Source of the DNA: Sinimarinibacterium sp. NLF-5-8 | Lineage (GTDB): Bacteria; Pseudomonadota; Gammaproteobacteria; Nevskiales; Nevskiaceae | Assembly (NCBI RefSeq): GCF_010092425.1 | Contig: NZ_CP048030.1 | Coordinates: 1,302,001-1,366,000 of the forward strand | Length of the DNA: 64,000 bases | Direction of reading: 5' to 3' | In this document: positions 1 through 64,000 of the stretch, piece after piece | Numbering within the stretch: position 1 is the stretch's first letter | Layout of the letters: every line of letters begins with the position of its first letter | Translations under genes and position numbers: made by a program | Notes under the pieces: model-generated | Seen by the model: the letters and a program-made list of their open reading frames with translations, nothing else | Databases searched by the model: none | Told to the model about the DNA's origin: nothing

Positions 1-96
1 CGGCACACACTTGACGGTGATCACTGCAAAAAAAGCAATGATGCCGAGCACGAAAACCAGCCCGAGCAGGCTCAGTCCGCGTTGTGATTGGCGCAT
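1..96 (-). CDS. DUF4845 family membrane protein, N-terminal part only
   Basis: The 32 visible codons start at ATG 96 (minus strand) and run off the left edge. They encode a short basic N-terminus (MRQSQRG) followed by a hydrophobic segment of about 20 residues and then VKCVP. This matches the start of the DUF4845 proteins that usually follow lepB and precede rnc and era in gammaproteobacteria. It sits 39 bp downstream of the lepB stop on the same strand, so co-transcription is likely. A GGGAG-like ribosome site lies about 12 bases upstream. The family is an inner-membrane protein of unknown function. The call rests on position and the signal-anchor only. Confidence 0.7.
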   Translation of the reverse strand, partial: MRQSQRGLSLLGLVFVLGIIAFFAVITVKCVP

Positions 97-135
97 GTTC
101 ACAGCAGGCTCCCGATGGATTGCGATGACTCGATA

Positions 136-903
136 TTAACGAATCGCCTGGCCGACCCGGCTCAAAACGACACGATTTTGGTCGGCATCCCACGACATCC
201 AGATGAAAAACGCCTTGCCGACGAGGTTTTTCTCCGGCACGGTGCCCCAGCGGCGGCTGTCGTCCGAGCCGTCACGGTTATCGCCCATTGCAAAGTATTC
301 GCCGGGCGGTACGGTGAACTCGAAATCGAGCGTCGGACGATCGGGATTGATCAGGATGTTGTGTTCGACGCCGGTGAGATTTTCGGCCAGCCGGTACACC
401 ACGCCGCCACCGCTGGTTGCAAATGCACCGGCGTCCTTGAGATCAGCAGATTCGCCATTGACCCACAGCTGCTTGTCACGGTAGACGATATGGTCGCCGG
501 GCAAGCCGACGATGCGCTTGATGAAATCCTTGCTCGGATCCACCGGCCAGCGAAACACCGCAACATCGCCCCGCTGTGGCGCCTGGGTCTTGATGAACTT
601 CTGGTGAAAAACCGGATCGCGCACGCCGTAGGCAAACTTGTTGACGAGGATGAAATCCCCGACCAGCAGCGTCGGGATCATCGAACCCGACGGGATCCGG
701 AACGGCTCGACAAGAAACGAGCGCACGAACAGCACGACGAAGATGACCGGGAAAAAGGATCGACAGAAATCAACGAAGGCGCCGGGCTTGTCATCCACCC
801 CGCGCCGCGCCGACAGCAGCCATTTGTCGAGCGCCCAGAACACGCCGGTGATCAGCGTCAGCACGCTGAGCACGACGGCAAAATCCACATGAAAATCTTC
901 CAT
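136..903 (-). CDS. lepB: Signal peptidase I
   Basis: Membrane-bound serine protease that removes signal peptides from secreted proteins. The 255-residue product has two N-terminal membrane segments (about 8-27 and 50-66). The catalytic Ser74 lies in PSGSM and the general-base Lys129 in FIKRIVGLPGD; the box E motif GDNRDGSDDSR is near 208-217. The open frame extends further upstream, but the ATG at 903 has a GAGG site seven bases before it and gives the usual N-terminus, so it was preferred. The gene follows lepA by 20 bp, the classic lepA-lepB pair, and probably belongs to the long transcript that begins at rpoE. Confidence 0.96.
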   Translation of the reverse strand: MEDFHVDFAVVLSVLTLITGVFWALDKWLLSARRGVDDKPGAFVDFCRSFFPVIFVVLFVRSFLVEPFRIPSGSMIPTLLVGDFILVNKFAYGVRDPVFHQKFIKTQAPQRGDVAVFRWPVDPSKDFIKRIVGLPGDHIVYRDKQLWVNGESADLKDAGAFATSGGGVVYRLAENLTGVEHNILINPDRPTLDFEFTVPPGEYFAMGDNRDGSDDSRRWGTVPEKNLVGKAFFIWMSWDADQNRVVLSRVGQAIR

Positions 904-923
904 CCGATACCTCGCAGTTGCCT

Positions 924-2729
924 TTACTTCTTGCGATCCACGCCGAGAACGGCGAGAAATGCTTCTTGTGGTATTTCGACGTTGCCGACGGATTTCATCC
1001 GCTTTTTGCCTTCTTTTTGTTTTTCCAGCAGCTTGCGCTTGCGGCTGATGTCGCCGCCGTAGCATTTTGCCGTGACATCCTTGCGCAGGGCCTTGACGGT
1101 GGTGCGCGCAATGATCTTGGCGCCGATGGCGGCTTGAATGGCAATGTCGAACATCTGCCGGTGAATCACGTCCTGCATCCGTTCACAGAGGTCGCGCCCG
1201 CGCGGATAGGCCGCATCCCGATGAACGATGGTGGCCAGCGCATCAACGCGGTCGCCGTTGACCAGCACGTCGAGCTTGACCAGATCGCCAGCCTGAAAGC
1301 GCACAAACTCATATTCAAACGAGGCAAACCCGCGCGAGACACTCTTGAGCCGGTCAAAAAAGTCCAGAACCACCTCGGCCATCGGCATTTCCACTTCCAT
1401 CTGCACCTGGCTGCCGAGGTAGCGCAGGTTTTTCTGCACGCCGCGTTTTTCCATGCACAGCTGCATGACCGCGCCGACATAGTCCTGCGGCATCAGAATG
1501 CGCGCGCTGATGATCGGCTCGCGCACCTCGGCCACCGCGCCGGGTTCGGGCAGTTCGGCGGGGTTGTCCACGCTGATGACGCTGCCGTCGGTTTTCAGCA
1601 CTTCGTACACCACCGAGGGCGCGGTGGTGATCAGGTTCAGGTTGTATTCGCGCTCCAGCCGCTCCTGGACGATGTCCATGTGCAGCATGCCCAGAAAGCC
1701 GATGCGAAAACCAAAGCCCAGGGCGGTGGAGTTTTCGGGTTCGAACTGCAGGGCGGAGTCATTCAGGCGCAGCTTTTGCAGCGATTCGCGGAAGGTTTCA
1801 AAGTCGTCGGCATCGACCGGGAACATGCCGGCAAACACGCGCGGCTGCACCTGGCGAAAACCCGGCACGGCCTCGCTGCATGGCTTGTGTGCCAACGTCA
1901 GCGTATCGCCGACCGGCGCGCCGAAGATGTCCTTGATGCCGCAGACGACAAAGCCAACTTCGCCACATTCCAGCCGTTCCTTGAACAGGCGCTTGGGACT
2001 GTTGACGCCAAGCATGGTGACTTCATAGTCGCGCCCGGTGGACATCACCCGGATTTTGTCGCCCTTGGCAATACCCGGCCCGTTGACGATGCGCACCAGC
2101 GAGACGACGCCCAGATAGGGGTCGAACCAGGAGTCGATGATCAGCGCCTGCAGCGGCGCTTCGGCATTGCCGGTGGGGGGCGGCAGTTTTTCCACCACCG
2201 CTTCGAGCACCTGATCGACATTCAGGCCGGTTTTGGCCGAAATGCGGATCGCATCAACCGCCGATACGCCAATGACCTGCTCGATTTCATCGCAGACGCG
2301 CTCGGGCTCGGCGTTTTGCAGGTCGATCTTGTTGAGCACCGTGAGCACTTCCAGATCCTGCTCCAGCGCGGTGTAGCAGTTGGCCACCGACTGCGCTTCG
2401 ACGCCCTGCGAGGCATCGACCACCAGCAACGCGCCTTCACAGGCGGCCAGCGAGCGCGAAACTTCATAGGAAAAATCGACGTGTCCCGGCGTATCAATCA
2501 GGTTGAATTGATATTGCTCACCATTTTTGGCGGTGTAGTGCAGCTGCACCGACTGCGCCTTGATGGTGATGCCACGCTCACGCTCGATGGGATTGTTATC
2601 CAGAATCTGCGTGGTCATCTCACGCTGCTGCAAGGCGCCGGTGAGCTGAATGAACCGATCGGCCAGCGTGGATTTGCCGTGGTCGATGTGGGCGATGATG
2701 CAGAAATTGCGAATATGATCCTGGCGCAC
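924..2729 (-). CDS. lepA: Elongation factor 4 (LepA GTPase)
   Basis: Ribosome-associated translational GTPase, thought to act on stalled or mispositioned ribosomes and during subunit biogenesis. The 601-residue length is typical. Visible G-domain motifs are AHIDHGKST (13-21), DTPGH (79-83) and NKID (133-136), and the C-terminal basic domain ends in the family pattern around [16 protein letters not shown]. The start is GTG at 2729, chosen because it puts [15 protein letters not shown] at the expected distance; no ATG serves better. It is followed by lepB at 20 bp. Confidence 0.97.
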
Positions 2730-2870
2730 GGGGTCTGAACGGGTGACTGTAGGGGGGATTCGAAAAAGCGGGCGCGGCCTGGGGCAACAACCGTATCCGA
2801 CGAATCAAGCGGCGCAGTATAACGGTTTAGCCTGTCACCTCGTCGGCCATCGACCTGTGCAGATGACGAT

Positions 2871-3137
2871 TTACCCGCCCCGGTTCTGCACGCGCGCGCA
2901 CACGGCTTGCCAGCGTTGCAGATCAAACCGGCCTTCGAGGGCGACCTCGCCGTCAGCATCGAGCAGCACGGGAATGCGCGCGCCATAGCGCATCCGCCAC
3001 TCGCCGCGATCATCGACGTCGGCAACGCGCAGCTGCAGTGCACCGTCGGCAGGCCAGTGCGCGCGCAATTCGGCTTCAAAGTCCTCGCACAGATGGCATT
3101 CGGGTCTGCCGAGCAAAATAAAATCCGCCGTTGCCAT
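2871..3137 (-). CDS. Glutaredoxin-like small thiol protein (DUF836 type)
   Basis: An 88-residue protein with a CHLC redox motif at residues 14-17 just after the first strand, and a conserved R-I-P-V segment that supplies the cis-proline of the thioredoxin fold. This fits the glutaredoxin-like DUF836 family often found between the degP/mucD protease and lepA in gammaproteobacteria. It begins two bases after the mucD stop, so the two are almost certainly co-transcribed. Function is not established; a cytoplasmic thiol-disulfide role is inferred from the motif. The 141 bp before lepA holds no gene and no obvious terminator. Confidence 0.85.
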   Translation of the reverse strand: MATADFILLGRPECHLCEDFEAELRAHWPADGALQLRVADVDDRGEWRMRYGARIPVLLDADGEVALEGRFDLQRWQAVCARVQNRGG

Positions 3138-3139
3138 GC

Positions 3140-4648
3140 TCAGTCCTCCGGCGGCGTTGGCTCGGGCACGTCGAGCGACAGAAAATGCGGCGCGCCACGG
3201 CGCTGCACCAGCACCGAGACGGTCTGCCCCGGCAGCAGCCGCGCCAGCACCTCGTGATAGCGATCGAGGCTGCTGATCTGCTGCCCGGCAAGTTGCAGCA
3301 GCACGTCACCGGCACGAATCCCGGCGCGCGCGGCCGGACCGTCACCCACCCCGATCACCATCAGCCCGCCTTCCATCAGCCGCTGCGCGCGCGCTTCTTC
3401 GGTTTGCAATGGACGCAGCTGCATTTGCAGACGCTGCGCCAGCGACGCCGGTTGCGCCGCTGAACCCGGATCGGCGTCGGCAGGGGCGGCAGCATGCGCA
3501 CTGCGCTCACTGCGCAAGGTGCCGACTTCGACCTCGACCATCACGCTGCGGCCATCCCGGCGCAGTTCCAGCCTGGCCATTTCGCCGGGGTCGGCAATGC
3601 CCACCAGATGCGGCAGGCTCGACGAGCTGGGCAAGAACTCACCGTTGTAGCGCACGATGATGTCGCCTTCGCGCAGTCCAGCCTGTGCTGCGGGGCTGCC
3701 GGTCAGCACGCGCGCGACCATCGCCCCGCCACTTTTATCCAGCCCTGCGGCCTGCGCCTGTTCACGATCCACTTCCTGAACGACCACGCCCAGCCAGCCA
3801 CGGGTCACCCGCCCGGTTTCACGCAACTGCCGCGCAACCTTGGCGGCCACGTCGATCGGGGTCGAGAACGATACGCCCTGGTAGCCGCCGGATTGCGAGT
3901 AAATCTGTGAGTTCACACCAATGACTTCACCGGCCAGATTGAACAACGGCCCCCCCGAATTACCGGGGTTGATCGCCACGTCACTCTGGATAAACGGCAC
4001 ATATTGTTCAGAAGCCAGCGCGCGCCCCTTGGCCGAAACAATGCCTGCGGTGACCGAATAGTCAAAGCCAAAGGGCGAGCCAATCGCCAGAACCCACTGG
4101 CCGGGACGGGTGGCGCGCGCATCACCGAGGCGAACCACCGGAAGATTGCGCGCGTCGATATGCAGCAGCGCCAGATCGCTGGCTTCGTCACTGCCGATGA
4201 CCCGGGCCGCAAACTGGCGCCGGTCGAGCAGCCGCACGACGATCTCGCGCGCGCCGCGAATGACGTGATAGTTGGTGAGAATGTCGCCATCGCTGCTGAG
4301 GATGAATCCGGATCCCAGCGATTGCTGATCGGGCGCGGCCCATTGATCGCCATCATCGCTTTCGGCAGCGCCATCCTGAGGTTCGATATAGCGGCGAAAC
4401 CAGTCGGGCACGTCTTCGCCCTCGGCTTGCGCCGAATCCTGCAACTGCGCCTGCGGCGCCCAGGCACCGCCGACTTCAAGCGTTTCCTGCGCAGCCACGG
4501 TGCTGATGTTGACCACGGCGGGCGAAACCCGCTCCACCAGATCGGCAAAATCAGGATAGGCCGCCGCCTGCGGCGTGGCAGAACGCTGGCAGCCCAGCAA
4601 CGCCAGCAATGCCAGCACAGCAAGAGGGAATCGGATCAGCGACAACAT
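3140..4648 (-). CDS. mucD: DegP/MucD-type periplasmic serine protease with two PDZ domains
   Basis: HtrA-family protease and chaperone that degrades misfolded envelope proteins. The 502-residue product has an N-terminal signal with a possible lipoprotein cysteine at residue 20 (LALLGC; Leu at -2 is unusual). The trypsin-like triad is His128 (TNYHVI), Asp158 (SDLALL) and Ser231 (GNSGG), followed by two PDZ domains at about 270-360 and 400-490. The ATG at 4648 gives a proper signal sequence; the frame remains open upstream but that extension is low-complexity and arginine- and cysteine-rich. As the fifth gene after rpoE it matches Pseudomonas algU-mucABCD, so sigma-E control is expected. Confidence 0.94.
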   Translation of the reverse strand: MLSLIRFPLAVLALLALLGCQRSATPQAAAYPDFADLVERVSPAVVNISTVAAQETLEVGGAWAPQAQLQDSAQAEGEDVPDWFRRYIEPQDGAAESDDGDQWAAPDQQSLGSGFILSSDGDILTNYHVIRGAREIVVRLLDRRQFAARVIGSDEASDLALLHIDARNLPVVRLGDARATRPGQWVLAIGSPFGFDYSVTAGIVSAKGRALASEQYVPFIQSDVAINPGNSGGPLFNLAGEVIGVNSQIYSQSGGYQGVSFSTPIDVAAKVARQLRETGRVTRGWLGVVVQEVDREQAQAAGLDKSGGAMVARVLTGSPAAQAGLREGDIIVRYNGEFLPSSSSLPHLVGIADPGEMARLELRRDGRSVMVEVEVGTLRSERSAHAAAPADADPGSAAQPASLAQRLQMQLRPLQTEEARAQRLMEGGLMVIGVGDGPAARAGIRAGDVLLQLAGQQISSLDRYHEVLARLLPGQTVSVLVQRRGAPHFLSLDVPEPTPPED

Positions 4649-4763
4649 TTTGGCTCCAGACGCGTCCTGGGCAAGGACGCACAGTGCGCGCATTCTCGAA
4701 GCAATCGCGGGTGAATTACAACGCTGCACGGTCGATCGGCTGCTTGGGCAGCCGCCGGGGGCA

Positions 4764-5243
4764 TCAAAACCGGCCGATCTGCTCACGCAGGCAGCCCTGC
4801 TCGTCAGGACGCAGCCGCCGCAGCAGGCGGGGGCGCAGCGCCGGTGCGGCGGCTGCACGCTCGGCCGCGCGGCGAATCAGGGCAAAACCGCCGACCAGCC
4901 CACTCAGGGCAAACGCGGCCACGAGCAGCTCATGGGCGTGCAGGACGCTGTGCGCAAAAGTGCCGGCGACCAGCATCCCGATCAGCGGTGCCAGATAAAG
5001 ACGCAACGAGGCGCCCAGCAGCGCCTGCTCATCAATGCCGACCAGAATCGCATCACCGGCGTGCAAGCCGCCGCCATCCCCGATGATCGGCAAGGCACGC
5101 CGCCGACCGCCGAGCGCGCGCATCAATGCGCCTTCACCGCAGCCCTGGCCGCGCCGGCACTGCACGCATCCGGCCATTTCAATTGGTTGGATCCATACGC
5201 CCGCCGCATCCACATGGGTCACGATCGCGCGTTGTTCAATCAC
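4764..5243 (-). CDS. rseC: RseC/MucC family sigma-E modulator
   Basis: A 159-residue inner-membrane protein. Cysteines 26, 29 and 35 form the N-terminal cluster typical of RseC, and two membrane spans lie at about 80-100 and 105-123. RseC/MucC acts as a mild positive modulator of the sigma-E response and is also linked to redox sensing. The start is GTG at 5243, two bases after the rseB stop, which implies translational coupling. The C-terminal tail is arginine-rich. The family is poorly conserved, so the call depends partly on position between rseB and mucD. Confidence 0.88.
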   Translation of the reverse strand: MIEQRAIVTHVDAAGVWIQPIEMAGCVQCRRGQGCGEGALMRALGGRRRALPIIGDGGGLHAGDAILVGIDEQALLGASLRLYLAPLIGMLVAGTFAHSVLHAHELLVAAFALSGLVGGFALIRRAAERAAAAPALRPRLLRRLRPDEQGCLREQIGRF

Positions 5244-5245
5244 GG

Positions 5246-6301
5246 CTACGGCGCCGCGTGCGCAGGCTCGGCAACGATCTGCGGTGTCTGCACACCTTCA
5301 CCGATCAGACGAATGGTCTGCGAGGGCGCCTCGCCAACGACGGTAAACCGCATGGCGCCGATCACGCGGCCAAAGGCATGGATGGCGCCCATTTGCGATT
5401 GCCCTTCAAATCCGCCGTGGTGGTCATGCTGAGGCGCGCCAAAGACCGAAACGGCGGTCAGACCGTCGGTGACCACGACATGCTCGACCATGCCCTGCCC
5501 GTCCGCCGCCGGTTGCAGGGTGCGCAAGGTCACCCGAAAGCCCGGTGGCAGCTGTCCCAGTTGAAACGCCGGGATCTGTTCGGTGGCGGGCAACGGCGGT
5601 GCAGGCACAGAAGGCACGGCTTCGCCACGCGCCTGCTCGATCACGCGCGGGTCATTGCGCAGCGCCGGTTCAAAGTCGGCTTCGTCGATCTGTGCGGGAA
5701 ACTGCACCTCGGTAAACATCATCTGCTCCAGCACCTGCCCGCCCGGCGCAACCAGATGCACCTTGAGCGGCACATGGGTCTGCGCATCGGCCCAGACCCG
5801 GTAGCCATAGCGAAAATCATCGCGCGGGGTGATCGCAAGACCGTTGCAGCGGCGTCCGGCCACGCGCGCCTGGCCGAGATTTTCGATGCGGTAGACCGGT
5901 GCCAGCTGTGCAATCCGTTCCGGGGTCAGCGACACAAACAGGTTTTTGGGGGTGGGACGATCAAACATCACGCGACGATCGCGTGGCAGCAGGCAGATGA
6001 CCTTGCCATCGCGCTTGACGATTTCACGCGGCTCCCCGGTCAGCGCCTCGACGCGCTCCAGCTCCACGCCCTGGCTGAAGCCGTGCAGGACACGCAGGGT
6101 GTCAAGCTGGTTTTGGCTCTGGTAAACCACCACACCCTGATAGTTGACGCTGCGCGCGGCTTCACTCATGCGCATCAGCAAGGCATCGGCGGCATCGTGC
6201 CGGGGCGGCGCAACCGGGTCTGTACCGGCAGTGGCCAGCGCCTCGGCGGCCACACCGCCACCGGCAAGTGCCAGCAGTGCAACCACCGCCGCACGGATCA
6301 A
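5246..6301 (-). CDS. rseB: RseB/MucB periplasmic regulator of anti-sigma factor
   Basis: RseB binds the periplasmic part of RseA and protects it from DegS cleavage until mislocalised lipoproteins or LPS displace it. The 351-residue product has a signal peptide (about 1-20), a LolA-like N-terminal domain beginning around LLMRMSEAARS-NYQG, and a smaller C-terminal domain after residue 230. No ATG suits this gene. The best start is TTG at 6301, overlapping the rseA stop as TTGA, which places the signal peptide at the extreme N-terminus. It is slightly longer than the E. coli protein through a proline-rich linker and a C-terminal tail. Confidence 0.92.
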   Translation of the reverse strand: MIRAAVVALLALAGGGVAAEALATAGTDPVAPPRHDAADALLMRMSEAARSVNYQGVVVYQSQNQLDTLRVLHGFSQGVELERVEALTGEPREIVKRDGKVICLLPRDRRVMFDRPTPKNLFVSLTPERIAQLAPVYRIENLGQARVAGRRCNGLAITPRDDFRYGYRVWADAQTHVPLKVHLVAPGGQVLEQMMFTEVQFPAQIDEADFEPALRNDPRVIEQARGEAVPSVPAPPLPATEQIPAFQLGQLPPGFRVTLRTLQPAADGQGMVEHVVVTDGLTAVSVFGAPQHDHHGGFEGQSQMGAIHAFGRVIGAMRFTVVGEAPSQTIRLIGEGVQTPQIVAEPAHAAP

Positions 6302-6912
6302 GGCTGCTCTCCGGTGAAATCGAATGACGCCGATTGCAGCATCGGATCGCCAACGCTGTGTGCCGCCACACGCGCATAGGACATCGTTGCGCCCATGCCC
6401 CGATCGGCCAGGGTGCTGCTGTGCTCGATCAGGTATTGGCGCAATTCTTCCTGCGCCGCAGCACGGCGCTGCTCGGGTGAAATCGAGGCCACCGCCACGC
6501 CCGGTGCAGAGGCCTCGTCGGCAGCCGGTGCCGCCGCCAGTGTCATCAGATCGGCGCTGTGATCGGGATCGGGGATGGCAACCATCACCGCCACAGCGGC
6601 CATGCCCGCTGCCATCGCCCACGCGGCTGCGGGTTTCCAGCGCATGCCCTGTCTGGGCGCGCGCGTCAGCGGCACAACAGTGGGATGTGCGCGCTGCTCG
6701 TCTTCACGCGGCTGCAAGCGACTCATCACGCCTTCGCAGATGCACGGCTGCTGCGCGCGCACCTGCACGCCGCCGAGCAGATCGCGGCCCAGGCACATCC
6801 GGCTCCAGGTTTGCTTGAGCGTATCGGAATGCTCCAGCGCATCGAGCAGGCGATCCAGCTCCTCCGGCGTACATTCGCCATCCAGCAAAGCAGACAGTGC
6901 ATCTTCGGTCAT
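6298..6912 (-). CDS. rseA: RseA/MucA anti-sigma-E factor
   Basis: Single-pass inner-membrane anti-sigma factor that holds RpoE inactive until proteolysis. Of 204 residues, the first 90 form the cytoplasmic sigma-binding domain (MTEDALSALLDGE opening, typical of RseA). A membrane span lies at about 94-113, then a periplasmic domain of about 90 residues that would contact RseB. It starts at ATG 6912, 108 bp downstream of the rpoE stop, and ends in a TTGA overlap with rseB. The periplasmic domain is alanine-rich and only loosely like the E. coli protein, as is usual for the family. Confidence 0.93.
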   Translation of the reverse strand: MTEDALSALLDGECTPEELDRLLDALEHSDTLKQTWSRMCLGRDLLGGVQVRAQQPCICEGVMSRLQPREDEQRAHPTVVPLTRAPRQGMRWKPAAAWAMAAGMAAVAVMVAIPDPDHSADLMTLAAAPAADEASAPGVAVASISPEQRRAAAQEELRQYLIEHSSTLADRGMGATMSYARVAAHSVGDPMLQSASFDFTGEQP

Positions 6913-7020
6913 CGCTCAAGCCTCACCACGAAGAACAACATGAATGATTCCTTAACCGCAAATTGCAGCAAAAGTTCCCGCCACCCTGCGCCGCCGCCAA
7001 CGATTCTGTGCATGACGCCC

Positions 7021-7593
7021 TCACGACAACAGCGGTTTGAGCGCGCTATCAATGGCCTCGCGCGCGCGGAAGATGCGCGAACGCACGGTGCCGATGGGAC
7101 AGTCCATCGCCTCGGCAATCTCCTCGTATGACAGCCCATCAAGCTCCCGCAACACGATGGCCTTGCGCAGATCGGGCGGCAGGGCATTGATGGTTTGGGT
7201 GACTTGCTGCTGGATTTCATCGGTGAGCAGCCGGGCTTCCGGGGTTTCAACGTCGCTTAGATGGTCGGTGTGTCCGTAAAGTTCAGCATCGGCAATATCG
7301 ATGTCCTGATCCGCAGGCCGCCGCGCGCGCGAAACCAGCGCGTTTTTGGCGGTATTGATGCCGATTCGATACAGCCAGGTGTAAAACTGCGACTGCCCGC
7401 GAAACCCGCCCAGCGCGCGCCACGCGCGGATAAAGGTTTCCTGTGCCACATCGGGCGCATCGGCCTCGCCAACCAGACGGCTGACCAGCTGGATGATCTT
7501 GTATTGATATTTGCGCACCAGCAGTTCAAACGCGCGCTCATCGCCCGCTTGTGCACGCTGCACCAGTTGATCGTCTGTACTGCTTTCGGCCAT
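7021..7593 (-). CDS. rpoE: RNA polymerase sigma-E (AlgU/RpoE) factor
   Basis: ECF sigma factor controlling the envelope-stress regulon. The 190-residue protein has region 2 (about 24-90, including the FIRAWRAL-F segment) and region 4 (about 130-185, with LSYEEIA and the recognition helix GTVRSRIFRARE). It heads the block rpoE-rseA-rseB-rseC-mucD and is divergent from nadB, the arrangement standard in gammaproteobacteria. The ATG at 7593 lacks a convincing ribosome site. I could not identify a clean sigma-E autoregulatory promoter (GAACTT/TCTGA) in the 97 bp to nadB. Confidence 0.96.
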   Translation of the reverse strand: MAESSTDDQLVQRAQAGDERAFELLVRKYQYKIIQLVSRLVGEADAPDVAQETFIRAWRALGGFRGQSQFYTWLYRIGINTAKNALVSRARRPADQDIDIADAELYGHTDHLSDVETPEARLLTDEIQQQVTQTINALPPDLRKAIVLRELDGLSYEEIAEAMDCPIGTVRSRIFRAREAIDSALKPLLS

Positions 7594-7690
7594 ATCGGGG
7601 AGGTCACGGTCGTTTGGGCGGTCGTAAGGATTACACTTGCTGCGTTTTTACGACTCAATCTCGTCATTTTAACAAGCTCAAGCCATCGTG

Positions 7691-9307
7691 ATGATTTCAA
7701 CCGACGTTCTAGTGATCGGCAGCGGCGCTGCGGGTCTGTCGCTGGCGCTGCGCCTGGCCCAGGCCGGTCGCAAGGTCTGCGTGGTCTCCAAGACCCGCAT
7801 CAGCTCCGGCTCCACGCTGTGGGCGCAGGGCGGTATCTCCGCCGTACTCGATGCCGATGATTCTTTGGAAAACCACGTTCAGGACACGCTGATCGCCGGT
7901 GCCGGCCTCTGCGATGAACAGGCGGTGCGCTTCACCGTTGCGCGCGGCCCGGCGGTGATCCGCTGGCTGGTCGATCAGGGTGTTGAGTTCACCCAGGTCG
8001 ATGACGACGAGCAGCAAGGCCACAAGCTGCACCTGACCCGCGAAGGCGGCCACTCCCATCGGCGCATCGTCCACGCCGCCGATGCCACGGGTCGCGCGGT
8101 TGAAACCACCCTGGTCGGCCTGGCCGAACAGCACCCCAATATCACCGTTTTAGAACGCCGCGTTGCGGTTGATCTGATACTCGATCGCGCCAACAAGCGC
8201 GTGCAGGGCGCGTATCTGTACAACCGCGACAGCAAACACGTCGAAGCCGTCAGCGCGCGCGCGGTGGCGCTGTGCACCGGCGGCGCCAATCAGGTTTATC
8301 TGTATTCCTCCAACCCCTTTGGCGCTTCCGGCGATGGCATCGCCATGGCCTGGCGCGCGGGCTGCCGCGTCGCCAACATGGAATTCATGCAGTTTCACCC
8401 CACCTGCCTGTTTCACCCCGAAGCGCGCAATTTTTTGATCAGCGAAGCCCTGCGCGGTGAAGGCGCGCTGCTGCGCCTGCCCAACGCCGATGGCAGCCCC
8501 GGCGAGCGCTTCATGCCGCGCTTTGACGCGCGCGCCGAACTCGCGCCGCGCGACATCGTTGCGCGCGCGATCGACCACGAAATGAAACGCCTCGGCCTCA
8601 AGCATGTGCTGCTCGACATCACCCACAAGGATGCCGACTTCATCCGTGCGCACTTCCCCAGCATTCACGCGCGCTGCCTGGAGCTGGGGCTGGGCATCAC
8701 CGAGCAAGCGATTCCCGTGGTGCCGTCTGCGCACTTCACCTGCGGCGGCATCCTCACCGATCTGTCCGCCCGCACCGATGTCGGCGGGCTTTACGCCATC
8801 GGTGAAGCGGCCTGTACCGGCCTGCACGGCGCCAACCGTCTGGCCTCCAACTCCTTGCTGGAATGCCTCGCCTTTGCCTCTGCCGCCGCCGACGATCTGC
8901 TGGCCACACTGGACGATCAACCCGCCCCTGCCGCACTCAGGCCCTGGGACGAAAGCCGCGTCACCGACTCCGACGAAGACGTGGTGGTCTCGCACAACTG
9001 GCTGGAACTGCGCACCTTCATGTGGGATTACGTTGGCATTGTGCGCACCAGCAAACGTCTGGAGCGCGCGCTGCGCCGGGTGCAGTTGCTCAACGGCGAA
9101 ATCCACGATTACTACGGCAATTACAAAATCAACCACCATCTGCTGGAGCTGCGCAACCTGGTGGTGTGTGCCGAGCTGATCGTGCGCTCTGCCCTGCAGC
9201 GCAAGGAAAGCCGGGGACTGCATTACATGCTGGATTACCCCAAAACCTTCACCGAAGCGCGCCCCACGATCTTGACGCCCGGATCAGACCCGGCGCAGAC
9301 CCGATAA
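7691..9307 (+). CDS. nadB: L-aspartate oxidase
   Basis: Flavoenzyme that oxidises L-aspartate to iminoaspartate, the first step of de novo NAD synthesis. The 538-residue product begins with the FAD-binding motif [14 protein letters not shown] (residues 10-23), has the succinate-dehydrogenase-like active-site region HPTCLF and REGGHSHRR, and ends with the family helical domain. A GTG precedes the ATG by one codon; the ATG at 7691 was chosen. It is divergent from rpoE and is followed by a strong bidirectional terminator. nadA and nadC are not nearby. Confidence 0.96.
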
Positions 9308-9420
9308 CGCCTCGATGCCGCAGGTCAAAGGCGCTGTCGAACCACGTAGCACCAGTGCCCGACTGAACCGGCCCGGTGAGCCGACAATATTCATTCTCGT
9401 GCCATAACCGGCACATGCGT

Positions 9421-9456
9421 AACAAAAAGCCCGGCGCGCGCGCCGGGCTTTTTGTT
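9421..9456. terminator. Bidirectional terminator between nadB and the glutathione transferase gene
   Basis: A 36-bp perfect inverted repeat: each arm is AACAAAAAGCCCGGCGCG or its complement, so both strands end in a T-run after a GC-rich stem. It separates the convergent nadB (plus) and glutathione transferase (minus) genes. The 113 bp between the nadB stop and this element shows nothing else. Confidence 0.9.
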
Positions 9457-9471
9457 CGCAGCAGCACACCA

Positions 9472-10122
9472 TCAGCCACGCATCTTCACCTGCTCCCAGC
9501 CCGGTGACAGCGACGACTGGGCGCTGGGACGGCCATCAACACGCGCAAACCAGGCGTTGATGTTTTTCAGCTCAGCCGGGATCGGCTGCCCCAGATCCTT
9601 GACAAAATCCAGCGTGCAATACAGCGCGATATCGACCAAGCGAAAATCATCGCCAGTGATAAACGGCTTGCCGGCCATCAAACCATCCAGTTTGGCCAGC
9701 CATTTTTGCGCCCCCACTTTCAAGCCCGGCGCGGCTTCCGGCACACAGTGCACGCGGTTCTTGAACAGCTCATAGCCTTCGGCAAAGCGAAAGCCGTGAA
9801 ACATCAGTTCAGTGATATTCAACTCCACCCGCCGCTGCCACATCCGATGCTCGGCGCGCGCTTCGGCATTGCTGCCCACCAATACCGGCGTGGGATGCCG
9901 TTCTTCCAGATACTCGCAAATGGCGATGGTTTCACCGATCACCCGGCCATCGTCGAGTTCCAGCGCCGGGGTGGTGCCAGCCGGATTTTGATCAGTGTAC
10001 GGCGGCTTGCGGTTTTCGCCGGCCATCAGGTCAAAGTCCTGACGCGCCAGGGTGATGCCTTTTTCGGCCAGAAACATCCGCACGATCCGCGGGTTGGGGC
10101 CAAATGAATTGAGTAATTTCAC
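9472..10122 (-). CDS. Glutathione S-transferase family protein
   Basis: A 216-residue protein with the two-domain GST layout. The N-terminal thioredoxin-like domain (about 1-80) contains PNPRIVRMFLAEKG, the cis-proline stretch GTTPAL and the glutathione gamma-glutamyl-binding GETIAICEYLE. An all-helical domain (about 90-200) follows, including the GDDFRLVDIAL N-capping motif. The start is GTG at 10122, chosen because AGGAGA lies a few bases upstream and the open frame beyond has no GST sequence. Substrate is unknown; detoxification or stress roles are typical. It is monocistronic, ending at the bidirectional terminator. Confidence 0.88.
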   Translation of the reverse strand: MKLLNSFGPNPRIVRMFLAEKGITLARQDFDLMAGENRKPPYTDQNPAGTTPALELDDGRVIGETIAICEYLEERHPTPVLVGSNAEARAEHRMWQRRVELNITELMFHGFRFAEGYELFKNRVHCVPEAAPGLKVGAQKWLAKLDGLMAGKPFITGDDFRLVDIALYCTLDFVKDLGQPIPAELKNINAWFARVDGRPSAQSSLSPGWEQVKMRG

Positions 10123-10255
10123 ATATGTCTCCTGAAAAGGTTGATCCTCACGGACCGTTTGTGGTGCAGCAACCGAATTTGAACCGGCCATTCTGGCTTG
10201 GATGCACGGCAATCCCAAAACGTGCCTCTGGGCATCATCGCCAACGCCAGCGCCG

Positions 10256-11128
10256 TCAGGATCGCTGTCCCAGCCAGACCCCGGCAGCAGCCAGGGCAAA
10301 GCCGAGCATCGCCACCCAGGAAAAGCGCGCGTCCAGTGCAACCGCTGCCATCAGTGCCGTCACCGGCGGCACCAGATAAAACCAACTGGCCGTCTGCCCG
10401 GCACCGCCGTGGCGCAGCAGCCACAGATACAGCAGCAACCCGGCGCAGGCGTTGATCAACACGATCCATCCAACGCCCGCATAAAACGCGACGCTGGGCT
10501 TGAGTTGCAGCCCTTCCAGCAGCCAGGCCAGCGGCAGCAGCAACACCAGCCCCACCATCACCTGAACCCATAACGCCAAGCGTGGATCAAGCTGTGTGGC
10601 GTGGCGTTTTTGATACAGCGTGCCACCACTCAGGGACAACAGCGCCGCCAGCATGGCGCCATAGCCCGGCCATGACTGCGGCACCCACACTGCTGGCCCT
10701 ATCACCAGCAGAACGCCGATCAAGCCGATCACCAGCCCACTCAGGGTATGCCGACGCAGCGGCTCCCTCAACAGCCAGGCGCCACCAAGGGTCGTGGTCA
10801 GCGGCATCAGTCCGGTGATCAGTCCAGCCACGGCGGCGGGCACGCCCCAACGTAATGCGGCATAGGTAAACCCAAAAAATCCGGCCTGCAGCAGCGCGCC
10901 CGCAACCAGCGCATGACCCCAGGATTTTGCCGACACCGACGGCGCCCGCCACAGCAGCAGCCACAACCCGATCAGGGCTGCCGAACCGGCAAAACGCAGC
11001 ACCGCCAGCGTAAACGGCCCCGCGCCCTGCAATGCCGCCACTGCGGCGATGTAACCGCTGCTCCACAGCACCACAAAAGCCAGCCCACCCAGATTCAGGG
11101 GCGCGCGCGCGGCGGTAGCGTTGTTCAT
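10256..11128 (-). CDS. EamA/DMT-family transporter
   Basis: A 290-residue integral membrane protein with about ten hydrophobic helices and an internal duplication (two EamA domains, about 12-140 and 150-285), as in the drug/metabolite exporter family (RhaT/YdcZ-like). The ATG at 11128 was chosen because it opens directly into the first helix; the upstream extension is polar and unrelated. Substrate cannot be told from sequence. It is divergent from the ceramidase-like gene across a 130-bp gap. Confidence 0.88.
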   Translation of the reverse strand: MNNATAARAPLNLGGLAFVVLWSSGYIAAVAALQGAGPFTLAVLRFAGSAALIGLWLLLWRAPSVSAKSWGHALVAGALLQAGFFGFTYAALRWGVPAAVAGLITGLMPLTTTLGGAWLLREPLRRHTLSGLVIGLIGVLLVIGPAVWVPQSWPGYGAMLAALLSLSGGTLYQKRHATQLDPRLALWVQVMVGLVLLLPLAWLLEGLQLKPSVAFYAGVGWIVLINACAGLLLYLWLLRHGGAGQTASWFYLVPPVTALMAAVALDARFSWVAMLGFALAAAGVWLGQRS

Positions 11129-11258
11129 GCAAAGGACACGGCAGTCAAGGTAGGGGTTCGTTATCGCAGGCAATACGGCAGATACGCAAACCCGCCCGCG
11201 TATAGCAAAGTGACACTCTGTCACCACCTCAATCGTGCGTACACTGCCCCACCCCTGA

Positions 11259-12977
11259 ATGAATCCCACGATCATGCAAGCAGGTTGGAGCAAGCACCTC
11301 ATCGACATCCCCGCGCGCGGTCTGGCCATGCACGGTTTTGGTCAATCGCAGCACCGCGCGCAAAGCGTGCGCACACCGCTGTACGCGCGCGCGGTGGTGA
11401 TGGGCGATACCACCGCGCACGCGGCCATCATCTGTTGTCTGGATCTGGGCTATGTCACCTACGCCATGCGCGCAGGCGTGGTCGCCCGGCTGCAGGCCGA
11501 ACTGGGCGCCGGATTTGATGAGGAAGCCTTGCTGCTGACCTGCACCCACACCCATTCCGGCCCCGGCGGCTGCGCGCATGAGGCGCTGTACAACCTGGTG
11601 ACACCGGGCTTCGTTGCCGAACATGTCGATGCGATCGTGGCCGCCTGCAGTACCGCCATCGTACAGGCCTGGCAGAGCGCCGCCTCCACGCAAATCGAAT
11701 ACGCCGAAGGGCGTTTTGATGCCGCCGTCGAAGTGGCCTGGAACCGTTCACTTTCGGCGTACAACCGCAATCCCGAAGTCGAGGCACGCGCGCCGACACA
11801 AAGCCATCTGGCCATCGAGCGTGCGATGCAGGTCATCAGCCTGCGCCGCAACGGTCAGCTTGAGGCGCTGATATCGCTGTTCGGGGTTCACGCAACCTGC
11901 CTTGGCAACGACTTGCGCGCGCACGATGGCGACAACAAAGGCTACGCCGCAGCCCAGGCCGAAGCCGCGCTGCAGCGGGCAGGCGCAGCGGCGCCGGTGG
12001 CGATTTTTGCCCAGGCCACGGCGGGCGATGTCTCTCCGCACTACCACGGCCCCGGCCAAGGCGCGCGCCGCCGCCGGCTCAAGGCAGAAGCTGATCAGGT
12101 GGCCTATGCCCAACACAACGCGCGCCTGCAAAGCGAACACGCCCTGGCACTGGCGCGCGCGCCCGCACCGATGGCGGTGGAAGGCGACATCGATGCAGCG
12201 CTGACGTATGTGGACTTCACCCAGTTGCGCGCAGATCCCGTCTTTGCTGATGGCATCGCCGATGCCTGTACCAGCGAACCGTGTCATGGCGTGGCGTTTT
12301 TCGTCGGCACGCCGGTGGATGGTTTGGGCATGCCCAAGGCACTGGGCGTGGGCGCCCGGCTGATTGCGCGCGCGCTCAAGGCCCGGCGCCTGAAAAGCGA
12401 TCATCCACAGCATGCCCATTACCGCGCGCTGTACGCCGCCCAGGGCAATAAAGATGTGTTGATGGAGGCCGGATCGCAGCGCGTGCTCGGCCAGCCGCTG
12501 GCCACGCTCAAGCTCCCCGGTTGGGTCGATCCGGTGGTGGCCGAAATGAAGCGCCAGGCGCGCGCGGGGGCGCTGACGCACAGCGCACTGGTGCCAACGG
12601 TGCTGCCGCTGCAGATCCTCATCATCGGCTCACTGGCGCTGATTGCCGCCCCCGGCGAGTTCACCACGGTGGCCGGCGCGCGCTTGCGCCAAAGCGTGGA
12701 TGCGTGCCTGCGCGCGCGCGGCATTACCCGCACGCTGATTTGCACTTATTGCAATGAATACATGGGCTATGTGACCACGCAGCCGGAGTATCAACAGCAG
12801 AACTACGAAGGCGGCCACACCATTTTTGGGCAATGGACGCTGGCGGCGTTTCAGACCCGGTTCACACAACTGGCGGCGACCCTGTGTCAGCCGCCCGGCG
12901 CACGCAGCCATGACCGCACCACCCGGCCTGCACCGCCACCGGCACAGGAACTGGCGCAGCGAACGGCGCGCCTGTAA
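11259..12977 (+). CDS. Neutral/alkaline ceramidase-domain protein lacking a signal peptide
   Basis: The 572-residue product carries the conserved blocks of neutral ceramidases: THTHSGPGG (96-104, with His97 and His99 as likely zinc ligands), a second GVHAT-LGNDL histidine block, QATAGDVSP (where the family has its catalytic-serine loop), PGEFTTVAGARLR, and a C-terminal YCNEYMGYVTT block. Family members cleave the amide bond of ceramides and are normally secreted. Here no signal peptide is visible with either possible start (ATG 11259 or 11274), so the protein may be cytoplasmic and act on another substrate. It lacks the large C-terminal Ig-like domain of the Pseudomonas enzyme. Transcribed alone, divergent from the EamA gene. 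Confidence 0.8.
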   Translation: MNPTIMQAGWSKHLIDIPARGLAMHGFGQSQHRAQSVRTPLYARAVVMGDTTAHAAIICCLDLGYVTYAMRAGVVARLQAELGAGFDEEALLLTCTHTHSGPGGCAHEALYNLVTPGFVAEHVDAIVAACSTAIVQAWQSAASTQIEYAEGRFDAAVEVAWNRSLSAYNRNPEVEARAPTQSHLAIERAMQVISLRRNGQLEALISLFGVHATCLGNDLRAHDGDNKGYAAAQAEAALQRAGAAAPVAIFAQATAGDVSPHYHGPGQGARRRRLKAEADQVAYAQHNARLQSEHALALARAPAPMAVEGDIDAALTYVDFTQLRADPVFADGIADACTSEPCHGVAFFVGTPVDGLGMPKALGVGARLIARALKARRLKSDHPQHAHYRALYAAQGNKDVLMEAGSQRVLGQPLATLKLPGWVDPVVAEMKRQARAGALTHSALVPTVLPLQILIIGSLALIAAPGEFTTVAGARLRQSVDACLRARGITRTLICTYCNEYMGYVTTQPEYQQQNYEGGHTIFGQWTLAAFQTRFTQLAATLCQPPGARSHDRTTRPAPPPAQELAQRTARL

Positions 12978-13068
12978 TGGTCGCAGCACCAGCCAAGGGT
13001 GCGCCATGCACGCAAAGTCCCCACAATAGATCGCCTTTTTTCGACTTTCATCAACGCTCGTGGTCTTC

Positions 13069-16000
13069 ATGGCAGCCCCTTTCCTGACTTCCCTTCCCCA
13101 CTGGCTGGGCCGGCGCTGGATCAGCGTTGTGCTGGTACTGCTCGGGCTTTACACGATTTTTGGCTTTGTTGGCGTGCCGCTGCTGGGTGGCTATCTGGCG
13201 CGCGATCAGGTGGACAGACTCGGCGGCAGGCTCGAAATCGGCAGCATCAGCGTCAACCCGTTTGGCCTGAGCCTGGTCATCCGCGACCTGGATTTGCACG
13301 ATGGCAACGACCAGCCGCTGCTGACTCTGGCGCAGTTCAGCGCCGATGTGGCGGTCTGGCAAAGCCTGCGCCAGCGCGCGCTGGTGATGCAGTCGCTGGC
13401 TCTGCGCGCGCCCACGGTGAAGGTCAACCGGGCCGCCGACGGCGCATTGAACTGGATGTCGCTGACGCCTCCGGCAGCAACGCAGGCGCCCGCCGCCAAA
13501 GCCGCCCCGTCAAATGATCTTTTTCCGTTTGTTTTGAACGCATTGGAAATCAGCGATGCGCGCATCAACGTCACCGACGCGCGCACCCCAAAACCGTTGA
13601 CGCTGACACTCGCCCCTTTCGATGTATCGCTCGATCAGCTCTCCAGCGCGCGCAACCAGCGCGGCGGCTTTCGTCTGGACGGCGTGCTGCGCGCGCAACA
13701 GCAAACGCTCGCCACCCGCATCCGCGCGCGCGGACAGGTGATGCTGCAACCGCTGGGCGTGGTCGGCACGGTGGACGTCAGCAACCTCCAGTTCAAACCG
13801 CTGGCCGCGGCCCTCAACCCGCTGCTGCCGCTGCAGCTGGATGACGGCAGCCTCGGCATCCGCGCGCACTATGCCCTGCACAGCACCCCGTTGATGAATG
13901 TGGATGTGGCGCTGCGCAGCGCCGAGCTCAAGCAGCTCTCGCTCACGCCGGCACAGTTCACCGAGGCGATCACCCTCGGTCAGCTCAGCGTCAGCAGCCA
14001 GGCACACATCGCACTTGAACCCGCACTGACGATCAGCGCCGCCCTGCCCGCGCTAGCCCTGCGCGCGCTCAAGCTGCCCCTGCCCGACCTGCCCCAGCCG
14101 CTGACGCTGCAAAAGCTCGACACGCGCGCGCGGTTGACCCTGGACACCGCTCCGCAAACGCGGATCCGCGCGCAGATCGAGGCACTGGATCTGGCCAGGC
14201 TGGCACTGTTGCCGCCGGGGCTGACGGCGCCGCTGTCGATCGCCACCCTCGGCGCCAAGGGGGCAGAGATAACCTTTGTACCAACCGATCCGCCAAGCGC
14301 TCAGGCCAGTCTCCAGCAGCTCGACCTCGGCACCCTGGCGATCACCCCCAAAGACGCTGCGCCGATCACGCTTGCCGCGCTGAAGATCGAAAAGCCGACG
14401 CTGTCGCTGGACCAGCAAAGCGTAAAAATCCGGCGCATCACGCTCAAAAAACCACAGCTCAGCGTCCAGCGCGATCAGCACGGCGATCTCGATGTGCTGC
14501 GTTTGCTGGCCACGCCCGGCGACCCCGCCGACAAACAAACGGCGCCGCAGCCCAGTTCCGAACCCCCGCCCGAATCCACGCCTGCCTGGCAGGTTGCCGT
14601 GGCAACACTGGCGATCGAGGATGGCCGCCTTGCGCTGACCGATCACAGCGTTACCCCCAGCGCGCAATTCACCCTCAGTCCGCTGGCGCTGACCGTGCGC
14701 GATTTCAGCACGGCGCAAAACCCGCCGCCGCTGCAACTGCAAGCCGATCTGCACATCAACGACCGCGCGCGCCTGAAAGCTCAGGGGCAAGTCCAGGTCG
14801 AGCCGCTCGATGCCACGCTGACGCTGGATTTGCAGCAGCTGGCACTGCCTGCGTTTCAGCCCTATCTGAATGCGCTGACCGGGATTCAACTCGCCGACGG
14901 ACGGCTGCGCACGGCGGGCACGCTCACCGTGCGCGCGCACGGGGATCAGGCCACGCCAGTGGCAGCATTCACCGGCAGCGCCGGCATCAGCGGGCTTGAC
15001 GTGCAGGCGCAGCGCGCGCGCGCGCCGCTGCTGGGCTGGCAGGATCTGGCCATCAGCGGCATCGACTTCAACAGCGATCCGCTGCGCGTGAAACTGGCGC
15101 ATATCCAGATCGATGCCCCCAGCGCCACCGTCAAAATCCAGCCCGATCGCAGCATCAATGTGATCAACGCACTGGCCGCGCCCGATGCGGCAGCCGTGGC
15201 CGATGCGGCGGCAGCCGAAATCGACGCCCCTGCCAGCGCCTCCGCCGACACCGATGCCGCACCGCTGGCGCTGCGCATCGACCGCATCGACGTTGAAAAA
15301 GGACGCCTGCAGTTTGCCGATGCCTCGATCGAGCCCAATTTTTCAGCTTCGATCAACACCCTGGCCGGTCACATCAGCCACTTGTCGCTGGATCAGCTGC
15401 AACCAGCGGCCATCGAACTTGCCGGACAGGTGGACGAACATGCACCGGTGGCCATCCAGGGTTCGCTGGTGCCATCCGAAGTCGGCCTGAACACCGATAT
15501 TTCGATGCATTTCAAGAATATCGACCTGATCCGCTTCAACCCCTACTCGGGTCGCTTTGCCGGTTACAACATCACCAAGGGCAAACTCAGCACCGAGCTG
15601 CGCTACCGCATTGAAAACAAAAAGCTCCTCGCCGAACACCACGTCACCTTGAATCAGCTCACCTTTGGCGAGGCCACCGGTTCCAGGGACGCGCCGCCGC
15701 TGCCACTCAAGCTGGCGGTGAGTCTGCTCAAGGATCGCAAGGGCAATATCCAGTTGGAGCTGCCGGTCAAGGGCAACATCGACGATCCCAGCTTCAGCGT
15801 TGCCCCGCTGGTCTGGAAAGTGCTGCGCGATAACATCGTCAAGGCCGCTGCCGCCCCCTTTGCCCTGCTCGGCTCGCTGGTCGGCGGCGGCAAAGAACTG
15901 GCGTATGTGGACTTTGATCCCGGCAGCGCCGAATTGAGCCAGGGCGAGCGCGCCAAACTCGCCAAACTGGCCGAAGCCCTTGGCAAACGCCCGCAGTTGC

Positions 16001-16440
16001 AGCTCGACATCCCCGTGGCCACGCCAACGGCGCAAGATCAGCTCATCCTCGCCACCACGACACTGGATGCGCACATGACCGAACGCCTCGGCACCACGCC
16101 CGACGATGCCAGCCCGCGCGCGCGCATCAAGGCTCTGACCCAGCTCTACAGGCAGTTGCACGATGACCAGCGTCCCGACATCAGCGAGGCCACCCGCGAA
16201 CTGCCCCGCGGCGAACGTGCCGACGCCCTGATTGCAGAATTGCGCCAGCAGTTGTTACCTGCGTTCTCACCCTCCAGCAAAGAACTGACGATGCTCGGCG
16301 TCAATCGCGCGCGCGCGATTCAGTCGGCCATCGTCACCACCGCAGGGATCGACGCGGACCGCACCTACCTCACCCGCGATGCCAAGAACGGCGCCCAGAC
16401 CGTTGACCAGCGCACCCGCATCAAGCTCGATCTGCAATGA
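13069..16440 (+). CDS. Very large DUF748 (AsmA-like) envelope protein
   Basis: A 1123-residue protein with one N-terminal membrane anchor (about 17-39), followed by repeated beta-rich segments with the character of DUF748/AsmA-superfamily proteins, for example the GRLEIGSISVNPFGLSL opening and ELPVKGNIDDPSFSVAPLVWK near the C-terminus. A stretch near YVDFDPGSAELSQGERAKLA resembles an OmpA-type opening. A proline-rich linker lies at about 492-510 and an alanine-rich one at about 705-725. AsmA relatives such as TamB and YhdP are thought to bridge the periplasm and carry lipids; a similar role here is inference. ATG 13069 was preferred over a GTG three codons earlier. Its stop overlaps the next gene as ATGA. 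Confidence 0.85.
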   Translation: MAAPFLTSLPHWLGRRWISVVLVLLGLYTIFGFVGVPLLGGYLARDQVDRLGGRLEIGSISVNPFGLSLVIRDLDLHDGNDQPLLTLAQFSADVAVWQSLRQRALVMQSLALRAPTVKVNRAADGALNWMSLTPPAATQAPAAKAAPSNDLFPFVLNALEISDARINVTDARTPKPLTLTLAPFDVSLDQLSSARNQRGGFRLDGVLRAQQQTLATRIRARGQVMLQPLGVVGTVDVSNLQFKPLAAALNPLLPLQLDDGSLGIRAHYALHSTPLMNVDVALRSAELKQLSLTPAQFTEAITLGQLSVSSQAHIALEPALTISAALPALALRALKLPLPDLPQPLTLQKLDTRARLTLDTAPQTRIRAQIEALDLARLALLPPGLTAPLSIATLGAKGAEITFVPTDPPSAQASLQQLDLGTLAITPKDAAPITLAALKIEKPTLSLDQQSVKIRRITLKKPQLSVQRDQHGDLDVLRLLATPGDPADKQTAPQPSSEPPPESTPAWQVAVATLAIEDGRLALTDHSVTPSAQFTLSPLALTVRDFSTAQNPPPLQLQADLHINDRARLKAQGQVQVEPLDATLTLDLQQLALPAFQPYLNALTGIQLADGRLRTAGTLTVRAHGDQATPVAAFTGSAGISGLDVQAQRARAPLLGWQDLAISGIDFNSDPLRVKLAHIQIDAPSATVKIQPDRSINVINALAAPDAAAVADAAAAEIDAPASASADTDAAPLALRIDRIDVEKGRLQFADASIEPNFSASINTLAGHISHLSLDQLQPAAIELAGQVDEHAPVAIQGSLVPSEVGLNTDISMHFKNIDLIRFNPYSGRFAGYNITKGKLSTELRYRIENKKLLAEHHVTLNQLTFGEATGSRDAPPLPLKLAVSLLKDRKGNIQLELPVKGNIDDPSFSVAPLVWKVLRDNIVKAAAAPFALLGSLVGGGKELAYVDFDPGSAELSQGERAKLAKLAEALGKRPQLQLDIPVATPTAQDQLILATTTLDAHMTERLGTTPDDASPRARIKALTQLYRQLHDDQRPDISEATRELPRGERADALIAELRQQLLPAFSPSSKELTMLGVNRARAIQSAIVTTAGIDADRTYLTRDAKNGAQTVDQRTRIKLDLQ

Positions 16441-17285
16441 ACCCGCCACTGCTCACCGCCGATGTCTGGCAAACCATCCAGCGCGCCCGCGCGCAAGGCG
16501 CATCATTCCTCGACGTTTCACTGGATCTGGGGCGCAGCCAGACTCCCATCCACCTGCTTGAGCACGGCGGCTGGCGCGTTGGCGAACATCACTATCCTGA
16601 TCTGCAACGCTGCAAGCCCCGCACCGTTTACTACTGGAATACAGCCGCCGAAAACGGCGGCATGTTTGAATCTGCGCAACGCTTCGACGGCGCCTTGATC
16701 AAGCTGATCCCCACCGAATGGGGCGCACCCACATTTGAAATCGACGGCATCAAGATGCTGCCCACGGCGCGCACCAGCCCGTTCGACGATGCCCGCCGCA
16801 AAGTTGACCTGATCCAGCCGCGCGGCAAACGCATTCTCGATACCTGCGGGGGGCTGGGCTACTTTGCCCGGAACGCACTCGATGGCAATGCCAGCCACAT
16901 CCTGTCTTTTGAGAAAAGCGCCAGCGTCCTGTGGCTGCGCAGCCTGAACCCGTGGTCGCCGATTGCCACGCAATATCCCCAGCGCCTGACCCTGCGACAC
17001 GACGACATCAGCACCCGCATCCACGCCCTGCCCAGCGCCAGTGTTGATGCCATCCTCCACGACCCGCCTCGCTTCGGTATCGCCGGCGAGTTGTATGCCC
17101 AAACCTTTTACGACCAGCTCGCGCGCGTGCTCATCCCCGGCGGCAAACTGTTCCACTACACCGGCAGCCCCAACAAACTCACCAGCGGCCGCAACCTGCC
17201 AATGGAAGTCAGCAAGCGCCTGCAAAACGCAGGGTTTACCACCCAGCTGGCAATGGACGGCGTGCTGGCGCAGCGCCACCGCTGA
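16437..17285 (+). CDS. Class I SAM-dependent methyltransferase (COG2521-like)
   Basis: A 282-residue protein with a Rossmann methyltransferase core: motif I ILDTCGGLGY (133-142), an acidic residue in LSFEK after strand 2, and a DPPR motif (209-212). The N-terminal 120 residues form a separate domain with no motif I know. The DPPR motif suggests methylation of an exocyclic or aromatic nitrogen or a small molecule. From memory the overall layout resembles the predicted archaeal methyltransferases COG2521, but no search was run. The ATGA overlap with the DUF748 gene implies translational coupling. Confidence 0.7.
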   Translation: MNPPLLTADVWQTIQRARAQGASFLDVSLDLGRSQTPIHLLEHGGWRVGEHHYPDLQRCKPRTVYYWNTAAENGGMFESAQRFDGALIKLIPTEWGAPTFEIDGIKMLPTARTSPFDDARRKVDLIQPRGKRILDTCGGLGYFARNALDGNASHILSFEKSASVLWLRSLNPWSPIATQYPQRLTLRHDDISTRIHALPSASVDAILHDPPRFGIAGELYAQTFYDQLARVLIPGGKLFHYTGSPNKLTSGRNLPMEVSKRLQNAGFTTQLAMDGVLAQRHR

Positions 17286-17333
17286 TCGCCTGCGGCATGG
17301 CTGGCAAAACATCCAAAAGTCTGCACAAAACGC

Positions 17334-17361
17334 TTGACCTCCCCAAAAACTCCCCTATAAT
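17334..17361 (+). promoter_or_regulatory. Sigma-70 promoter for the tRNA-Gly/tRNA-Cys operon
   Basis: TTGACC (17334-17339) and a consensus TATAAT (17356-17361) are separated by 16 bp and lie 13 bp before the first base of tRNA-Gly. A GC-rich GCGCGCC follows the -10 box, the kind of discriminator associated with stringent control of stable-RNA promoters. Confidence 0.85.
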
Positions 17362-17374
17362 GCGCGCCTCCCAA

Positions 17375-17450
17375 GCGGGAATAGCTCAGCTGGTAGAGCG
17401 CAACCTTGCCAAGGTTGAGGTCGCGAGTTCGAACCTCGTTTCCCGCTCCA
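17375..17450 (+). tRNA. tRNA-Gly (anticodon GCC)
   Basis: A 76-base cloverleaf. The acceptor arms GCGGGAA and TTCCCGC pair; the D arm is GCTC/GAGC; the anticodon stem CAACC/GGTTG holds the loop TTGCCAA with anticodon GCC; the T arm is GCGAG-TTCGAAC-CTCGT. The CCA end is encoded (17448-17450). It is transcribed from the adjacent promoter. Confidence 0.97.
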
Positions 17451-17457
17451 AAACACT

Positions 17458-17485
17458 AAAACCCCGGCAAAAAACGGGGTTTTTT
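17458..17485 (+). terminator. Intrinsic terminator after tRNA-Gly
   Basis: Stem AAAACCCCG / CGGGGTTTT with an eight-base loop, followed by a T-run. It lies between the two tRNAs, so it is either a partial terminator or a processing hairpin, since no separate promoter is evident before tRNA-Cys. Confidence 0.75.
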
Positions 17486-17528
17486 AGTCTGAATGCTTGC
17501 GTTTTCAGGCTGAAGGACTCAAAACCAC

Positions 17529-17602
17529 GGCTAGATGGCAGAGTGGTTATGCAGCGGACTGCAAATCCGCGTACGTCGGTTCAATTCCGGCTCTAGCCTC
17601 CA
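17529..17602 (+). tRNA. tRNA-Cys (anticodon GCA)
   Basis: A 74-base cloverleaf. Acceptor arms GGCTAGA and TCTAGCC pair; the anticodon arm has GCGGA/TCCGC around CTGCAAA with anticodon GCA; the T loop is TTCAATT. The CCA end is encoded at 17600-17602. The Gly-Cys order is common in gammaproteobacteria; the tRNA-Leu that often follows is absent here. Confidence 0.97.
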
Positions 17603-17635
17603 TTTCAAAGAATCACCTCTCATCAAACCCTCTCT

Positions 17636-17661
17636 AAAGCCCCGTTTTTACGGGGTTTTTT
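17636..17661 (+). terminator. Intrinsic terminator after tRNA-Cys
   Basis: Stem CCCCG (17640-17644) / CGGGG (17651-17655) around a six-base loop, followed by six T residues. Confidence 0.85.
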
Positions 17662-17702
17662 GTTTTTACCTTGTATCAGCCCATATGATGCCTGTGAACC
17701 CT

Positions 17703-17726
17703 TATGAGGGTTCCTATGAGGGTTCC
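17703..17726. repeat. 12-bp perfect tandem duplication downstream of tRNA-Cys
   Basis: TATGAGGGTTCC occurs twice head to tail (17703-17714, 17715-17726). The first copy also forms an inverted repeat with GAACCCT at 17696-17702. No gene covers it. Confidence 0.8.
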
Positions 17727-17783
17727 GCGAGAGGGTAAGGGTACAAGACAGAAAAGCCCATCCCGCTACCGCACCCGCATTGA

Positions 17784-18503
17784 TCAGCCGCTCATCGGCG
17801 TGATTGTGAAACTGCTGACGATGGTTTGCTCGCGCAAGGTCTTGACCAGTTGTTCGACCGCATCGAGACGACTGGAGCGAATCGCCATGCTGTACTCAAA
17901 AACGCCCCCCTCGCGCTCACTGGCGTAGCTGAGGCTGAAAACAGCAAAACCATGCCGCTGCATCAGATCAACCAGCTCAGACTGCTCCAGTACCGTGCCA
18001 CGCGCAAAGCGCAGCACGCAGCGCGCGTAGAACTGCGTCGGCAAGCGACTTTCCAGCCAGCGAAAAACCGATAAGGCAAGCAATGTGACGAGGGTGCCGA
18101 GTACGGCAGGAAAGTAAAACCCGATGCCGAACAAAACGCCCAAAGCGGCGGTCGCCCAGATCGAAGCGGCGGTGGTCAGGCCGCGCACGGAAAGCCCTTC
18201 TTTCATGATCGTGCCGGCGCCCAAAAAGCCGATGCCGGTCATGATCCCTTGCGCCATGCGGGTGGGGTCCATCTGGATGCGCACATCTTCGCCAATATCA
18301 CGCAACCACTGCCCTTCGTAGGCGGTGAGCAGCATCAGCAAGGCGGTGGAGGTGCACACCAGAACATGGGTGCGAAAGCCTGCCGCGCGCGCGTGGTAGC
18401 TGCGCTCAAGGCCGATCATGCTGCCCGCCACCAGCGACAGCGCCAGCCGCATCAAGATATCGACATGCATGGGGCTCAAAAGGTCAGATAAATCAGTGGG
18501 CAT
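17784..18503 (-). CDS. MgtC/SapB family membrane protein
   Basis: A 239-residue protein. The N-terminal half contains four to five membrane helices (about 15-150) with the family pattern SLVAGSMIGLERS, GFRTHVLVC and MTGIGFLGAGTIMKEG. The C-terminal 90 residues form a soluble ACT-like domain. MgtC proteins modulate F-type ATPase activity or support growth at low magnesium in pathogens; here the role is unknown. ATG 18503 was preferred over TTG 18524. It is convergent with the tRNA genes and shares no operon with fadA, being separated by a terminator. Confidence 0.9.
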   Translation of the reverse strand: MPTDLSDLLSPMHVDILMRLALSLVAGSMIGLERSYHARAAGFRTHVLVCTSTALLMLLTAYEGQWLRDIGEDVRIQMDPTRMAQGIMTGIGFLGAGTIMKEGLSVRGLTTAASIWATAALGVLFGIGFYFPAVLGTLVTLLALSVFRWLESRLPTQFYARCVLRFARGTVLEQSELVDLMQRHGFAVFSLSYASEREGGVFEYSMAIRSSRLDAVEQLVKTLREQTIVSSFTITPMSG

Positions 18504-18572
18504 GGTGCGTCGAGCGGCAGTCAAAAGAGAGTTTCAGGCGCGCGCGGACGAGCGCCTGAACGGTCAAAAAAC

Positions 18573-18614
18573 AAACAAAAGCCGAAAAAGCGCGCGCTTT
18601 TCCGGCTTTTGTTT
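18573..18614. terminator. Inverted repeat, terminator for fadBA
   Basis: AAACAAAAGCCG (18573-18584) pairs with CGGCTTTTGTTT (18603-18614), with an inner AAAAAGCGC/GCGCTTTT extension. The T-run works in both directions, but only fadBA (minus) reads into it; mgtC starts just beyond and is transcribed away. Confidence 0.85.
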
Positions 18615-18636
18615 TACAGCGGTAACGCGCGGCGTA

Positions 18637-19794
18637 TCAGATACGCTCTAACACCGTGGCAACACCCTGCCCCATGCCAATGCACATGGTGGCGAGGCCA
18701 AACTGGCCATCCTTTTCTTTCATGATGTGTGCCAGTGCACCGGTGATGCGCGCGCCGGAACAGCCCAGCGGATGCCCTAACGAGATCGCGCCGCCTTTGA
18801 GGTTGATGCGATCCATGCGTTCGGTGAGCTTGAGGTCTTTGATCACCGCCAGCGATTGCGCGGCAAAGGCTTCGTTGAGCTCGATGTAGTCGATGTCGGC
18901 CACCGACAGACCCGCGCGCTTGAGCGCTTTTTGGCTGGAAGGCACCGGCCCCATGCCCATGATCGACGGGTTACAGCCCGCGGCGGCAACCGATTTGATC
19001 CGCGCCAATGGGGTGAGTCCCAGCGCTTTGGCCTTGGCTTCGTCCATCACCAGCACGCAGCTGGCGCCATCGGAAATGGCGGAGCTGTTACCGGCGGTGA
19101 CACTGCCTTTGGGGTTGAATGCCGGCCGCAGTTTGCCGAGGTCGGCCAGGTTGGCGTCAGGGCGTACCACTTCGTCAAAGTCCACCATGATCGGCGCGCC
19201 GTCGGCGTCGTGGCCGGCGATGGCGATCATTTCGTTTTTGAACTGGCCGTCTTTCCAGGCCTGGTAGGCTTTTTGGTGGGAGGCCAGCGCAAACTCGTCT
19301 TGTTGCTGACGGTTGATCTGGTGGGTTTGCGTGAGCATTTCTGCGGTCAAGCCCATCATCGCGGCGGCTTTGGCGGTGTTGACCGCCATGCCGGGATCGC
19401 CGTCGAAGCCGTGCGTCATGGGAACGTGCCCCATGTGCTCAACGCCGCCGCAGATGTAGGTATCGCCAATCCCGGCCTGGATCGAGGCGTAGGCGATGTG
19501 GATCGCGCTCATCGACGAACCACACAGGCGGTTGATGGTTTGGCCGGGCACGGTATTGGGCAAACCGGCCTTGAGCACGATGTTGCGCGCGATGTTGAAG
19601 CCTTGTTCCAGGGTTTGCTGCACGCAGCCCCAAACCACGTCCTCAACGTCGGCACCTTTGATGGCGTCGTTGCGCTTCAAGATGGCCTTGACCAGCTCGG
19701 CCGATAAATCTTCAGCGCGCACATTGCGAAATGCGCCGCCTCTGGAGCGCCCCATGGGGGTGCGTACCGCATCGACAATGACTACGTTTGTCAT
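18637..19794 (-). CDS. fadA: 3-ketoacyl-CoA thiolase
   Basis: Cleaves 3-ketoacyl-CoA to acetyl-CoA and a shortened acyl-CoA, the last step of beta-oxidation, as the beta subunit of the FadBA complex. The 385-residue product carries nucleophile Cys91 (NRLCGSS), His/Cys motifs in [10 protein letters not shown] and CIGMGQG, and the thiolase [11 protein letters not shown] region. It starts 46 bp after fadB stops, so it is in the same operon, and ends before a strong terminator. Confidence 0.97.
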
Positions 19795-19840
19795 TTCAAT
19801 TGACTCCTAATGTGTGACCTATTGCGTTGGGCGTGGGCGC

Positions 19841-21994
19841 TTACTGGGGGAAGTAGCGCTTGCCTTCGGCGGCCATTTGTTTCATCGACTCGGTCGGCTC
19901 GTAGAGCTTGCCCAGGTGCGCGTATTTGGCGGCTTTTTCAAGCACGGTTTTCAGGCCAACGGTGTCGGCGTACTTGAGCGCGCCGCCGCGAAATGGCGGA
20001 AAACCAATGCCGTAGAGCAAGCCCATATCGGCTTCGGTTGGCGTCTCGACAATGCCTTCGTCCAAGCAGCGCACGGTTTCGATGATCATCGGCAGCATTA
20101 AGCGATCAATGATTTCTTCTTCGCTGAACTCTTTTTGACCGTTGGGCTGGACTTCAGCCAGCAGCGCGTAGGTGTCGTCCGCGACTTCTTTTTTCGGCTT
20201 GCCTTTGGGGTCTACCGAGTATTTGAAGAAACCGATGCCGTTTTTCTGGCCATAACGCTTGGCTTCGTACATCACATCCAGCGCCGAACGAAACTCTTTG
20301 TTGGACATGCGATCGGGATAGCCCTCGGCCAGCACATCACCGACGTGGTGCGAGGTGTCGATGCCAACCACGTCTTGCAGATACGCCGGGCCCATCGGCC
20401 AGCCAAAGTTTTCCATCACCTTGTCTACGGCAACAAAATCAGCGCCGTCGCGGATCAGCTTGAGCCAGCCGCCAAAGTACGGGAACAAAATGCGGTTGAC
20501 CAAAAAGCCGGGGCAGTTTTTCACCACGATCGGTGTTTTACCCATGCTCGCGGCATAAGCGGCAACGGTGGCAATGGCCTCTTTTGAGGTCTTTTCGCCG
20601 TAGATCACTTCAACCAACGGCATTTTGTGCACAGGGTTGAAGAAGTGCATACCAAGGAAGTTTTCCGGCTTTTTCATCACCGTGGCCAGCTCGTCAATCG
20701 AGATGGACGAGGTGTTGGAGGCAATGATGGTGCCGTCTGCAACCACCGATTCGACCTCGGCCAGCACGCTTTTCTTGACCTTGGGGTTTTCAACCACGGC
20801 TTCAACCACGATGTTGACGTGGCCAAAATCGCCGTAGTTCAGCGTTGGGCGGATGGTGGAGAGGATGTGGCCGGCTTTTTCAGGCTTGAGTTTTTTGCGC
20901 TCCACCTGCTTGGACAGCAGCTTGTTGGCCTCATTCATGCCTAAGTCCAGCGCCTTGTCGGCGATGTCTTTCATGATGATCGGCGTGCCTTTGGAGGCGC
21001 TTTGATAAGCAATGCCGCCGCCCATGATGCCGGCGCCGAGAACCGCTGCCTGATCAACCTTCTTGCCGGCCTTGATGTAGCCCTTGGCTTTTTTCTTGAG
21101 GAATTGATCGTTCAGGAACAAGCCAATCAAGCTGTCTGCCACCGTGGTCTTGGCAACCTTGGCGATGGCCTGGCCTTCGATCTTGAGTGCTTCATCGCGC
21201 GCTTTGCCAGCCGCTTTTTGAATGGATTTGACCGCTTCCACCGGCGCCGGATAGTGCTTGCCCGCCTTGCCTTGGATAAACGGAATCGCGGTACCAAACA
21301 CCATCATCGACTCAATCGGATCGAGCTTGAGGGGGCCGGTTTTTTGCGCGCGGCGGGCTTTCCAGTCGTACTTGCCAGCAGCCGCGTCTTGCACCAGACG
21401 AATCGCCGCTTCCTTGAGTTTTTCGGGGGTGACCACCGCATCCACCGCGTGCACTTTGAGCGCCGCATCGGGTTTTTGCTGGGTAGCACCGGCGATCCAT
21501 TCAATCGCGTTATCCGCCCCGATCAAGCGCGGCAGCCGCACCGTGCCGCCAAAGCCGGGGATGATGCCGAGCTTGGTTTCCGGCAAGCCCACTTGCGCCG
21601 CCGTGGACATCACGCGGTAATCGGTGGACAACGCCATTTCAAAGCCGCCGCCGAGGGCAATCCCGTTGATTGCGGTGCAGCTGGGGAACGGCAAGTCTTC
21701 AATACTGCTGAAGATTTTGTTGGCCTCATACGCCCATTCGGCAATTTCGGCTTCTGTGCGCTGAAAGTTTTGACCAAATTCGGTGATGTCCGCACCAACG
21801 ATAAACACATCCTTGGCACTGGTCACGATCAAGCCGTTGACGCCGGAGGTCTTGGCAATGGCTTGTTGCGCTTGTTGCAGCTCCTGCACCGTGCGCGCGT
21901 CAAATTTATTGATCGCCTCACCCTGACGGTCAAAGCACAGCTCGGCAATGCCACCGTCCAGCAGGGTTACGCGAATCGACTGCCCTGTATACAT
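19841..21994 (-). CDS. fadB: Fatty acid oxidation complex alpha subunit (enoyl-CoA hydratase / 3-hydroxyacyl-CoA dehydrogenase)
   Basis: Multifunctional beta-oxidation enzyme of 717 residues. The N-terminal crotonase domain has Glu119 (GGGFEMA) and Glu139 (GLPETKLG), at the same numbering as E. coli. A Rossmann motif [13 protein letters not shown] near 315-330 opens the NAD-dependent hydroxyacyl-CoA dehydrogenase, with the catalytic His in [17 protein letters not shown] 21994 has GAGGTGA seven bases upstream; the open frame continues 17 codons further but with unrelated sequence. First gene of fadBA. A palindrome about 120 bp upstream may be the operator. Confidence 0.97.
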
Positions 21995-22116
21995 CGGTAA
22001 GTCACCTCGTCCATAAAAAAGCATTCGCGCCCGCCGGCCACACATCGCAGCACAACAGGCGCACCTTGTAAGTAAAACCGGGACATCTTAGACGCCTGCA
22101 CATATCAACGTAAACC

Positions 22117-22130
22117 AAACGGATGAGTTT
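22117..22130. promoter_or_regulatory. Possible fatty-acid repressor operator upstream of fadBA
   Basis: The 14-bp sequence AAACGGATGAGTTT has AAAC/GTTT half-sites around six bases, about 122 bp before the fadB start. PsrA-type TetR repressors of beta-oxidation genes bind CAAAC/GTTTG half-sites with a shorter spacer, so this is only a near match. The rest of the 522-bp gap between fadB and the divergent 11-mer-repeat gene holds a promoter for the latter and nothing else that I recognise. Confidence 0.25.
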
Positions 22131-22342
22131 TCGAAAGTCCGCGCATGCATTTCTGTTGTCGCAGCAAAGTCCCGTCTGGCGCAAGTTCAGACAGACCAAA
22201 CCCACTGCGCCTGACATCCTGCCCTCCAGATTCCGGTGACCTATCGTTGTCCATACAGATGGAAACGCGCGCGCAGCCGTTCGGGCGCACTCGCCAGCTG
22301 CCTTTGAGCACGCACGCAAACCGTTGTGATTTATTGATTTTC

Positions 22343-22372
22343 TTTACATTCAGACAAGGCCGAAGCTATACT
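22343..22372 (+). promoter_or_regulatory. Probable sigma-70 promoter of the 11-mer-repeat protein gene
   Basis: TTTACA (22343-22348) and TATACT (22367-22372) are 18 bp apart within an AT-rich patch. They lie about 145 bp before the preferred ATG at 22517, leaving a leader that includes a small CTTTT/AAAAG hairpin. Confidence 0.5.
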
Positions 22373-22516
22373 CCAATAACTCTTTTGGAGAAAAGTCAAG
22401 AGCTCACTGCAATATCCGCGATGCCTCGTGCAAAGCTCGGTATTCTGTCCTCAGTCGCCTGCACAGTGCGCTTTGAAGCTTTTGCACAGATTCTGATAGC
22501 CGGAGTGGCAATTTCA

Positions 22517-23275
22517 ATGAAACTGCTTTCAAAACAACCTTTTAGCAATATGCTTGATAAAGTCGTAAAAACTGCGGCCAATCTGACCGGCAGCGCCCGC
22601 AGCCCCGCCGCAGCAAAAGATGGCAAACAACCTGCCGCCGAAAAGCGCGCTCCAAAAGCGCGTGAAGCCGTCAGCAACGCCACCAAAACGGCACAAAAAA
22701 CGGTCAGTGCCGCACAAGAAAGTGTTAAAAAAGACCTCGAAAAAGTCCGCAGCGCCGTAGACAAGGTCAAAAATCAAGCCAAGGCCGAAGTCGAAAAACT
22801 CCGGGCTGATTCGCACAAGGTCACCAGCAAAACCCGCAAGCGCGTCAAGGATGCCGAAGATCAGGTCAAGAAACTGGGGGACGATGCGAAAAAGACCGCA
22901 CAAAAAGTCACCGCCGAGGTAAAGTCGGAAGCGCAAAAACTACAGACCCAGACCCGCGCACAGGTCAAAAAGCTGCAAGCGGATGCCAAAAAAACTGCGC
23001 AGGACACCGCCACCAAGGTCAAGGCAGGGGTCAAGGCCGAAACCGAAAAAGTCCAGGCGCGCGTTAAACAAGCCGAAACCCAGGTCAAAAAAATTCAAAG
23101 CAGCGCCAAGAAAACCGCGCGCAAGATGGAAAAGCGTGCCGCCGAAATGGCGGCTGCAGTGCAGGCGATCACCCCAACGCCGCTGTCGCGCGCGTTTTTG
23201 GCCACCTCGCGCGGACGCAAACTGGCCGCCGAGCGCGCCGCTGAGGCTGAGGCGCAAAACGCGGGCAACGCGTAA
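22517..23275 (+). CDS. Basic amphipathic-helix protein of about thirteen 11-residue repeats (LEA/phasin-like), unknown function
   Basis: The 252-residue product is rich in Lys, Ala, Gln and Glu and has no aromatic residue after the N-terminus. Residues 70-212 divide without gaps into thirteen 11-mers, for example KKTAQKVTAEV, KSEAQKLQTQT, RAQVKKLQADA, KKTAQDTATKV and QARVKQAETQV. A small hydrophobic residue recurs at position 4, often also at 8 and 11. Such 11/3 helices occur in group 3 LEA proteins, perilipins, synuclein and apolipoproteins, and bind lipid surfaces or protect dried cells. The N-terminal 20 residues form a short amphipathic helix. ATG 22517 has GGAG upstream; an in-frame ATG at 22421 is possible but has no ribosome site. 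The gene is divergent from fadBA. Alternatives are a phasin-like or histone-H1-like protein. Confidence 0.7.
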   Translation: MKLLSKQPFSNMLDKVVKTAANLTGSARSPAAAKDGKQPAAEKRAPKAREAVSNATKTAQKTVSAAQESVKKDLEKVRSAVDKVKNQAKAEVEKLRADSHKVTSKTRKRVKDAEDQVKKLGDDAKKTAQKVTAEVKSEAQKLQTQTRAQVKKLQADAKKTAQDTATKVKAGVKAETEKVQARVKQAETQVKKIQSSAKKTARKMEKRAAEMAAAVQAITPTPLSRAFLATSRGRKLAAERAAEAEAQNAGNA

Positions 23276-23292
23276 ACTGTGCAGCAAGCCTC

Positions 23293-23325
23293 ACGAGCCC
23301 GCCGTTGTGCGGGCTCGTTGCTTTA
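23293..23325 (+). terminator. Intrinsic terminator after the 11-mer-repeat gene
   Basis: Ten-base stem ACGAGCCCGC / GCGGGCTCGT with a six-base loop (23293-23318), followed by a short T-rich stretch. It separates this gene from the ArsR/methyltransferase gene. Confidence 0.75.
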
Positions 23326-23357
23326 TAAAGCCCCGATAAAACGCCGCGCGCCCACCG

Positions 23358-24287
23358 ATGACGCTGACCCTGACCCAAAGCACTGCGCTGTACAGCGTGC
23401 TGGCCGATGCCAGCCGCCTGCGCCTGCTGCACCTGTTGGAACACTTTGAGCTGAGCGTTGCCGAGCTCACCGAAATCACCGATCTGGCACAAAGCCGCGT
23501 CTCGACCCATCTGGCGCGGCTCAAGCGCGCGCATCTGGTGCAAGACAAGCGCAGTGGCAACGCTGCGCTGTATTCGCTCAACCCCGACAACACCCAGGCG
23601 CGCGAAGTGTGGCAATTGCTCGGCACGCGTCTGGACGATGCCCAACTGCGGATGGATCGTGAACGCGCCGTGCAGGTCATCAACAACCGCAAACACGGCC
23701 AGACCTGGGCCGAATCGGTTGCCGGGCGAATGGAGCTGCATTACTCGCCGGGGCGCACCTGGGAGGCCACCGCGCGCGCGCTGATGCCCCTGCTGGCATT
23801 GGGTGATGTCGTCGATATTGCCTGCGGCGATGGGGTACTGGCCGAACTGCTGGCCGAGCACGCGCACAGTGTCACTGGCGTGGATATCAGTGCCACCGTC
23901 ACTGCAGCGGCACGCAAACGCCTGAGCCGACTCAAAAACGTGCGCTTCGTGCAGGCCGACATGCATGATCTGCCGTTGCCGCAGGCGCAGTTTGATCAGG
24001 TATTCCTGATGCACGCACTGTCATACACCCAAGCCCCGCAGACCGTGTTGCAACAGGCGGCCAGGCTGCTGCGTCCCGGCGGTCATCTGGTGGTGGCCGC
24101 GCTGGGCGCACATGCGCATGCCGAAACCATGCGCGCCTACGATCACCTCAACCTTGGCCTGACACCCGAGCAACTGCGCACGCTGCTGGAACGATGCGGC
24201 TTACAGGTCGGGCACTGCCGCATCAGTTCACGCGAACAGCGTCCGCCCTACTTTGAAGTCATCACGGCGCTGGCACGCCAACCCTAG
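23358..24287 (+). CDS. ArsR-type HTH regulator fused to a SAM methyltransferase
   Basis: A 309-residue two-domain protein. Residues 1-90 form a winged-helix ArsR domain (LADASRLRLLHLLE, AQSRVSTHLARLKRAHLV). Residues 130-300 are a class I methyltransferase with motif I VVDIACGDGV (151-160), VTGVDIS after strand 2 and LLRPGGHLVV. Proteins of this layout are annotated as metalloregulator/methyltransferase fusions and often lie near methionine or methyl-cycle genes, but none is adjacent here. No cysteine metal site typical of ArsR (CxC) is visible in the HTH. Its stop overlaps that of dnaQ tail to tail by 4 bp. Confidence 0.85.
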   Translation: MTLTLTQSTALYSVLADASRLRLLHLLEHFELSVAELTEITDLAQSRVSTHLARLKRAHLVQDKRSGNAALYSLNPDNTQAREVWQLLGTRLDDAQLRMDRERAVQVINNRKHGQTWAESVAGRMELHYSPGRTWEATARALMPLLALGDVVDIACGDGVLAELLAEHAHSVTGVDISATVTAAARKRLSRLKNVRFVQADMHDLPLPQAQFDQVFLMHALSYTQAPQTVLQQAARLLRPGGHLVVAALGAHAHAETMRAYDHLNLGLTPEQLRTLLERCGLQVGHCRISSREQRPPYFEVITALARQP

Positions 24288-24997
24288 GGCTGGTTATCAC
24301 CCCACAGGCACTTGCCCTTGCCGGCAATTTTGGCAAGCCGTGCCTGATGTGCGATCAGCTCGGCCTCGCTGGCGGCCACCACAGGCAGCGGCTGCGCAGC
24401 ATCCGCGCCCAACAATTCGACAAAGCGTGATTGACGCGCGCGCTGGCCATGGCCGTCGTCCAGGCTCAGACGACTCTGACCGCCGGTCATCGCCAGATAC
24501 ACATCGGCCAGCAGCCGCGCGTCCAGCAACGCACCATGCAGATCGCGGCCCGAATTATCAACGTCATAGCGACGGCACAAGGCATCGAGGGTCACGCGCT
24601 GGCCGGGATGAAGCCTGCGCGCCATCGCCACGGTATCGGTGATGGTGCAAACCTCGGCCAGCTTGCCGACAATACCCGCGCGCGCAAACTCACGATCCAG
24701 AAAGCCCACGTCAAACGCGGCGTTGTGAATGATCAGCTCAGCGCCACTCAAGTATTCCCACAGTGGGGTGGCCAGCTCGCGAAACCTGGGCTTATCCGCC
24801 AGAAAATCCATGGTGATGCCGTGGACTTCAACGGCGCCGGCATCGATCACCTTGTCCTCGGGATGCACATATTCGTGAAAGTCATTGCCGGTCGGCCGGC
24901 GGTTGAACAGCTCCACGCAGCCAATTTCAATGACGCGGTGCCCCTGTTCCACTTCCAGACCCGTGGTTTCGGTATCCAGCACGATTTGCCGCGTCAT
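24284..24997 (-). CDS. dnaQ: DNA polymerase III epsilon subunit (3'-5' proofreading exonuclease)
   Basis: A 237-residue DEDDh exonuclease. The catalytic residues are visible: Asp8 and Glu10 in LDTETTG, Asp96 in NAAFDVGFL, and His154 and Asp159 in [12 protein letters not shown]. The C-terminal tail of about 55 residues would contact the polymerase alpha subunit. The gene overlaps rnhA by ATGA (24994-24997), a common gammaproteobacterial rnhA-dnaQ pair, although in E. coli the two are divergent. Confidence 0.95.
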
Positions 24998-25440
24998 GCT
25001 TTTTCTCCCAGCACCTGCATGCAGCCTTCATTGGCGAGCCGGTCGGCCGCCTCGTTGCCAAAATCACCGCTGTGCCCCTTGACCCATTCCCACTCTACGT
25101 CATGGCGCGCAACGGCCGCATCCAGTGCCTGCCATAAATCCTGATTTTTGACCGGCGCCTTGCTCGCCGTGCGCCAGCCGCGCGCTTTCCAGCCGGCCAG
25201 CCATTGGGTGATGCCCTGCATCACATACGTTGAATCAGTGCACAGCGTCACCTGGCAAGGCTCTTTGAGTGCATTGAGTGCCTCGATCGCCGCCGTCAGC
25301 TCCATGCGATTGTTGGTGGTTTCAAGCGCGCCCCCGCACAGCTCGCGCTGGCTTTGGCCATACAGCAGCAACGCACCCCAGCCGCCGGGGCCGGGATTCC
25401 CCTTGCACGCTCCATCGGTAAAGATCGACACACGCTTCAC
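24994..25440 (-). CDS. rnhA: Ribonuclease HI
   Basis: Degrades the RNA strand of RNA-DNA hybrids. The 148-residue protein has the full catalytic set: Asp9 (FTDGA), Glu47 (RMELTA), Asp69 (CTDSTYV) and Asp133 (NEAADRLA), with His123 in the KGHSGD loop. It is translationally coupled to dnaQ through an ATGA overlap and follows the methyltransferase gene by 39 bp on the same strand. Confidence 0.97.
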
Positions 25441-25479
25441 GCAAACTCCTCACAACGCTTTCAAATCACGGCGCGCAGT

Positions 25480-26238
25480 TTAGCGGTCTGGCTCGCTGCG
25501 CTGCGCGGCAGGCACGCCGACCCCGATCAAAGGCCGCAGCGGCGCGCGCGCCGCGCGTCCGACCCAGTTGATCGGCAACACCCGTTTGCGCGCGCACAGC
25601 AGATACGCCTCGGTCAGCGGCAGCAACAGCCGCGCCGGGGACCAGCCCTCGCTGCAACTGCGCGGCGCCAGCCACGGAAAACCCACGCTGTAACGGCGTA
25701 CCTCGAACACCTCGAAGCCCAGCAATTCGAGCCAATCCTGAACCCGTCCCACACCATAAAACCGCGCACCGGGCGGAAACCCGCGCGCGCGCAAGCCCAG
25801 CAGCGCCCGCCATGAAGCCATGCCCCAGGGACTGAACCCCAGCACATAAATCCGCCCGCGATCGGACAACACCCGATCGGCTTCACGCAAAACGGTATGG
25901 GGAGAATGGACAAACTCCAGCGTATGCGGCAGCACCAGCGCATCCACACTCTTGCTCAGCAACGGCAATTGCTGGGGATCGACGACCGCAGCGGCGCTGG
26001 CATCACCGGCCGTTCCCAATACCGCAAAATGCTGGGTACCGGCCTGCCGAATCAGCAGAGCATCAGGGGCCCAGCTGCCGATCTGTACGGTGAATTGACC
26101 AAAGACATCGGGCAGCTGGCGTGCCAGTTCTGCGGCTTCCAGTGCCATCAGACGCTGCGCGCGCGCGCTGTGTTGCCACAATTGCAGGCTGTGCCGATTC
26201 AAGGGTTGCGCGCGGCGTTCGTATTGCAAACGGTTCAT
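25480..26238 (-). CDS. Class I SAM methyltransferase-like protein (YafS type)
   Basis: A 252-residue protein with the C-terminal half of a type-11 methyltransferase: LPLLSKSVDALVLPHTLEF, LREADRVLSDRGRIYVLGF. The glycine-rich SAM loop is poor (FAVLGTAGDAS), so binding may be weak. The location between gloB (divergent) and rnhA-dnaQ matches E. coli yafS, a gene of unknown role. Transcribed with rnhA. Confidence 0.8.
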   Translation of the reverse strand: MNRLQYERRAQPLNRHSLQLWQHSARAQRLMALEAAELARQLPDVFGQFTVQIGSWAPDALLIRQAGTQHFAVLGTAGDASAAAVVDPQQLPLLSKSVDALVLPHTLEFVHSPHTVLREADRVLSDRGRIYVLGFSPWGMASWRALLGLRARGFPPGARFYGVGRVQDWLELLGFEVFEVRRYSVGFPWLAPRSCSEGWSPARLLLPLTEAYLLCARKRVLPINWVGRAARAPLRPLIGVGVPAAQRSEPDR

Positions 26239-26283
26239 GGGCTAATCTGCAGGCTACCGATTCAATGGCAGAGTTTACGCATC

Positions 26284-27051
26284 ATGCGCTTGCATCCGAT
26301 TCCGGCCTTTGCCGATAACTACATCTGGGCATTGATCGAAGATGATCGCACCGTCATCGTCGATCCCGGTGACGCTGCGCCGGTTCTGACATTTTTGCAG
26401 GAATGTCATCTGACCCTGGACGCCGTTCTGATCACCCATCATCACCTCGATCACATCGGCGGCATTGCCGATCTGATCGCCCTGCATCCTGCGCCGGTCT
26501 ACGGCGCGCGCGCAGATGCGGCGCGCCTGCCGGGCGTCACCGACTGGCTCGACGACGGCGACCGCCTGACCCTGCTCGGCCAGCACTTTGAAGTCTTTGC
26601 CGTCCCCGGCCACACGCGCGGACACATCGCCTACTACTGCGCCTCGGCCAAGGTTCTGCTGTGCGGCGATACGCTGTTTTCCGCAGGCTGCGGGCGCCTG
26701 TTTGAAGGCACCCCCGAGCAACTGCACGCCTCATTGACGCGCCTGGCGGCGCTGCCGGACGACACGCAAGTGCTGTGCACCCACGAATACACGCTTGGCA
26801 ATCTGGCCTTTGCCGCAGCGGTAGAACCGGAAAACCGGGCGATTGAAGATCATCTGGCGCAGGTGCGCCGCTGGCGCGCACAGGGTCAGCCCAGCCTGCC
26901 CAGCCGGATTGCACTGGAAAAACGCATCAATCCATTTCTGCGCACGGCAAAATCAGAAGTGCGGGCAGCTGCCGAAGGTCGGCACGGTGCACCGCTACCC
27001 AGCGAAGTCACGGTTCTCGCGGCGCTGCGCGCGTGGAAAGATGAATTTTGA
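26284..27051 (+). CDS. gloB: Hydroxyacylglutathione hydrolase (glyoxalase II)
   Basis: Hydrolyses S-lactoylglutathione to D-lactate and glutathione in methylglyoxal detoxification. The 255-residue metallo-beta-lactamase-fold protein has the binuclear metal motif THHHLDH (51-57), further ligands in PGHTRGH and CGDTLFSAGCGR, and the C-terminal glutathione-binding RxxxNPFLR pattern. ATG 26284 gives the standard MRLHPIPAFADNYIW start. It is divergent from the YafS-like gene across 45 bp. Confidence 0.96.
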   Translation: MRLHPIPAFADNYIWALIEDDRTVIVDPGDAAPVLTFLQECHLTLDAVLITHHHLDHIGGIADLIALHPAPVYGARADAARLPGVTDWLDDGDRLTLLGQHFEVFAVPGHTRGHIAYYCASAKVLLCGDTLFSAGCGRLFEGTPEQLHASLTRLAALPDDTQVLCTHEYTLGNLAFAAAVEPENRAIEDHLAQVRRWRAQGQPSLPSRIALEKRINPFLRTAKSEVRAAAEGRHGAPLPSEVTVLAALRAWKDEF

Positions 27052-27127
27052 GCGCGCATTCATCCGTTCACTTGGGTACAGTGCCGACTTTGGTACATTT
27101 TCATCTGCCCGCACCCAAGAGCTTCTG

Positions 27128-28210
27128 ATGCGCCTGCGCCTCTTGACCCTGACGCTGCTGAGTTTTTGCCTCACCGGCCTGTTGCCCGCCCATGCGCTGG
27201 AAAATGACGAGTCGATCTGGCCGCGGCTGGTGATGCGCATGCAGCTGGTCAACAACCAGCAACGTGAGATCATCGACTGGGCACGCCGCTACAGCCGCCA
27301 TCCGCGCAACGTGGAAACCATGCTGGCGCGCGCCGAGCCGTATCTGTGGGACATCGTTCAAATCTGTGAGCGCTACCGCATGCCGGCCGAAGTGGCGCTG
27401 CTGCCTGCGATCGAATCCGGCTTCAACCCCCACGCGCAGTCGCCATACAAAGCCAACGGCCTGTGGCAGTTCATCCCCATGACCGGCCGCACCATGGGTT
27501 TGCCGATGAACGCCCAATACGACGCACGCCGCGATACCGTCGCCAGCACCACCGCAGCGATGCGCTATCTGCGCCGCCTGCATGGCATGTTTGGCGACTG
27601 GAACATCGCGCTGGCGGCCTACAACATCGGCGAAGGCGGCATGCAGCGCTACATGGCCAAGCAACCCGGCGTCACTGACTTCTGGGCACTGGAGCTGCCG
27701 CGCGAAACCTTCGAACAGGTGCGCCGCCTGATGGCGATTGCGCTGATCGTCGAAAAACCCCATCGCTTCAACGTCAAGCTGCCGCGCATCGCGGATCGAC
27801 CGCTGACCGAAAAAATCACCCTCACAGGCCCCACCAACCTGGCGCTGGCGGCGCATGACGCGCGCGTGCCCGAGCAAACCATCCGTACCTACAATCCCGG
27901 CCTGGTGACGCTGGCCAACAGCAGTGCCAAACAGGTACTGCTGCTGCCACCGGCGCAGGCGCAGCGGATGCGCACTGCGCTCAAACAAAAACGCTACCCG
28001 CCCGGCCGCGCGCCGGGCGCCATCGTCAAGACCGCCGCCAGAACCAACGCCCGCGTACACATCATCAAACGCGGCGATTCGCTCTGGACCATCGCCCGCC
28101 AGCATCGCGTGACCGTCGAGGCACTGCGCCGCCACAACAACCTGAAGAAAACCGCCGTTCTGCATCCCGGCAAAACCCTTCAAATCCCGCCCGTCGGCAC
28201 CCGCAGCTAA
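27128..28210 (+). CDS. mltD: MltD-like membrane-bound lytic transglycosylase with one LysM domain
   Basis: Cleaves glycan strands of peptidoglycan to 1,6-anhydro products. The 360-residue protein has a signal peptide (about 1-24), an SLT domain with catalytic Glu96 (PAIESGFNPHAQSP) plus GLWQFIPMTGRTMGL and AAYNIGEGG motifs, and a single C-terminal LysM (about 313-356: KRGDSLWTIARQHRVTVEAL). E. coli MltD has two LysM copies and a lipoprotein cysteine; neither is seen here. It follows gloB by 76 bp, the same neighbour as in E. coli, and overlaps the convergent MMPL gene by 4 bp. Confidence 0.92.
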   Translation: MRLRLLTLTLLSFCLTGLLPAHALENDESIWPRLVMRMQLVNNQQREIIDWARRYSRHPRNVETMLARAEPYLWDIVQICERYRMPAEVALLPAIESGFNPHAQSPYKANGLWQFIPMTGRTMGLPMNAQYDARRDTVASTTAAMRYLRRLHGMFGDWNIALAAYNIGEGGMQRYMAKQPGVTDFWALELPRETFEQVRRLMAIALIVEKPHRFNVKLPRIADRPLTEKITLTGPTNLALAAHDARVPEQTIRTYNPGLVTLANSSAKQVLLLPPAQAQRMRTALKQKRYPPGRAPGAIVKTAARTNARVHIIKRGDSLWTIARQHRVTVEALRRHNNLKKTAVLHPGKTLQIPPVGTRS

Positions 28211-30876
28211 GGCACGCGCGCGCGTCCCCACCCTCGCGCGCGCTCCCGAACCTGCAACAAACTCGGCAGCAGCACCAGCGCGCACAGCAGCGTCGTTCCC
28301 AAGCCCACCGTGAGCAAAATACCCATGCTCACGGTGCCAGGGTGATGGGTGAACATCAGGTTGGCGAAGTTGGCCAGCGTAATCAGCGCCCCAAACAGCA
28401 CCGCGCGCGCGGTGCTGGTTTTGAGAATGTTGGTTTGACGATTGCTGCGCGCGCGCTGCACCAGATACACGCCGTAATCCACGCCCACGCCCAAAATCAG
28501 CGGCAGTGCGATGACATTGGCAAAGTTGAATGGCACCCCAAGCAAGGTCATGCCCGCACTGGTCAGCAGCCCGGCCAGCAGCAGCGGAATCAGCACCAGC
28601 AGCGTATCCACCGCGCTGCGCAACAAAAACAGCAGCAGCAGTGTGATCGCAGCCAAGGCGCTGATAATCGCCTGCCTGAATGCGGCAACCACGGTTTGCC
28701 CGGCCTGCAATTGCAGCAGCGGCGCGCCGACAACCTGATCGTTGACGCTTTGCGCGGCGTCGATAAACCGCTGGGTGGCGTCCACATGGGTCAGCGGTTC
28801 AGCCGGCCACACTTCAACGCGATAGCGGCCATCTGCGCTGCGCCAGCGCTGAATGATGGACGGCGGCAAATCACCCTCGCTGACTGCATCGGCTTGCAGC
28901 GCGGTTTGCAGTTGCTGCAAATGCGCAGGCAAGGCATCGGTGAGTACTGCGCGCAGCCTTTGTTGCAGCGTTTGCTGGGCGCGCGCATCGCGGGTCTGCC
29001 ATTGCCTGTAAAGGCTTTGCAAGGCGGTTTGCAGCGCGCGCAGGCCGCTGTTTTGCGCCAAATCATCATCATCGCGCGCGCTCAGCGCTGCGAGTAATTC
29101 CGCCATGGCAGGCCAGTCTTGCTCGGCGGAAACCGGCGCGTTGATCTGCGCCAAACTGGGCGCCACGCTCAAGGCAAGATCATCCATGACGCTGAGTTTT
29201 TCATCCTGCTGTTGCGGAATAAAATCCAGCAAACTCATGGCATTGCCAATGTTTTGAGTGGACCTAAAGCGATCGACCAGAGCCTGTGCCGCTGCCGGTG
29301 AATCCGCCAAAACCGACAGCGTCAACGTCGGAATACGGATGTCATTCAGCAGCGCCTTGAAGGTGGCAACGGATTCGGTTTTATCGTCACGCAGATTGAT
29401 CGGGTCGGCATCAAACTGCGCGCGCGGCAGCAGCCACAGCGCCCCGGCGCTGAGCACGGCGGCAACCACCCAGATCGGGCGCGCGTATCGATACGGCCAG
29501 TCCAGCCAGGCCGGAGCACGCGCGGGGTTGACCGCACCCGGCGCGCGCGCAGGCCATAGCGCCACCCACGCCGGCAGCAGCGTTAGGCTTAAAACCAGGC
29601 TGATGACCATGCCGGTGCCGGAAATCAGCCCCAACTCGGCAATGCCGGTGAAATCGGTGGGAATGAACGCCCAAAAACCGATGGAGGTGGTGGCGGCGCA
29701 CACCCACAAAAAGCTGCCCACCGCCCCTGCTGCGGCGGGCATCGCGCGCGCGGGGCTTTGCCCTTGCGCCAGTTCATCGCGGTACTGCATGCACAAATAC
29801 AGTCCGTAATTCAAACCCAGCCCCACATAGAGCACGCCAAAGGCCACCGAAATCATGTTCAGGTGCCCAATCGCCAGCGCCGCAAACGTGGCCGTGCACA
29901 GCAGCCCGTACAGCAGCGTCACCCCCATCGCCAGCACCAGCGGCCACGAGCGCAGCGCCCAAAACAGCAGACTGCCCGCCAGCAGCAAGGCGATGACCAG
30001 CGCCATGCCTGCGCCCTGCATGGCAGACAGCAGTTCTTCATGCTCCAGCGCCACCGATCCCGTCAGGCGTACTTGTGCGCGCGCGTTGTGTTGCGCCAGT
30101 TCAGCAATCAAGGCGCGCGCGCGGCTCATCGGCGTGGTCGCCGGGAGCAGCAGGGCATAGTCCATCGCCACCTGGGTCTGGATGAACCGCCGTGCGCGCC
30201 CATCGGCTGCGCGCGGCGCTAGCGCCTCACCCCCCATCAGCGCCGACCACGACAGTGGCTCAACCTGCCCCTGTGCCAGCTGCGTCAAGCGCGCGCTCAT
30301 CGGCACCAAAGCGGCGTCCATATCCAGATCCTGAACACCGCCATGCTCTACGGCCAGCCGCAGCAATTTGAACAGGCCGTGCGGGCTGGGGTCATGCGCC
30401 AGCGCGCCCAAAAACGGCTGGGCTTGCTGAAGCTGCAAGGCCGTTGCCTCAAGCTGATCGGTGGATAAATACAGCAAGCCGTTGCGGGCAAAAAACGACT
30501 CTGCTTCGGCAGCAAAAACGTCGGTAAAAACATCGGGCTGTTGATCGATTTGCGCCAGCAGCCAGCGCTGCGCGGCGTCGGCATCCTCGTCGGCCTCGGC
30601 ATCGATCACCCACACCAGTGCGCCCTGCAACTGCGGAAACGCGCGATCGAGTGCCTGCTCCATTTTTCGCCACGGCAAATCGGCAGACAACATGTTGCGG
30701 GTATCGGTATCCACATTCAGGCGGGTGGCGACGACATAGCCCATCAGCAAGGCGCTGAGCAGACTCAAAATCACGCCAAGGCGCGCGTGTTGCTGGACGG
30801 CGGCCACCCAGCGCGCCAGCAGCGACAGCGAAACGACAGGCGGCGTTTGGGCGGAACGTGAGGTCATCAGGGGCAT
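28207..30876 (-). CDS. HpnN-like MMPL/RND-family lipid exporter
   Basis: An 889-residue inner-membrane protein with two repeats, each a membrane helix, a large periplasmic loop and five clustered helices (helices near 34-51, 285-445, 470-485, 720-875). The sequence ISVAFGVLYVGLGLNYGLYLCMQYR and its C-terminal counterpart LGVGVDYGVYLVQRAR are the MMPL transmembrane signature. HpnN proteins move hopanoids to the outer membrane. No hopanoid synthesis gene is in this window, so the cargo could be another lipid. It is divergent from an MlaC/HpnM-like gene, which parallels the hpnM-hpnN association. ATG 30876 was taken; ATG 30867 is an alternative. Confidence 0.8.
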   Translation of the reverse strand: MPLMTSRSAQTPPVVSLSLLARWVAAVQQHARLGVILSLLSALLMGYVVATRLNVDTDTRNMLSADLPWRKMEQALDRAFPQLQGALVWVIDAEADEDADAAQRWLLAQIDQQPDVFTDVFAAEAESFFARNGLLYLSTDQLEATALQLQQAQPFLGALAHDPSPHGLFKLLRLAVEHGGVQDLDMDAALVPMSARLTQLAQGQVEPLSWSALMGGEALAPRAADGRARRFIQTQVAMDYALLLPATTPMSRARALIAELAQHNARAQVRLTGSVALEHEELLSAMQGAGMALVIALLLAGSLLFWALRSWPLVLAMGVTLLYGLLCTATFAALAIGHLNMISVAFGVLYVGLGLNYGLYLCMQYRDELAQGQSPARAMPAAAGAVGSFLWVCAATTSIGFWAFIPTDFTGIAELGLISGTGMVISLVLSLTLLPAWVALWPARAPGAVNPARAPAWLDWPYRYARPIWVVAAVLSAGALWLLPRAQFDADPINLRDDKTESVATFKALLNDIRIPTLTLSVLADSPAAAQALVDRFRSTQNIGNAMSLLDFIPQQQDEKLSVMDDLALSVAPSLAQINAPVSAEQDWPAMAELLAALSARDDDDLAQNSGLRALQTALQSLYRQWQTRDARAQQTLQQRLRAVLTDALPAHLQQLQTALQADAVSEGDLPPSIIQRWRSADGRYRVEVWPAEPLTHVDATQRFIDAAQSVNDQVVGAPLLQLQAGQTVVAAFRQAIISALAAITLLLLFLLRSAVDTLLVLIPLLLAGLLTSAGMTLLGVPFNFANVIALPLILGVGVDYGVYLVQRARSNRQTNILKTSTARAVLFGALITLANFANLMFTHHPGTVSMGILLTVGLGTTLLCALVLLPSLLQVRERARGWGRARVP

Positions 30877-30957
30877 CTATTGCATAACCGTTGAGTCAGA
30901 AAGCCTAACGCAGCGTGCTACCCTTGCGCGCCTTTTGCGTCAGCTTTTTACCCGTTG

Positions 30958-31614
30958 ATGCCCATGACCTCTCTATCGCTGTCACTGCGCGCGCGCCGCT
31001 TTGCATCCACCAGCCGCGCGCTGGCTTTTATTTTTTGGGCGGTCCTGCCCAGTCTCGGCACCGCCGCTGAATCCAGCGCAGCGGATGGCGCGCGCGCGGT
31101 GGTGGAATCGTTCCACCACACCTTGCGCACGGTGATGCAGGCCAACCTCAGCTGTGAGGCTCGCCAAACCCGCTACGCCGCAGCACTGGCGGACGATTTT
31201 GATGTGGCCTTGATCGCCCAGCAAATCAGCAAAAAACATTGGAATCAGTTTTCAGCCGCACAGCAAGCGCAGCTCATTGATGTGCTCAATCAACAATTTA
31301 CGCTGACCTACGCCCAGCAATTCGCGCGCGACCAGGGGGCGCAATTCATCACCGGCGAGACGCGCGCGCTGCGCGGCAACACGCAACTGGTGCAAACCGA
31401 GCTGCGCCCCGCCCAGGGTCAAGCGGTGCGGCTGGATTATGTGCTGCGGCAAAAAGCCCGGCAGTGGCGCATCGTCAACATCGTTGCCGAAGGGGTCAGC
31501 GATCTGGCGCTGCGCAGCGCCCAATATGATGCCCTCATCACCCAACAGGGCTTTGATGGACTGCTCGCATTTTTGCGTGAACAAGTGCGCGCGCTCCAGG
31601 CGCAATGCGCATGA
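30958..31614 (+). CDS. MlaC/Ttg2D (HpnM-like) periplasmic lipid-binding protein
   Basis: A 218-residue protein with a signal peptide (about 1-36, cleavage near GTAA) followed by a single MlaC-type domain: AVVESFHHTLRTVM, DFDVALIAQQISKKHWNQFS, LIDVLNQQFTLTYAQQF and YVLRQKARQWRIVNIVAEGVSDLALRS, the last typical of Ttg2D. MlaC shuttles phospholipid across the periplasm; HpnM is its relative in hopanoid loci. Starts at ATG 30958 (a TTG precedes it). Its stop overlaps the TonB receptor start as ATGA, so the two are co-translated. Confidence 0.85.
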   Translation: MPMTSLSLSLRARRFASTSRALAFIFWAVLPSLGTAAESSAADGARAVVESFHHTLRTVMQANLSCEARQTRYAAALADDFDVALIAQQISKKHWNQFSAAQQAQLIDVLNQQFTLTYAQQFARDQGAQFITGETRALRGNTQLVQTELRPAQGQAVRLDYVLRQKARQWRIVNIVAEGVSDLALRSAQYDALITQQGFDGLLAFLREQVRALQAQCA

Positions 31615-34130
31615 GTCATCGCCATTTTTTAGCCCTGCCCCTGATCGGCCTGGCCGCACTGCTGCCGCTGCGCGCGGGTCATGCCCAAACCGACATGCCC
31701 GCCATCGACTTTGACAGCAGCGCGATTCTGGCCGATGTCATCGTCACCGCCCAAAAAATTGAACAGACGCTGTACCAGGTCACTGGCTCGGTCAGCGCCA
31801 TTGATGGCGAGTTTGTCCGCCAGGCCGGCTCGTATGATTTTGTTGACCTGCAAAACTACGCGCCCAACATCACCATTCAGATGTCGCCGTCATCGTCGCA
31901 AATCAGCATGCGCGGGATTGGCTCGCTGAACATCAGCCCCTCGGTTGATCCTTCGGTCGGCACCGTGATTGACGGTGTTTACTATGGCCGTTCCAGCTTT
32001 TTAACAGCGTTTTTCTTTGACTTTGATCAAATGGAAATGCTGCGCGGCCCGCAAGGCACGCTGTTTGGCAAAAACAGCACCAGCGGCCTGCTCAACCTCA
32101 GCACTCACGCGCCGATTGAAACCTTTGCCGCCAGCGCGGATGCGATTGGTGCCAGCAACGGTCATAAAACCCTGCGGCCGATGCTCAACATCCCCATCAC
32201 CGATCGGCTTGCCGTGCGCGCCTCGGCCAACCTGTCGCACATCGACGGCGTGATGTTCAACACCACGCTCGACCGTGAAGAAAACAATCCCCGTCAAAGC
32301 AGCGTGCGCGTGCGCGCGCGCTATGAGCCGACCGACGACTGGCAAATCGACCTCAACGCCTTTCATTCCGACCAGCGCAGCAACTTCAACCTCTACAAGC
32401 TGGTTCAGATCGGCCCGGCGATGCGCGCGCTGCTGGAGTCGTTTGACGCACAACTCAACACCGACTTTGACGTGCGCCAGAACGCCGCCAACGTCCCGGC
32501 GATGGAAACCTCGGTCAACGACGGGGTGAGCGCCACCTTAAACCATGACATCAGCGGCTTTTTGGGCGTGCAGAATCTCAACATGACCGCGATCAGCGGC
32601 TACGCCCGACTGCGGGTGGACGCGCGCGATCTGGACGCCGACTTCAGCCCGATTCCTTTCATCCGCGACACCCTGCTCAAACCCAGCCCCTACGAACAAA
32701 TCAGCCAGGAACTGCGTTTTACCGGCAGCGATGACTCGCTGTTCGGCTGGGGCGGCCCGATCGACTTCATCGCTGGCCTCTACTATTTCGACGCCCGCTT
32801 CAACACCTCTGACCGCTTTGAAGTGCAAAGCCTCGGCAACGCCGCCGCCTACGTCCTCGCCGCACAATCCGACGCCAATCCCAATCAGGCCCCTGCCCTG
32901 GGCGGCTTGCTCGGCCCCAACCCACCGCCCGCGTTGGTCAACCTGCTCAATACCCTGCCGCTGCCCCTGCTCACCCCCGAAAACACCGCGCGCTTTGCCG
33001 CCAACGTACTGGCGCCCGCCATCAACGGCGTGCTGGGCGACAATCTGCCGCAAAGCGCCGAGGTCAATCTTGATCAGCGCAGCCGCAGCTACGCCGTATT
33101 CGGTCAGTTGGAACAGTTTTTCACCGAAGAATGGGCCTGGATCGGCGGCCTGCGTCTGGGGCTGGAACGCAAGCAAGGCACCGCCAGCAGTTTTTCCAAC
33201 AGCTTTTTCATCCCCATCATTGCCGACCAGGAAAACTTTGAAAAAACCGTTGACCGCCTTGAACGCGACTTTTCCCCACGGCTGGGGCTCAAATGGGCAC
33301 CCTCGCGCTACAGCGGTGCCTACTTCACCTGGTCGCGCGGCTTCAAAAGCGGTGGCTTCAACGGCCTGCCGCTGAACTCGCAAACGCTGGAATACGCCTC
33401 CGAGCGCGCCAGCAGCTTTGAAATGGGCGCCAAATCACGCCTGCTTTCCAACAGCCTGCACGTCTCCTCTGCCGTGTTCTGGACCGACGTCAAGGGGCTG
33501 CAAGTGCCGTTTTTCCAAAGCGTCAGCCCCACCGTTGGCAACGCCAATGGCCGCACTTACGGCTTTGAAGCGGATGCCCTGTGGATGACCCCGCTACCCG
33601 GCCTTCAGCTCACCGCCGCCGTTGGCTACGCCCACGCCCGTTATACCGACTACGGCTGCGCGCCCGCGCCCGCCGACGCTGCCCAAACCACCGGCGGCAG
33701 CGCACAAAAAGCCCCGCGTAACTGCGCGCCGGGGACTGACGAATCCACCTCGCAAGACCTCACCGGCAAACCGCTGGCCTTTGCCCCGCAATGGACCGCC
33801 AGCTTCATCCCCGCCTACACCATCAATGCCTATCGCTACGGCGTGCAAACCACGTTTGCGCTGGACGTGCTGTTTCGTGACCGCATGTACCTGAGCACCG
33901 AAGGTGCCGACAACGCCGTGCAACCGCCCACAACCATTCTCAATCTGCGCGCGATCCTCGCCTACGCCGATCAGCAGCGCTGGTCACTGATCATCGGCGC
34001 GCACAACCTCACCAACCGCATCGTCCTGGATCAATACGTCCCGCAGCCGGTTGCGCCGGAAAACCTCGCCATCGTCCGCACCGACTATGGCCGCTACTAC
34101 AGCGCCAACCTGAGCTACGCATTCAACTAA
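31611..34130 (+). CDS. TonB-dependent outer-membrane receptor
   Basis: An 839-residue receptor with a signal peptide (about 1-25), a TonB-box-like segment ADVIVTAQK (41-49), a plug domain with MRGIGS and the MLRGPQGTLFGKNSTSGLLN motif, and a large 22-strand barrel up to YYSANLSYAF at the C-terminus. No N-terminal STN signalling domain is present. A loop near 395-450 is rich in Pro, Leu and Asn and lengthens one barrel hairpin. Substrate is unknown; receptors of this subtype often import hydrophobic or complex organic compounds rather than only siderophores. Translationally coupled to the MlaC-like gene (start ATG 31611; ATG 31605 also possible). Confidence 0.92.
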   Translation: MSHRHFLALPLIGLAALLPLRAGHAQTDMPAIDFDSSAILADVIVTAQKIEQTLYQVTGSVSAIDGEFVRQAGSYDFVDLQNYAPNITIQMSPSSSQISMRGIGSLNISPSVDPSVGTVIDGVYYGRSSFLTAFFFDFDQMEMLRGPQGTLFGKNSTSGLLNLSTHAPIETFAASADAIGASNGHKTLRPMLNIPITDRLAVRASANLSHIDGVMFNTTLDREENNPRQSSVRVRARYEPTDDWQIDLNAFHSDQRSNFNLYKLVQIGPAMRALLESFDAQLNTDFDVRQNAANVPAMETSVNDGVSATLNHDISGFLGVQNLNMTAISGYARLRVDARDLDADFSPIPFIRDTLLKPSPYEQISQELRFTGSDDSLFGWGGPIDFIAGLYYFDARFNTSDRFEVQSLGNAAAYVLAAQSDANPNQAPALGGLLGPNPPPALVNLLNTLPLPLLTPENTARFAANVLAPAINGVLGDNLPQSAEVNLDQRSRSYAVFGQLEQFFTEEWAWIGGLRLGLERKQGTASSFSNSFFIPIIADQENFEKTVDRLERDFSPRLGLKWAPSRYSGAYFTWSRGFKSGGFNGLPLNSQTLEYASERASSFEMGAKSRLLSNSLHVSSAVFWTDVKGLQVPFFQSVSPTVGNANGRTYGFEADALWMTPLPGLQLTAAVGYAHARYTDYGCAPAPADAAQTTGGSAQKAPRNCAPGTDESTSQDLTGKPLAFAPQWTASFIPAYTINAYRYGVQTTFALDVLFRDRMYLSTEGADNAVQPPTTILNLRAILAYADQQRWSLIIGAHNLTNRIVLDQYVPQPVAPENLAIVRTDYGRYYSANLSYAFN

Positions 34131-34139
34131 AGCGCCGCT

Positions 34140-35591
34140 TTATGAGCCTGCCGACACCGTGCCCGGCGCGTGGTCGGTCGCCGCAAAATCCCAGGTGAGT
34201 TTGTCGCGCAGTTGCACCACCTCGCCGACGATCAGCAGGCTAGGGCCGGTCAGACCGGCTTGTTCCACTAACGCGGGCAAAGTCGCCAGCGTGCCGGTGA
34301 TGACGCGCTGTTGAACAGTGGTGCCGTGCTCGATCATCGCGCAAGGCCAGTGGCTGGCCAGCCCATGCGCGCGCAGTTGTTCGCAGACCATCGGCAGCGT
34401 CAGCAATCCCATGTAGACCACCACGGTTTGTCCACGCTGGGCAAGCTGCTGCCACGGCAGCTTGAGGGTGCCATCGGCGCGCGCGTGGCCGGTGATGAAC
34501 AGGCAGGTCTGGGCGTAGTCACGATGGGTCAGAGGAATGCCTGCGTAAGCGGCGCAGCCGCTGGCAGCGGTCACGCCCGGCACCACCTGAAAGGCGACGC
34601 CTTGCGCCATCAGCGTTTCGATTTCTTCGCCACCGCGCCCAAAAATGAAGGGATCGCCGCCTTTGAGCCGCAGCACGCGCTGGCCTTGTTGGGCCAGCCG
34701 CACCAGCTCGGTATTGATCTGATCCTGCGGCAGCGCATGGTGATTGCGCGCCTTGCCGACAAACACGCGCGCCGCATCGCGGCGCACCAGTTCCAGGATC
34801 GCCGGTGCGACCAGCCGGTCGTACAGCACCACGTCGCATTGCTGCATCAGGCGCAGCGCCTTGAGCGTGAGCAGATCAGGATCGCCCGGCCCGGCGCCAA
34901 CCAGATACACCTCGCCTTGTGCGGCGGACGTTTGTTGTTGCAGAGCATCCACCGTTTGCTGCGCGCGCGCGGTGTCGCCAGCCATCAGCGGCGCAATCGC
35001 AGGGCTGTCCAGAAACTGCTCCCACAGCCGCCGCTGGCGCCCGGCATCCAGATGTCCACGCAAGGCGCGGCGCTGCGCACCGATGAAGCGGGCAACCTGG
35101 CCGTATTGCGCCGGCAGCAGCGCCTCGATGCGTTCGCGGACACGGCGCGCCAAGACCGGCGCAGTGCCACTGCTGGAAACGGCCACCAGCAGCGGCGCAC
35201 GATCCACCACCGCAGGCGTGATGAAAGTGCTGCGCTGGGCGTCATCAACGACGTTGACCGGGATCCCTGCGGCTTGCGCCGCCGTGGCAACACGCTGGTT
35301 GAGGTCGGCATCATCGGTCGCCGCAATCACCAGAACACAGCCGCTCAACTGCCGGGGGTCAAAGCTGCTGCCCAGCCAGCGCGCGCGTGCGGTCGCACAG
35401 ATTTGGCTGAGTTCGGGATTCAACGCGCGCGCCACGATCTGCACGCGCGCACCGGCGCGCAGCAGCAGACGCAATTTGCGCGCGGCAACCACGCCGCCGC
35501 CGAGCAGCAACACCGGTTGTTCCCGAAGCCTGAAAAAAACCGGGTAATACGGCCAATCCGGCGCGCGCGCCAAGGTCGAAATTTGTGGCAT
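34140..35591 (-). CDS. cysG: Siroheme synthase (trifunctional CysG)
   Basis: Makes siroheme for sulfite and nitrite reductases. The 483-residue protein combines an N-terminal precorrin-2 dehydrogenase/ferrochelatase domain (LLLGGGVVAARKLRLLL, near 29-45) with a C-terminal uroporphyrinogen-III methyltransferase (YLVGAGPGDPDLLTLKAL, RLKGGDPFIFGRGGEE, ITGHARADG). ATG 35591 gives the expected start about 15 residues before the first strand. It is divergent from the cysB-like regulator, which fits a shared role in sulfur assimilation. Confidence 0.95.
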   Translation of the reverse strand: MPQISTLARAPDWPYYPVFFRLREQPVLLLGGGVVAARKLRLLLRAGARVQIVARALNPELSQICATARARWLGSSFDPRQLSGCVLVIAATDDADLNQRVATAAQAAGIPVNVVDDAQRSTFITPAVVDRAPLLVAVSSSGTAPVLARRVRERIEALLPAQYGQVARFIGAQRRALRGHLDAGRQRRLWEQFLDSPAIAPLMAGDTARAQQTVDALQQQTSAAQGEVYLVGAGPGDPDLLTLKALRLMQQCDVVLYDRLVAPAILELVRRDAARVFVGKARNHHALPQDQINTELVRLAQQGQRVLRLKGGDPFIFGRGGEEIETLMAQGVAFQVVPGVTAASGCAAYAGIPLTHRDYAQTCLFITGHARADGTLKLPWQQLAQRGQTVVVYMGLLTLPMVCEQLRAHGLASHWPCAMIEHGTTVQQRVITGTLATLPALVEQAGLTGPSLLIVGEVVQLRDKLTWDFAATDHAPGTVSAGS

Positions 35592-35711
35592 GGCTCTCAA
35601 GGCAACCAGTGATGGATGAAAAATCACCCCGCGTTGCACTGCAACAGACGGGGGCATGCAAGGTATGCTTATTGTCGTTCAATCCCCTTTCAACAAAACA
35701 TCTCTATTGAT

Positions 35712-36695
35712 ATGAAACTTCGCCAGCTGCGATATATCCACGAAGTCGCCAAGCGCGGCCTCAATGTCAGCAACGCAGCCGATGCGCTGTTCACCTCTCA
35801 ACCCGGCGTCAGCAAACAAATCCGCCTGCTCGAAGAAGAACTGGGCGTGGATATTTTTGTGCGCACGGGCAAGCACCTGTCGGAAATCACCCCGGCAGGC
35901 GCCAAGATCCTCGAATATGCGCAACGCCTGCTCACCGAGGTCAACAACATCGAGCGCGTCGCCGAAGAATTTCACGATGCCGACCGTGGCGAGTTGTCCA
36001 TCGCCACCACCCACACCCAGGCACGTTATGCACTGCCACAGGTGATTCAGGCGTTTCGCAAGCAATATCCGCATGTCCGGCTGCATTTGCATCAGGGCTC
36101 ACCGCCACAGATCGCCAAGATGGCTGCAGAAGGCCAGGCCGATTTCGCCATCGCAACCGAAGCGCTGCATCATTTCGACAGCCTGGTGATGCTGCCCTGC
36201 TATCGCTGGAATCGCTGCGTGCTGGTCAAGCCGGATCATCCGCTGGCCAGTATCAAGCGCATCGAACTGCGGGATATCGCCCAATACCCGGTCATCACCT
36301 ATACCTTTGGCTTTACCGGACGCTCGCAGCTGGACCAGGCCTTTGCCGCGCACGGCCTGCGCCCTGAAGTGGTGCTCACGGCGGTGGATGCCGATGTCAT
36401 CAAAACCTATGTGCGTTTGGGCATGGGGATCGGCATCGTCGCCAGCATGGCCTACAACCCCGAACTGGACAGGGATCTGGTGCGGGTGCCGGTCGATCAC
36501 CTGTTTGCCTCCAGCATCACCCATATCGGCTACCGGCGCGGACTGTTTTTACGCGGCTATATGTATGAGTTTCTACAGCTTTTTGCGCCGCATCTGAACG
36601 AAGATCTGATCAAGCAGATCGACCAGATCAGCGATCCCGAACTGCGCGCGCAGCAAGTCAAAAAGCAGATCGCCTCGGTTCCAACGCTGGAATAA
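35712..36695 (+). CDS. cysB: CysB-family LysR transcriptional regulator
   Basis: LysR-type activator of sulfate assimilation, responding to N-acetylserine in the studied homologues. The 327-residue protein opens with MKLRQLRYIHEVAKR, has the helix-turn-helix LNVSNAADALFTSQPGVSKQI, and a substrate domain with the CysB-specific THTQARYALP and TFGFTGRSQLDQAF segments. ATG 35712 was chosen over upstream frames because it starts the HTH as in relatives. It is divergent from cysG over 120 bp, so it may bind there, but I could not mark a binding site. Confidence 0.93.
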   Translation: MKLRQLRYIHEVAKRGLNVSNAADALFTSQPGVSKQIRLLEEELGVDIFVRTGKHLSEITPAGAKILEYAQRLLTEVNNIERVAEEFHDADRGELSIATTHTQARYALPQVIQAFRKQYPHVRLHLHQGSPPQIAKMAAEGQADFAIATEALHHFDSLVMLPCYRWNRCVLVKPDHPLASIKRIELRDIAQYPVITYTFGFTGRSQLDQAFAAHGLRPEVVLTAVDADVIKTYVRLGMGIGIVASMAYNPELDRDLVRVPVDHLFASSITHIGYRRGLFLRGYMYEFLQLFAPHLNEDLIKQIDQISDPELRAQQVKKQIASVPTLE

Positions 36696-36713
36696 GTGCG
36701 TCGCCGATAAATC

Positions 36714-36750
36714 AAAAAGCGTGAAAACCTGAAGATTTTCACGCTTTTTT
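36714..36750. terminator. Bidirectional terminator between cysB and secF
   Basis: AAAAAGCGTGAAAA (36714-36727) pairs with TTTTCACGCTTTTTT (36736-36750) around an eight-base loop, with T-runs on both strands. Confidence 0.9.
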
Positions 36751-36776
36751 GCAGCATCCGGCAGTGTTTGCCGCAA

Positions 36777-37709
36777 TTACGGCATTTCGTCAATTTCCTT
36801 GGTCTCGGGTGGCAGCAGATCTTCACGCTTGACACCCATGACCACGGCCATGTTGGTGGAAATGTAGATCGACGAATACAGCGAAACCAAAACACCAAAG
36901 ATCATCGCCACCGAGAAGCTGTGAACACTGGGGCCGCCCAGAAACAGCAGCGCAAACAGCACCAGCAATGTGGTCAGGTGGGTGATCACCGAACGCATCA
37001 GGGTCTGGTTGACCGACAGGTTGACCACATCAAGAATCTCGCTGCGCCGCTGCAACAGCAGGTTTTCACGAACGCGGTCAAAGATGACGATGGTTTCGTT
37101 CAGCGAGTAGCCAAACAATGCGAGCACCGCAGCAAGGGTGGTGATGTCGAACTCGACCCACATCACCGACAAAAACCCCAGCATCATCAATGCGTCATGG
37201 CATTGAGCGGCAATCGCACCGATCGCAAACTTCCATTCAAAGCGAAACGCAATGTAGATGACGATGCCGATGAAGGCGGTCAGCAGCGCCAGGCCGCCTT
37301 TTTCGGCCAGCTCCTCACCCAATTGCGGGCCGACGAATTCAATCCGCCGCAGCTCGATTTGCTTGTCGTCGGCGTGCAAGGCTTCAAGCAGATGCGCACT
37401 GACCTGGGCTGACGAGGCATCGCCTTCGGTCGGCGGCAGGCGGATCATCACCGCCGTGCTGGAACCAAAAAACTGCACCACTGCGCGCTCATAACCCGCC
37501 GCCGCAAGGTCACTGCGCACTTCGTCCAGCTCGACCGCCTGCTGGTACTCGACCTCGACCAGCACCCCGCCGGTAAAGTCGATGCCCAGATTCAGGCCAC
37601 GAAACAGCACCAAGGCCAGCGCTGCTGCCGTCAGAATGCCCGAGACCCAGAGGCCGACAATGCGCGGCCCCATGAAATCAAACTTCGGTACACGGTTGAA
37701 AAATCGCAT
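36777..37709 (-). CDS. secF: Protein translocase subunit SecF
   Basis: Inner-membrane partner of SecD; uses proton motive force to help export through SecYEG. The 310-residue protein has six membrane helices with the signature GIDFTGGVLVEV (42-53) and the conserved ALFGYSLNETIVIFDRVREN near 200-220. It follows secD by 26 bp on the minus strand. One family position differs: the usual ALIHDV-type sequence reads AAQCHDALMM. Confidence 0.97.
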   Translation of the reverse strand: MRFFNRVPKFDFMGPRIVGLWVSGILTAAALALVLFRGLNLGIDFTGGVLVEVEYQQAVELDEVRSDLAAAGYERAVVQFFGSSTAVMIRLPPTEGDASSAQVSAHLLEALHADDKQIELRRIEFVGPQLGEELAEKGGLALLTAFIGIVIYIAFRFEWKFAIGAIAAQCHDALMMLGFLSVMWVEFDITTLAAVLALFGYSLNETIVIFDRVRENLLLQRRSEILDVVNLSVNQTLMRSVITHLTTLLVLFALLFLGGPSVHSFSVAMIFGVLVSLYSSIYISTNMAVVMGVKREDLLPPETKEIDEMP

Positions 37710-37735
37710 GTATGACTCCGTTGAATCGAACCGTG

Positions 37736-39592
37736 TTACCAGACCGGCAGATCTTTGAGGTTGCGGCGTTTGGCAAACACCATCTGCGCCAGCGCGCGGG
37801 TGCCGACAATGGCGGTGTATTGCGAGGTGATGATGCCGATCGCCAGGGTGATGGCAAAGCCTTTGATCGGGCCTTCACCCAGGGCAAACAGGACGACCGT
37901 GGCAATCAGGCCGGTCACGTTGGCATCAAAGATGGTCAAAAACGCACGCTCATACCCGGCATCGATGGCCGCGTGGGGTTTGGCGCCATCACGCAATTCT
38001 TCACGTATTCGTTCATAAATGAGAACGTTGGCGTCCACCGCGATGCCCATGTGCAGGACGATGCCGACAATCCCGGGCATGGTCAGCGTGGCTTGCAGAA
38101 TCGACAGGATCGCCACCAGCACCAGCAGGTTCAGCAGCAGCGCACAGATCGCAAAAATCCCGAATACCCGGTAGTAGAACAGCATGAAACCAATCACCAG
38201 CAACAGCCCCAGCACGGCGGCGTTGAAGCCCTGGCGGATGTTGTCGGCGCCAAGGCTGGGCCCGACGGTACGTTCTTCAACGATCTCGACCGGGGCGGCC
38301 AGCGCCCCCGCCTTGAGCAGCAGTGCAAGATTGTGTGCCTCGCGGCTTTGCAGGCCGGTGGTCTGGAAGCGTTTGCCGAACACGCCACGGATGGAGGCAA
38401 TGGAGATGATTTCCTCGACCTGGCGGTGCTCGCGCACCGGCTCGCCTTTGTCGTTGTAATTGGTGACAACCTCGCGTTCCTTGAACAGCACGGCCATCGG
38501 CTTGCCGACATTACGCTCGGTGAATGCAAACATGCGCTTGGAACCGGGGCCATCAAGAATCACACTGACGGCCGGGCCGCCGTTTTCATCGACCGTGGCC
38601 GAGGCATCGACGAGGTTATCGCCACCGGCAATGATTTCGCGCTTGAGCAGCACCGGGCGGCGCCCGTCGCGGGTGTAAAACAATTGTGTGCCGGCAGGGA
38701 TGATGCCGCTTTGCACGGCGGCGTAGGCGTCTTCATCGGCCACTGCACGGTATTCCAGCGTTGCCGTTGCCCCGAGCAGATCCTTGACCCGCGTGGTGTC
38801 CTGTACGCCGGGCAGCTGCACGACAATGCGGTTTGCACCCTGGCGCTGAACCACCGGCTCGGCAACCCCGAGCTGGTTGACACGATTGCGCAGGGTGGTG
38901 AGATTTTGCTGGACTGCAAAATCGACAATGCGCTTGGCTTCGGCCTCCGACAGGCGGATATCCAGTGCCAGCGGATTGTTGGGAAGCGTACTCAGGGTGT
39001 ATTCACTGAAGTTCTTGCTGATCGCACGCCGTGCTTTTTCGAGTCTGTCGGCATCGGCAAATTCAAGCACGCCTGCATCACCGCTCTGGCGACGCGCGCT
39101 GTAACGGATGCCTTCGTTGCGCAGCAGCGTTGGCACATCGCTGACGATGCGTTCAACCGCCTTGGCCTTGACCTCGTCAATATCCACTTCCAGCAGGAAG
39201 TGCACGCCACCGCGCAGATCCAGCCCCAGGTTCATCGGCTTGGCACCGATCTTGCGCAGCCATTCCGGGGTTTTGGAAGCCAGATTCAGCGCCACCACAT
39301 AATCACGCCCCAATTCACGCTTGAACGCATCGGCGCCCTTGAGCTGATCTTCAGCCGTGGCAAAGCGGACGATCCATTGGCCGCTTTCCAGATCGCTGCC
39401 CAGCGCTTGCAGATTGGCGGTCTGCAGAATCTGTGTGACTTGTCCGGCCATCGCAGCACCGGGGGCGCTGCCATCGCTGAGCGATATCTGCACCGCCGGA
39501 TCTTCGCCATACAGATTGGGCAGAGCGAACAGGGCGCCAAACGTCAGTGCCAGAATCAGGCTGACGTATTTCCACAGTGGATAAGGTTTCAT
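37736..39592 (-). CDS. secD: Protein translocase subunit SecD
   Basis: Six-helix inner-membrane protein with a large periplasmic domain that aids late translocation steps. The 618-residue product shows the opening helix (about 8-26), GLDLRGGVHFLLEVD (123-137), and the C-terminal helices with GIAVDANVLIYERIREELR. The length matches gammaproteobacterial SecD. It is 65 bp downstream of yajC and followed by secF. Here queA and tgt, which usually precede yajC, are absent; tgt lies alone at 48.5 kb. Confidence 0.97.
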   Translation of the reverse strand: MKPYPLWKYVSLILALTFGALFALPNLYGEDPAVQISLSDGSAPGAAMAGQVTQILQTANLQALGSDLESGQWIVRFATAEDQLKGADAFKRELGRDYVVALNLASKTPEWLRKIGAKPMNLGLDLRGGVHFLLEVDIDEVKAKAVERIVSDVPTLLRNEGIRYSARRQSGDAGVLEFADADRLEKARRAISKNFSEYTLSTLPNNPLALDIRLSEAEAKRIVDFAVQQNLTTLRNRVNQLGVAEPVVQRQGANRIVVQLPGVQDTTRVKDLLGATATLEYRAVADEDAYAAVQSGIIPAGTQLFYTRDGRRPVLLKREIIAGGDNLVDASATVDENGGPAVSVILDGPGSKRMFAFTERNVGKPMAVLFKEREVVTNYNDKGEPVREHRQVEEIISIASIRGVFGKRFQTTGLQSREAHNLALLLKAGALAAPVEIVEERTVGPSLGADNIRQGFNAAVLGLLLVIGFMLFYYRVFGIFAICALLLNLLVLVAILSILQATLTMPGIVGIVLHMGIAVDANVLIYERIREELRDGAKPHAAIDAGYERAFLTIFDANVTGLIATVVLFALGEGPIKGFAITLAIGIITSQYTAIVGTRALAQMVFAKRRNLKDLPVW

Positions 39593-39657
39593 AGTCGGCT
39601 ATTGCTTGGGCGCGCGCGCCAGGAAAAACTCACGCGCAATCAAAAAATCAAAGCGCC

Positions 39658-39990
39658 TTACAGCGCTTTGAGGGTCCCCTTGGGCAGAACACTGCTGATC
39701 GCACCTTTCTGGATCTTGACGGTGACGTTGTCAGCGATTTCGACCACCACATAGGCCTCACCGATACTGCTGACCTTGCCAGCCATGCCGCCACTGGTGA
39801 CGACTTCATCACCCTTGGCAAGTTGCCCCAGCATGTCGCGGTGTTCACGATTACGCTTCATCTGCGGACGGATCAGCATGAAATAAAACAGCACCGCCAG
39901 CAGGATCAACGGAAAAAACTGCATCGCCACGCTGGTTTCGGGCGCAGTTGCAGCCTGGGCAGCCGCAGGAGAGATCAGAAAGTCAAGCAC
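39658..39990 (-). CDS. yajC: Preprotein translocase accessory subunit YajC
   Basis: A 110-residue single-span membrane protein of the SecDF-YajC complex. The helix FFPLILLAVLFYFMLIRPQ (about 25-43) is followed by the conserved soluble part with GDEVVTSGGMAGKV and the C-terminal VLPKGTLKAL. GTG 39990 was chosen because it yields the short family N-terminus; a TTG at 40017 would add nine residues. First gene of yajC-secD-secF. Confidence 0.94.
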   Translation of the reverse strand: MLDFLISPAAAQAATAPETSVAMQFFPLILLAVLFYFMLIRPQMKRNREHRDMLGQLAKGDEVVTSGGMAGKVSSIGEAYVVVEIADNVTVKIQKGAISSVLPKGTLKAL

Positions 39991-40170
39991 AGGGAGAGTT
40001 CCGGTCGCAACGCGCAAAGCGTCAAAAAATGGGGGCGGATTATGCCACGCTTACCGCATGACGACGAAAAAACCTTTGTCGCGGATCAACTATCCGTGTT
40101 GGTGGGGACGTTGCCGGTAGCGCTGTGGTAGCCTTCGCGCCCCGATTTTCCTCCTTCAAACGAGTGATGT

Positions 40171-41916
40171 ATGGCCAGTTATCAAGCCCCGCTGAGTGAA
40201 ATCCAGTTTGTTCTCAATGAAGTGTTGAAGGTTGAACGCCTTTGTGAACTGGCCGTCTTCAAGGACGCCACCCCCGACACCCTCAGCGGCCTGATCGACG
40301 AGGCCGCCCGCCTCATCGAAGAAAAGCTGGCTCCGCTCAACGCCAGCGCCGATGCGCAGGGATGCGTGCTCGAAGACGGCGAGATCACCGTACCGGACGG
40401 CTTTACCGAGTTTTTTCACCTGTACCGCGACGCGGGCTGGGTCGGCATCTCACAAAAAGAGGAATACGGCGGCGCTGCCCTGCCCTATACGCTGGGCAAG
40501 GTGGTCGAAGAACTGCTGTGCTCGGCCAACGTTGCGTTTGCCCTGTATCCGGGTCTCACCCAGGGCTGCTTCGAGGCGCTGGAAGCCTCGGCCAGCGATG
40601 ACATCAAAAAGACTTATCTGCCCAAGCTCGCCACTGGCGAGTGGACCGGCACCATGTGCATCACCGAGCCGCAGGCCGGCTCCGACATCGGCGCCGCAAA
40701 AACGCGCGCCACACCGCAGGCCGATGGCAGCTACCGGATTGACGGCGGCAAGATCTTCATCACCTCCGGCGAGCACCGGATGGCGGACAACATCGTCCAC
40801 TTCGTACTCGCACGGCTGCCGGATGCCCCGGCGGGCGTCAAGGGGCTATCCACGTTTGTGGTGCCCAAGTTTTTGGTCAATGCCGATGGCAGCCTCGGCG
40901 CGCGCAATGGCGTGGCCGTGCAATCCATCGAGCACAAAATGGGCATCAACGGCTCGGTGACTTGCGTGTTGCAGTTCGACGGGGCTCAAGGCTGGCTGGT
41001 CGGTGAGCCGAACCACGGCATCCAGAACATGTTTGTGATGATGAACCTCGCGCGCATCATGGTCGGCTTTCAAGGCTTGGGGCAATGCGAGCTGGCCACC
41101 CAAAACGCCATCCGCTACGCGCTGGATCGCAAGCAGGGCAAGGCCGCCAACGGCAAGGCCGAGATCGTCGAGCATCCCGATGTCCGCCGCATGCTGCTGC
41201 AAATGAAGGCCATGACCGAGGGCGCGCGCGTCCTCGCCTACGAAACTGCGATCTGGGTTGATCTGGCACGCCATCACCCCGACGCCAGCGTGCGCGAAAC
41301 CGCGCAGGACTGGGTGGAGCTGAACACACCGCTGGTCAAATCGCTGTGCACCGATGCAGCCTTCGAGCTGGGCAGCATGGCGATCCAGGTGTATGGCGGC
41401 CACGGCTTCATCAAGGAGCATGGCGTTGAACAAATCGTCCGCGACGCCAAGATTCTGTGTCTCTACGAAGGCACCAATGGCATTCAGGCGATGGATCTGG
41501 TGCGCCGCAAACTGGCGCTGCATGGGGGGCGCCTGCCGCAGCGATTCTTTGACGCGGTGCGCGCCGATCTGACGCACGCCCCGGCATCACTGGCCGAGCC
41601 GCTGAAGGTTGCGCTGGATGCCCTGGCGCAAACCACCGCACAGATTCAGGCACAGTTCAAAACCTGTCCCGATGACGCGGCATTTGGCTGCGTTGACTAC
41701 CAGCGCGCATTCGCCCTGACCTATCTGGGCTGGAACTGGCTGCGCATGGCGCGCGCCGCGCAAGCCTGCGGTGATGCACAATGGGTCAAAATCAAGCTCG
41801 CCACCGCACAATTTTTTGCCACGCGTATCCTGCCCCAGGTTCCTGCACTGCTGACCATCGTCGAACACAGCGCAGCCGACTTCATGGCGCTGGATGCTAA
41901 CGACTTTGCCGCCTGA
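40171..41916 (+). CDS. Acyl-CoA dehydrogenase, large DmdC/AcdhC type
   Basis: FAD enzyme that introduces the first double bond of beta-oxidation. The 581-residue protein contains the medium-chain dehydrogenase core with TEPQAGSD (165-172), the flavin-binding FITSGEH (197-203), the catalytic Glu433 in LYEGTNGIQAMDL and a C-terminal extension of about 130 residues typical of the roughly 590-residue subfamily that includes DmdC. The substrate may be long-chain acyl-CoA or 3-methylmercaptopropionyl-CoA; sequence alone does not decide. Followed by gpx at 9 bp on the same strand. Confidence 0.92.
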   Translation: MASYQAPLSEIQFVLNEVLKVERLCELAVFKDATPDTLSGLIDEAARLIEEKLAPLNASADAQGCVLEDGEITVPDGFTEFFHLYRDAGWVGISQKEEYGGAALPYTLGKVVEELLCSANVAFALYPGLTQGCFEALEASASDDIKKTYLPKLATGEWTGTMCITEPQAGSDIGAAKTRATPQADGSYRIDGGKIFITSGEHRMADNIVHFVLARLPDAPAGVKGLSTFVVPKFLVNADGSLGARNGVAVQSIEHKMGINGSVTCVLQFDGAQGWLVGEPNHGIQNMFVMMNLARIMVGFQGLGQCELATQNAIRYALDRKQGKAANGKAEIVEHPDVRRMLLQMKAMTEGARVLAYETAIWVDLARHHPDASVRETAQDWVELNTPLVKSLCTDAAFELGSMAIQVYGGHGFIKEHGVEQIVRDAKILCLYEGTNGIQAMDLVRRKLALHGGRLPQRFFDAVRADLTHAPASLAEPLKVALDALAQTTAQIQAQFKTCPDDAAFGCVDYQRAFALTYLGWNWLRMARAAQACGDAQWVKIKLATAQFFATRILPQVPALLTIVEHSAADFMALDANDFAA

Positions 41917-41925
41917 AGACCCCAT

Positions 41926-42405
41926 ATGACCACGATTTACGACTTTGAAGCACAGACCCTGGATGGACGCCGGGTCAAACTGGACACCTATAAAGGCAAG
42001 GTGCTGCTGATCGTCAATACCGCCAGCGAATGTGGGTTCACCCCGCAGTACAAGGGGCTGGAAGCCCTGTGGCGAAAATACCAGCCGCAGGGGTTGATCA
42101 TTCTGGGCTTTCCATGCAACCAGTTCGGCCATCAGGAGCCGGGTGAAAACACCCAGATCGGGGCGTTCTGCAGCAAAAACTTTGGTGTTACCTTCCCGCT
42201 GTTCAGCAAAATTGATGTCAACGGCGACAACGCCCACCCGCTCTACCAATATCTCAAGGCACAGGCGCCCGGCATCGTCGGCAGCCAGGCCATCAAATGG
42301 AACTTCACCAAGTTTCTGGTCGATCGCAGCGGCAAGGTCGTCAAGCGGTTTGCCTCCGTGCAGACCCCCGAAAAGATCGACGCGCAGATTGCCGCCCTGC
42401 TGTAG
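41926..42405 (+). CDS. Glutathione peroxidase family protein
   Basis: A 159-residue thiol peroxidase. Peroxidatic Cys36 lies in NTASECGFTPQ (a cysteine rather than selenocysteine), the Gln in GFPCNQFGHQEP and the Trp in KWNFTKFLVD complete the tetrad. A second cysteine in the FPCNQF motif could act as resolving residue, as in thioredoxin-dependent members. Probably cytoplasmic, with no signal peptide. Likely co-transcribed with the acyl-CoA dehydrogenase. Confidence 0.94.
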   Translation: MTTIYDFEAQTLDGRRVKLDTYKGKVLLIVNTASECGFTPQYKGLEALWRKYQPQGLIILGFPCNQFGHQEPGENTQIGAFCSKNFGVTFPLFSKIDVNGDNAHPLYQYLKAQAPGIVGSQAIKWNFTKFLVDRSGKVVKRFASVQTPEKIDAQIAALL

Positions 42406-42496
42406 ACACAGGGGCGGTAAAACGCGCGCGCCAGCGATTGCTATGGCGCGCCCGCCAACACCAGAAGTTATGTAACAATTCACAGCATTTTCCCGT

Positions 42497-42523
42497 GCCG
42501 ATGTCGGCCTATCTGACATCGGC
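42497..42523. repeat. Hairpin between gpx and the lipoprotein gene
   Basis: GCCGATGTC (42497-42505) pairs perfectly with GACATCGGC (42515-42523). No T-run follows, so it is either a weak terminator or a leader/operator structure 46 bp before the lipoprotein start. Confidence 0.6.
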
Positions 42524-42568
42524 GCAAACAACATCGTGACTTTCTCACCTTTTTCTGAGGCTTCCATC

Positions 42569-44107
42569 ATGCGCAGTCATTTATGGATCGGATCGCTGGC
42601 CGCCGCCACCCTGATGCTTTCGGCCTGTGGGGACGGGGCCATCCGCAGTCCCGATCTGCCGGGCGCCACCTTGTTCAGCGTCTCCGGCAACGTCAACTGC
42701 ACACTGCCCGGCCCTGTGGATGAGGATGGCAACCCGACCCTGCCCCCCGGCGAAACCGGCCAGTGCAGCGTCGTTGCAACCTGCGTATTTCAACAGGTCA
42801 ATGCCAGTGGCGGCGTTGATTATCCCGTCGGGGAATGCCCCGACGATCTGATCTTTGCCAGCCGCGACCCCGACGTTGCCGGAATCGACCGCAACACCGG
42901 CGAGATTTCCGGAAACAAGCCCGGCGAAACCGAGATCATCATCAGCGGCCACGACGATATCGAACCGTTTCCGGTCACCGTCACACCGCGCCGGGTGCTG
43001 GGCAGCAACAGCCTGTCGGTGTTTACCACCGCAACCTTCAAAGACCCTAAAGGCTGTAGCGATCCCAACGACTCCAACTGCAATATCTCGCTGGCCGACG
43101 CCAATAAGCTCAAGTTCAGCTGCGTCGGCGCCGATCAGCTCGTCGGCGGCGCCCTCGCCGGCAACGACTCCGCCGCCGGGCTGAAAATCTTTGCGGTCAC
43201 CCAGTTCTGCGGTAAAGACGAACTGGTTGATGGCGCATGTACTGCATCATCTGGTCAGGATGAAAACGGCGCACCGATCCGCAGCACCGAAGCCTTCCTG
43301 CAGCAGACTGGCGAAAACGTCAGCAACGGCAGAGCGCCCACCGATGGCTCCAGACGCAACGACGGCATTCACTGGAGCGTACAGGCCGGTCGCTGGGGTA
43401 AAAACAACGCAACCGGCAAGATGGAATGCCTCGCAGAAAACTCCAACGCCACCGCCAGCATCGGCGATGCCTGGCTGGGCACCACTCGTGAATTGATCAG
43501 AACCAGCAACGGCGCCAATATCGAAACCTGCAGCCCCGAGGAAATCGCAGCCTTTGGCAACGACGACAAAGCCGAAGCGGCCTGCAATGCCGAAAAGCAA
43601 CCCAACGGCGTGCTGTGGGCCAATGCAACCGTTCGACTGGGATTCAATTGCGTTGAAGCGGTTTACCCAAATCCACAAGACCCCGACAATCCCGATGCCG
43701 CCGCCCATGACGGCATGACCGTACTGGTTTTGCCTGCAATCGCCGGCGCACAGTTCAGCGAACGCAACAATCTGTGCGAGGCGCTGGGGCCACTGATGGG
43801 TGATAACAACCTGCTGGGTCTGCTCCCAGTGGCCGACCTGCTGTCTGGCGTCACCAGCGGTCTTGCTCCACTGCTGGAAGGGCTTGATCCGCTCACCGCG
43901 CCAGTCGGCAGCGTCGTTGATGCGCTCACCAATGGCCTGGGTCTGATCACCGGCCCGCTGGTTGATCCGCTCAACAACGGCCTGCTCAGCGCAGTCGTCG
44001 ACAACGCACTGCTGTGCAACGTTCTCAATGGAGTCGGTTCCCTGCTCGGCATCCTCGGCGGCAATGGCGCGGTCGATCGCCAGTGCCCCAGCCTGGGCGG
44101 CGGCTGA
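42569..44107 (+). CDS. Cysteine-rich lipoprotein with Ig-like segment and Gly-Leu-rich tail, unknown function
   Basis: A 512-residue predicted lipoprotein: signal peptide with lipobox LSAC and lipidated Cys20. Residues 65-140 look like a bacterial Ig-like (BIG2) domain, with DPDVAGIDRNTGEISGNKPG and a following strand pair. Sixteen further cysteines, an even number, suggest many disulfides in the periplasm or at the surface. Residues 405-500 are a hydrophobic Gly/Leu/Val/Asn-rich tail (LLGLLPVADLLSGV, LGLITGPLVDPLNNGLL). I do not recognise the family. It precedes the OmpA gene by 92 bp, with a hairpin between. Confidence 0.75.
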   Translation: MRSHLWIGSLAAATLMLSACGDGAIRSPDLPGATLFSVSGNVNCTLPGPVDEDGNPTLPPGETGQCSVVATCVFQQVNASGGVDYPVGECPDDLIFASRDPDVAGIDRNTGEISGNKPGETEIIISGHDDIEPFPVTVTPRRVLGSNSLSVFTTATFKDPKGCSDPNDSNCNISLADANKLKFSCVGADQLVGGALAGNDSAAGLKIFAVTQFCGKDELVDGACTASSGQDENGAPIRSTEAFLQQTGENVSNGRAPTDGSRRNDGIHWSVQAGRWGKNNATGKMECLAENSNATASIGDAWLGTTRELIRTSNGANIETCSPEEIAAFGNDDKAEAACNAEKQPNGVLWANATVRLGFNCVEAVYPNPQDPDNPDAAAHDGMTVLVLPAIAGAQFSERNNLCEALGPLMGDNNLLGLLPVADLLSGVTSGLAPLLEGLDPLTAPVGSVVDALTNGLGLITGPLVDPLNNGLLSAVVDNALLCNVLNGVGSLLGILGGNGAVDRQCPSLGGG

Positions 44108-44120
44108 TTCAGTTTTGACC

Positions 44121-44165
44121 GTCACGGGCTTGCGGCAGTGCGGCAAGCCCGTGACCCACCTTTTA
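44121..44165 (+). terminator. Probable terminator or attenuator after the lipoprotein gene
   Basis: A 13-bp perfect stem GTCACGGGCTTGC (44121-44133) / GCAAGCCCGTGAC (44143-44155), followed after six bases by CTTTTA. The T-run is weak, so readthrough into the OmpA gene is plausible. Confidence 0.6.
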
Positions 44166-44199
44166 TTTGTTTCATCTAATAAGCAAACAGGACAGTGCC

Positions 44200-45693
44200 A
44201 TGACGCGCATGCGGACTTTATGGATTGCAGCCTTGGGGATGATGCCGCTGCTGAGCATTTCTGCACAGGCCCAGGACGGCGCAGCCGATCCGGTGATCAG
44301 CACGGTAGCGATCGCCGACACCACACCCCAACCGGTGCTCGACAACCGCTGGTCGATCTGGCCGCAGATAGGCGCCATTGTTTCCGACAAAAGCGATCTG
44401 GACACCGGCTTTGCCGTGGGCGCCAAAGCCACCCGACCCCTGTTTGATCACCTCGCACTGGAACTCGGCGCCGACTACTCCAACCTCAGCACCGACCGCG
44501 CCGGCGACTACGAACGCATCAGCGCGCGCATCGGCGCCATCGGCTTTTTCGGCAAACCCTTCTACGAACGTTCCGGCGACTTCCAACCCTTCGTCGCCGG
44601 CGGCCTGCATGTCTCCAGTGTCGACTTCCTCGGCCAGAGCGTTGCCGCCTTCGGCCCCTACGCCGGCGCAGGCTTTCTGCAACGCCTCAACGAAAACCTG
44701 ATGCTATCGGTCGAAGCCCGCTACCAGGTCGACTCCGTCAGCAAGAAAAACGTTTTACCCGACGCCGACTACTACACCTGGCAGATTCTCGCCGGTCTGC
44801 GCATCCCGCTGGGCGAACGCCCCTACGACCCGACCATGGACCAGGACGGCGATGGCGTCCCCGACTACCTCGACCGCTGCCCCAACACCCCGCAAGGCGT
44901 CCAGGTCGGCGCTGACGGCTGCCCGCTCGACTCCGACGGCGACGGCGTCCCCGACTATCTCGACAAATGCCCCAACACCCCCGCCGGCGCCGTTGTCGGC
45001 CCTGACGGCTGCGAAATCGACTCCGACGGCGACGGCGTCCCCGACCGTCTCGACAAATGCCCCAACACCCCCAAAGGCGTCCAGGTTGGTAACGACGGCT
45101 GCCCGCTGACCGACTCCGACGGTGACGGCGTCCCCGACCACCTCGACAACTGCCCCGACACCCCGCGCGGCATCCCGGTCGGCCCCGACGGCTGCCCGCT
45201 CGACTCCGACGGTGACGGCATCCCCGACTACCTCGACGAATGCCCACGCACCCCGGCAGGCGCCAAAGTCCTGCCCAACGGCTGCGCCCTGCAAGGCGAC
45301 TGCCGCACCCCACGCCCCGGCGAACAGGTCGATGCCAACGGCTGTGCAGTGGATCGCAACTTCATTCTCAAAGGCGTCAAGTTTGAATTCGACTCCGACC
45401 GCCTCACCGAAGAAGCCAAGCAAATCCTCGGCGACGTCGCTGAAACCCTCAAAGCCTACCCCAACCTCAGCGTAGAGCTCGAAGGCCACACCGACAGCCT
45501 CGGCTCCGACGCCTACAACCTCGGACTGTCCGAACGGCGCGCCAACACCGTCAAGGTATTCCTCACCGGCAAAGGCATTCCGGCCAAACGCATGACCTCG
45601 GTCGGCTACGGCAAAACCCGCCCGATCGACACCAACGAAACCGAAGAAGGCCGCGACAACAACCGTCGGGTGGAACTCAAACCCCAGGAATGA
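44200..45693 (+). CDS. OmpA-family outer-membrane protein with five TSP3 calcium-binding repeats
   Basis: A 497-residue protein in three parts. After a signal peptide (cleavage near SAQA-QD, residue 24), residues about 48-205 form an OmpA-like beta-barrel. Residues 214-364 hold five repeats of 30-31 residues with the pattern DSDGDGVPDYLDKCPNTP and a paired cysteine in DGC, the calcium-binding type 3 thrombospondin motif. Residues about 385-495 are the peptidoglycan-binding OmpA_C domain (GHTDSLGSDAYNLGLSERRA, NRRVEL). The order matches OprF-like porins, but five TSP3 repeats form an unusually long stalk. Strong terminator follows. Confidence 0.95.
   Translation: MTRMRTLWIAALGMMPLLSISAQAQDGAADPVISTVAIADTTPQPVLDNRWSIWPQIGAIVSDKSDLDTGFAVGAKATRPLFDHLALELGADYSNLSTDRAGDYERISARIGAIGFFGKPFYERSGDFQPFVAGGLHVSSVDFLGQSVAAFGPYAGAGFLQRLNENLMLSVEARYQVDSVSKKNVLPDADYYTWQILAGLRIPLGERPYDPTMDQDGDGVPDYLDRCPNTPQGVQVGADGCPLDSDGDGVPDYLDKCPNTPAGAVVGPDGCEIDSDGDGVPDRLDKCPNTPKGVQVGNDGCPLTDSDGDGVPDHLDNCPDTPRGIPVGPDGCPLDSDGDGIPDYLDECPRTPAGAKVLPNGCALQGDCRTPRPGEQVDANGCAVDRNFILKGVKFEFDSDRLTEEAKQILGDVAETLKAYPNLSVELEGHTDSLGSDAYNLGLSERRANTVKVFLTGKGIPAKRMTSVGYGKTRPIDTNETEEGRDNNRRVELKPQE
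44839..45291 (+). repeat. Coding tandem repeat (five TSP3 units, about 90 bp each)
   Basis: Five units, each beginning near GACTCCGACGGCGACGGCGT, encode Asp-rich calcium loops in the OmpA protein. Nucleotide identity between units is high, so unit-number change by recombination is possible. Confidence 0.9.
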
Positions 45694-45765
45694 CCCACAC
45701 CGCCCGTTGCAGGCTCACACCTGCACCGCCATGACGCTGTAAAGAGGACGAGCTGACCTCTTTTG

Positions 45766-45792
45766 CCCGCCGGCAACCCCGGCGGGTTTTTT
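45766..45792 (+). terminator. Intrinsic terminator of the OmpA gene
   Basis: CCCGCCGG (45766-45773) pairs with CCGGCGGG (45779-45786) around a five-base loop, followed by six T residues. Confidence 0.9.
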
Positions 45793-45830
45793 GTGGACAA
45801 CCGCCTGCCTGCGCGCCTTCGGCAAACCCG

Positions 45831-45915
45831 GCTATTCCGGAAAAGCCAAATCCAGACCAGCGTTCCGTGAACAGCCGAAGCCAGGCACTGGATCCTTGCG
45901 TTCGCAAGGATGACG
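45831..45915. repeat. Degenerate copy of the dispersed two-hairpin repeat
   Basis: The right half, CCAGGCACTGGATCC plus TTGCGTTCGCAAGGATGACG, is almost identical to the array at 58.6-59.0 kb. The left half (ATTCCGGAAAAGCCAAATCC) is a diverged form of the left hairpin. It lies in the 597-bp gap between the OmpA and GgpPS genes. Confidence 0.7.
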
Positions 45916-46015
45916 ATGGTGCGTTTTTGCACGCGCGGGGTGGCTGTTGCCGCTATGACCTGATCACCGCCGCGATCACTTCGATTCCCCCACGCGCGCG
46001 GTGGTTGTTGACCCA

Positions 46016-46134
46016 TTCGCGGCTGAAGCCGCGCCCACAAAGCAATCGACGCTGGCCGCTTTTTCTTACACCGCACACAGCCGCGCAAAGTCGCGGGCGT
46101 GCAGAGTTTCGGCGGGGGCGTCGCGCCTACGGGT
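46016..46134. repeat. REP-like sequences in the OmpA-GgpPS gap
   Basis: TTCGCGGCTGAAGCCGCGCC at 46016-46035 is a short palindrome resembling Pseudomonas REP cores. GGCGGGGGCGTCGCGCCTAC at 46111-46130 resembles another common REP-type hairpin. Apart from these, the degenerate repeat before them and the promoter after them, the gap holds nothing I can name. Confidence 0.5.
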
Positions 46135-46221
46135 GGGTGGTTGGTACAGCAGATTGGGTTGTTGCAGCCGGAAACAGTCAATGATTTTAATAAATTCCTT
46201 TTAAATCATATAATTATAAAA

Positions 46222-46230
46222 TGGTATAAT
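46222..46230 (+). promoter_or_regulatory. Extended -10 promoter for the GgpPS gene
   Basis: TGGTATAAT is a consensus TATAAT with an extended TGn, set in a 40-bp AT-rich patch that contrasts with the surrounding DNA. No good -35 is seen. It is 60 bp upstream of the ATG, which has GGAG nine bases before it. Confidence 0.7.
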
Positions 46231-46290
46231 AGCGAGCTTTGCCCGTCGGCATGATGTCGGCGCGCTCCATTTTCTCAACGGAGATCGCGC

Positions 46291-49741
<3,451 letters not shown>

Positions 49742-50197
49742 TCAATGCCGCTGGCGGTTGCGTGCAAAGTTCAGATCATGGCTGGTGGCTCGCAGGCGAC
49801 CGGCCAAAAATACCGCCAGCGCGCGATAAAACTTCACCGCCGTGGCCGGGTGTGCACCCAGAACCTGATGCAGGCGCTCGTAGCTGATCACAACGATCTG
49901 GCTGTCTTCGAGCGTCTGCGCAGTCGCCGAACGCGGCTCATCGGCCAGAAACGACATTTCGCCAAAATGGGCACCACTGCCCAGCGTCGCCAGATTGACG
50001 GTGTTGTTATCACCTGCCTGCGCAATCTGCACCGAACCAAACTGGATGATCAACAAGCTGTCGGCACGCTGCCCTTCGCGAAACAATTCGGTATTGGCGC
50101 CCACACGCCGCAACTCGGCGATATCGGCCACCTGTTCCAGCTCGGCCTCGGAAAAATCACGGAACAGATAGATATTGCTCAGCAGCTTGCGATCCAT
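49742..50197 (-). CDS. Cyclic-nucleotide-binding domain protein
   Basis: A 151-residue single-domain protein with a Crp-type beta-barrel: LFREGQRADSLLIIQFGSVQI, GSGAHFGEMSFLADEPRSATAQ (phosphate-binding cassette with Glu and Arg of the cNMP site) and a C-terminal helix. There is no DNA-binding domain, so it is probably a stand-alone cAMP or cGMP sensor or a regulatory partner. Alone on the minus strand, 87 bp after the tgt start; co-transcription with tgt is possible. Confidence 0.88.
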   Translation of the reverse strand: MDRKLLSNIYLFRDFSEAELEQVADIAELRRVGANTELFREGQRADSLLIIQFGSVQIAQAGDNNTVNLATLGSGAHFGEMSFLADEPRSATAQTLEDSQIVVISYERLHQVLGAHPATAVKFYRALAVFLAGRLRATSHDLNFARNRQRH

Positions 50198-50324
50198 CCG
50201 GCACTCTCCTCAAATCAGGGTTGGGTCGTTCGAGCATATCGCAATCCGCGCGCGCGCTTCCATCACCAGAATCACCCCCGCATGCGCGGATCGCACCATC
50301 GAGGCCGCAATACGACGCAGCAAT

Positions 50325-51371
50325 CTATCGACGCGGCGATGGCGCACCCCGCACGCGCGCCCCACGGCCGCGTTGCCCGCCCTTGCCCTGCTCTTGCATC
50401 GGCGCGCGCGTCTCCGGACGTGGCACAGACCGTGCCGGGGATCGCGCCGCGCGCGCAGCAGGGGCAGACGATCGCTCGACGTCACCGCGTGCGCCGCCGT
50501 CCGGCCGCGACGATTTGCGCGCGCCCGCACGACCCGGCGCGCCGGGTTCGGCAGCAGATCGCACGCGCGCGATCTGTCCGGCCTTGAATGCGGTGGCGCG
50601 GGTACGCTTGCCCGGTTTGGCCGGTTCGGCATTCATGCCCACGGCTTCAAACAAGGCCTCCACTTCGGCGGACGTGGCTTCACGGCTGCTGCTGGACTTG
50701 ATCCCGCGCCCGAGTGCAATCGGGCCATAGCTGACGCGAATCAGGCGGCTGACTTCCAAGTTCTGCGATTCCACCAGCCGCCGCACTTCACGGTTGCGGC
50801 CTTCGCGAAGCTTGACGCGAAACCATTGGTTGGTGGCGTCATCGTCGGCCGCGTTTTCCGCGCGCATGGTTTCAAACCTGGCCATGCCGTCTTCCAGCAT
50901 GACCCCCTGGGTCAGGGTTTTGATGGTCTCGGAGGTGACCTGCCCATGAATGCGCACAGCATATTCGCGTGGGATTTCATAGCTGGGGTGCATCAGGCGG
51001 CGCGCCAGTTCGCCGTCGTTGGTCAGCAGCAACAGCCCGGAGGTGTTGATGTCGAGTCGGCCAATGGCGATCCAGCGGCCACTGGTTAACTTCGGCAGTT
51101 TGCGAAACACGGTGCGGCGACCTTCAGGATCATCACGGGTGACCACCTCGCCGACCTGTTTTTTGTAGATCAGCACGCGACTGGGCTCGGGCGCGCGGTT
51201 CAGCCCAATGACGCGGCCATCCACCCGCACCTGATCTTGCGTGTCGATCGCCTGCCCCGGCGTTGCGGCGACGCCGTTGACGGTAATGCGCCCTTCTTCA
51301 ATCATTTTTTCAATGCCACGACGGGAAGCAACGCCCAGGGTGGACAGCAGTTTTTGAATCCGTTCGCTCAT
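50325..51371 (-). CDS. rluB: 23S rRNA pseudouridine synthase RluB
   Basis: Modifies U2605 (E. coli numbering) of 23S rRNA. The 348-residue protein has an N-terminal S4 RNA-binding domain (MSERIQKLLSTLGVASRR), the catalytic Asp in GRLDINTSGLLLLTNDGEL and KLREGRNREVRRL. The last 100 residues are a long basic, Gly/Arg/Pro-rich low-complexity tail that is common in RluB but varies in length. ATG 51371 was chosen. It lies 47 bp downstream of scpB, as in many gammaproteobacteria. Confidence 0.94.
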   Translation of the reverse strand: MSERIQKLLSTLGVASRRGIEKMIEEGRITVNGVAATPGQAIDTQDQVRVDGRVIGLNRAPEPSRVLIYKKQVGEVVTRDDPEGRRTVFRKLPKLTSGRWIAIGRLDINTSGLLLLTNDGELARRLMHPSYEIPREYAVRIHGQVTSETIKTLTQGVMLEDGMARFETMRAENAADDDATNQWFRVKLREGRNREVRRLVESQNLEVSRLIRVSYGPIALGRGIKSSSSREATSAEVEALFEAVGMNAEPAKPGKRTRATAFKAGQIARVRSAAEPGAPGRAGARKSSRPDGGARGDVERSSAPAARAARSPARSVPRPETRAPMQEQGKGGQRGRGARVRGAPSPRR

Positions 51372-51418
51372 GGCCTGGCTCTTGTGTAAAAGCGCGCGTG
51401 CGCAAGAAAAAAATCCAC

Positions 51419-52174
51419 TCAATGCACCGTCACAGTGGCGCGACCCGCGGTATCCATCACCGTCGGCATATCCGCGCGCGGGGCAGAATCATCAGCCTGA
51501 TCGACATCGACATCATCCCCTGCATCGGCCTCATCAACCGCCACGCCCTGCCCGGTCAGGCGCGACAGCGCCGCCTCCAGCTGCTGCGGGTCTTTGATCT
51601 CCGGCAGGCTGGGCAGCTCGTCGAGCGAGCGCAGGCACAGATCGTCAAGCAATTGCGCGGTGCTGCCGAACAGCACGGGCCGCCCCGGGACTTCCTTGAC
51701 GCCGACTTCACGAATCCAGCCACGCTCCAGCAAGGTGCGGATGATGCTGGGCGACATCGCCACCCCGCGCACTTCTTCGATCTCGCCGCGCGTGATCGGC
51801 TGGCGATAGCAAATCAGCGCCAGCGTTTCCATCAGCGCGCGCGACAGGCGCGGCGGTTTTTCCTGCCACAGCAGGCTGACCCATTCGGCATATTCGCTGC
51901 GCACGTCAATGCGATAACCGCTGGCCACTTCGCGCAGTTCACAGGCGCGCCCCTGCAGCGCCACTGCCAGTTGATCCAGCGCCAGTCGCAGCTCTTTTTT
52001 GCCAATGCCCAATTCAGCGCCGAGCAGACGGTTGAGCTGCTCCAGCGACAGCGGTTGTTCACTGGCGAGCAACAGCGCTTCAATAATCTGTTCCAGTTGT
52101 TTGATGCGAGTCTGGTACTGCATGGCATCGTCCGGCACATCGGTGGCGGCGGCGTCAAAAAATGGCTCATTCAT
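51419..52174 (-). CDS. scpB: Segregation and condensation protein B
   Basis: Winged-helix partner of ScpA in the SMC condensin complex. The 251-residue product has two winged-helix domains (about 20-180) with IIEALLLASEQPLSLEQL, ALMETLALICYRQPITRGEIEEVRG and GRPVLFGSTAQLLDDLCLRSLDELP, then an acidic Asp-rich tail. ATG 52174 overlaps the end of scpA by 8 bp. The Smc protein itself is encoded at the right end of the window. Confidence 0.94.
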   Translation of the reverse strand: MNEPFFDAAATDVPDDAMQYQTRIKQLEQIIEALLLASEQPLSLEQLNRLLGAELGIGKKELRLALDQLAVALQGRACELREVASGYRIDVRSEYAEWVSLLWQEKPPRLSRALMETLALICYRQPITRGEIEEVRGVAMSPSIIRTLLERGWIREVGVKEVPGRPVLFGSTAQLLDDLCLRSLDELPSLPEIKDPQQLEAALSRLTGQGVAVDEADAGDDVDVDQADDSAPRADMPTVMDTAGRATVTVH

Positions 52175-53048
52175 CGGCATCGGCCTCGGCGGGCGGTTGA
52201 GAGGGCGATTGCGCGCGCTGCGGCGGGCCCAGGTAAATCGGTGCCAGTGGTGCATCCTGGCGCAGGCTGATCATGGCCGATTTGGTCAGCTCCAAAATCG
52301 CCAAAAAGCAGACCACCACACCAGCGCGGCCCTCGGCAGGGTCGAGCAGTTCTTCAAAGCGCGCGGGCGCTTGCGACAGCCGCGACAGCAGTTGCGACAT
52401 GCGCGCGCGCACCGACAGCGGCTCGCGCGAGATTTGGTGATGGGTAAACAACGCGCTGCGCTGCATCACCGCCGCAAACGCCAGCACCAGTTCGCGCAGT
52501 TCGGGGTTGGGCATTGGCGCGGTTTTGGCGGCAATCTCAGGCCGCGCTTGCGCCACAAACACCTCGCGACCCACGCGCGGCAGTTTTTCCATGGCCTCGC
52601 TGGCGGTTTTGAAGCGCTCGTATTCTTGCAGCCGCCGCACCAGCGCCATGCGCGGATCGCCTTCGTCGATGGCTTCATCAGCAGGCGGTTTGGGCAGCAA
52701 AATGCTGGATTTGATCTCGGCCAGCAGCGCCGCCATCACCAGATATTCCGCCGCCAGTTCCAGCTTGAGGTTTTGCATCAGCTGGATGTACTGGATGTAT
52801 TGCTGGGTAATTTTCAAAACCGGAATATCGAGAATGTCGAGGTTTTGCTTACGGATCAAATACAGCAGCAAGTCCAGCGGCCCTTCAAAGGCGTCCAGAA
52901 ACACTTCCAGCGCATGTGGCGGGATGTACAAATCCTCCGGCAACTTGTCCAGCGGCTGACCATTGACCCTGGGCGCGCGCAGGGCTTGCCCGGCCAGTCC
53001 ATCGGCGCTGCTGGCATCGGGTTCGGCAGGGGCAAGCATTTGATTCAC
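52167..53048 (-). CDS. scpA: Segregation and condensation protein A
   Basis: Kleisin subunit that links the SMC head domains. The 293-residue product has the N-terminal kleisin signature FEGPLDLLLYLIRKQNLDILDIPVLKI and the C-terminal winged-helix part with VVVCFLAILELTK. An N-terminal extension of about 45 residues precedes the core. The start is taken as GTG 53048; ATG 53039 would be nine bases shorter, and neither has a clear ribosome site. Overlaps scpB by 8 bp. Confidence 0.92.
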   Translation of the reverse strand: MNQMLAPAEPDASSADGLAGQALRAPRVNGQPLDKLPEDLYIPPHALEVFLDAFEGPLDLLLYLIRKQNLDILDIPVLKITQQYIQYIQLMQNLKLELAAEYLVMAALLAEIKSSILLPKPPADEAIDEGDPRMALVRRLQEYERFKTASEAMEKLPRVGREVFVAQARPEIAAKTAPMPNPELRELVLAFAAVMQRSALFTHHQISREPLSVRARMSQLLSRLSQAPARFEELLDPAEGRAGVVVCFLAILELTKSAMISLRQDAPLAPIYLGPPQRAQSPSQPPAEADADE

Positions 53049-53066
53049 AAATGATTCAATAACGAT

Positions 53067-54074
53067 TTACGGATGAATAAAGCCAATAGCGTCATGCACA
53101 CGCGCCACGGTGGCATCGGCGCGCGCGCGCGCGCGCTCGGCGCCGTCGCGCAGCACCCGGGTCAGCTCGGTTTGATCCTCACGGATTTGCTGATAGCGCT
53201 GTTGCATCGGCTGCAAAATCGCCAGCACTGCATCGGCCACCGCTTGCTTGAACTTGCCGTAGCCCTGGCCGCTGAAGTCATTGGCGATGGCGTCCAGGCT
53301 TTGCCCGGTGCAGGCCGACAAAATCGACATCAGGTTGGATACGCCCGGTTTTTCGGCAATATCAAAACGCACTTCATTGCCCAAATCGGTGACCGCGCGC
53401 TTGATCTTGCGCACGATCACGTCGGGTTCATCCAGCAGATAAATCGCATTGGTCGGGGCATCGTCCGACTTGGACATTTTCTTGGTGGGCTCTTGCAAGC
53501 CCATGATGCGCGCGCCCACCGGCGGAATCATCGGCTCCGGCACGGTAAACACCGGATTTTTGTCGCTGGCATAGAGGTTGTTAAAGCGCATGGCAATGTC
53601 GCGCGTCAGCTCCAGATGCTGCTTTTGATCGTCGCCCACCGGCACGGCGCTGGCTTGGTAGAGCAGGATGTCGGCGGCCATCAGCACCGGGTAGGAAAAC
53701 AAACCGGCGTTGATGTTGTCGGCGTGCTTGGCGCTTTTGTCCTTGAACTGGGTCATCCGCGACAGCTCGCCAAACTGGGTGTAGCAGTTCAGCGCCCACG
53801 CCAACTGGGCATGCGCCGGCACATGCGATTGCACAAACAGCACGTTGTCTTGGGGATCAAGTCCGCAGGCGATATACAGCGCCAAAAACGCATAGCAGCG
53901 TTCGCGCAGCACCGCCGGGTCCTGGCGCACGGTAATGGCGTGCTGATCCACCAGCATGTAATAGCACTCGTGGGTCTGGCTCAGCGGCAGCCAGTTTTTG
54001 ATCGCGCCTAAATAATTACCCAGCGTCAGCCGCCCCGAGGGCTGGATGCCCGACAGCACAATTGGTTTTGTCAT
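53067..54074 (-). CDS. trpS: Tryptophanyl-tRNA synthetase
   Basis: Class I aminoacyl-tRNA synthetase charging tRNA-Trp. The 335-residue protein has the HIGH-equivalent [14 protein letters not shown] (11-24) and KKMSKSDD (198-205). The length and C-terminal anticodon-binding helices are typical. It starts 13 bp after the M50 protease gene and precedes scpA by 18 bp, in the known yciO-M50-trpS-scpAB-rluB order. Confidence 0.97.
53117..53134. repeat. (GC)9 alternating run inside trpS
   Basis: Eighteen bases of uninterrupted alternating G and C encode Ala-Arg repeats in the C-terminal helix of TrpS. It is the longest such run I noticed and could adopt Z-DNA. Confidence 0.8.
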
Positions 54075-54087
54075 TGCGTTTTAACCA

Positions 54088-54747
54088 TCAGAATAAAGAA
54101 ACCGGCACGCCCAGGGCATGCAATAAAACAGACTGGCTCCACACCAGCACGGGTTGCAGCACGGTGCCGAGCACGCCGGTCATCAGCAGCACCAGCAAAA
54201 TCAGCAAGCCAAAGCGCTCCAGCCGATCCAGCTTTTGCGCCACCGCCTCCGGCACCACGCCGGTGAGCACGCGCCCGCCATCCAGCGGCGGCAATGGAAT
54301 CAGGTTCAGCACCATCAAAATCAGGTTGATGACAATCCCCGCCGCCGCCATTTGCGACAGCAGCATTTGCCAGCTCTGCGCACCGCTGGCCGAGACCACG
54401 CTGAACTTGAGCAGCAGCGCCCAAAAAATCGCCATGCCGAAATTGGACAACGGCCCGGCCACGGCCACCAGCGCCATATCGCGGCGTGGATGGGCAAAAC
54501 GGTACGGGTTTACCGGCACCGGCTTGGCCCAGCCAAACAAAAAGCCGCCCAAGGCCAGCAGCACCGCTGGCACCAGCAGCGTGCCCACCGGATCGATGTG
54601 GCGAATCGGGTTTAAGCTCAAGCGCCCCTGGGATTCGGCGGTTTTATCGCCCAGCGCGCGCGCGGCATAGCCGTGGCTGGCTTCATGCACGGTGATGGCA
54701 AACAGCACCGGAATCGCCCAAATCACAATTTTTTGCATTAAATCCAT
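54088..54747 (-). CDS. M50 site-2-type zinc metalloprotease
   Basis: A 219-residue, five- to six-helix membrane protease of the minimal site-2 family. The zinc motif HEASH (21-25) lies in the first helix, the third ligand Asp156 in PLPPLDGGRVL and a conserved Asn in AGPLSNFGMA. There is no PDZ domain. It is the small M50 member usually found next to trpS; its substrates are unknown. Located between the YciO gene (10 bp) and trpS (13 bp). Confidence 0.93.
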   Translation of the reverse strand: MDLMQKIVIWAIPVLFAITVHEASHGYAARALGDKTAESQGRLSLNPIRHIDPVGTLLVPAVLLALGGFLFGWAKPVPVNPYRFAHPRRDMALVAVAGPLSNFGMAIFWALLLKFSVVSASGAQSWQMLLSQMAAAGIVINLILMVLNLIPLPPLDGGRVLTGVVPEAVAQKLDRLERFGLLILLVLLMTGVLGTVLQPVLVWSQSVLLHALGVPVSLF

Positions 54748-54757
54748 CGCGCGCGCC

Positions 54758-55381
54758 TTAGAGCAGGTGATCCACCGCGCCCTTGCCCTGGCGCAGTACG
54801 GTCATGCCATCGTCGGTGCTCAAATCCAGCACCGTGGTCGCCTCGGTGCCACAAGCCCCCCCGTCAATGACGATATCCACACTGCGATCCAGCTCGGCGC
54901 GCCAATCCTCCGGCGAACCCACCGGCTCCTCCTCGCCGGGAAATTGCAGCGTGCAGGAAATCAGCGGCTCCCCCAGGGTTTCGAGCAGCGCCTGCGCGGT
55001 CACATGCTCCGGCACGCGGATGCCAATGGTTTTGCGTTTTTCATGCGCCATTTTGCGCGGCAGCTCCTTGGTTGCCGCCAGAACAAAGGTATACGGCCCC
55101 GGCGTCAGCGAGCGGATCAAGCGGTATTGACGATTGTCCACGCGCGCGTAAGTGGCGATTTCAGACAAATCGCGGCACACCAAGGTGAACTGGTGATGCT
55201 TGTCAAAGTCCCGAATCCGCCGCAGCCGCTCCGCCGCCTCACGATCATCCAGACGGCAGCCCAAGGCATAGCAAGAGTCCGTCGGGTACGCTACCACCGC
55301 GCCCTGGCGGATGCGCGCCGCAATCTGCGCCAGCAACCGCGCCTGCGGATTTACCGGATGCAGCTCAAACCAATCAGCCAT
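54758..55381 (-). CDS. YciO/Sua5/YrdC family protein
   Basis: A 207-residue YrdC-domain protein (ARIRQGAVVAYPTDSCYALGC, TPGPYTFVLAATKELPRKM, KTIGIRVPEH). The domain in TsaC/Sua5 makes threonylcarbamoyl-AMP for tRNA t6A; YciO homologues in this neighbourhood have only weak activity and unclear role. ATG 55381 was chosen because the upstream extension has no family similarity. First gene of the minus-strand yciO-M50-trpS-scpAB-rluB block, divergent from yciB. Confidence 0.92.
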   Translation of the reverse strand: MADWFELHPVNPQARLLAQIAARIRQGAVVAYPTDSCYALGCRLDDREAAERLRRIRDFDKHHQFTLVCRDLSEIATYARVDNRQYRLIRSLTPGPYTFVLAATKELPRKMAHEKRKTIGIRVPEHVTAQALLETLGEPLISCTLQFPGEEEPVGSPEDWRAELDRSVDIVIDGGACGTEATTVLDLSTDDGMTVLRQGKGAVDHLL

Positions 55382-55486
55382 CGCCCTGCTACCTGCCTTG
55401 ATCAAAGAACTGCGTATTGTAAGGGTTGCTTGCTGTGCTGCGCGTGATGACAGCACAGCACAGCCCATCCCACTACAATGCGCGCC

Positions 55487-56017
55487 ATGAAAGCCCTCCT
55501 CGACTTTGCCCCGGCGCTGGTGTTTTTTGGCGCCTATTACAAAACCGACATTTACACCGCCACCGTGGCCCTGATCGTTGCCATGTTAGCGCTGGTGGCG
55601 TTTTATCGGATTGCCGAAAAGCGCTGGCATAAAACACATTTGATCACCGCCGTCATCGTCACCGTCATGGGCGGGCTGACACTGGCGATTCATGACCCGC
55701 GCTTCATCATGTACAAACCCACCGTGCTGTACGCGGTGTTTGCACTGGTGCTGCTCGGCAGCCATGTGATTGGCGACAAGGTTTTGCTGCAACGCCTGCC
55801 GCAAAAAACCCTTCAACTGCCCGATCCGCTGTGGCGCAAAATCAACTTTGCCTGGGCGCTGTACTTTGCCTTTTGCGCGGTGCTCAACATCGTCGTGGCG
55901 CTCAACTTTGACGAATCCACCTGGGTGCAATTCAAAACCTTTGGCTTTACCGTGCTGATGTTCGTGTTCATGCTCGCGCACATCCCGTTCGTCAAAAACT
56001 ATCTGCCGCAGGACTAA
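55487..56017 (+). CDS. yciB: YciB/IspZ inner-membrane septation protein
   Basis: A 176-residue protein with five membrane helices, beginning MKALLDFAPALVFFGAYY and ending IPFVKNYLPQD as in YciB, which affects envelope integrity and division in E. coli. ATG 55487 matches homologues; an in-frame ATG three codons earlier is possible. A TACAAT box lies at 55474-55479, so close that a very short or absent leader is implied. Followed by yciI at 2 bp and bolA. Confidence 0.94.
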   Translation: MKALLDFAPALVFFGAYYKTDIYTATVALIVAMLALVAFYRIAEKRWHKTHLITAVIVTVMGGLTLAIHDPRFIMYKPTVLYAVFALVLLGSHVIGDKVLLQRLPQKTLQLPDPLWRKINFAWALYFAFCAVLNIVVALNFDESTWVQFKTFGFTVLMFVFMLAHIPFVKNYLPQD

Positions 56018-56019
56018 CG

Positions 56020-56319
56020 ATGCTTTACATGATCGTCACCACTGATAAACCGGGCAGCCTCGCCTTGCGCCGCGCCACCCGTCCCGCGCACCTGGCGTAT
56101 TTGCAAACGCTGGTCGATCAGAACCGCCTGTTTTTAGCGGGCGCGCGCCCCAAGGCCGACAGCCCCACGCCAACCGAAGACGGCTTTTACGGCAGCCTCA
56201 TCGTGGCCGAGTTTGACACCCTCGCCCAAGCCCAGGCCTTTGCTGAAAACGACCCCTACGCCCAGGCCGGACTGTTCAGCAACGTGCTGGTGCAGCCGCT
56301 GCTCAAGGCCCTGCCATGA
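56020..56319 (+). CDS. YciI-like protein
   Basis: A 99-residue protein of the YCII superfamily, a ferredoxin-like fold with conserved His (residue 24, in RPAHLAYLQ) and Asp (in ENDPYAQAGLF). The function of the family is largely unknown; some members are dehydrochlorinases or peroxidase-like. Located between yciB (2 bp) and bolA (ATGA overlap), the same order as in many gammaproteobacteria. Confidence 0.93.
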   Translation: MLYMIVTTDKPGSLALRRATRPAHLAYLQTLVDQNRLFLAGARPKADSPTPTEDGFYGSLIVAEFDTLAQAQAFAENDPYAQAGLFSNVLVQPLLKALP

Positions 56320-56618
56320 GCCATCCACCCAACCCAAACCCGCCCGCCGACGCGCGCGCGCAAGCCATGCTGGAGCGCCTGCGCCAGGCCTTTGCACCCA
56401 CTCATTTGGCCCTGCGCGATGACGGCCATCTGCACATCGGCCACGCCGGTGCAGCCAGTGGTCATGGCCATTACGCCGTTGAAATCGTCAGCGCCGCGTT
56501 TGAAGGCCAAAGCCCCATCGCCCGTCACCGCGCGGTCTACGCCGCACTGGGCGAGATGATGCACACCGACATCCACGCTCTGTCGATTCGCGCGCGCACT
56601 CCGGCTGAAGCGGGCTAA
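56316..56618 (+). CDS. BolA family protein
   Basis: A 100-residue BolA/IbaG-type protein: LRQAFAPTHLALRDDGHLHIGHAGAASGHGHYAVEIVSAAFEG, RHRAVYAALGEMMHTDIHALSIRA. BolA proteins bind monothiol glutaredoxins with a [2Fe-2S] cluster and act in iron and envelope regulation. The histidine-rich HGHY segment includes the candidate cluster ligand. The N-terminus has a Pro/Asn-rich extension. Start overlaps the YciI stop as ATGA; last gene of the operon. Confidence 0.94.
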   Translation: MSHPPNPNPPADARAQAMLERLRQAFAPTHLALRDDGHLHIGHAGAASGHGHYAVEIVSAAFEGQSPIARHRAVYAALGEMMHTDIHALSIRARTPAEAG

Positions 56619-56622
56619 ACAC

Positions 56623-57834
56623 TCACGCGCGCACGGCCGTCAACCGCGCGCGCAGCAAAACCCACATCAGCACCAGCGCCGCCAGCAGCAGCGGTGCCCA
56701 CGACACCCACAGCACGCTTCGCCAACCATACGCACTGAGCAGCCCGCCAGAGGCAAACGAGCCAATCGCCATCAGGCTAAACACGATGAAGTCGTTGAAC
56801 GACTGCACCCGTGTCTTTTCCGTTGCGCTGTGACACTCCAGCACCAGCGCCGAGGCGCCCAGAAAGCCAAAGTTCCAGCCCAGCCCCAGCAAAATCAGGG
56901 TTAAATCAAAATGAAAAACGCTCAAACCCTGCAAGCCCGCCACCACCGATAAGCCAATCAACACCAAACCGGCAGCCGAGACTCTTGTTGCACCCCAGCG
57001 GCTGATCAAATGCCCGGTAAAAAAGCTGGGCGCATACATCGCAATCACATGCCATTGCAAAGCCGAGTTGGCCGCCGCCTGCGCGTGGCCGTGCAGATGC
57101 ATCGCCAGCGGCGCCGCCGTCATGATGAAGTTCATCAGCAAATACGACACCGCCCCCGTCAACACCGCCGCAATAAACAGCGGCTGGCGTGCAATCACCG
57201 ATAGTGGCCGCCCACCCGCCAAATCCATCTGGCTTGCGCGCACATGCGGCAAGCGCACCCCCAGCAAGACCCACGCTGAAAGCGCCGCCGCCAAAGCCTG
57301 CGCAAAAAACGTCGCCACAAAACGCTGCGCTGGCCACAAATCCATGGTCCACGTCACCAGTTGCGGCCCCACCACGCCCGCCGCCACCCCACCGGCCATC
57401 ACCAGGGACAACGCTCGTGCGCGCCGTTCGGGCGCCACCCCATCGGCCGCCGCAAAGCGAAACGACAACACCACCGCCGCGTACGCGCCGCCCAGAAACG
57501 TCGCCACGTTAAACCACGCAAAACTGCTCACCATCACCGCCAGCGCCGCCACTAACCCGGCTAAAACCCCTAACCCCGTACCCAATAAAAACGCCGTGCG
57601 CCGACCGTAGCGCCCGGCCACCGCCCCCATCGGCAAAATGCACGCCGCCATGCCCAGCACAAACACCGTGATTGGCAGCGTTGCCAGCACACTCGACGGC
57701 GCCAAGGCGTCACCGACAATCGCGCCGGTGGCAAAAATCACTACCGCATTGGCGCCCGCCAACGCCTGCGCCAAGGCCAAACGCAAAATATTGCCGCGCT
57801 GCACCGCCTCCGAAAGCAACCCTGAATCGCTCAT
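56623..57834 (-). CDS. Major facilitator superfamily transporter
   Basis: A 403-residue, twelve-helix transporter with the MFS loop 2-3 motif GAVAGRYGRRTAFLLG and the related GHLISRWGATR between helices 8 and 9. Substrate is unknown; the family resembles exporters of the YnfM/AraJ group. Its start overlaps the stop of the cupin gene as TCAT/ATGA, so they are translationally coupled and may act together. It converges with bolA, with 4 bp between the stops. Confidence 0.88.
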   Translation of the reverse strand: MSDSGLLSEAVQRGNILRLALAQALAGANAVVIFATGAIVGDALAPSSVLATLPITVFVLGMAACILPMGAVAGRYGRRTAFLLGTGLGVLAGLVAALAVMVSSFAWFNVATFLGGAYAAVVLSFRFAAADGVAPERRARALSLVMAGGVAAGVVGPQLVTWTMDLWPAQRFVATFFAQALAAALSAWVLLGVRLPHVRASQMDLAGGRPLSVIARQPLFIAAVLTGAVSYLLMNFIMTAAPLAMHLHGHAQAAANSALQWHVIAMYAPSFFTGHLISRWGATRVSAAGLVLIGLSVVAGLQGLSVFHFDLTLILLGLGWNFGFLGASALVLECHSATEKTRVQSFNDFIVFSLMAIGSFASGGLLSAYGWRSVLWVSWAPLLLAALVLMWVLLRARLTAVRA

Positions 57835-58505
57835 GGATGAACACCGATCACATCTTTCAGGTGATTGGTTTTAATGTAAAAAACCACATCCTCTTGCTCG
57901 GCAAAACAGCGCGCGCCGACTCCCGCAGGCAAACGCAACCAGCTGTGCTGCGGCAAGCGGTGCTCATTGACCTGCAACGTCCCGCTTAAAACTAAAAGCT
58001 CCAAGCCCGACTCGTTTGCATCCACCCAAACCTGCGCGCGCGGCAGCCGCCGCAAACACACCTGCTCATACGCACTGGCAAACAGCGGACACACCGCCAC
58101 ACCGTCAGAATCACACTGCCAAGCCTGCGCGCGATTGCTGTCCACTCGCACCGTTTGCGCCTCATCTGCCGGCATCTGCCGCAATTTGACAAAAATCAGC
58201 GCCCCTTCACGGCTCAAAGGCTGATGCCGCGACCCCGGCGGATTGCGCACATACCACCCCGCGCCAAAATCCCCCGATTCATCCGAAAACGTGCCGGACA
58301 ACACCAAAATCTCCTCTCCCGCCCCATGCGCATGCGGCGGAAAAACCGACGCCGGCGCATACCGCACCAGACTCGTCGCCCGCGCCACCTCATCCCCCAC
58401 CCGATCCAGCATCACCCGCGCCACCCCCGACTGCGGCGAAGCCACCCAGCAATGCTGATCCGGTACAACGCAGGCAGCTTGAGAAAAATCGGCATTGATG
58501 AACAT
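57831..58505 (-). CDS. Double-cupin protein of the ChrR C-terminal type
   Basis: A 224-residue protein with two cupin domains. The first has PPHAHGAGEEILVLSGTFSDESGDFG, with His and Glu metal ligands; the second has ESGLELLVLSGTLQVNEHRLPQHSWLRLP. The arrangement resembles the cupin-like part of ChrR anti-sigma factors, but the zinc-binding anti-sigma domain is missing and no sigma gene is near. It may be a metal-dependent dioxygenase or isomerase. ATG 58505 starts clear of the repeat array. First gene of a two-gene operon with the MFS transporter. Confidence 0.82.
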   Translation of the reverse strand: MFINADFSQAACVVPDQHCWVASPQSGVARVMLDRVGDEVARATSLVRYAPASVFPPHAHGAGEEILVLSGTFSDESGDFGAGWYVRNPPGSRHQPLSREGALIFVKLRQMPADEAQTVRVDSNRAQAWQCDSDGVAVCPLFASAYEQVCLRRLPRAQVWVDANESGLELLVLSGTLQVNEHRLPQHSWLRLPAGVGARCFAEQEDVVFYIKTNHLKDVIGVHP

Positions 58506-58582
58506 GGCAATAACCTTGGGAAAACCCAAAAAAACAGCGCGCGCACCGGGTACATTCACGGCGAAGCTCTCGCCCCCAACCC

Positions 58583-59011
58583 CGTCATTCTGGCGAACGC
58601 CAGAATCCATGCAAACCTTTTAAGTCCCCCCAGGCCGGGGACTGGATACTTGCGTTCGCAAGGATGACGGCGGTGGATTGCGTCGCGCGCGCGGCTTCAT
58701 CAAAAACGGCTCTTGCCCGCACAATCGCGACGAAACCATCCCCCCAACCCCGTCATTCTGGCGAACGCCAGAATCCATGCAAACCTTTTAAGTCACCTAC
58801 CCAGGCCGGGGACTGGATCCTTGCATTCGCAAGGATGACGGCAGTGGATTGCGTCGCGCGCGCGGCTTCATCAAAAACAGCTCTTGCCCGCACAATCGCG
58901 ACGAAACCATCCCCCCAACCCCGTCATTCTGGCGAACGCCAGAATCCATGCAAACCTTTTAAGTCACCTACCCAGACCGGGGACTGGATCCTTGCGTTCG
59001 CAAGGATGACG
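58583..59011. repeat. Three tandem copies of a two-hairpin palindromic repeat
   Basis: Units start at 58583, 58751 and 58922 (periods 168 and 171 bp). Each has a 87-90 bp core: CGTCATTC end, left palindrome TTCTGGCGAACGCCAGAA, a linker CATGCAAACCTTTTAAGTC, right palindrome ATCCTTGCGTTCGCAAGGAT and a matching GATGACG end. Between cores lies an 80-bp spacer containing GTGGATTGCGTCGCGCGCG. The copies are over 95% alike by eye, so duplication is recent. It fills the 564-bp gap between the cupin gene and ligA, and the core recurs at 45.8-45.9 kb. The elements look like REP or MITE relatives without any transposase gene. Confidence 0.88.
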
Positions 59012-59069
59012 GCGGTGGATTGCGTCGCGCGCGTGAGTTGCATCGGCAACGGTGGGCTGCTGCATATGT

Positions 59070-61890
<2,821 letters not shown>

Positions 61891-61893
61891 GCT

Positions 61894-64000
61894 TTAGGTT
61901 TCCTGCTCGGTGACCAGATCCACGGCTTGCTGAATATCCACACTGACCAGTCTCGATACGCCTGGCTCCTGCATGGTGACACCGTGTAATTGCTGCGCCA
62001 ACTCCATGGTGATTTTGTTGTGCGTGATGATAATGAATTGAACGTTATGAGACATTTCACGAACGATCTCACAAAAACGCCCGACGTTGGCATCATCCAG
62101 TGGCGCGTCCACCTCATCCATGAGGCAAAACGGCGCGGGATTGAGTTGAAACAAGGCTAACAGCAGCGCCACGGCGGTCATCGCTTTTTCACCGCCGGAG
62201 AGCAGGTGAATGGTGGAGTTGCGCTTGCCCGGAGGCCGCGCCATCACCCGCACGCCAGCGTCGAGCAGGTTTTCGCCGGTGAGTTCCAGATACGCCTCGC
62301 CACCGCCAAAGAGTTTGGGGAAGCGATCCTTGAAAACGTCGTTGACTTTGTCAAAGGTGACTTTGAACATCTCGCGGGTTTCGGCGTCGATCTTGCGAAT
62401 CGCTTCTTCCAGCACTTCGAGTGCGCCATGCAGATCGGCGTGTTGTTCAGTCAAATACGTATCGCGTGCGCGCGCTTCGGTGAGTTCGTCGATGGCGGCC
62501 AGATTGATTGCGCCCAGACGCTCGATGCGGCGGCTGACCACCCCCAGACGATCTTCCCAGTTGGCCAGGGTGGCGTCGGCGGCGAGGTTTTCAAACAAGT
62601 GCGCGCGGTCAAAGCCGGTTTCGCTGATTTGCTCATCCAGACTTTGCCGGTGCGCGCGCAGGTTTTCGTACTCGATGCGCGCGCCTTGCAGTTGCTCTTG
62701 CGCCAGGTCTTTGTGCTGATCGGCGGCGTGGGCGGTGTGCAGGGTTTGCTGCAACACGCGCTCGGCGGCTTCGACTTCTTCGCGCACCGCGCGCAGGGTT
62801 TGGCGCGCGCTGTCCACCGCTTGACGGGCGCTTTCAACATCCTCGGCCTGATGTTCCAGCGGCTCGGCCAACTCCAGCGCATTGTGCTGTTCTTCATCCA
62901 GACGAATTTGCAGCGCCTCATGGCGCTCGGCCAGCTCAGCCAGCGCGCGCTCGATGCCGCTGACACTGCTGCTGCGACCGGCCAGTTGCACCTGCACCTG
63001 GCCGCGCGCCTGGGCCACCTGGCTGGCGCTGTGACGCAGGCGGCTGACCGCATCGCGCTTTTGTTGCAGCACCTGCTGCATCTGCGCGCGCTTTTGGCGT
63101 AAATCCTGGGCGGCGCTTTCCAGTGCCAGCAGGCGCGCGCGCACGTCGTGCAGTTCTTCGCTTTGTTGTTCGTAGCTGATGGCCAGCGTTTCGATTTCGT
63201 CGGACAGGGCTTGCGCGCGCTGCTGGGTTTGCTCCAGTCGCACTTGCTGGGCCTGACGAAAGGCGAGTTTTTGCGCCTGACGATGGCGCAGTTGGTCAAA
63301 GTGGGCGCTGCGTTCGCGGCGCTGCTGTTCGGCGCTGTGAATCTGCGCGCGCAGGGCGCCGAGTTCGGCTTCCAGATCCAGCACTTGCTGCTGCTGATCC
63401 TGCACTTGCTGTTTGAGCTCGCGCAGCAGTTGGGTGCGGGCGATGACGCCGCCGCTGCCCTGCCCTTGTTGCGGGTGGCGCTGAAACTGCGCGCCCAGCC
63501 ATTGCCCTTGCGCGGTGATGATGGATTCATGCGCAGCCAAATCCGGCAGGCGCGCGCGCGCCTCATCCAGATCGGACGCGGTTTGAATCCCGTGCAACAG
63601 CGCAACAATCGCGGCCGGACCGCTGACCTTGCTGGCCAGCCCGTGCTCACCGCGCGCGCGCGCGGCGGCCAGAACGCTGATACCGGCCTTGGGCGGATCC
63701 GTGATCGCGCGCGCGCTGTAGTCGTCCAAAACCGGAGCTTGCAGCCAGCCGACAAGGGCTTGTTCAACGGCGGTTTCCCAGCCGGGTTCGACTTGCAGCA
63801 CGCTGGCCAGACGCGGCGCGGTGTCCATCGCCTGCTGCCTGAGCCAGCCGTTGAGCTCGGCATCGTCTTGCTTGAGCGCGGCTTGTTGCAGGGTTTCAAG
63901 AGAGGCGACGCGACCGCGCGCGGCTTGCAGTTGCTCGCGGGTCTGGTGCAGGTCGGCTTCCAGGACGCTGCGCCGGTCGCGCTGGCTGTGCAGAGCCTCA
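61894..64000 (-). CDS. smc: Chromosome partition protein Smc, C-terminal portion
   Basis: ATPase that compacts and resolves chromosomes together with ScpA and ScpB. The gene runs off the right edge; about 702 codons are seen. They include the hinge (PRLASVLQVEPGWETAVEQAL onward), a long coiled coil rich in Gln, Ala and Arg, the signature LSGGEKAMTAVALLLALF, the Walker B FCLMDEVDAPLDD, and the H-loop IIITHNK. The N-terminal Walker A part is outside the window. Followed closely by zipA and ligA. Confidence 0.97.
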   Translation of the reverse strand, partial: EALHSQRDRRSVLEADLHQTREQLQAARGRVASLETLQQAALKQDDAELNGWLRQQAMDTAPRLASVLQVEPGWETAVEQALVGWLQAPVLDDYSARAITDPPKAGISVLAAARARGEHGLASKVSGPAAIVALLHGIQTASDLDEARARLPDLAAHESIITAQGQWLGAQFQRHPQQGQGSGGVIARTQLLRELKQQVQDQQQQVLDLEAELGALRAQIHSAEQQRRERSAHFDQLRHRQAQKLAFRQAQQVRLEQTQQRAQALSDEIETLAISYEQQSEELHDVRARLLALESAAQDLRQKRAQMQQVLQQKRDAVSRLRHSASQVAQARGQVQVQLAGRSSSVSGIERALAELAERHEALQIRLDEEQHNALELAEPLEHQAEDVESARQAVDSARQTLRAVREEVEAAERVLQQTLHTAHAADQHKDLAQEQLQGARIEYENLRAHRQSLDEQISETGFDRAHLFENLAADATLANWEDRLGVVSRRIERLGAINLAAIDELTEARARDTYLTEQHADLHGALEVLEEAIRKIDAETREMFKVTFDKVNDVFKDRFPKLFGGGEAYLELTGENLLDAGVRVMARPPGKRNSTIHLLSGGEKAMTAVALLLALFQLNPAPFCLMDEVDAPLDDANVGRFCEIVREMSHNVQFIIITHNKITMELAQQLHGVTMQEPGVSRLVSVDIQQAVDLVTEQET

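Follow-up and report, generated by a model that had tools for sequence, protein, structure and literature searches.

In the 64,000-nucleotide stretch of the Sinimarinibacterium sp. NLF-5-8 chromosome that we analyzed (the window), a gene divergent from fadB encodes a lysine-rich, predicted helical protein that we read, with a probability of roughly 0.5, as a granule-associated member of a phasin lineage that coats storage-lipid inclusions in the manner of perilipin-4. Under this reading, an ancestral protein would have had three parts, a Phasin_2 domain, an 11/3-type amphipathic helix of cationic character and, at its C-terminus, an SRAxxATSxxK box, and the lineage of the Solimonas/Sinimarinibacterium group would have lost the phasin domain and been left with the helix and the box. 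The helix of about 170 residues, with a V/A/L face nearly free of K/R and no aromatic residues, would take up its fold on wax-ester/triacylglycerol inclusions, coating their surface through many weak contacts. Its lysine-rich side would meet anionic phospholipid and perhaps the nucleoid, and may tether inclusions to DNA. The features of the locus are as follows.

18637-19794, minus strand: fadA-like thiolase, the open reading frame beyond fadB (presumed name)
19841-21994, minus strand: fadB (presumed name), 717 residues, the divergent conserved neighbor
22343-22372, plus strand: sigma-70-like promoter TTTACA-18-TATACT, from an intergenic alignment of 13 genomes and a consensus search
22382-22402, plus strand: leader element CTTTTGGAGAAAAGTCAAGAG, a degenerate copy of the element found in related domain-less genomes
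22517-23275, plus strand: the focal gene, for a putative phasin-lineage protein without a phasin domain and with a cationic amphipathic helix (252 residues; K+R 59, D+E 28)
22541-22582, plus strand: short N-terminal helix, residues 9-22, predicted by AlphaFold2 with low confidence (ten-residue pLDDT means 45-56)
22649-23170, plus strand: predicted long amphipathic 11/3-type helix, residues 45-218 with a break at 100-103, from Fourier analysis, shuffles and AlphaFold2; includes the 11-mers of residues 70-212
23168-23233, plus strand: C-terminal box ITPTPLSRAFLATSRGRKLAAE, residues 218-239, from alignments; the region where the domain-less proteins are best conserved
23358-24287, plus strand: ArsR-type regulator fused to a SAM methyltransferase (presumed name), the downstream neighbor

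Periodicity and predicted structure

The ATG start codon of the focal gene is preceded by GGAG, and the encoded protein has a net charge of +31. The first-pass annotation divided residues 70-212 into thirteen gapless 11-residue repeats, and these are present in the translation. Position modulo 11 explained 0.29 of the hydropathy variance of this range, compared with 0.069 ± 0.029 in 500 shuffles (z 7.5); a heptad fit of the same residues reached z 1.6. Fourier analysis confirmed a hydrophobic periodicity beyond that of shuffled sequences, although the peak was at 99.0 degrees and not exactly at 98.2. The same value was obtained for residues 45-215 and 70-212 on both hydropathy scales, with 0 of 1000 shuffles matching it for either range on either scale, and it falls between the angles of an 11/3 (98.2 degrees) and an 18/5 (100 degrees) helix. 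When the half ranges 70-140 and 140-212 were taken separately, the fraction of shuffles reaching the peak was 0.000 to 0.009. Neither range peaked near 103 degrees as a heptad coiled coil would: power at that angle was 3.6 (residues 45-215) and 22.7 (residues 70-212) versus 254 and 212 at the peak. Identity lags in the protein were 7, 11, 18, 25, 33, 40 and 58; because 11-residue steps are thus mixed with 7-residue steps, the strict 13 × 11 parse is an idealization.

Among the 105 six-frame open reading frames of at least 150 residues in the window, the focal frame had the strongest periodicity when all angles between 60 and 150 degrees were compared. The frames that ranked second and third, 62206-63099 (plus strand) and 61897-63828 (minus strand), both peaked at 103 degrees (heptad). 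Since these two share DNA on opposite strands, no more than one of them is likely to be a real gene.

AlphaFold2, supplied with a 14-sequence alignment, predicted helices at residues 9-22, 45-99, 104-218 and 222-244 (mean pLDDT 70.5, pTM 0.34), those at 45-99 and 104-218 with moderate confidence. With residues 45-215 placed on a wheel at 99 degrees per residue, the sectors between -60 and +60 degrees take in 25 of the 27 V/I/L/M/F residues, 17 of 32 alanines and 1 of 45 K/R. The phase of the wheel was fitted to the data, and shuffles fitted likewise leave 18% of K/R in the face versus 2% here. This range contains a single proline, 22 acidic and 45 basic residues, and its apolar face is chiefly V and A; the 171 residues include only five L and a single I. 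As a mode of helix rather than as a family, it resembles perilipin in its length, its peak near 98-100 degrees, its weakly hydrophobic face and its lack of aromatics. Nothing in the PDB came under E 0.05 in a Foldseek search; Vipp1/PspA headed the rows, with E values of 0.056 or higher.

No Pfam or NCBIfam model was matched over its cut-off by the focal protein, including the LEA_4, Phasin and Apolipoprotein profiles proposed earlier as a check. The Apolipoprotein match (E 0.023) was far under the Pfam cut-off, and neither LEA_4 nor Phasin was among the matches listed at E up to 1, a range in which the filters remove most matches above 0.1. The protein also fell outside Phasin_2 (PF09361), Perilipin (PF03036; E 0.035, 13.6 bits versus a cut-off of 33) and the PhaF/AlgP family PF05597, which was not found over cut-off in any of 37 genomes. 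Weak matches to SMC/Rad50-type profiles were seen as well, and these, like the weak Apolipoprotein and Perilipin matches, probably reflect periodicity and composition. A genome scan using the focal protein alone found no relative.

The fadB locus and its two gene types

As had been claimed, the focal gene (plus strand) diverges from fadB and fadA (both minus strand), gene names that follow the first-pass annotation and a presumed similarity. A protein search gave matches in 15 of 61 genomes including the source genome, and in all 14 relatives the gene was divergent from fadB. We sought FadB in 37 genomes and added G032; 36 genomes were readable at the locus, with G014 (contig too short upstream of fadB) and G016 (no close FadB) left out. 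A gene of the same kind was divergent from fadB in 36/36 readable genomes of the order, which answers the earlier suggestion to survey whether this neighbor is conserved. Most of these genes (31, source included) encode more than 12% lysine. Four genes of family f6 (G041, G044, G047 and G050) fell under this filter and were recovered via their Phasin_2 domain, and G022 was seen only as a C-terminal part that includes the box. Eleven named loci from an alignment scan were genomes already counted and add no cases.

The syntenic genes are of two types. Nineteen of the 36 encode Phasin_2 over cut-off, and 17 do not (G000-G011, G013, G017, G021, G022 and G032, where G000 is the source genome). Named records of the domain-less type come from Solimonas, Sinimarinibacterium, Fontimonas, Stenotrophobium and two metagenome bins; Sinimarinibacterium belongs to the Nevskiaceae within the Nevskiales. 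The G008 protein was used with an untrimmed start, and its 5' end appears frame-shifted relative to G007. Both types have features in common, which we counted in 31 proteins, G022 and the four f6 proteins standing outside these counts. The C-terminal box, SR[AV]xx(x)AT[ST]xx[KR], was present in 16/16 domain-less and 11/15 phasin-type proteins (absent from G015, G018, G037 and G040); the pattern was written after the sequences were seen, and its frequency in shuffles was at most 0.0035. Among the f6 proteins, G050 showed no such box at its end.

A hydropathy peak at 97-101 degrees with p ≤0.01 was found in 13/16 domain-less and 10/15 phasin-type proteins. This strict test was failed by the domain-less G017 (p 0.013), G013 and G011 and by the phasin-type G018, G037 (no proline-free stretch of 34), G019, G046 and G038. 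In some orthologues, the amphipathic tail gives way to AAKKP pentads (G037 and G046) or to a tail of AKSTA-like type (G038), with positive charge as the one common feature. With the helix kept in 23/31 tested proteins, the earlier reading of an 11/3-type amphipathic helix is strengthened. An AlphaFold2 model of the phasin-type G012 protein was all-helical with low confidence (mean pLDDT 60.3) and was left unused.

Because the helix is of low complexity, the claim that these proteins form one family rests on synteny, the promoter and the short box. The focal gene belongs with this fadB-linked phasin/tail group in being divergent from fadB, rich in lysine and equipped with the C-terminal box, and the combination of synteny, common helix and common box makes it look like a phasin-type granule protein without its phasin domain, a lineage that the first reading of the locus had missed. 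A class-wide search with the box retrieved 3 of 274 genomes: the source, one of the same order, and one 14-residue match in a 50-residue frame that is probably due to chance. This search missed G041 of the same order and so is no measure of the spread of the gene.

On a FadB tree, the two states require at least six changes, four of them forced by well supported branches. The phasin type occupies all 13 rows of families f2, f3, f4 and f6 and the sole f5 row, which makes loss within family f1 likelier than gain. From these sequence comparisons, the phasin type is probably ancestral and its domain was probably lost within f1, transfer being a further possibility.

The promoter of relatives is mostly TTGACA-17/18-TACACT. 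A similar promoter, with at most three mismatches to the consensus, was present in 29/31 intergenic regions of both types (a count with no shuffle control) and missing in G011 and G018; its conservation is plain to see where 13 of the regions are aligned. Just after it, the 13 aligned domain-less genomes have a palindromic element, CTTTTyGGGGGAAAAGTCAAGGGGAG, degenerate in some of them, the window included. ATGGC often comes next, and the stretch looks like the place where a phasin-type gene has its ribosome-binding site and start. From the beginning of the -35 hexamer to the start codon there are 64-135 bases in phasin-type genomes with a good promoter match, versus 280-395 in 12 domain-less genomes, 226 in G013 and 174 here. 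We would guess that the long leader of domain-less genes is former phasin-coding DNA; by eye, no residual phasin similarity was noticed in the leaders. A candidate leader reading frame that follows the conserved ribosome-binding site and ATGGC in 10 domain-less genomes is not claimed: it reads nearly to the main start in 9 of the 10 (rows that are related to one another), and in each of the ten, taken singly, it was within chance (P 0.12-0.84).

Rfam gave nothing for 21900-22700 at E up to 1, and a presumed PsrA-type operator pattern was absent from all 31 intergenic regions. A motif of the downstream gene, which we take to be an ArsR-type regulator/methyltransferase, lies after the gene and on the same strand in 25/34 relative loci.

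Proposed inclusion coat and alternative roles

Storage-lipid synthase (WS/DGAT) genes were found in 37/37 genomes, with three copies in the source genome, and in none of 14 control genomes. Because every sampled genome has them, their co-occurrence with the gene carries no variance. The first-pass annotation proposed a coat for storage lipid or polyester granules. The coat reading gained from Phasin_2 in 19/36 syntenic genes, the helix in 23/31 tested proteins, WS/DGAT in 37/37 genomes and fadB in 36/36, and a polyester-only role became unlikely; a neutral-lipid inclusion is the likelier surface than polyhydroxyalkanoate (PHA). A more elaborate version is tentative and somewhat doubtful: that a free-standing cationic 11/3 helix forms the coat of wax-ester/triacylglycerol droplets and also anchors these to the chromosome, as a bacterial counterpart of perilipin-4, that the phasin domain was stripped several times independently, and that expression is linked to beta-oxidation through the fadB intergenic region.

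The positive charge of the protein keeps a nucleoid reading alive and makes nucleoid binding, as in PhaF, AlgP and MLDS, a serious part of the proposed role or a rival to it. As a rival, the protein would be a histone H1-like (AlgP-like) nucleoid protein whose cationic helix binds DNA instead of touching lipid and may also space granules, of polyphosphate or another kind. We regard this as rather unlikely. The net charges (+31 here and, for the 15 further domain-less proteins whose charge was computed, +36 to +64) would suit it, as would AAKKP-type tails in some orthologues and matches to HC2 in 5/32 and to H1-like NF038053 in 4/32 family members, two of the HC2 scores being under cut-off. AlgP and PhaF offer a precedent (PMC9239181, PMC3574117). 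However, the focal protein itself has no HC2 or NF038053 match and lies outside the HC2 family, and its helix pairs 22 acidic with 45 basic residues and has one proline. DNA binding would also not need a face nearly free of K/R over 171 residues, and the AKSTA/AAKKP tails (G038) lack the 98-degree moment.

Periodicity at 99 degrees also suits hendecad coiled coils, and the protein could be a soluble right-handed coiled-coil rod or oligomer that acts as a scaffold and not as a lipid binder. The long predicted helices and the weak SMC/Rad50-type matches would fit such a rod, but a face mostly of V and A, with its few L and I residues, would make a weak core, and we consider this unlikely.

Another reading is a strict phasin, one of PHA granules, and on this the distribution of polyester synthases bears. 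Strong PhaC_N matches (E under 1e-50) were present in 14/37 genomes, comprising 9/19 phasin-type versus 5/16 domain-less genomes searched; the presence of PhaC thus does not follow that of the phasin domain. Seven of 11 same-genus genomes, source counted, keep the gene and have neither PhaC_N nor a strong class III (TIGR01836) match (G001, G003 and G006-G010), which is what makes a polyester-only role unlikely. Three of the seven have weak partial TIGR01836 matches (E 9e-5 to 7e-4), and most are draft assemblies of 98-100% completeness.

The source genome encodes two PhaC-like alpha/beta hydrolases (G000:C1:2085326-2086255 and 2344950-2345945); the lipase-box position reads GYCMGG in one of them and GWSFG in the other. 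It also encodes an unlinked Phasin_2 protein (G000:C1:1667930-1668193; L097 1787-2341, minus strand; open reading frame of 184 residues), whose gene adjoins what we take to be a dihydrouridine-synthase-like gene and a YihY-like membrane protein gene. With these proteins, PHA may still occur in this organism. The GYCMGG protein, the unlinked Phasin_2 protein and the Phasin_2 orthologues speak for a strict phasin, but the PhaC-like proteins score 165 and 166.5 bits, far under the class III cut-off of 365, and the seven same-genus genomes keep the gene, making this reading quite improbable. A LEA-like desiccation protectant, also offered in the first-pass annotation, found no support and is hardly plausible: the protein is similar to group 3 LEA proteins in being hydrophilic and in its 11-mer periodicity, but it had no LEA_4 match among those listed at E up to 1 and has a probable phasin lineage and fad synteny.

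To our knowledge, the surface proteins of wax-ester/triacylglycerol inclusions in Gram-negative bacteria are poorly known, and as a putative storage-lipid coat the family provides a candidate that can be tested, in a conserved position next to fadB. Its natural variants, which differ in whether they have the phasin domain and in whether the tail is helical or of AAKKP type, could separate the contributions of domain, helix and charge. We found no description of a fadB-divergent phasin/tail gene family in the titles and abstract openings of the open-licence papers listed, which is weak evidence of absence, and nothing there on Solimonadaceae and lipid droplets.

Comparison with known systems

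The closest likeness by locus is to the Phasin_2 proteins (PF09361/TIGR01841): the focal gene occupies the same place as 19 domain-bearing genes, has a similar promoter, and has the tail and box common to most of those tested. It differs from them in that the domain is missing. HC2 and NF038053 match the K/A-rich tails of some orthologues but not the focal protein.

PhaF and AlgP of Pseudomonas are granule-associated, and their KPAA-type tails are thought to bind DNA (PMC3574117, PMC9239181). They are alike in granule association, which for our protein is putative, and in a lysine-rich C-terminal part. However, their KPAA-type tail is disordered, whereas the focal protein has a proline-poor, predicted amphipathic helix. 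MLDS of Rhodococcus jostii is a major lipid-droplet protein whose lysine-rich C-terminus binds DNA (PMC5504291). It differs in being actinobacterial and in having an apolipoprotein-like motif and a PAKKA tail.

Perilipin 4 (Plin4) coats triglyceride droplets with a giant 11-mer helix of hydrophobic fraction 0.35, aromatic fraction 0.002, charged fraction 0.15 and moment 0.257 (PMC5889406). The corresponding values for the focal helix are 0.35, 0, 0.39 and 0.33, from windows and a method that differ from those used for Plin4. Both helices are long, weakly hydrophobic and nearly without aromatics, whereas Plin4 is eukaryotic, rich in T/G/V and less charged. The likeness is one of analogy, and the higher charge of the focal helix counts against an inclusion coat of this kind. 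Overall, by analogy with these systems, the protein looks like a mixture of a perilipin-like helix and PhaF-like charge, and if the coat reading is true, this family and the perilipins would have converged on an 11-mer helix of weak hydrophobicity.
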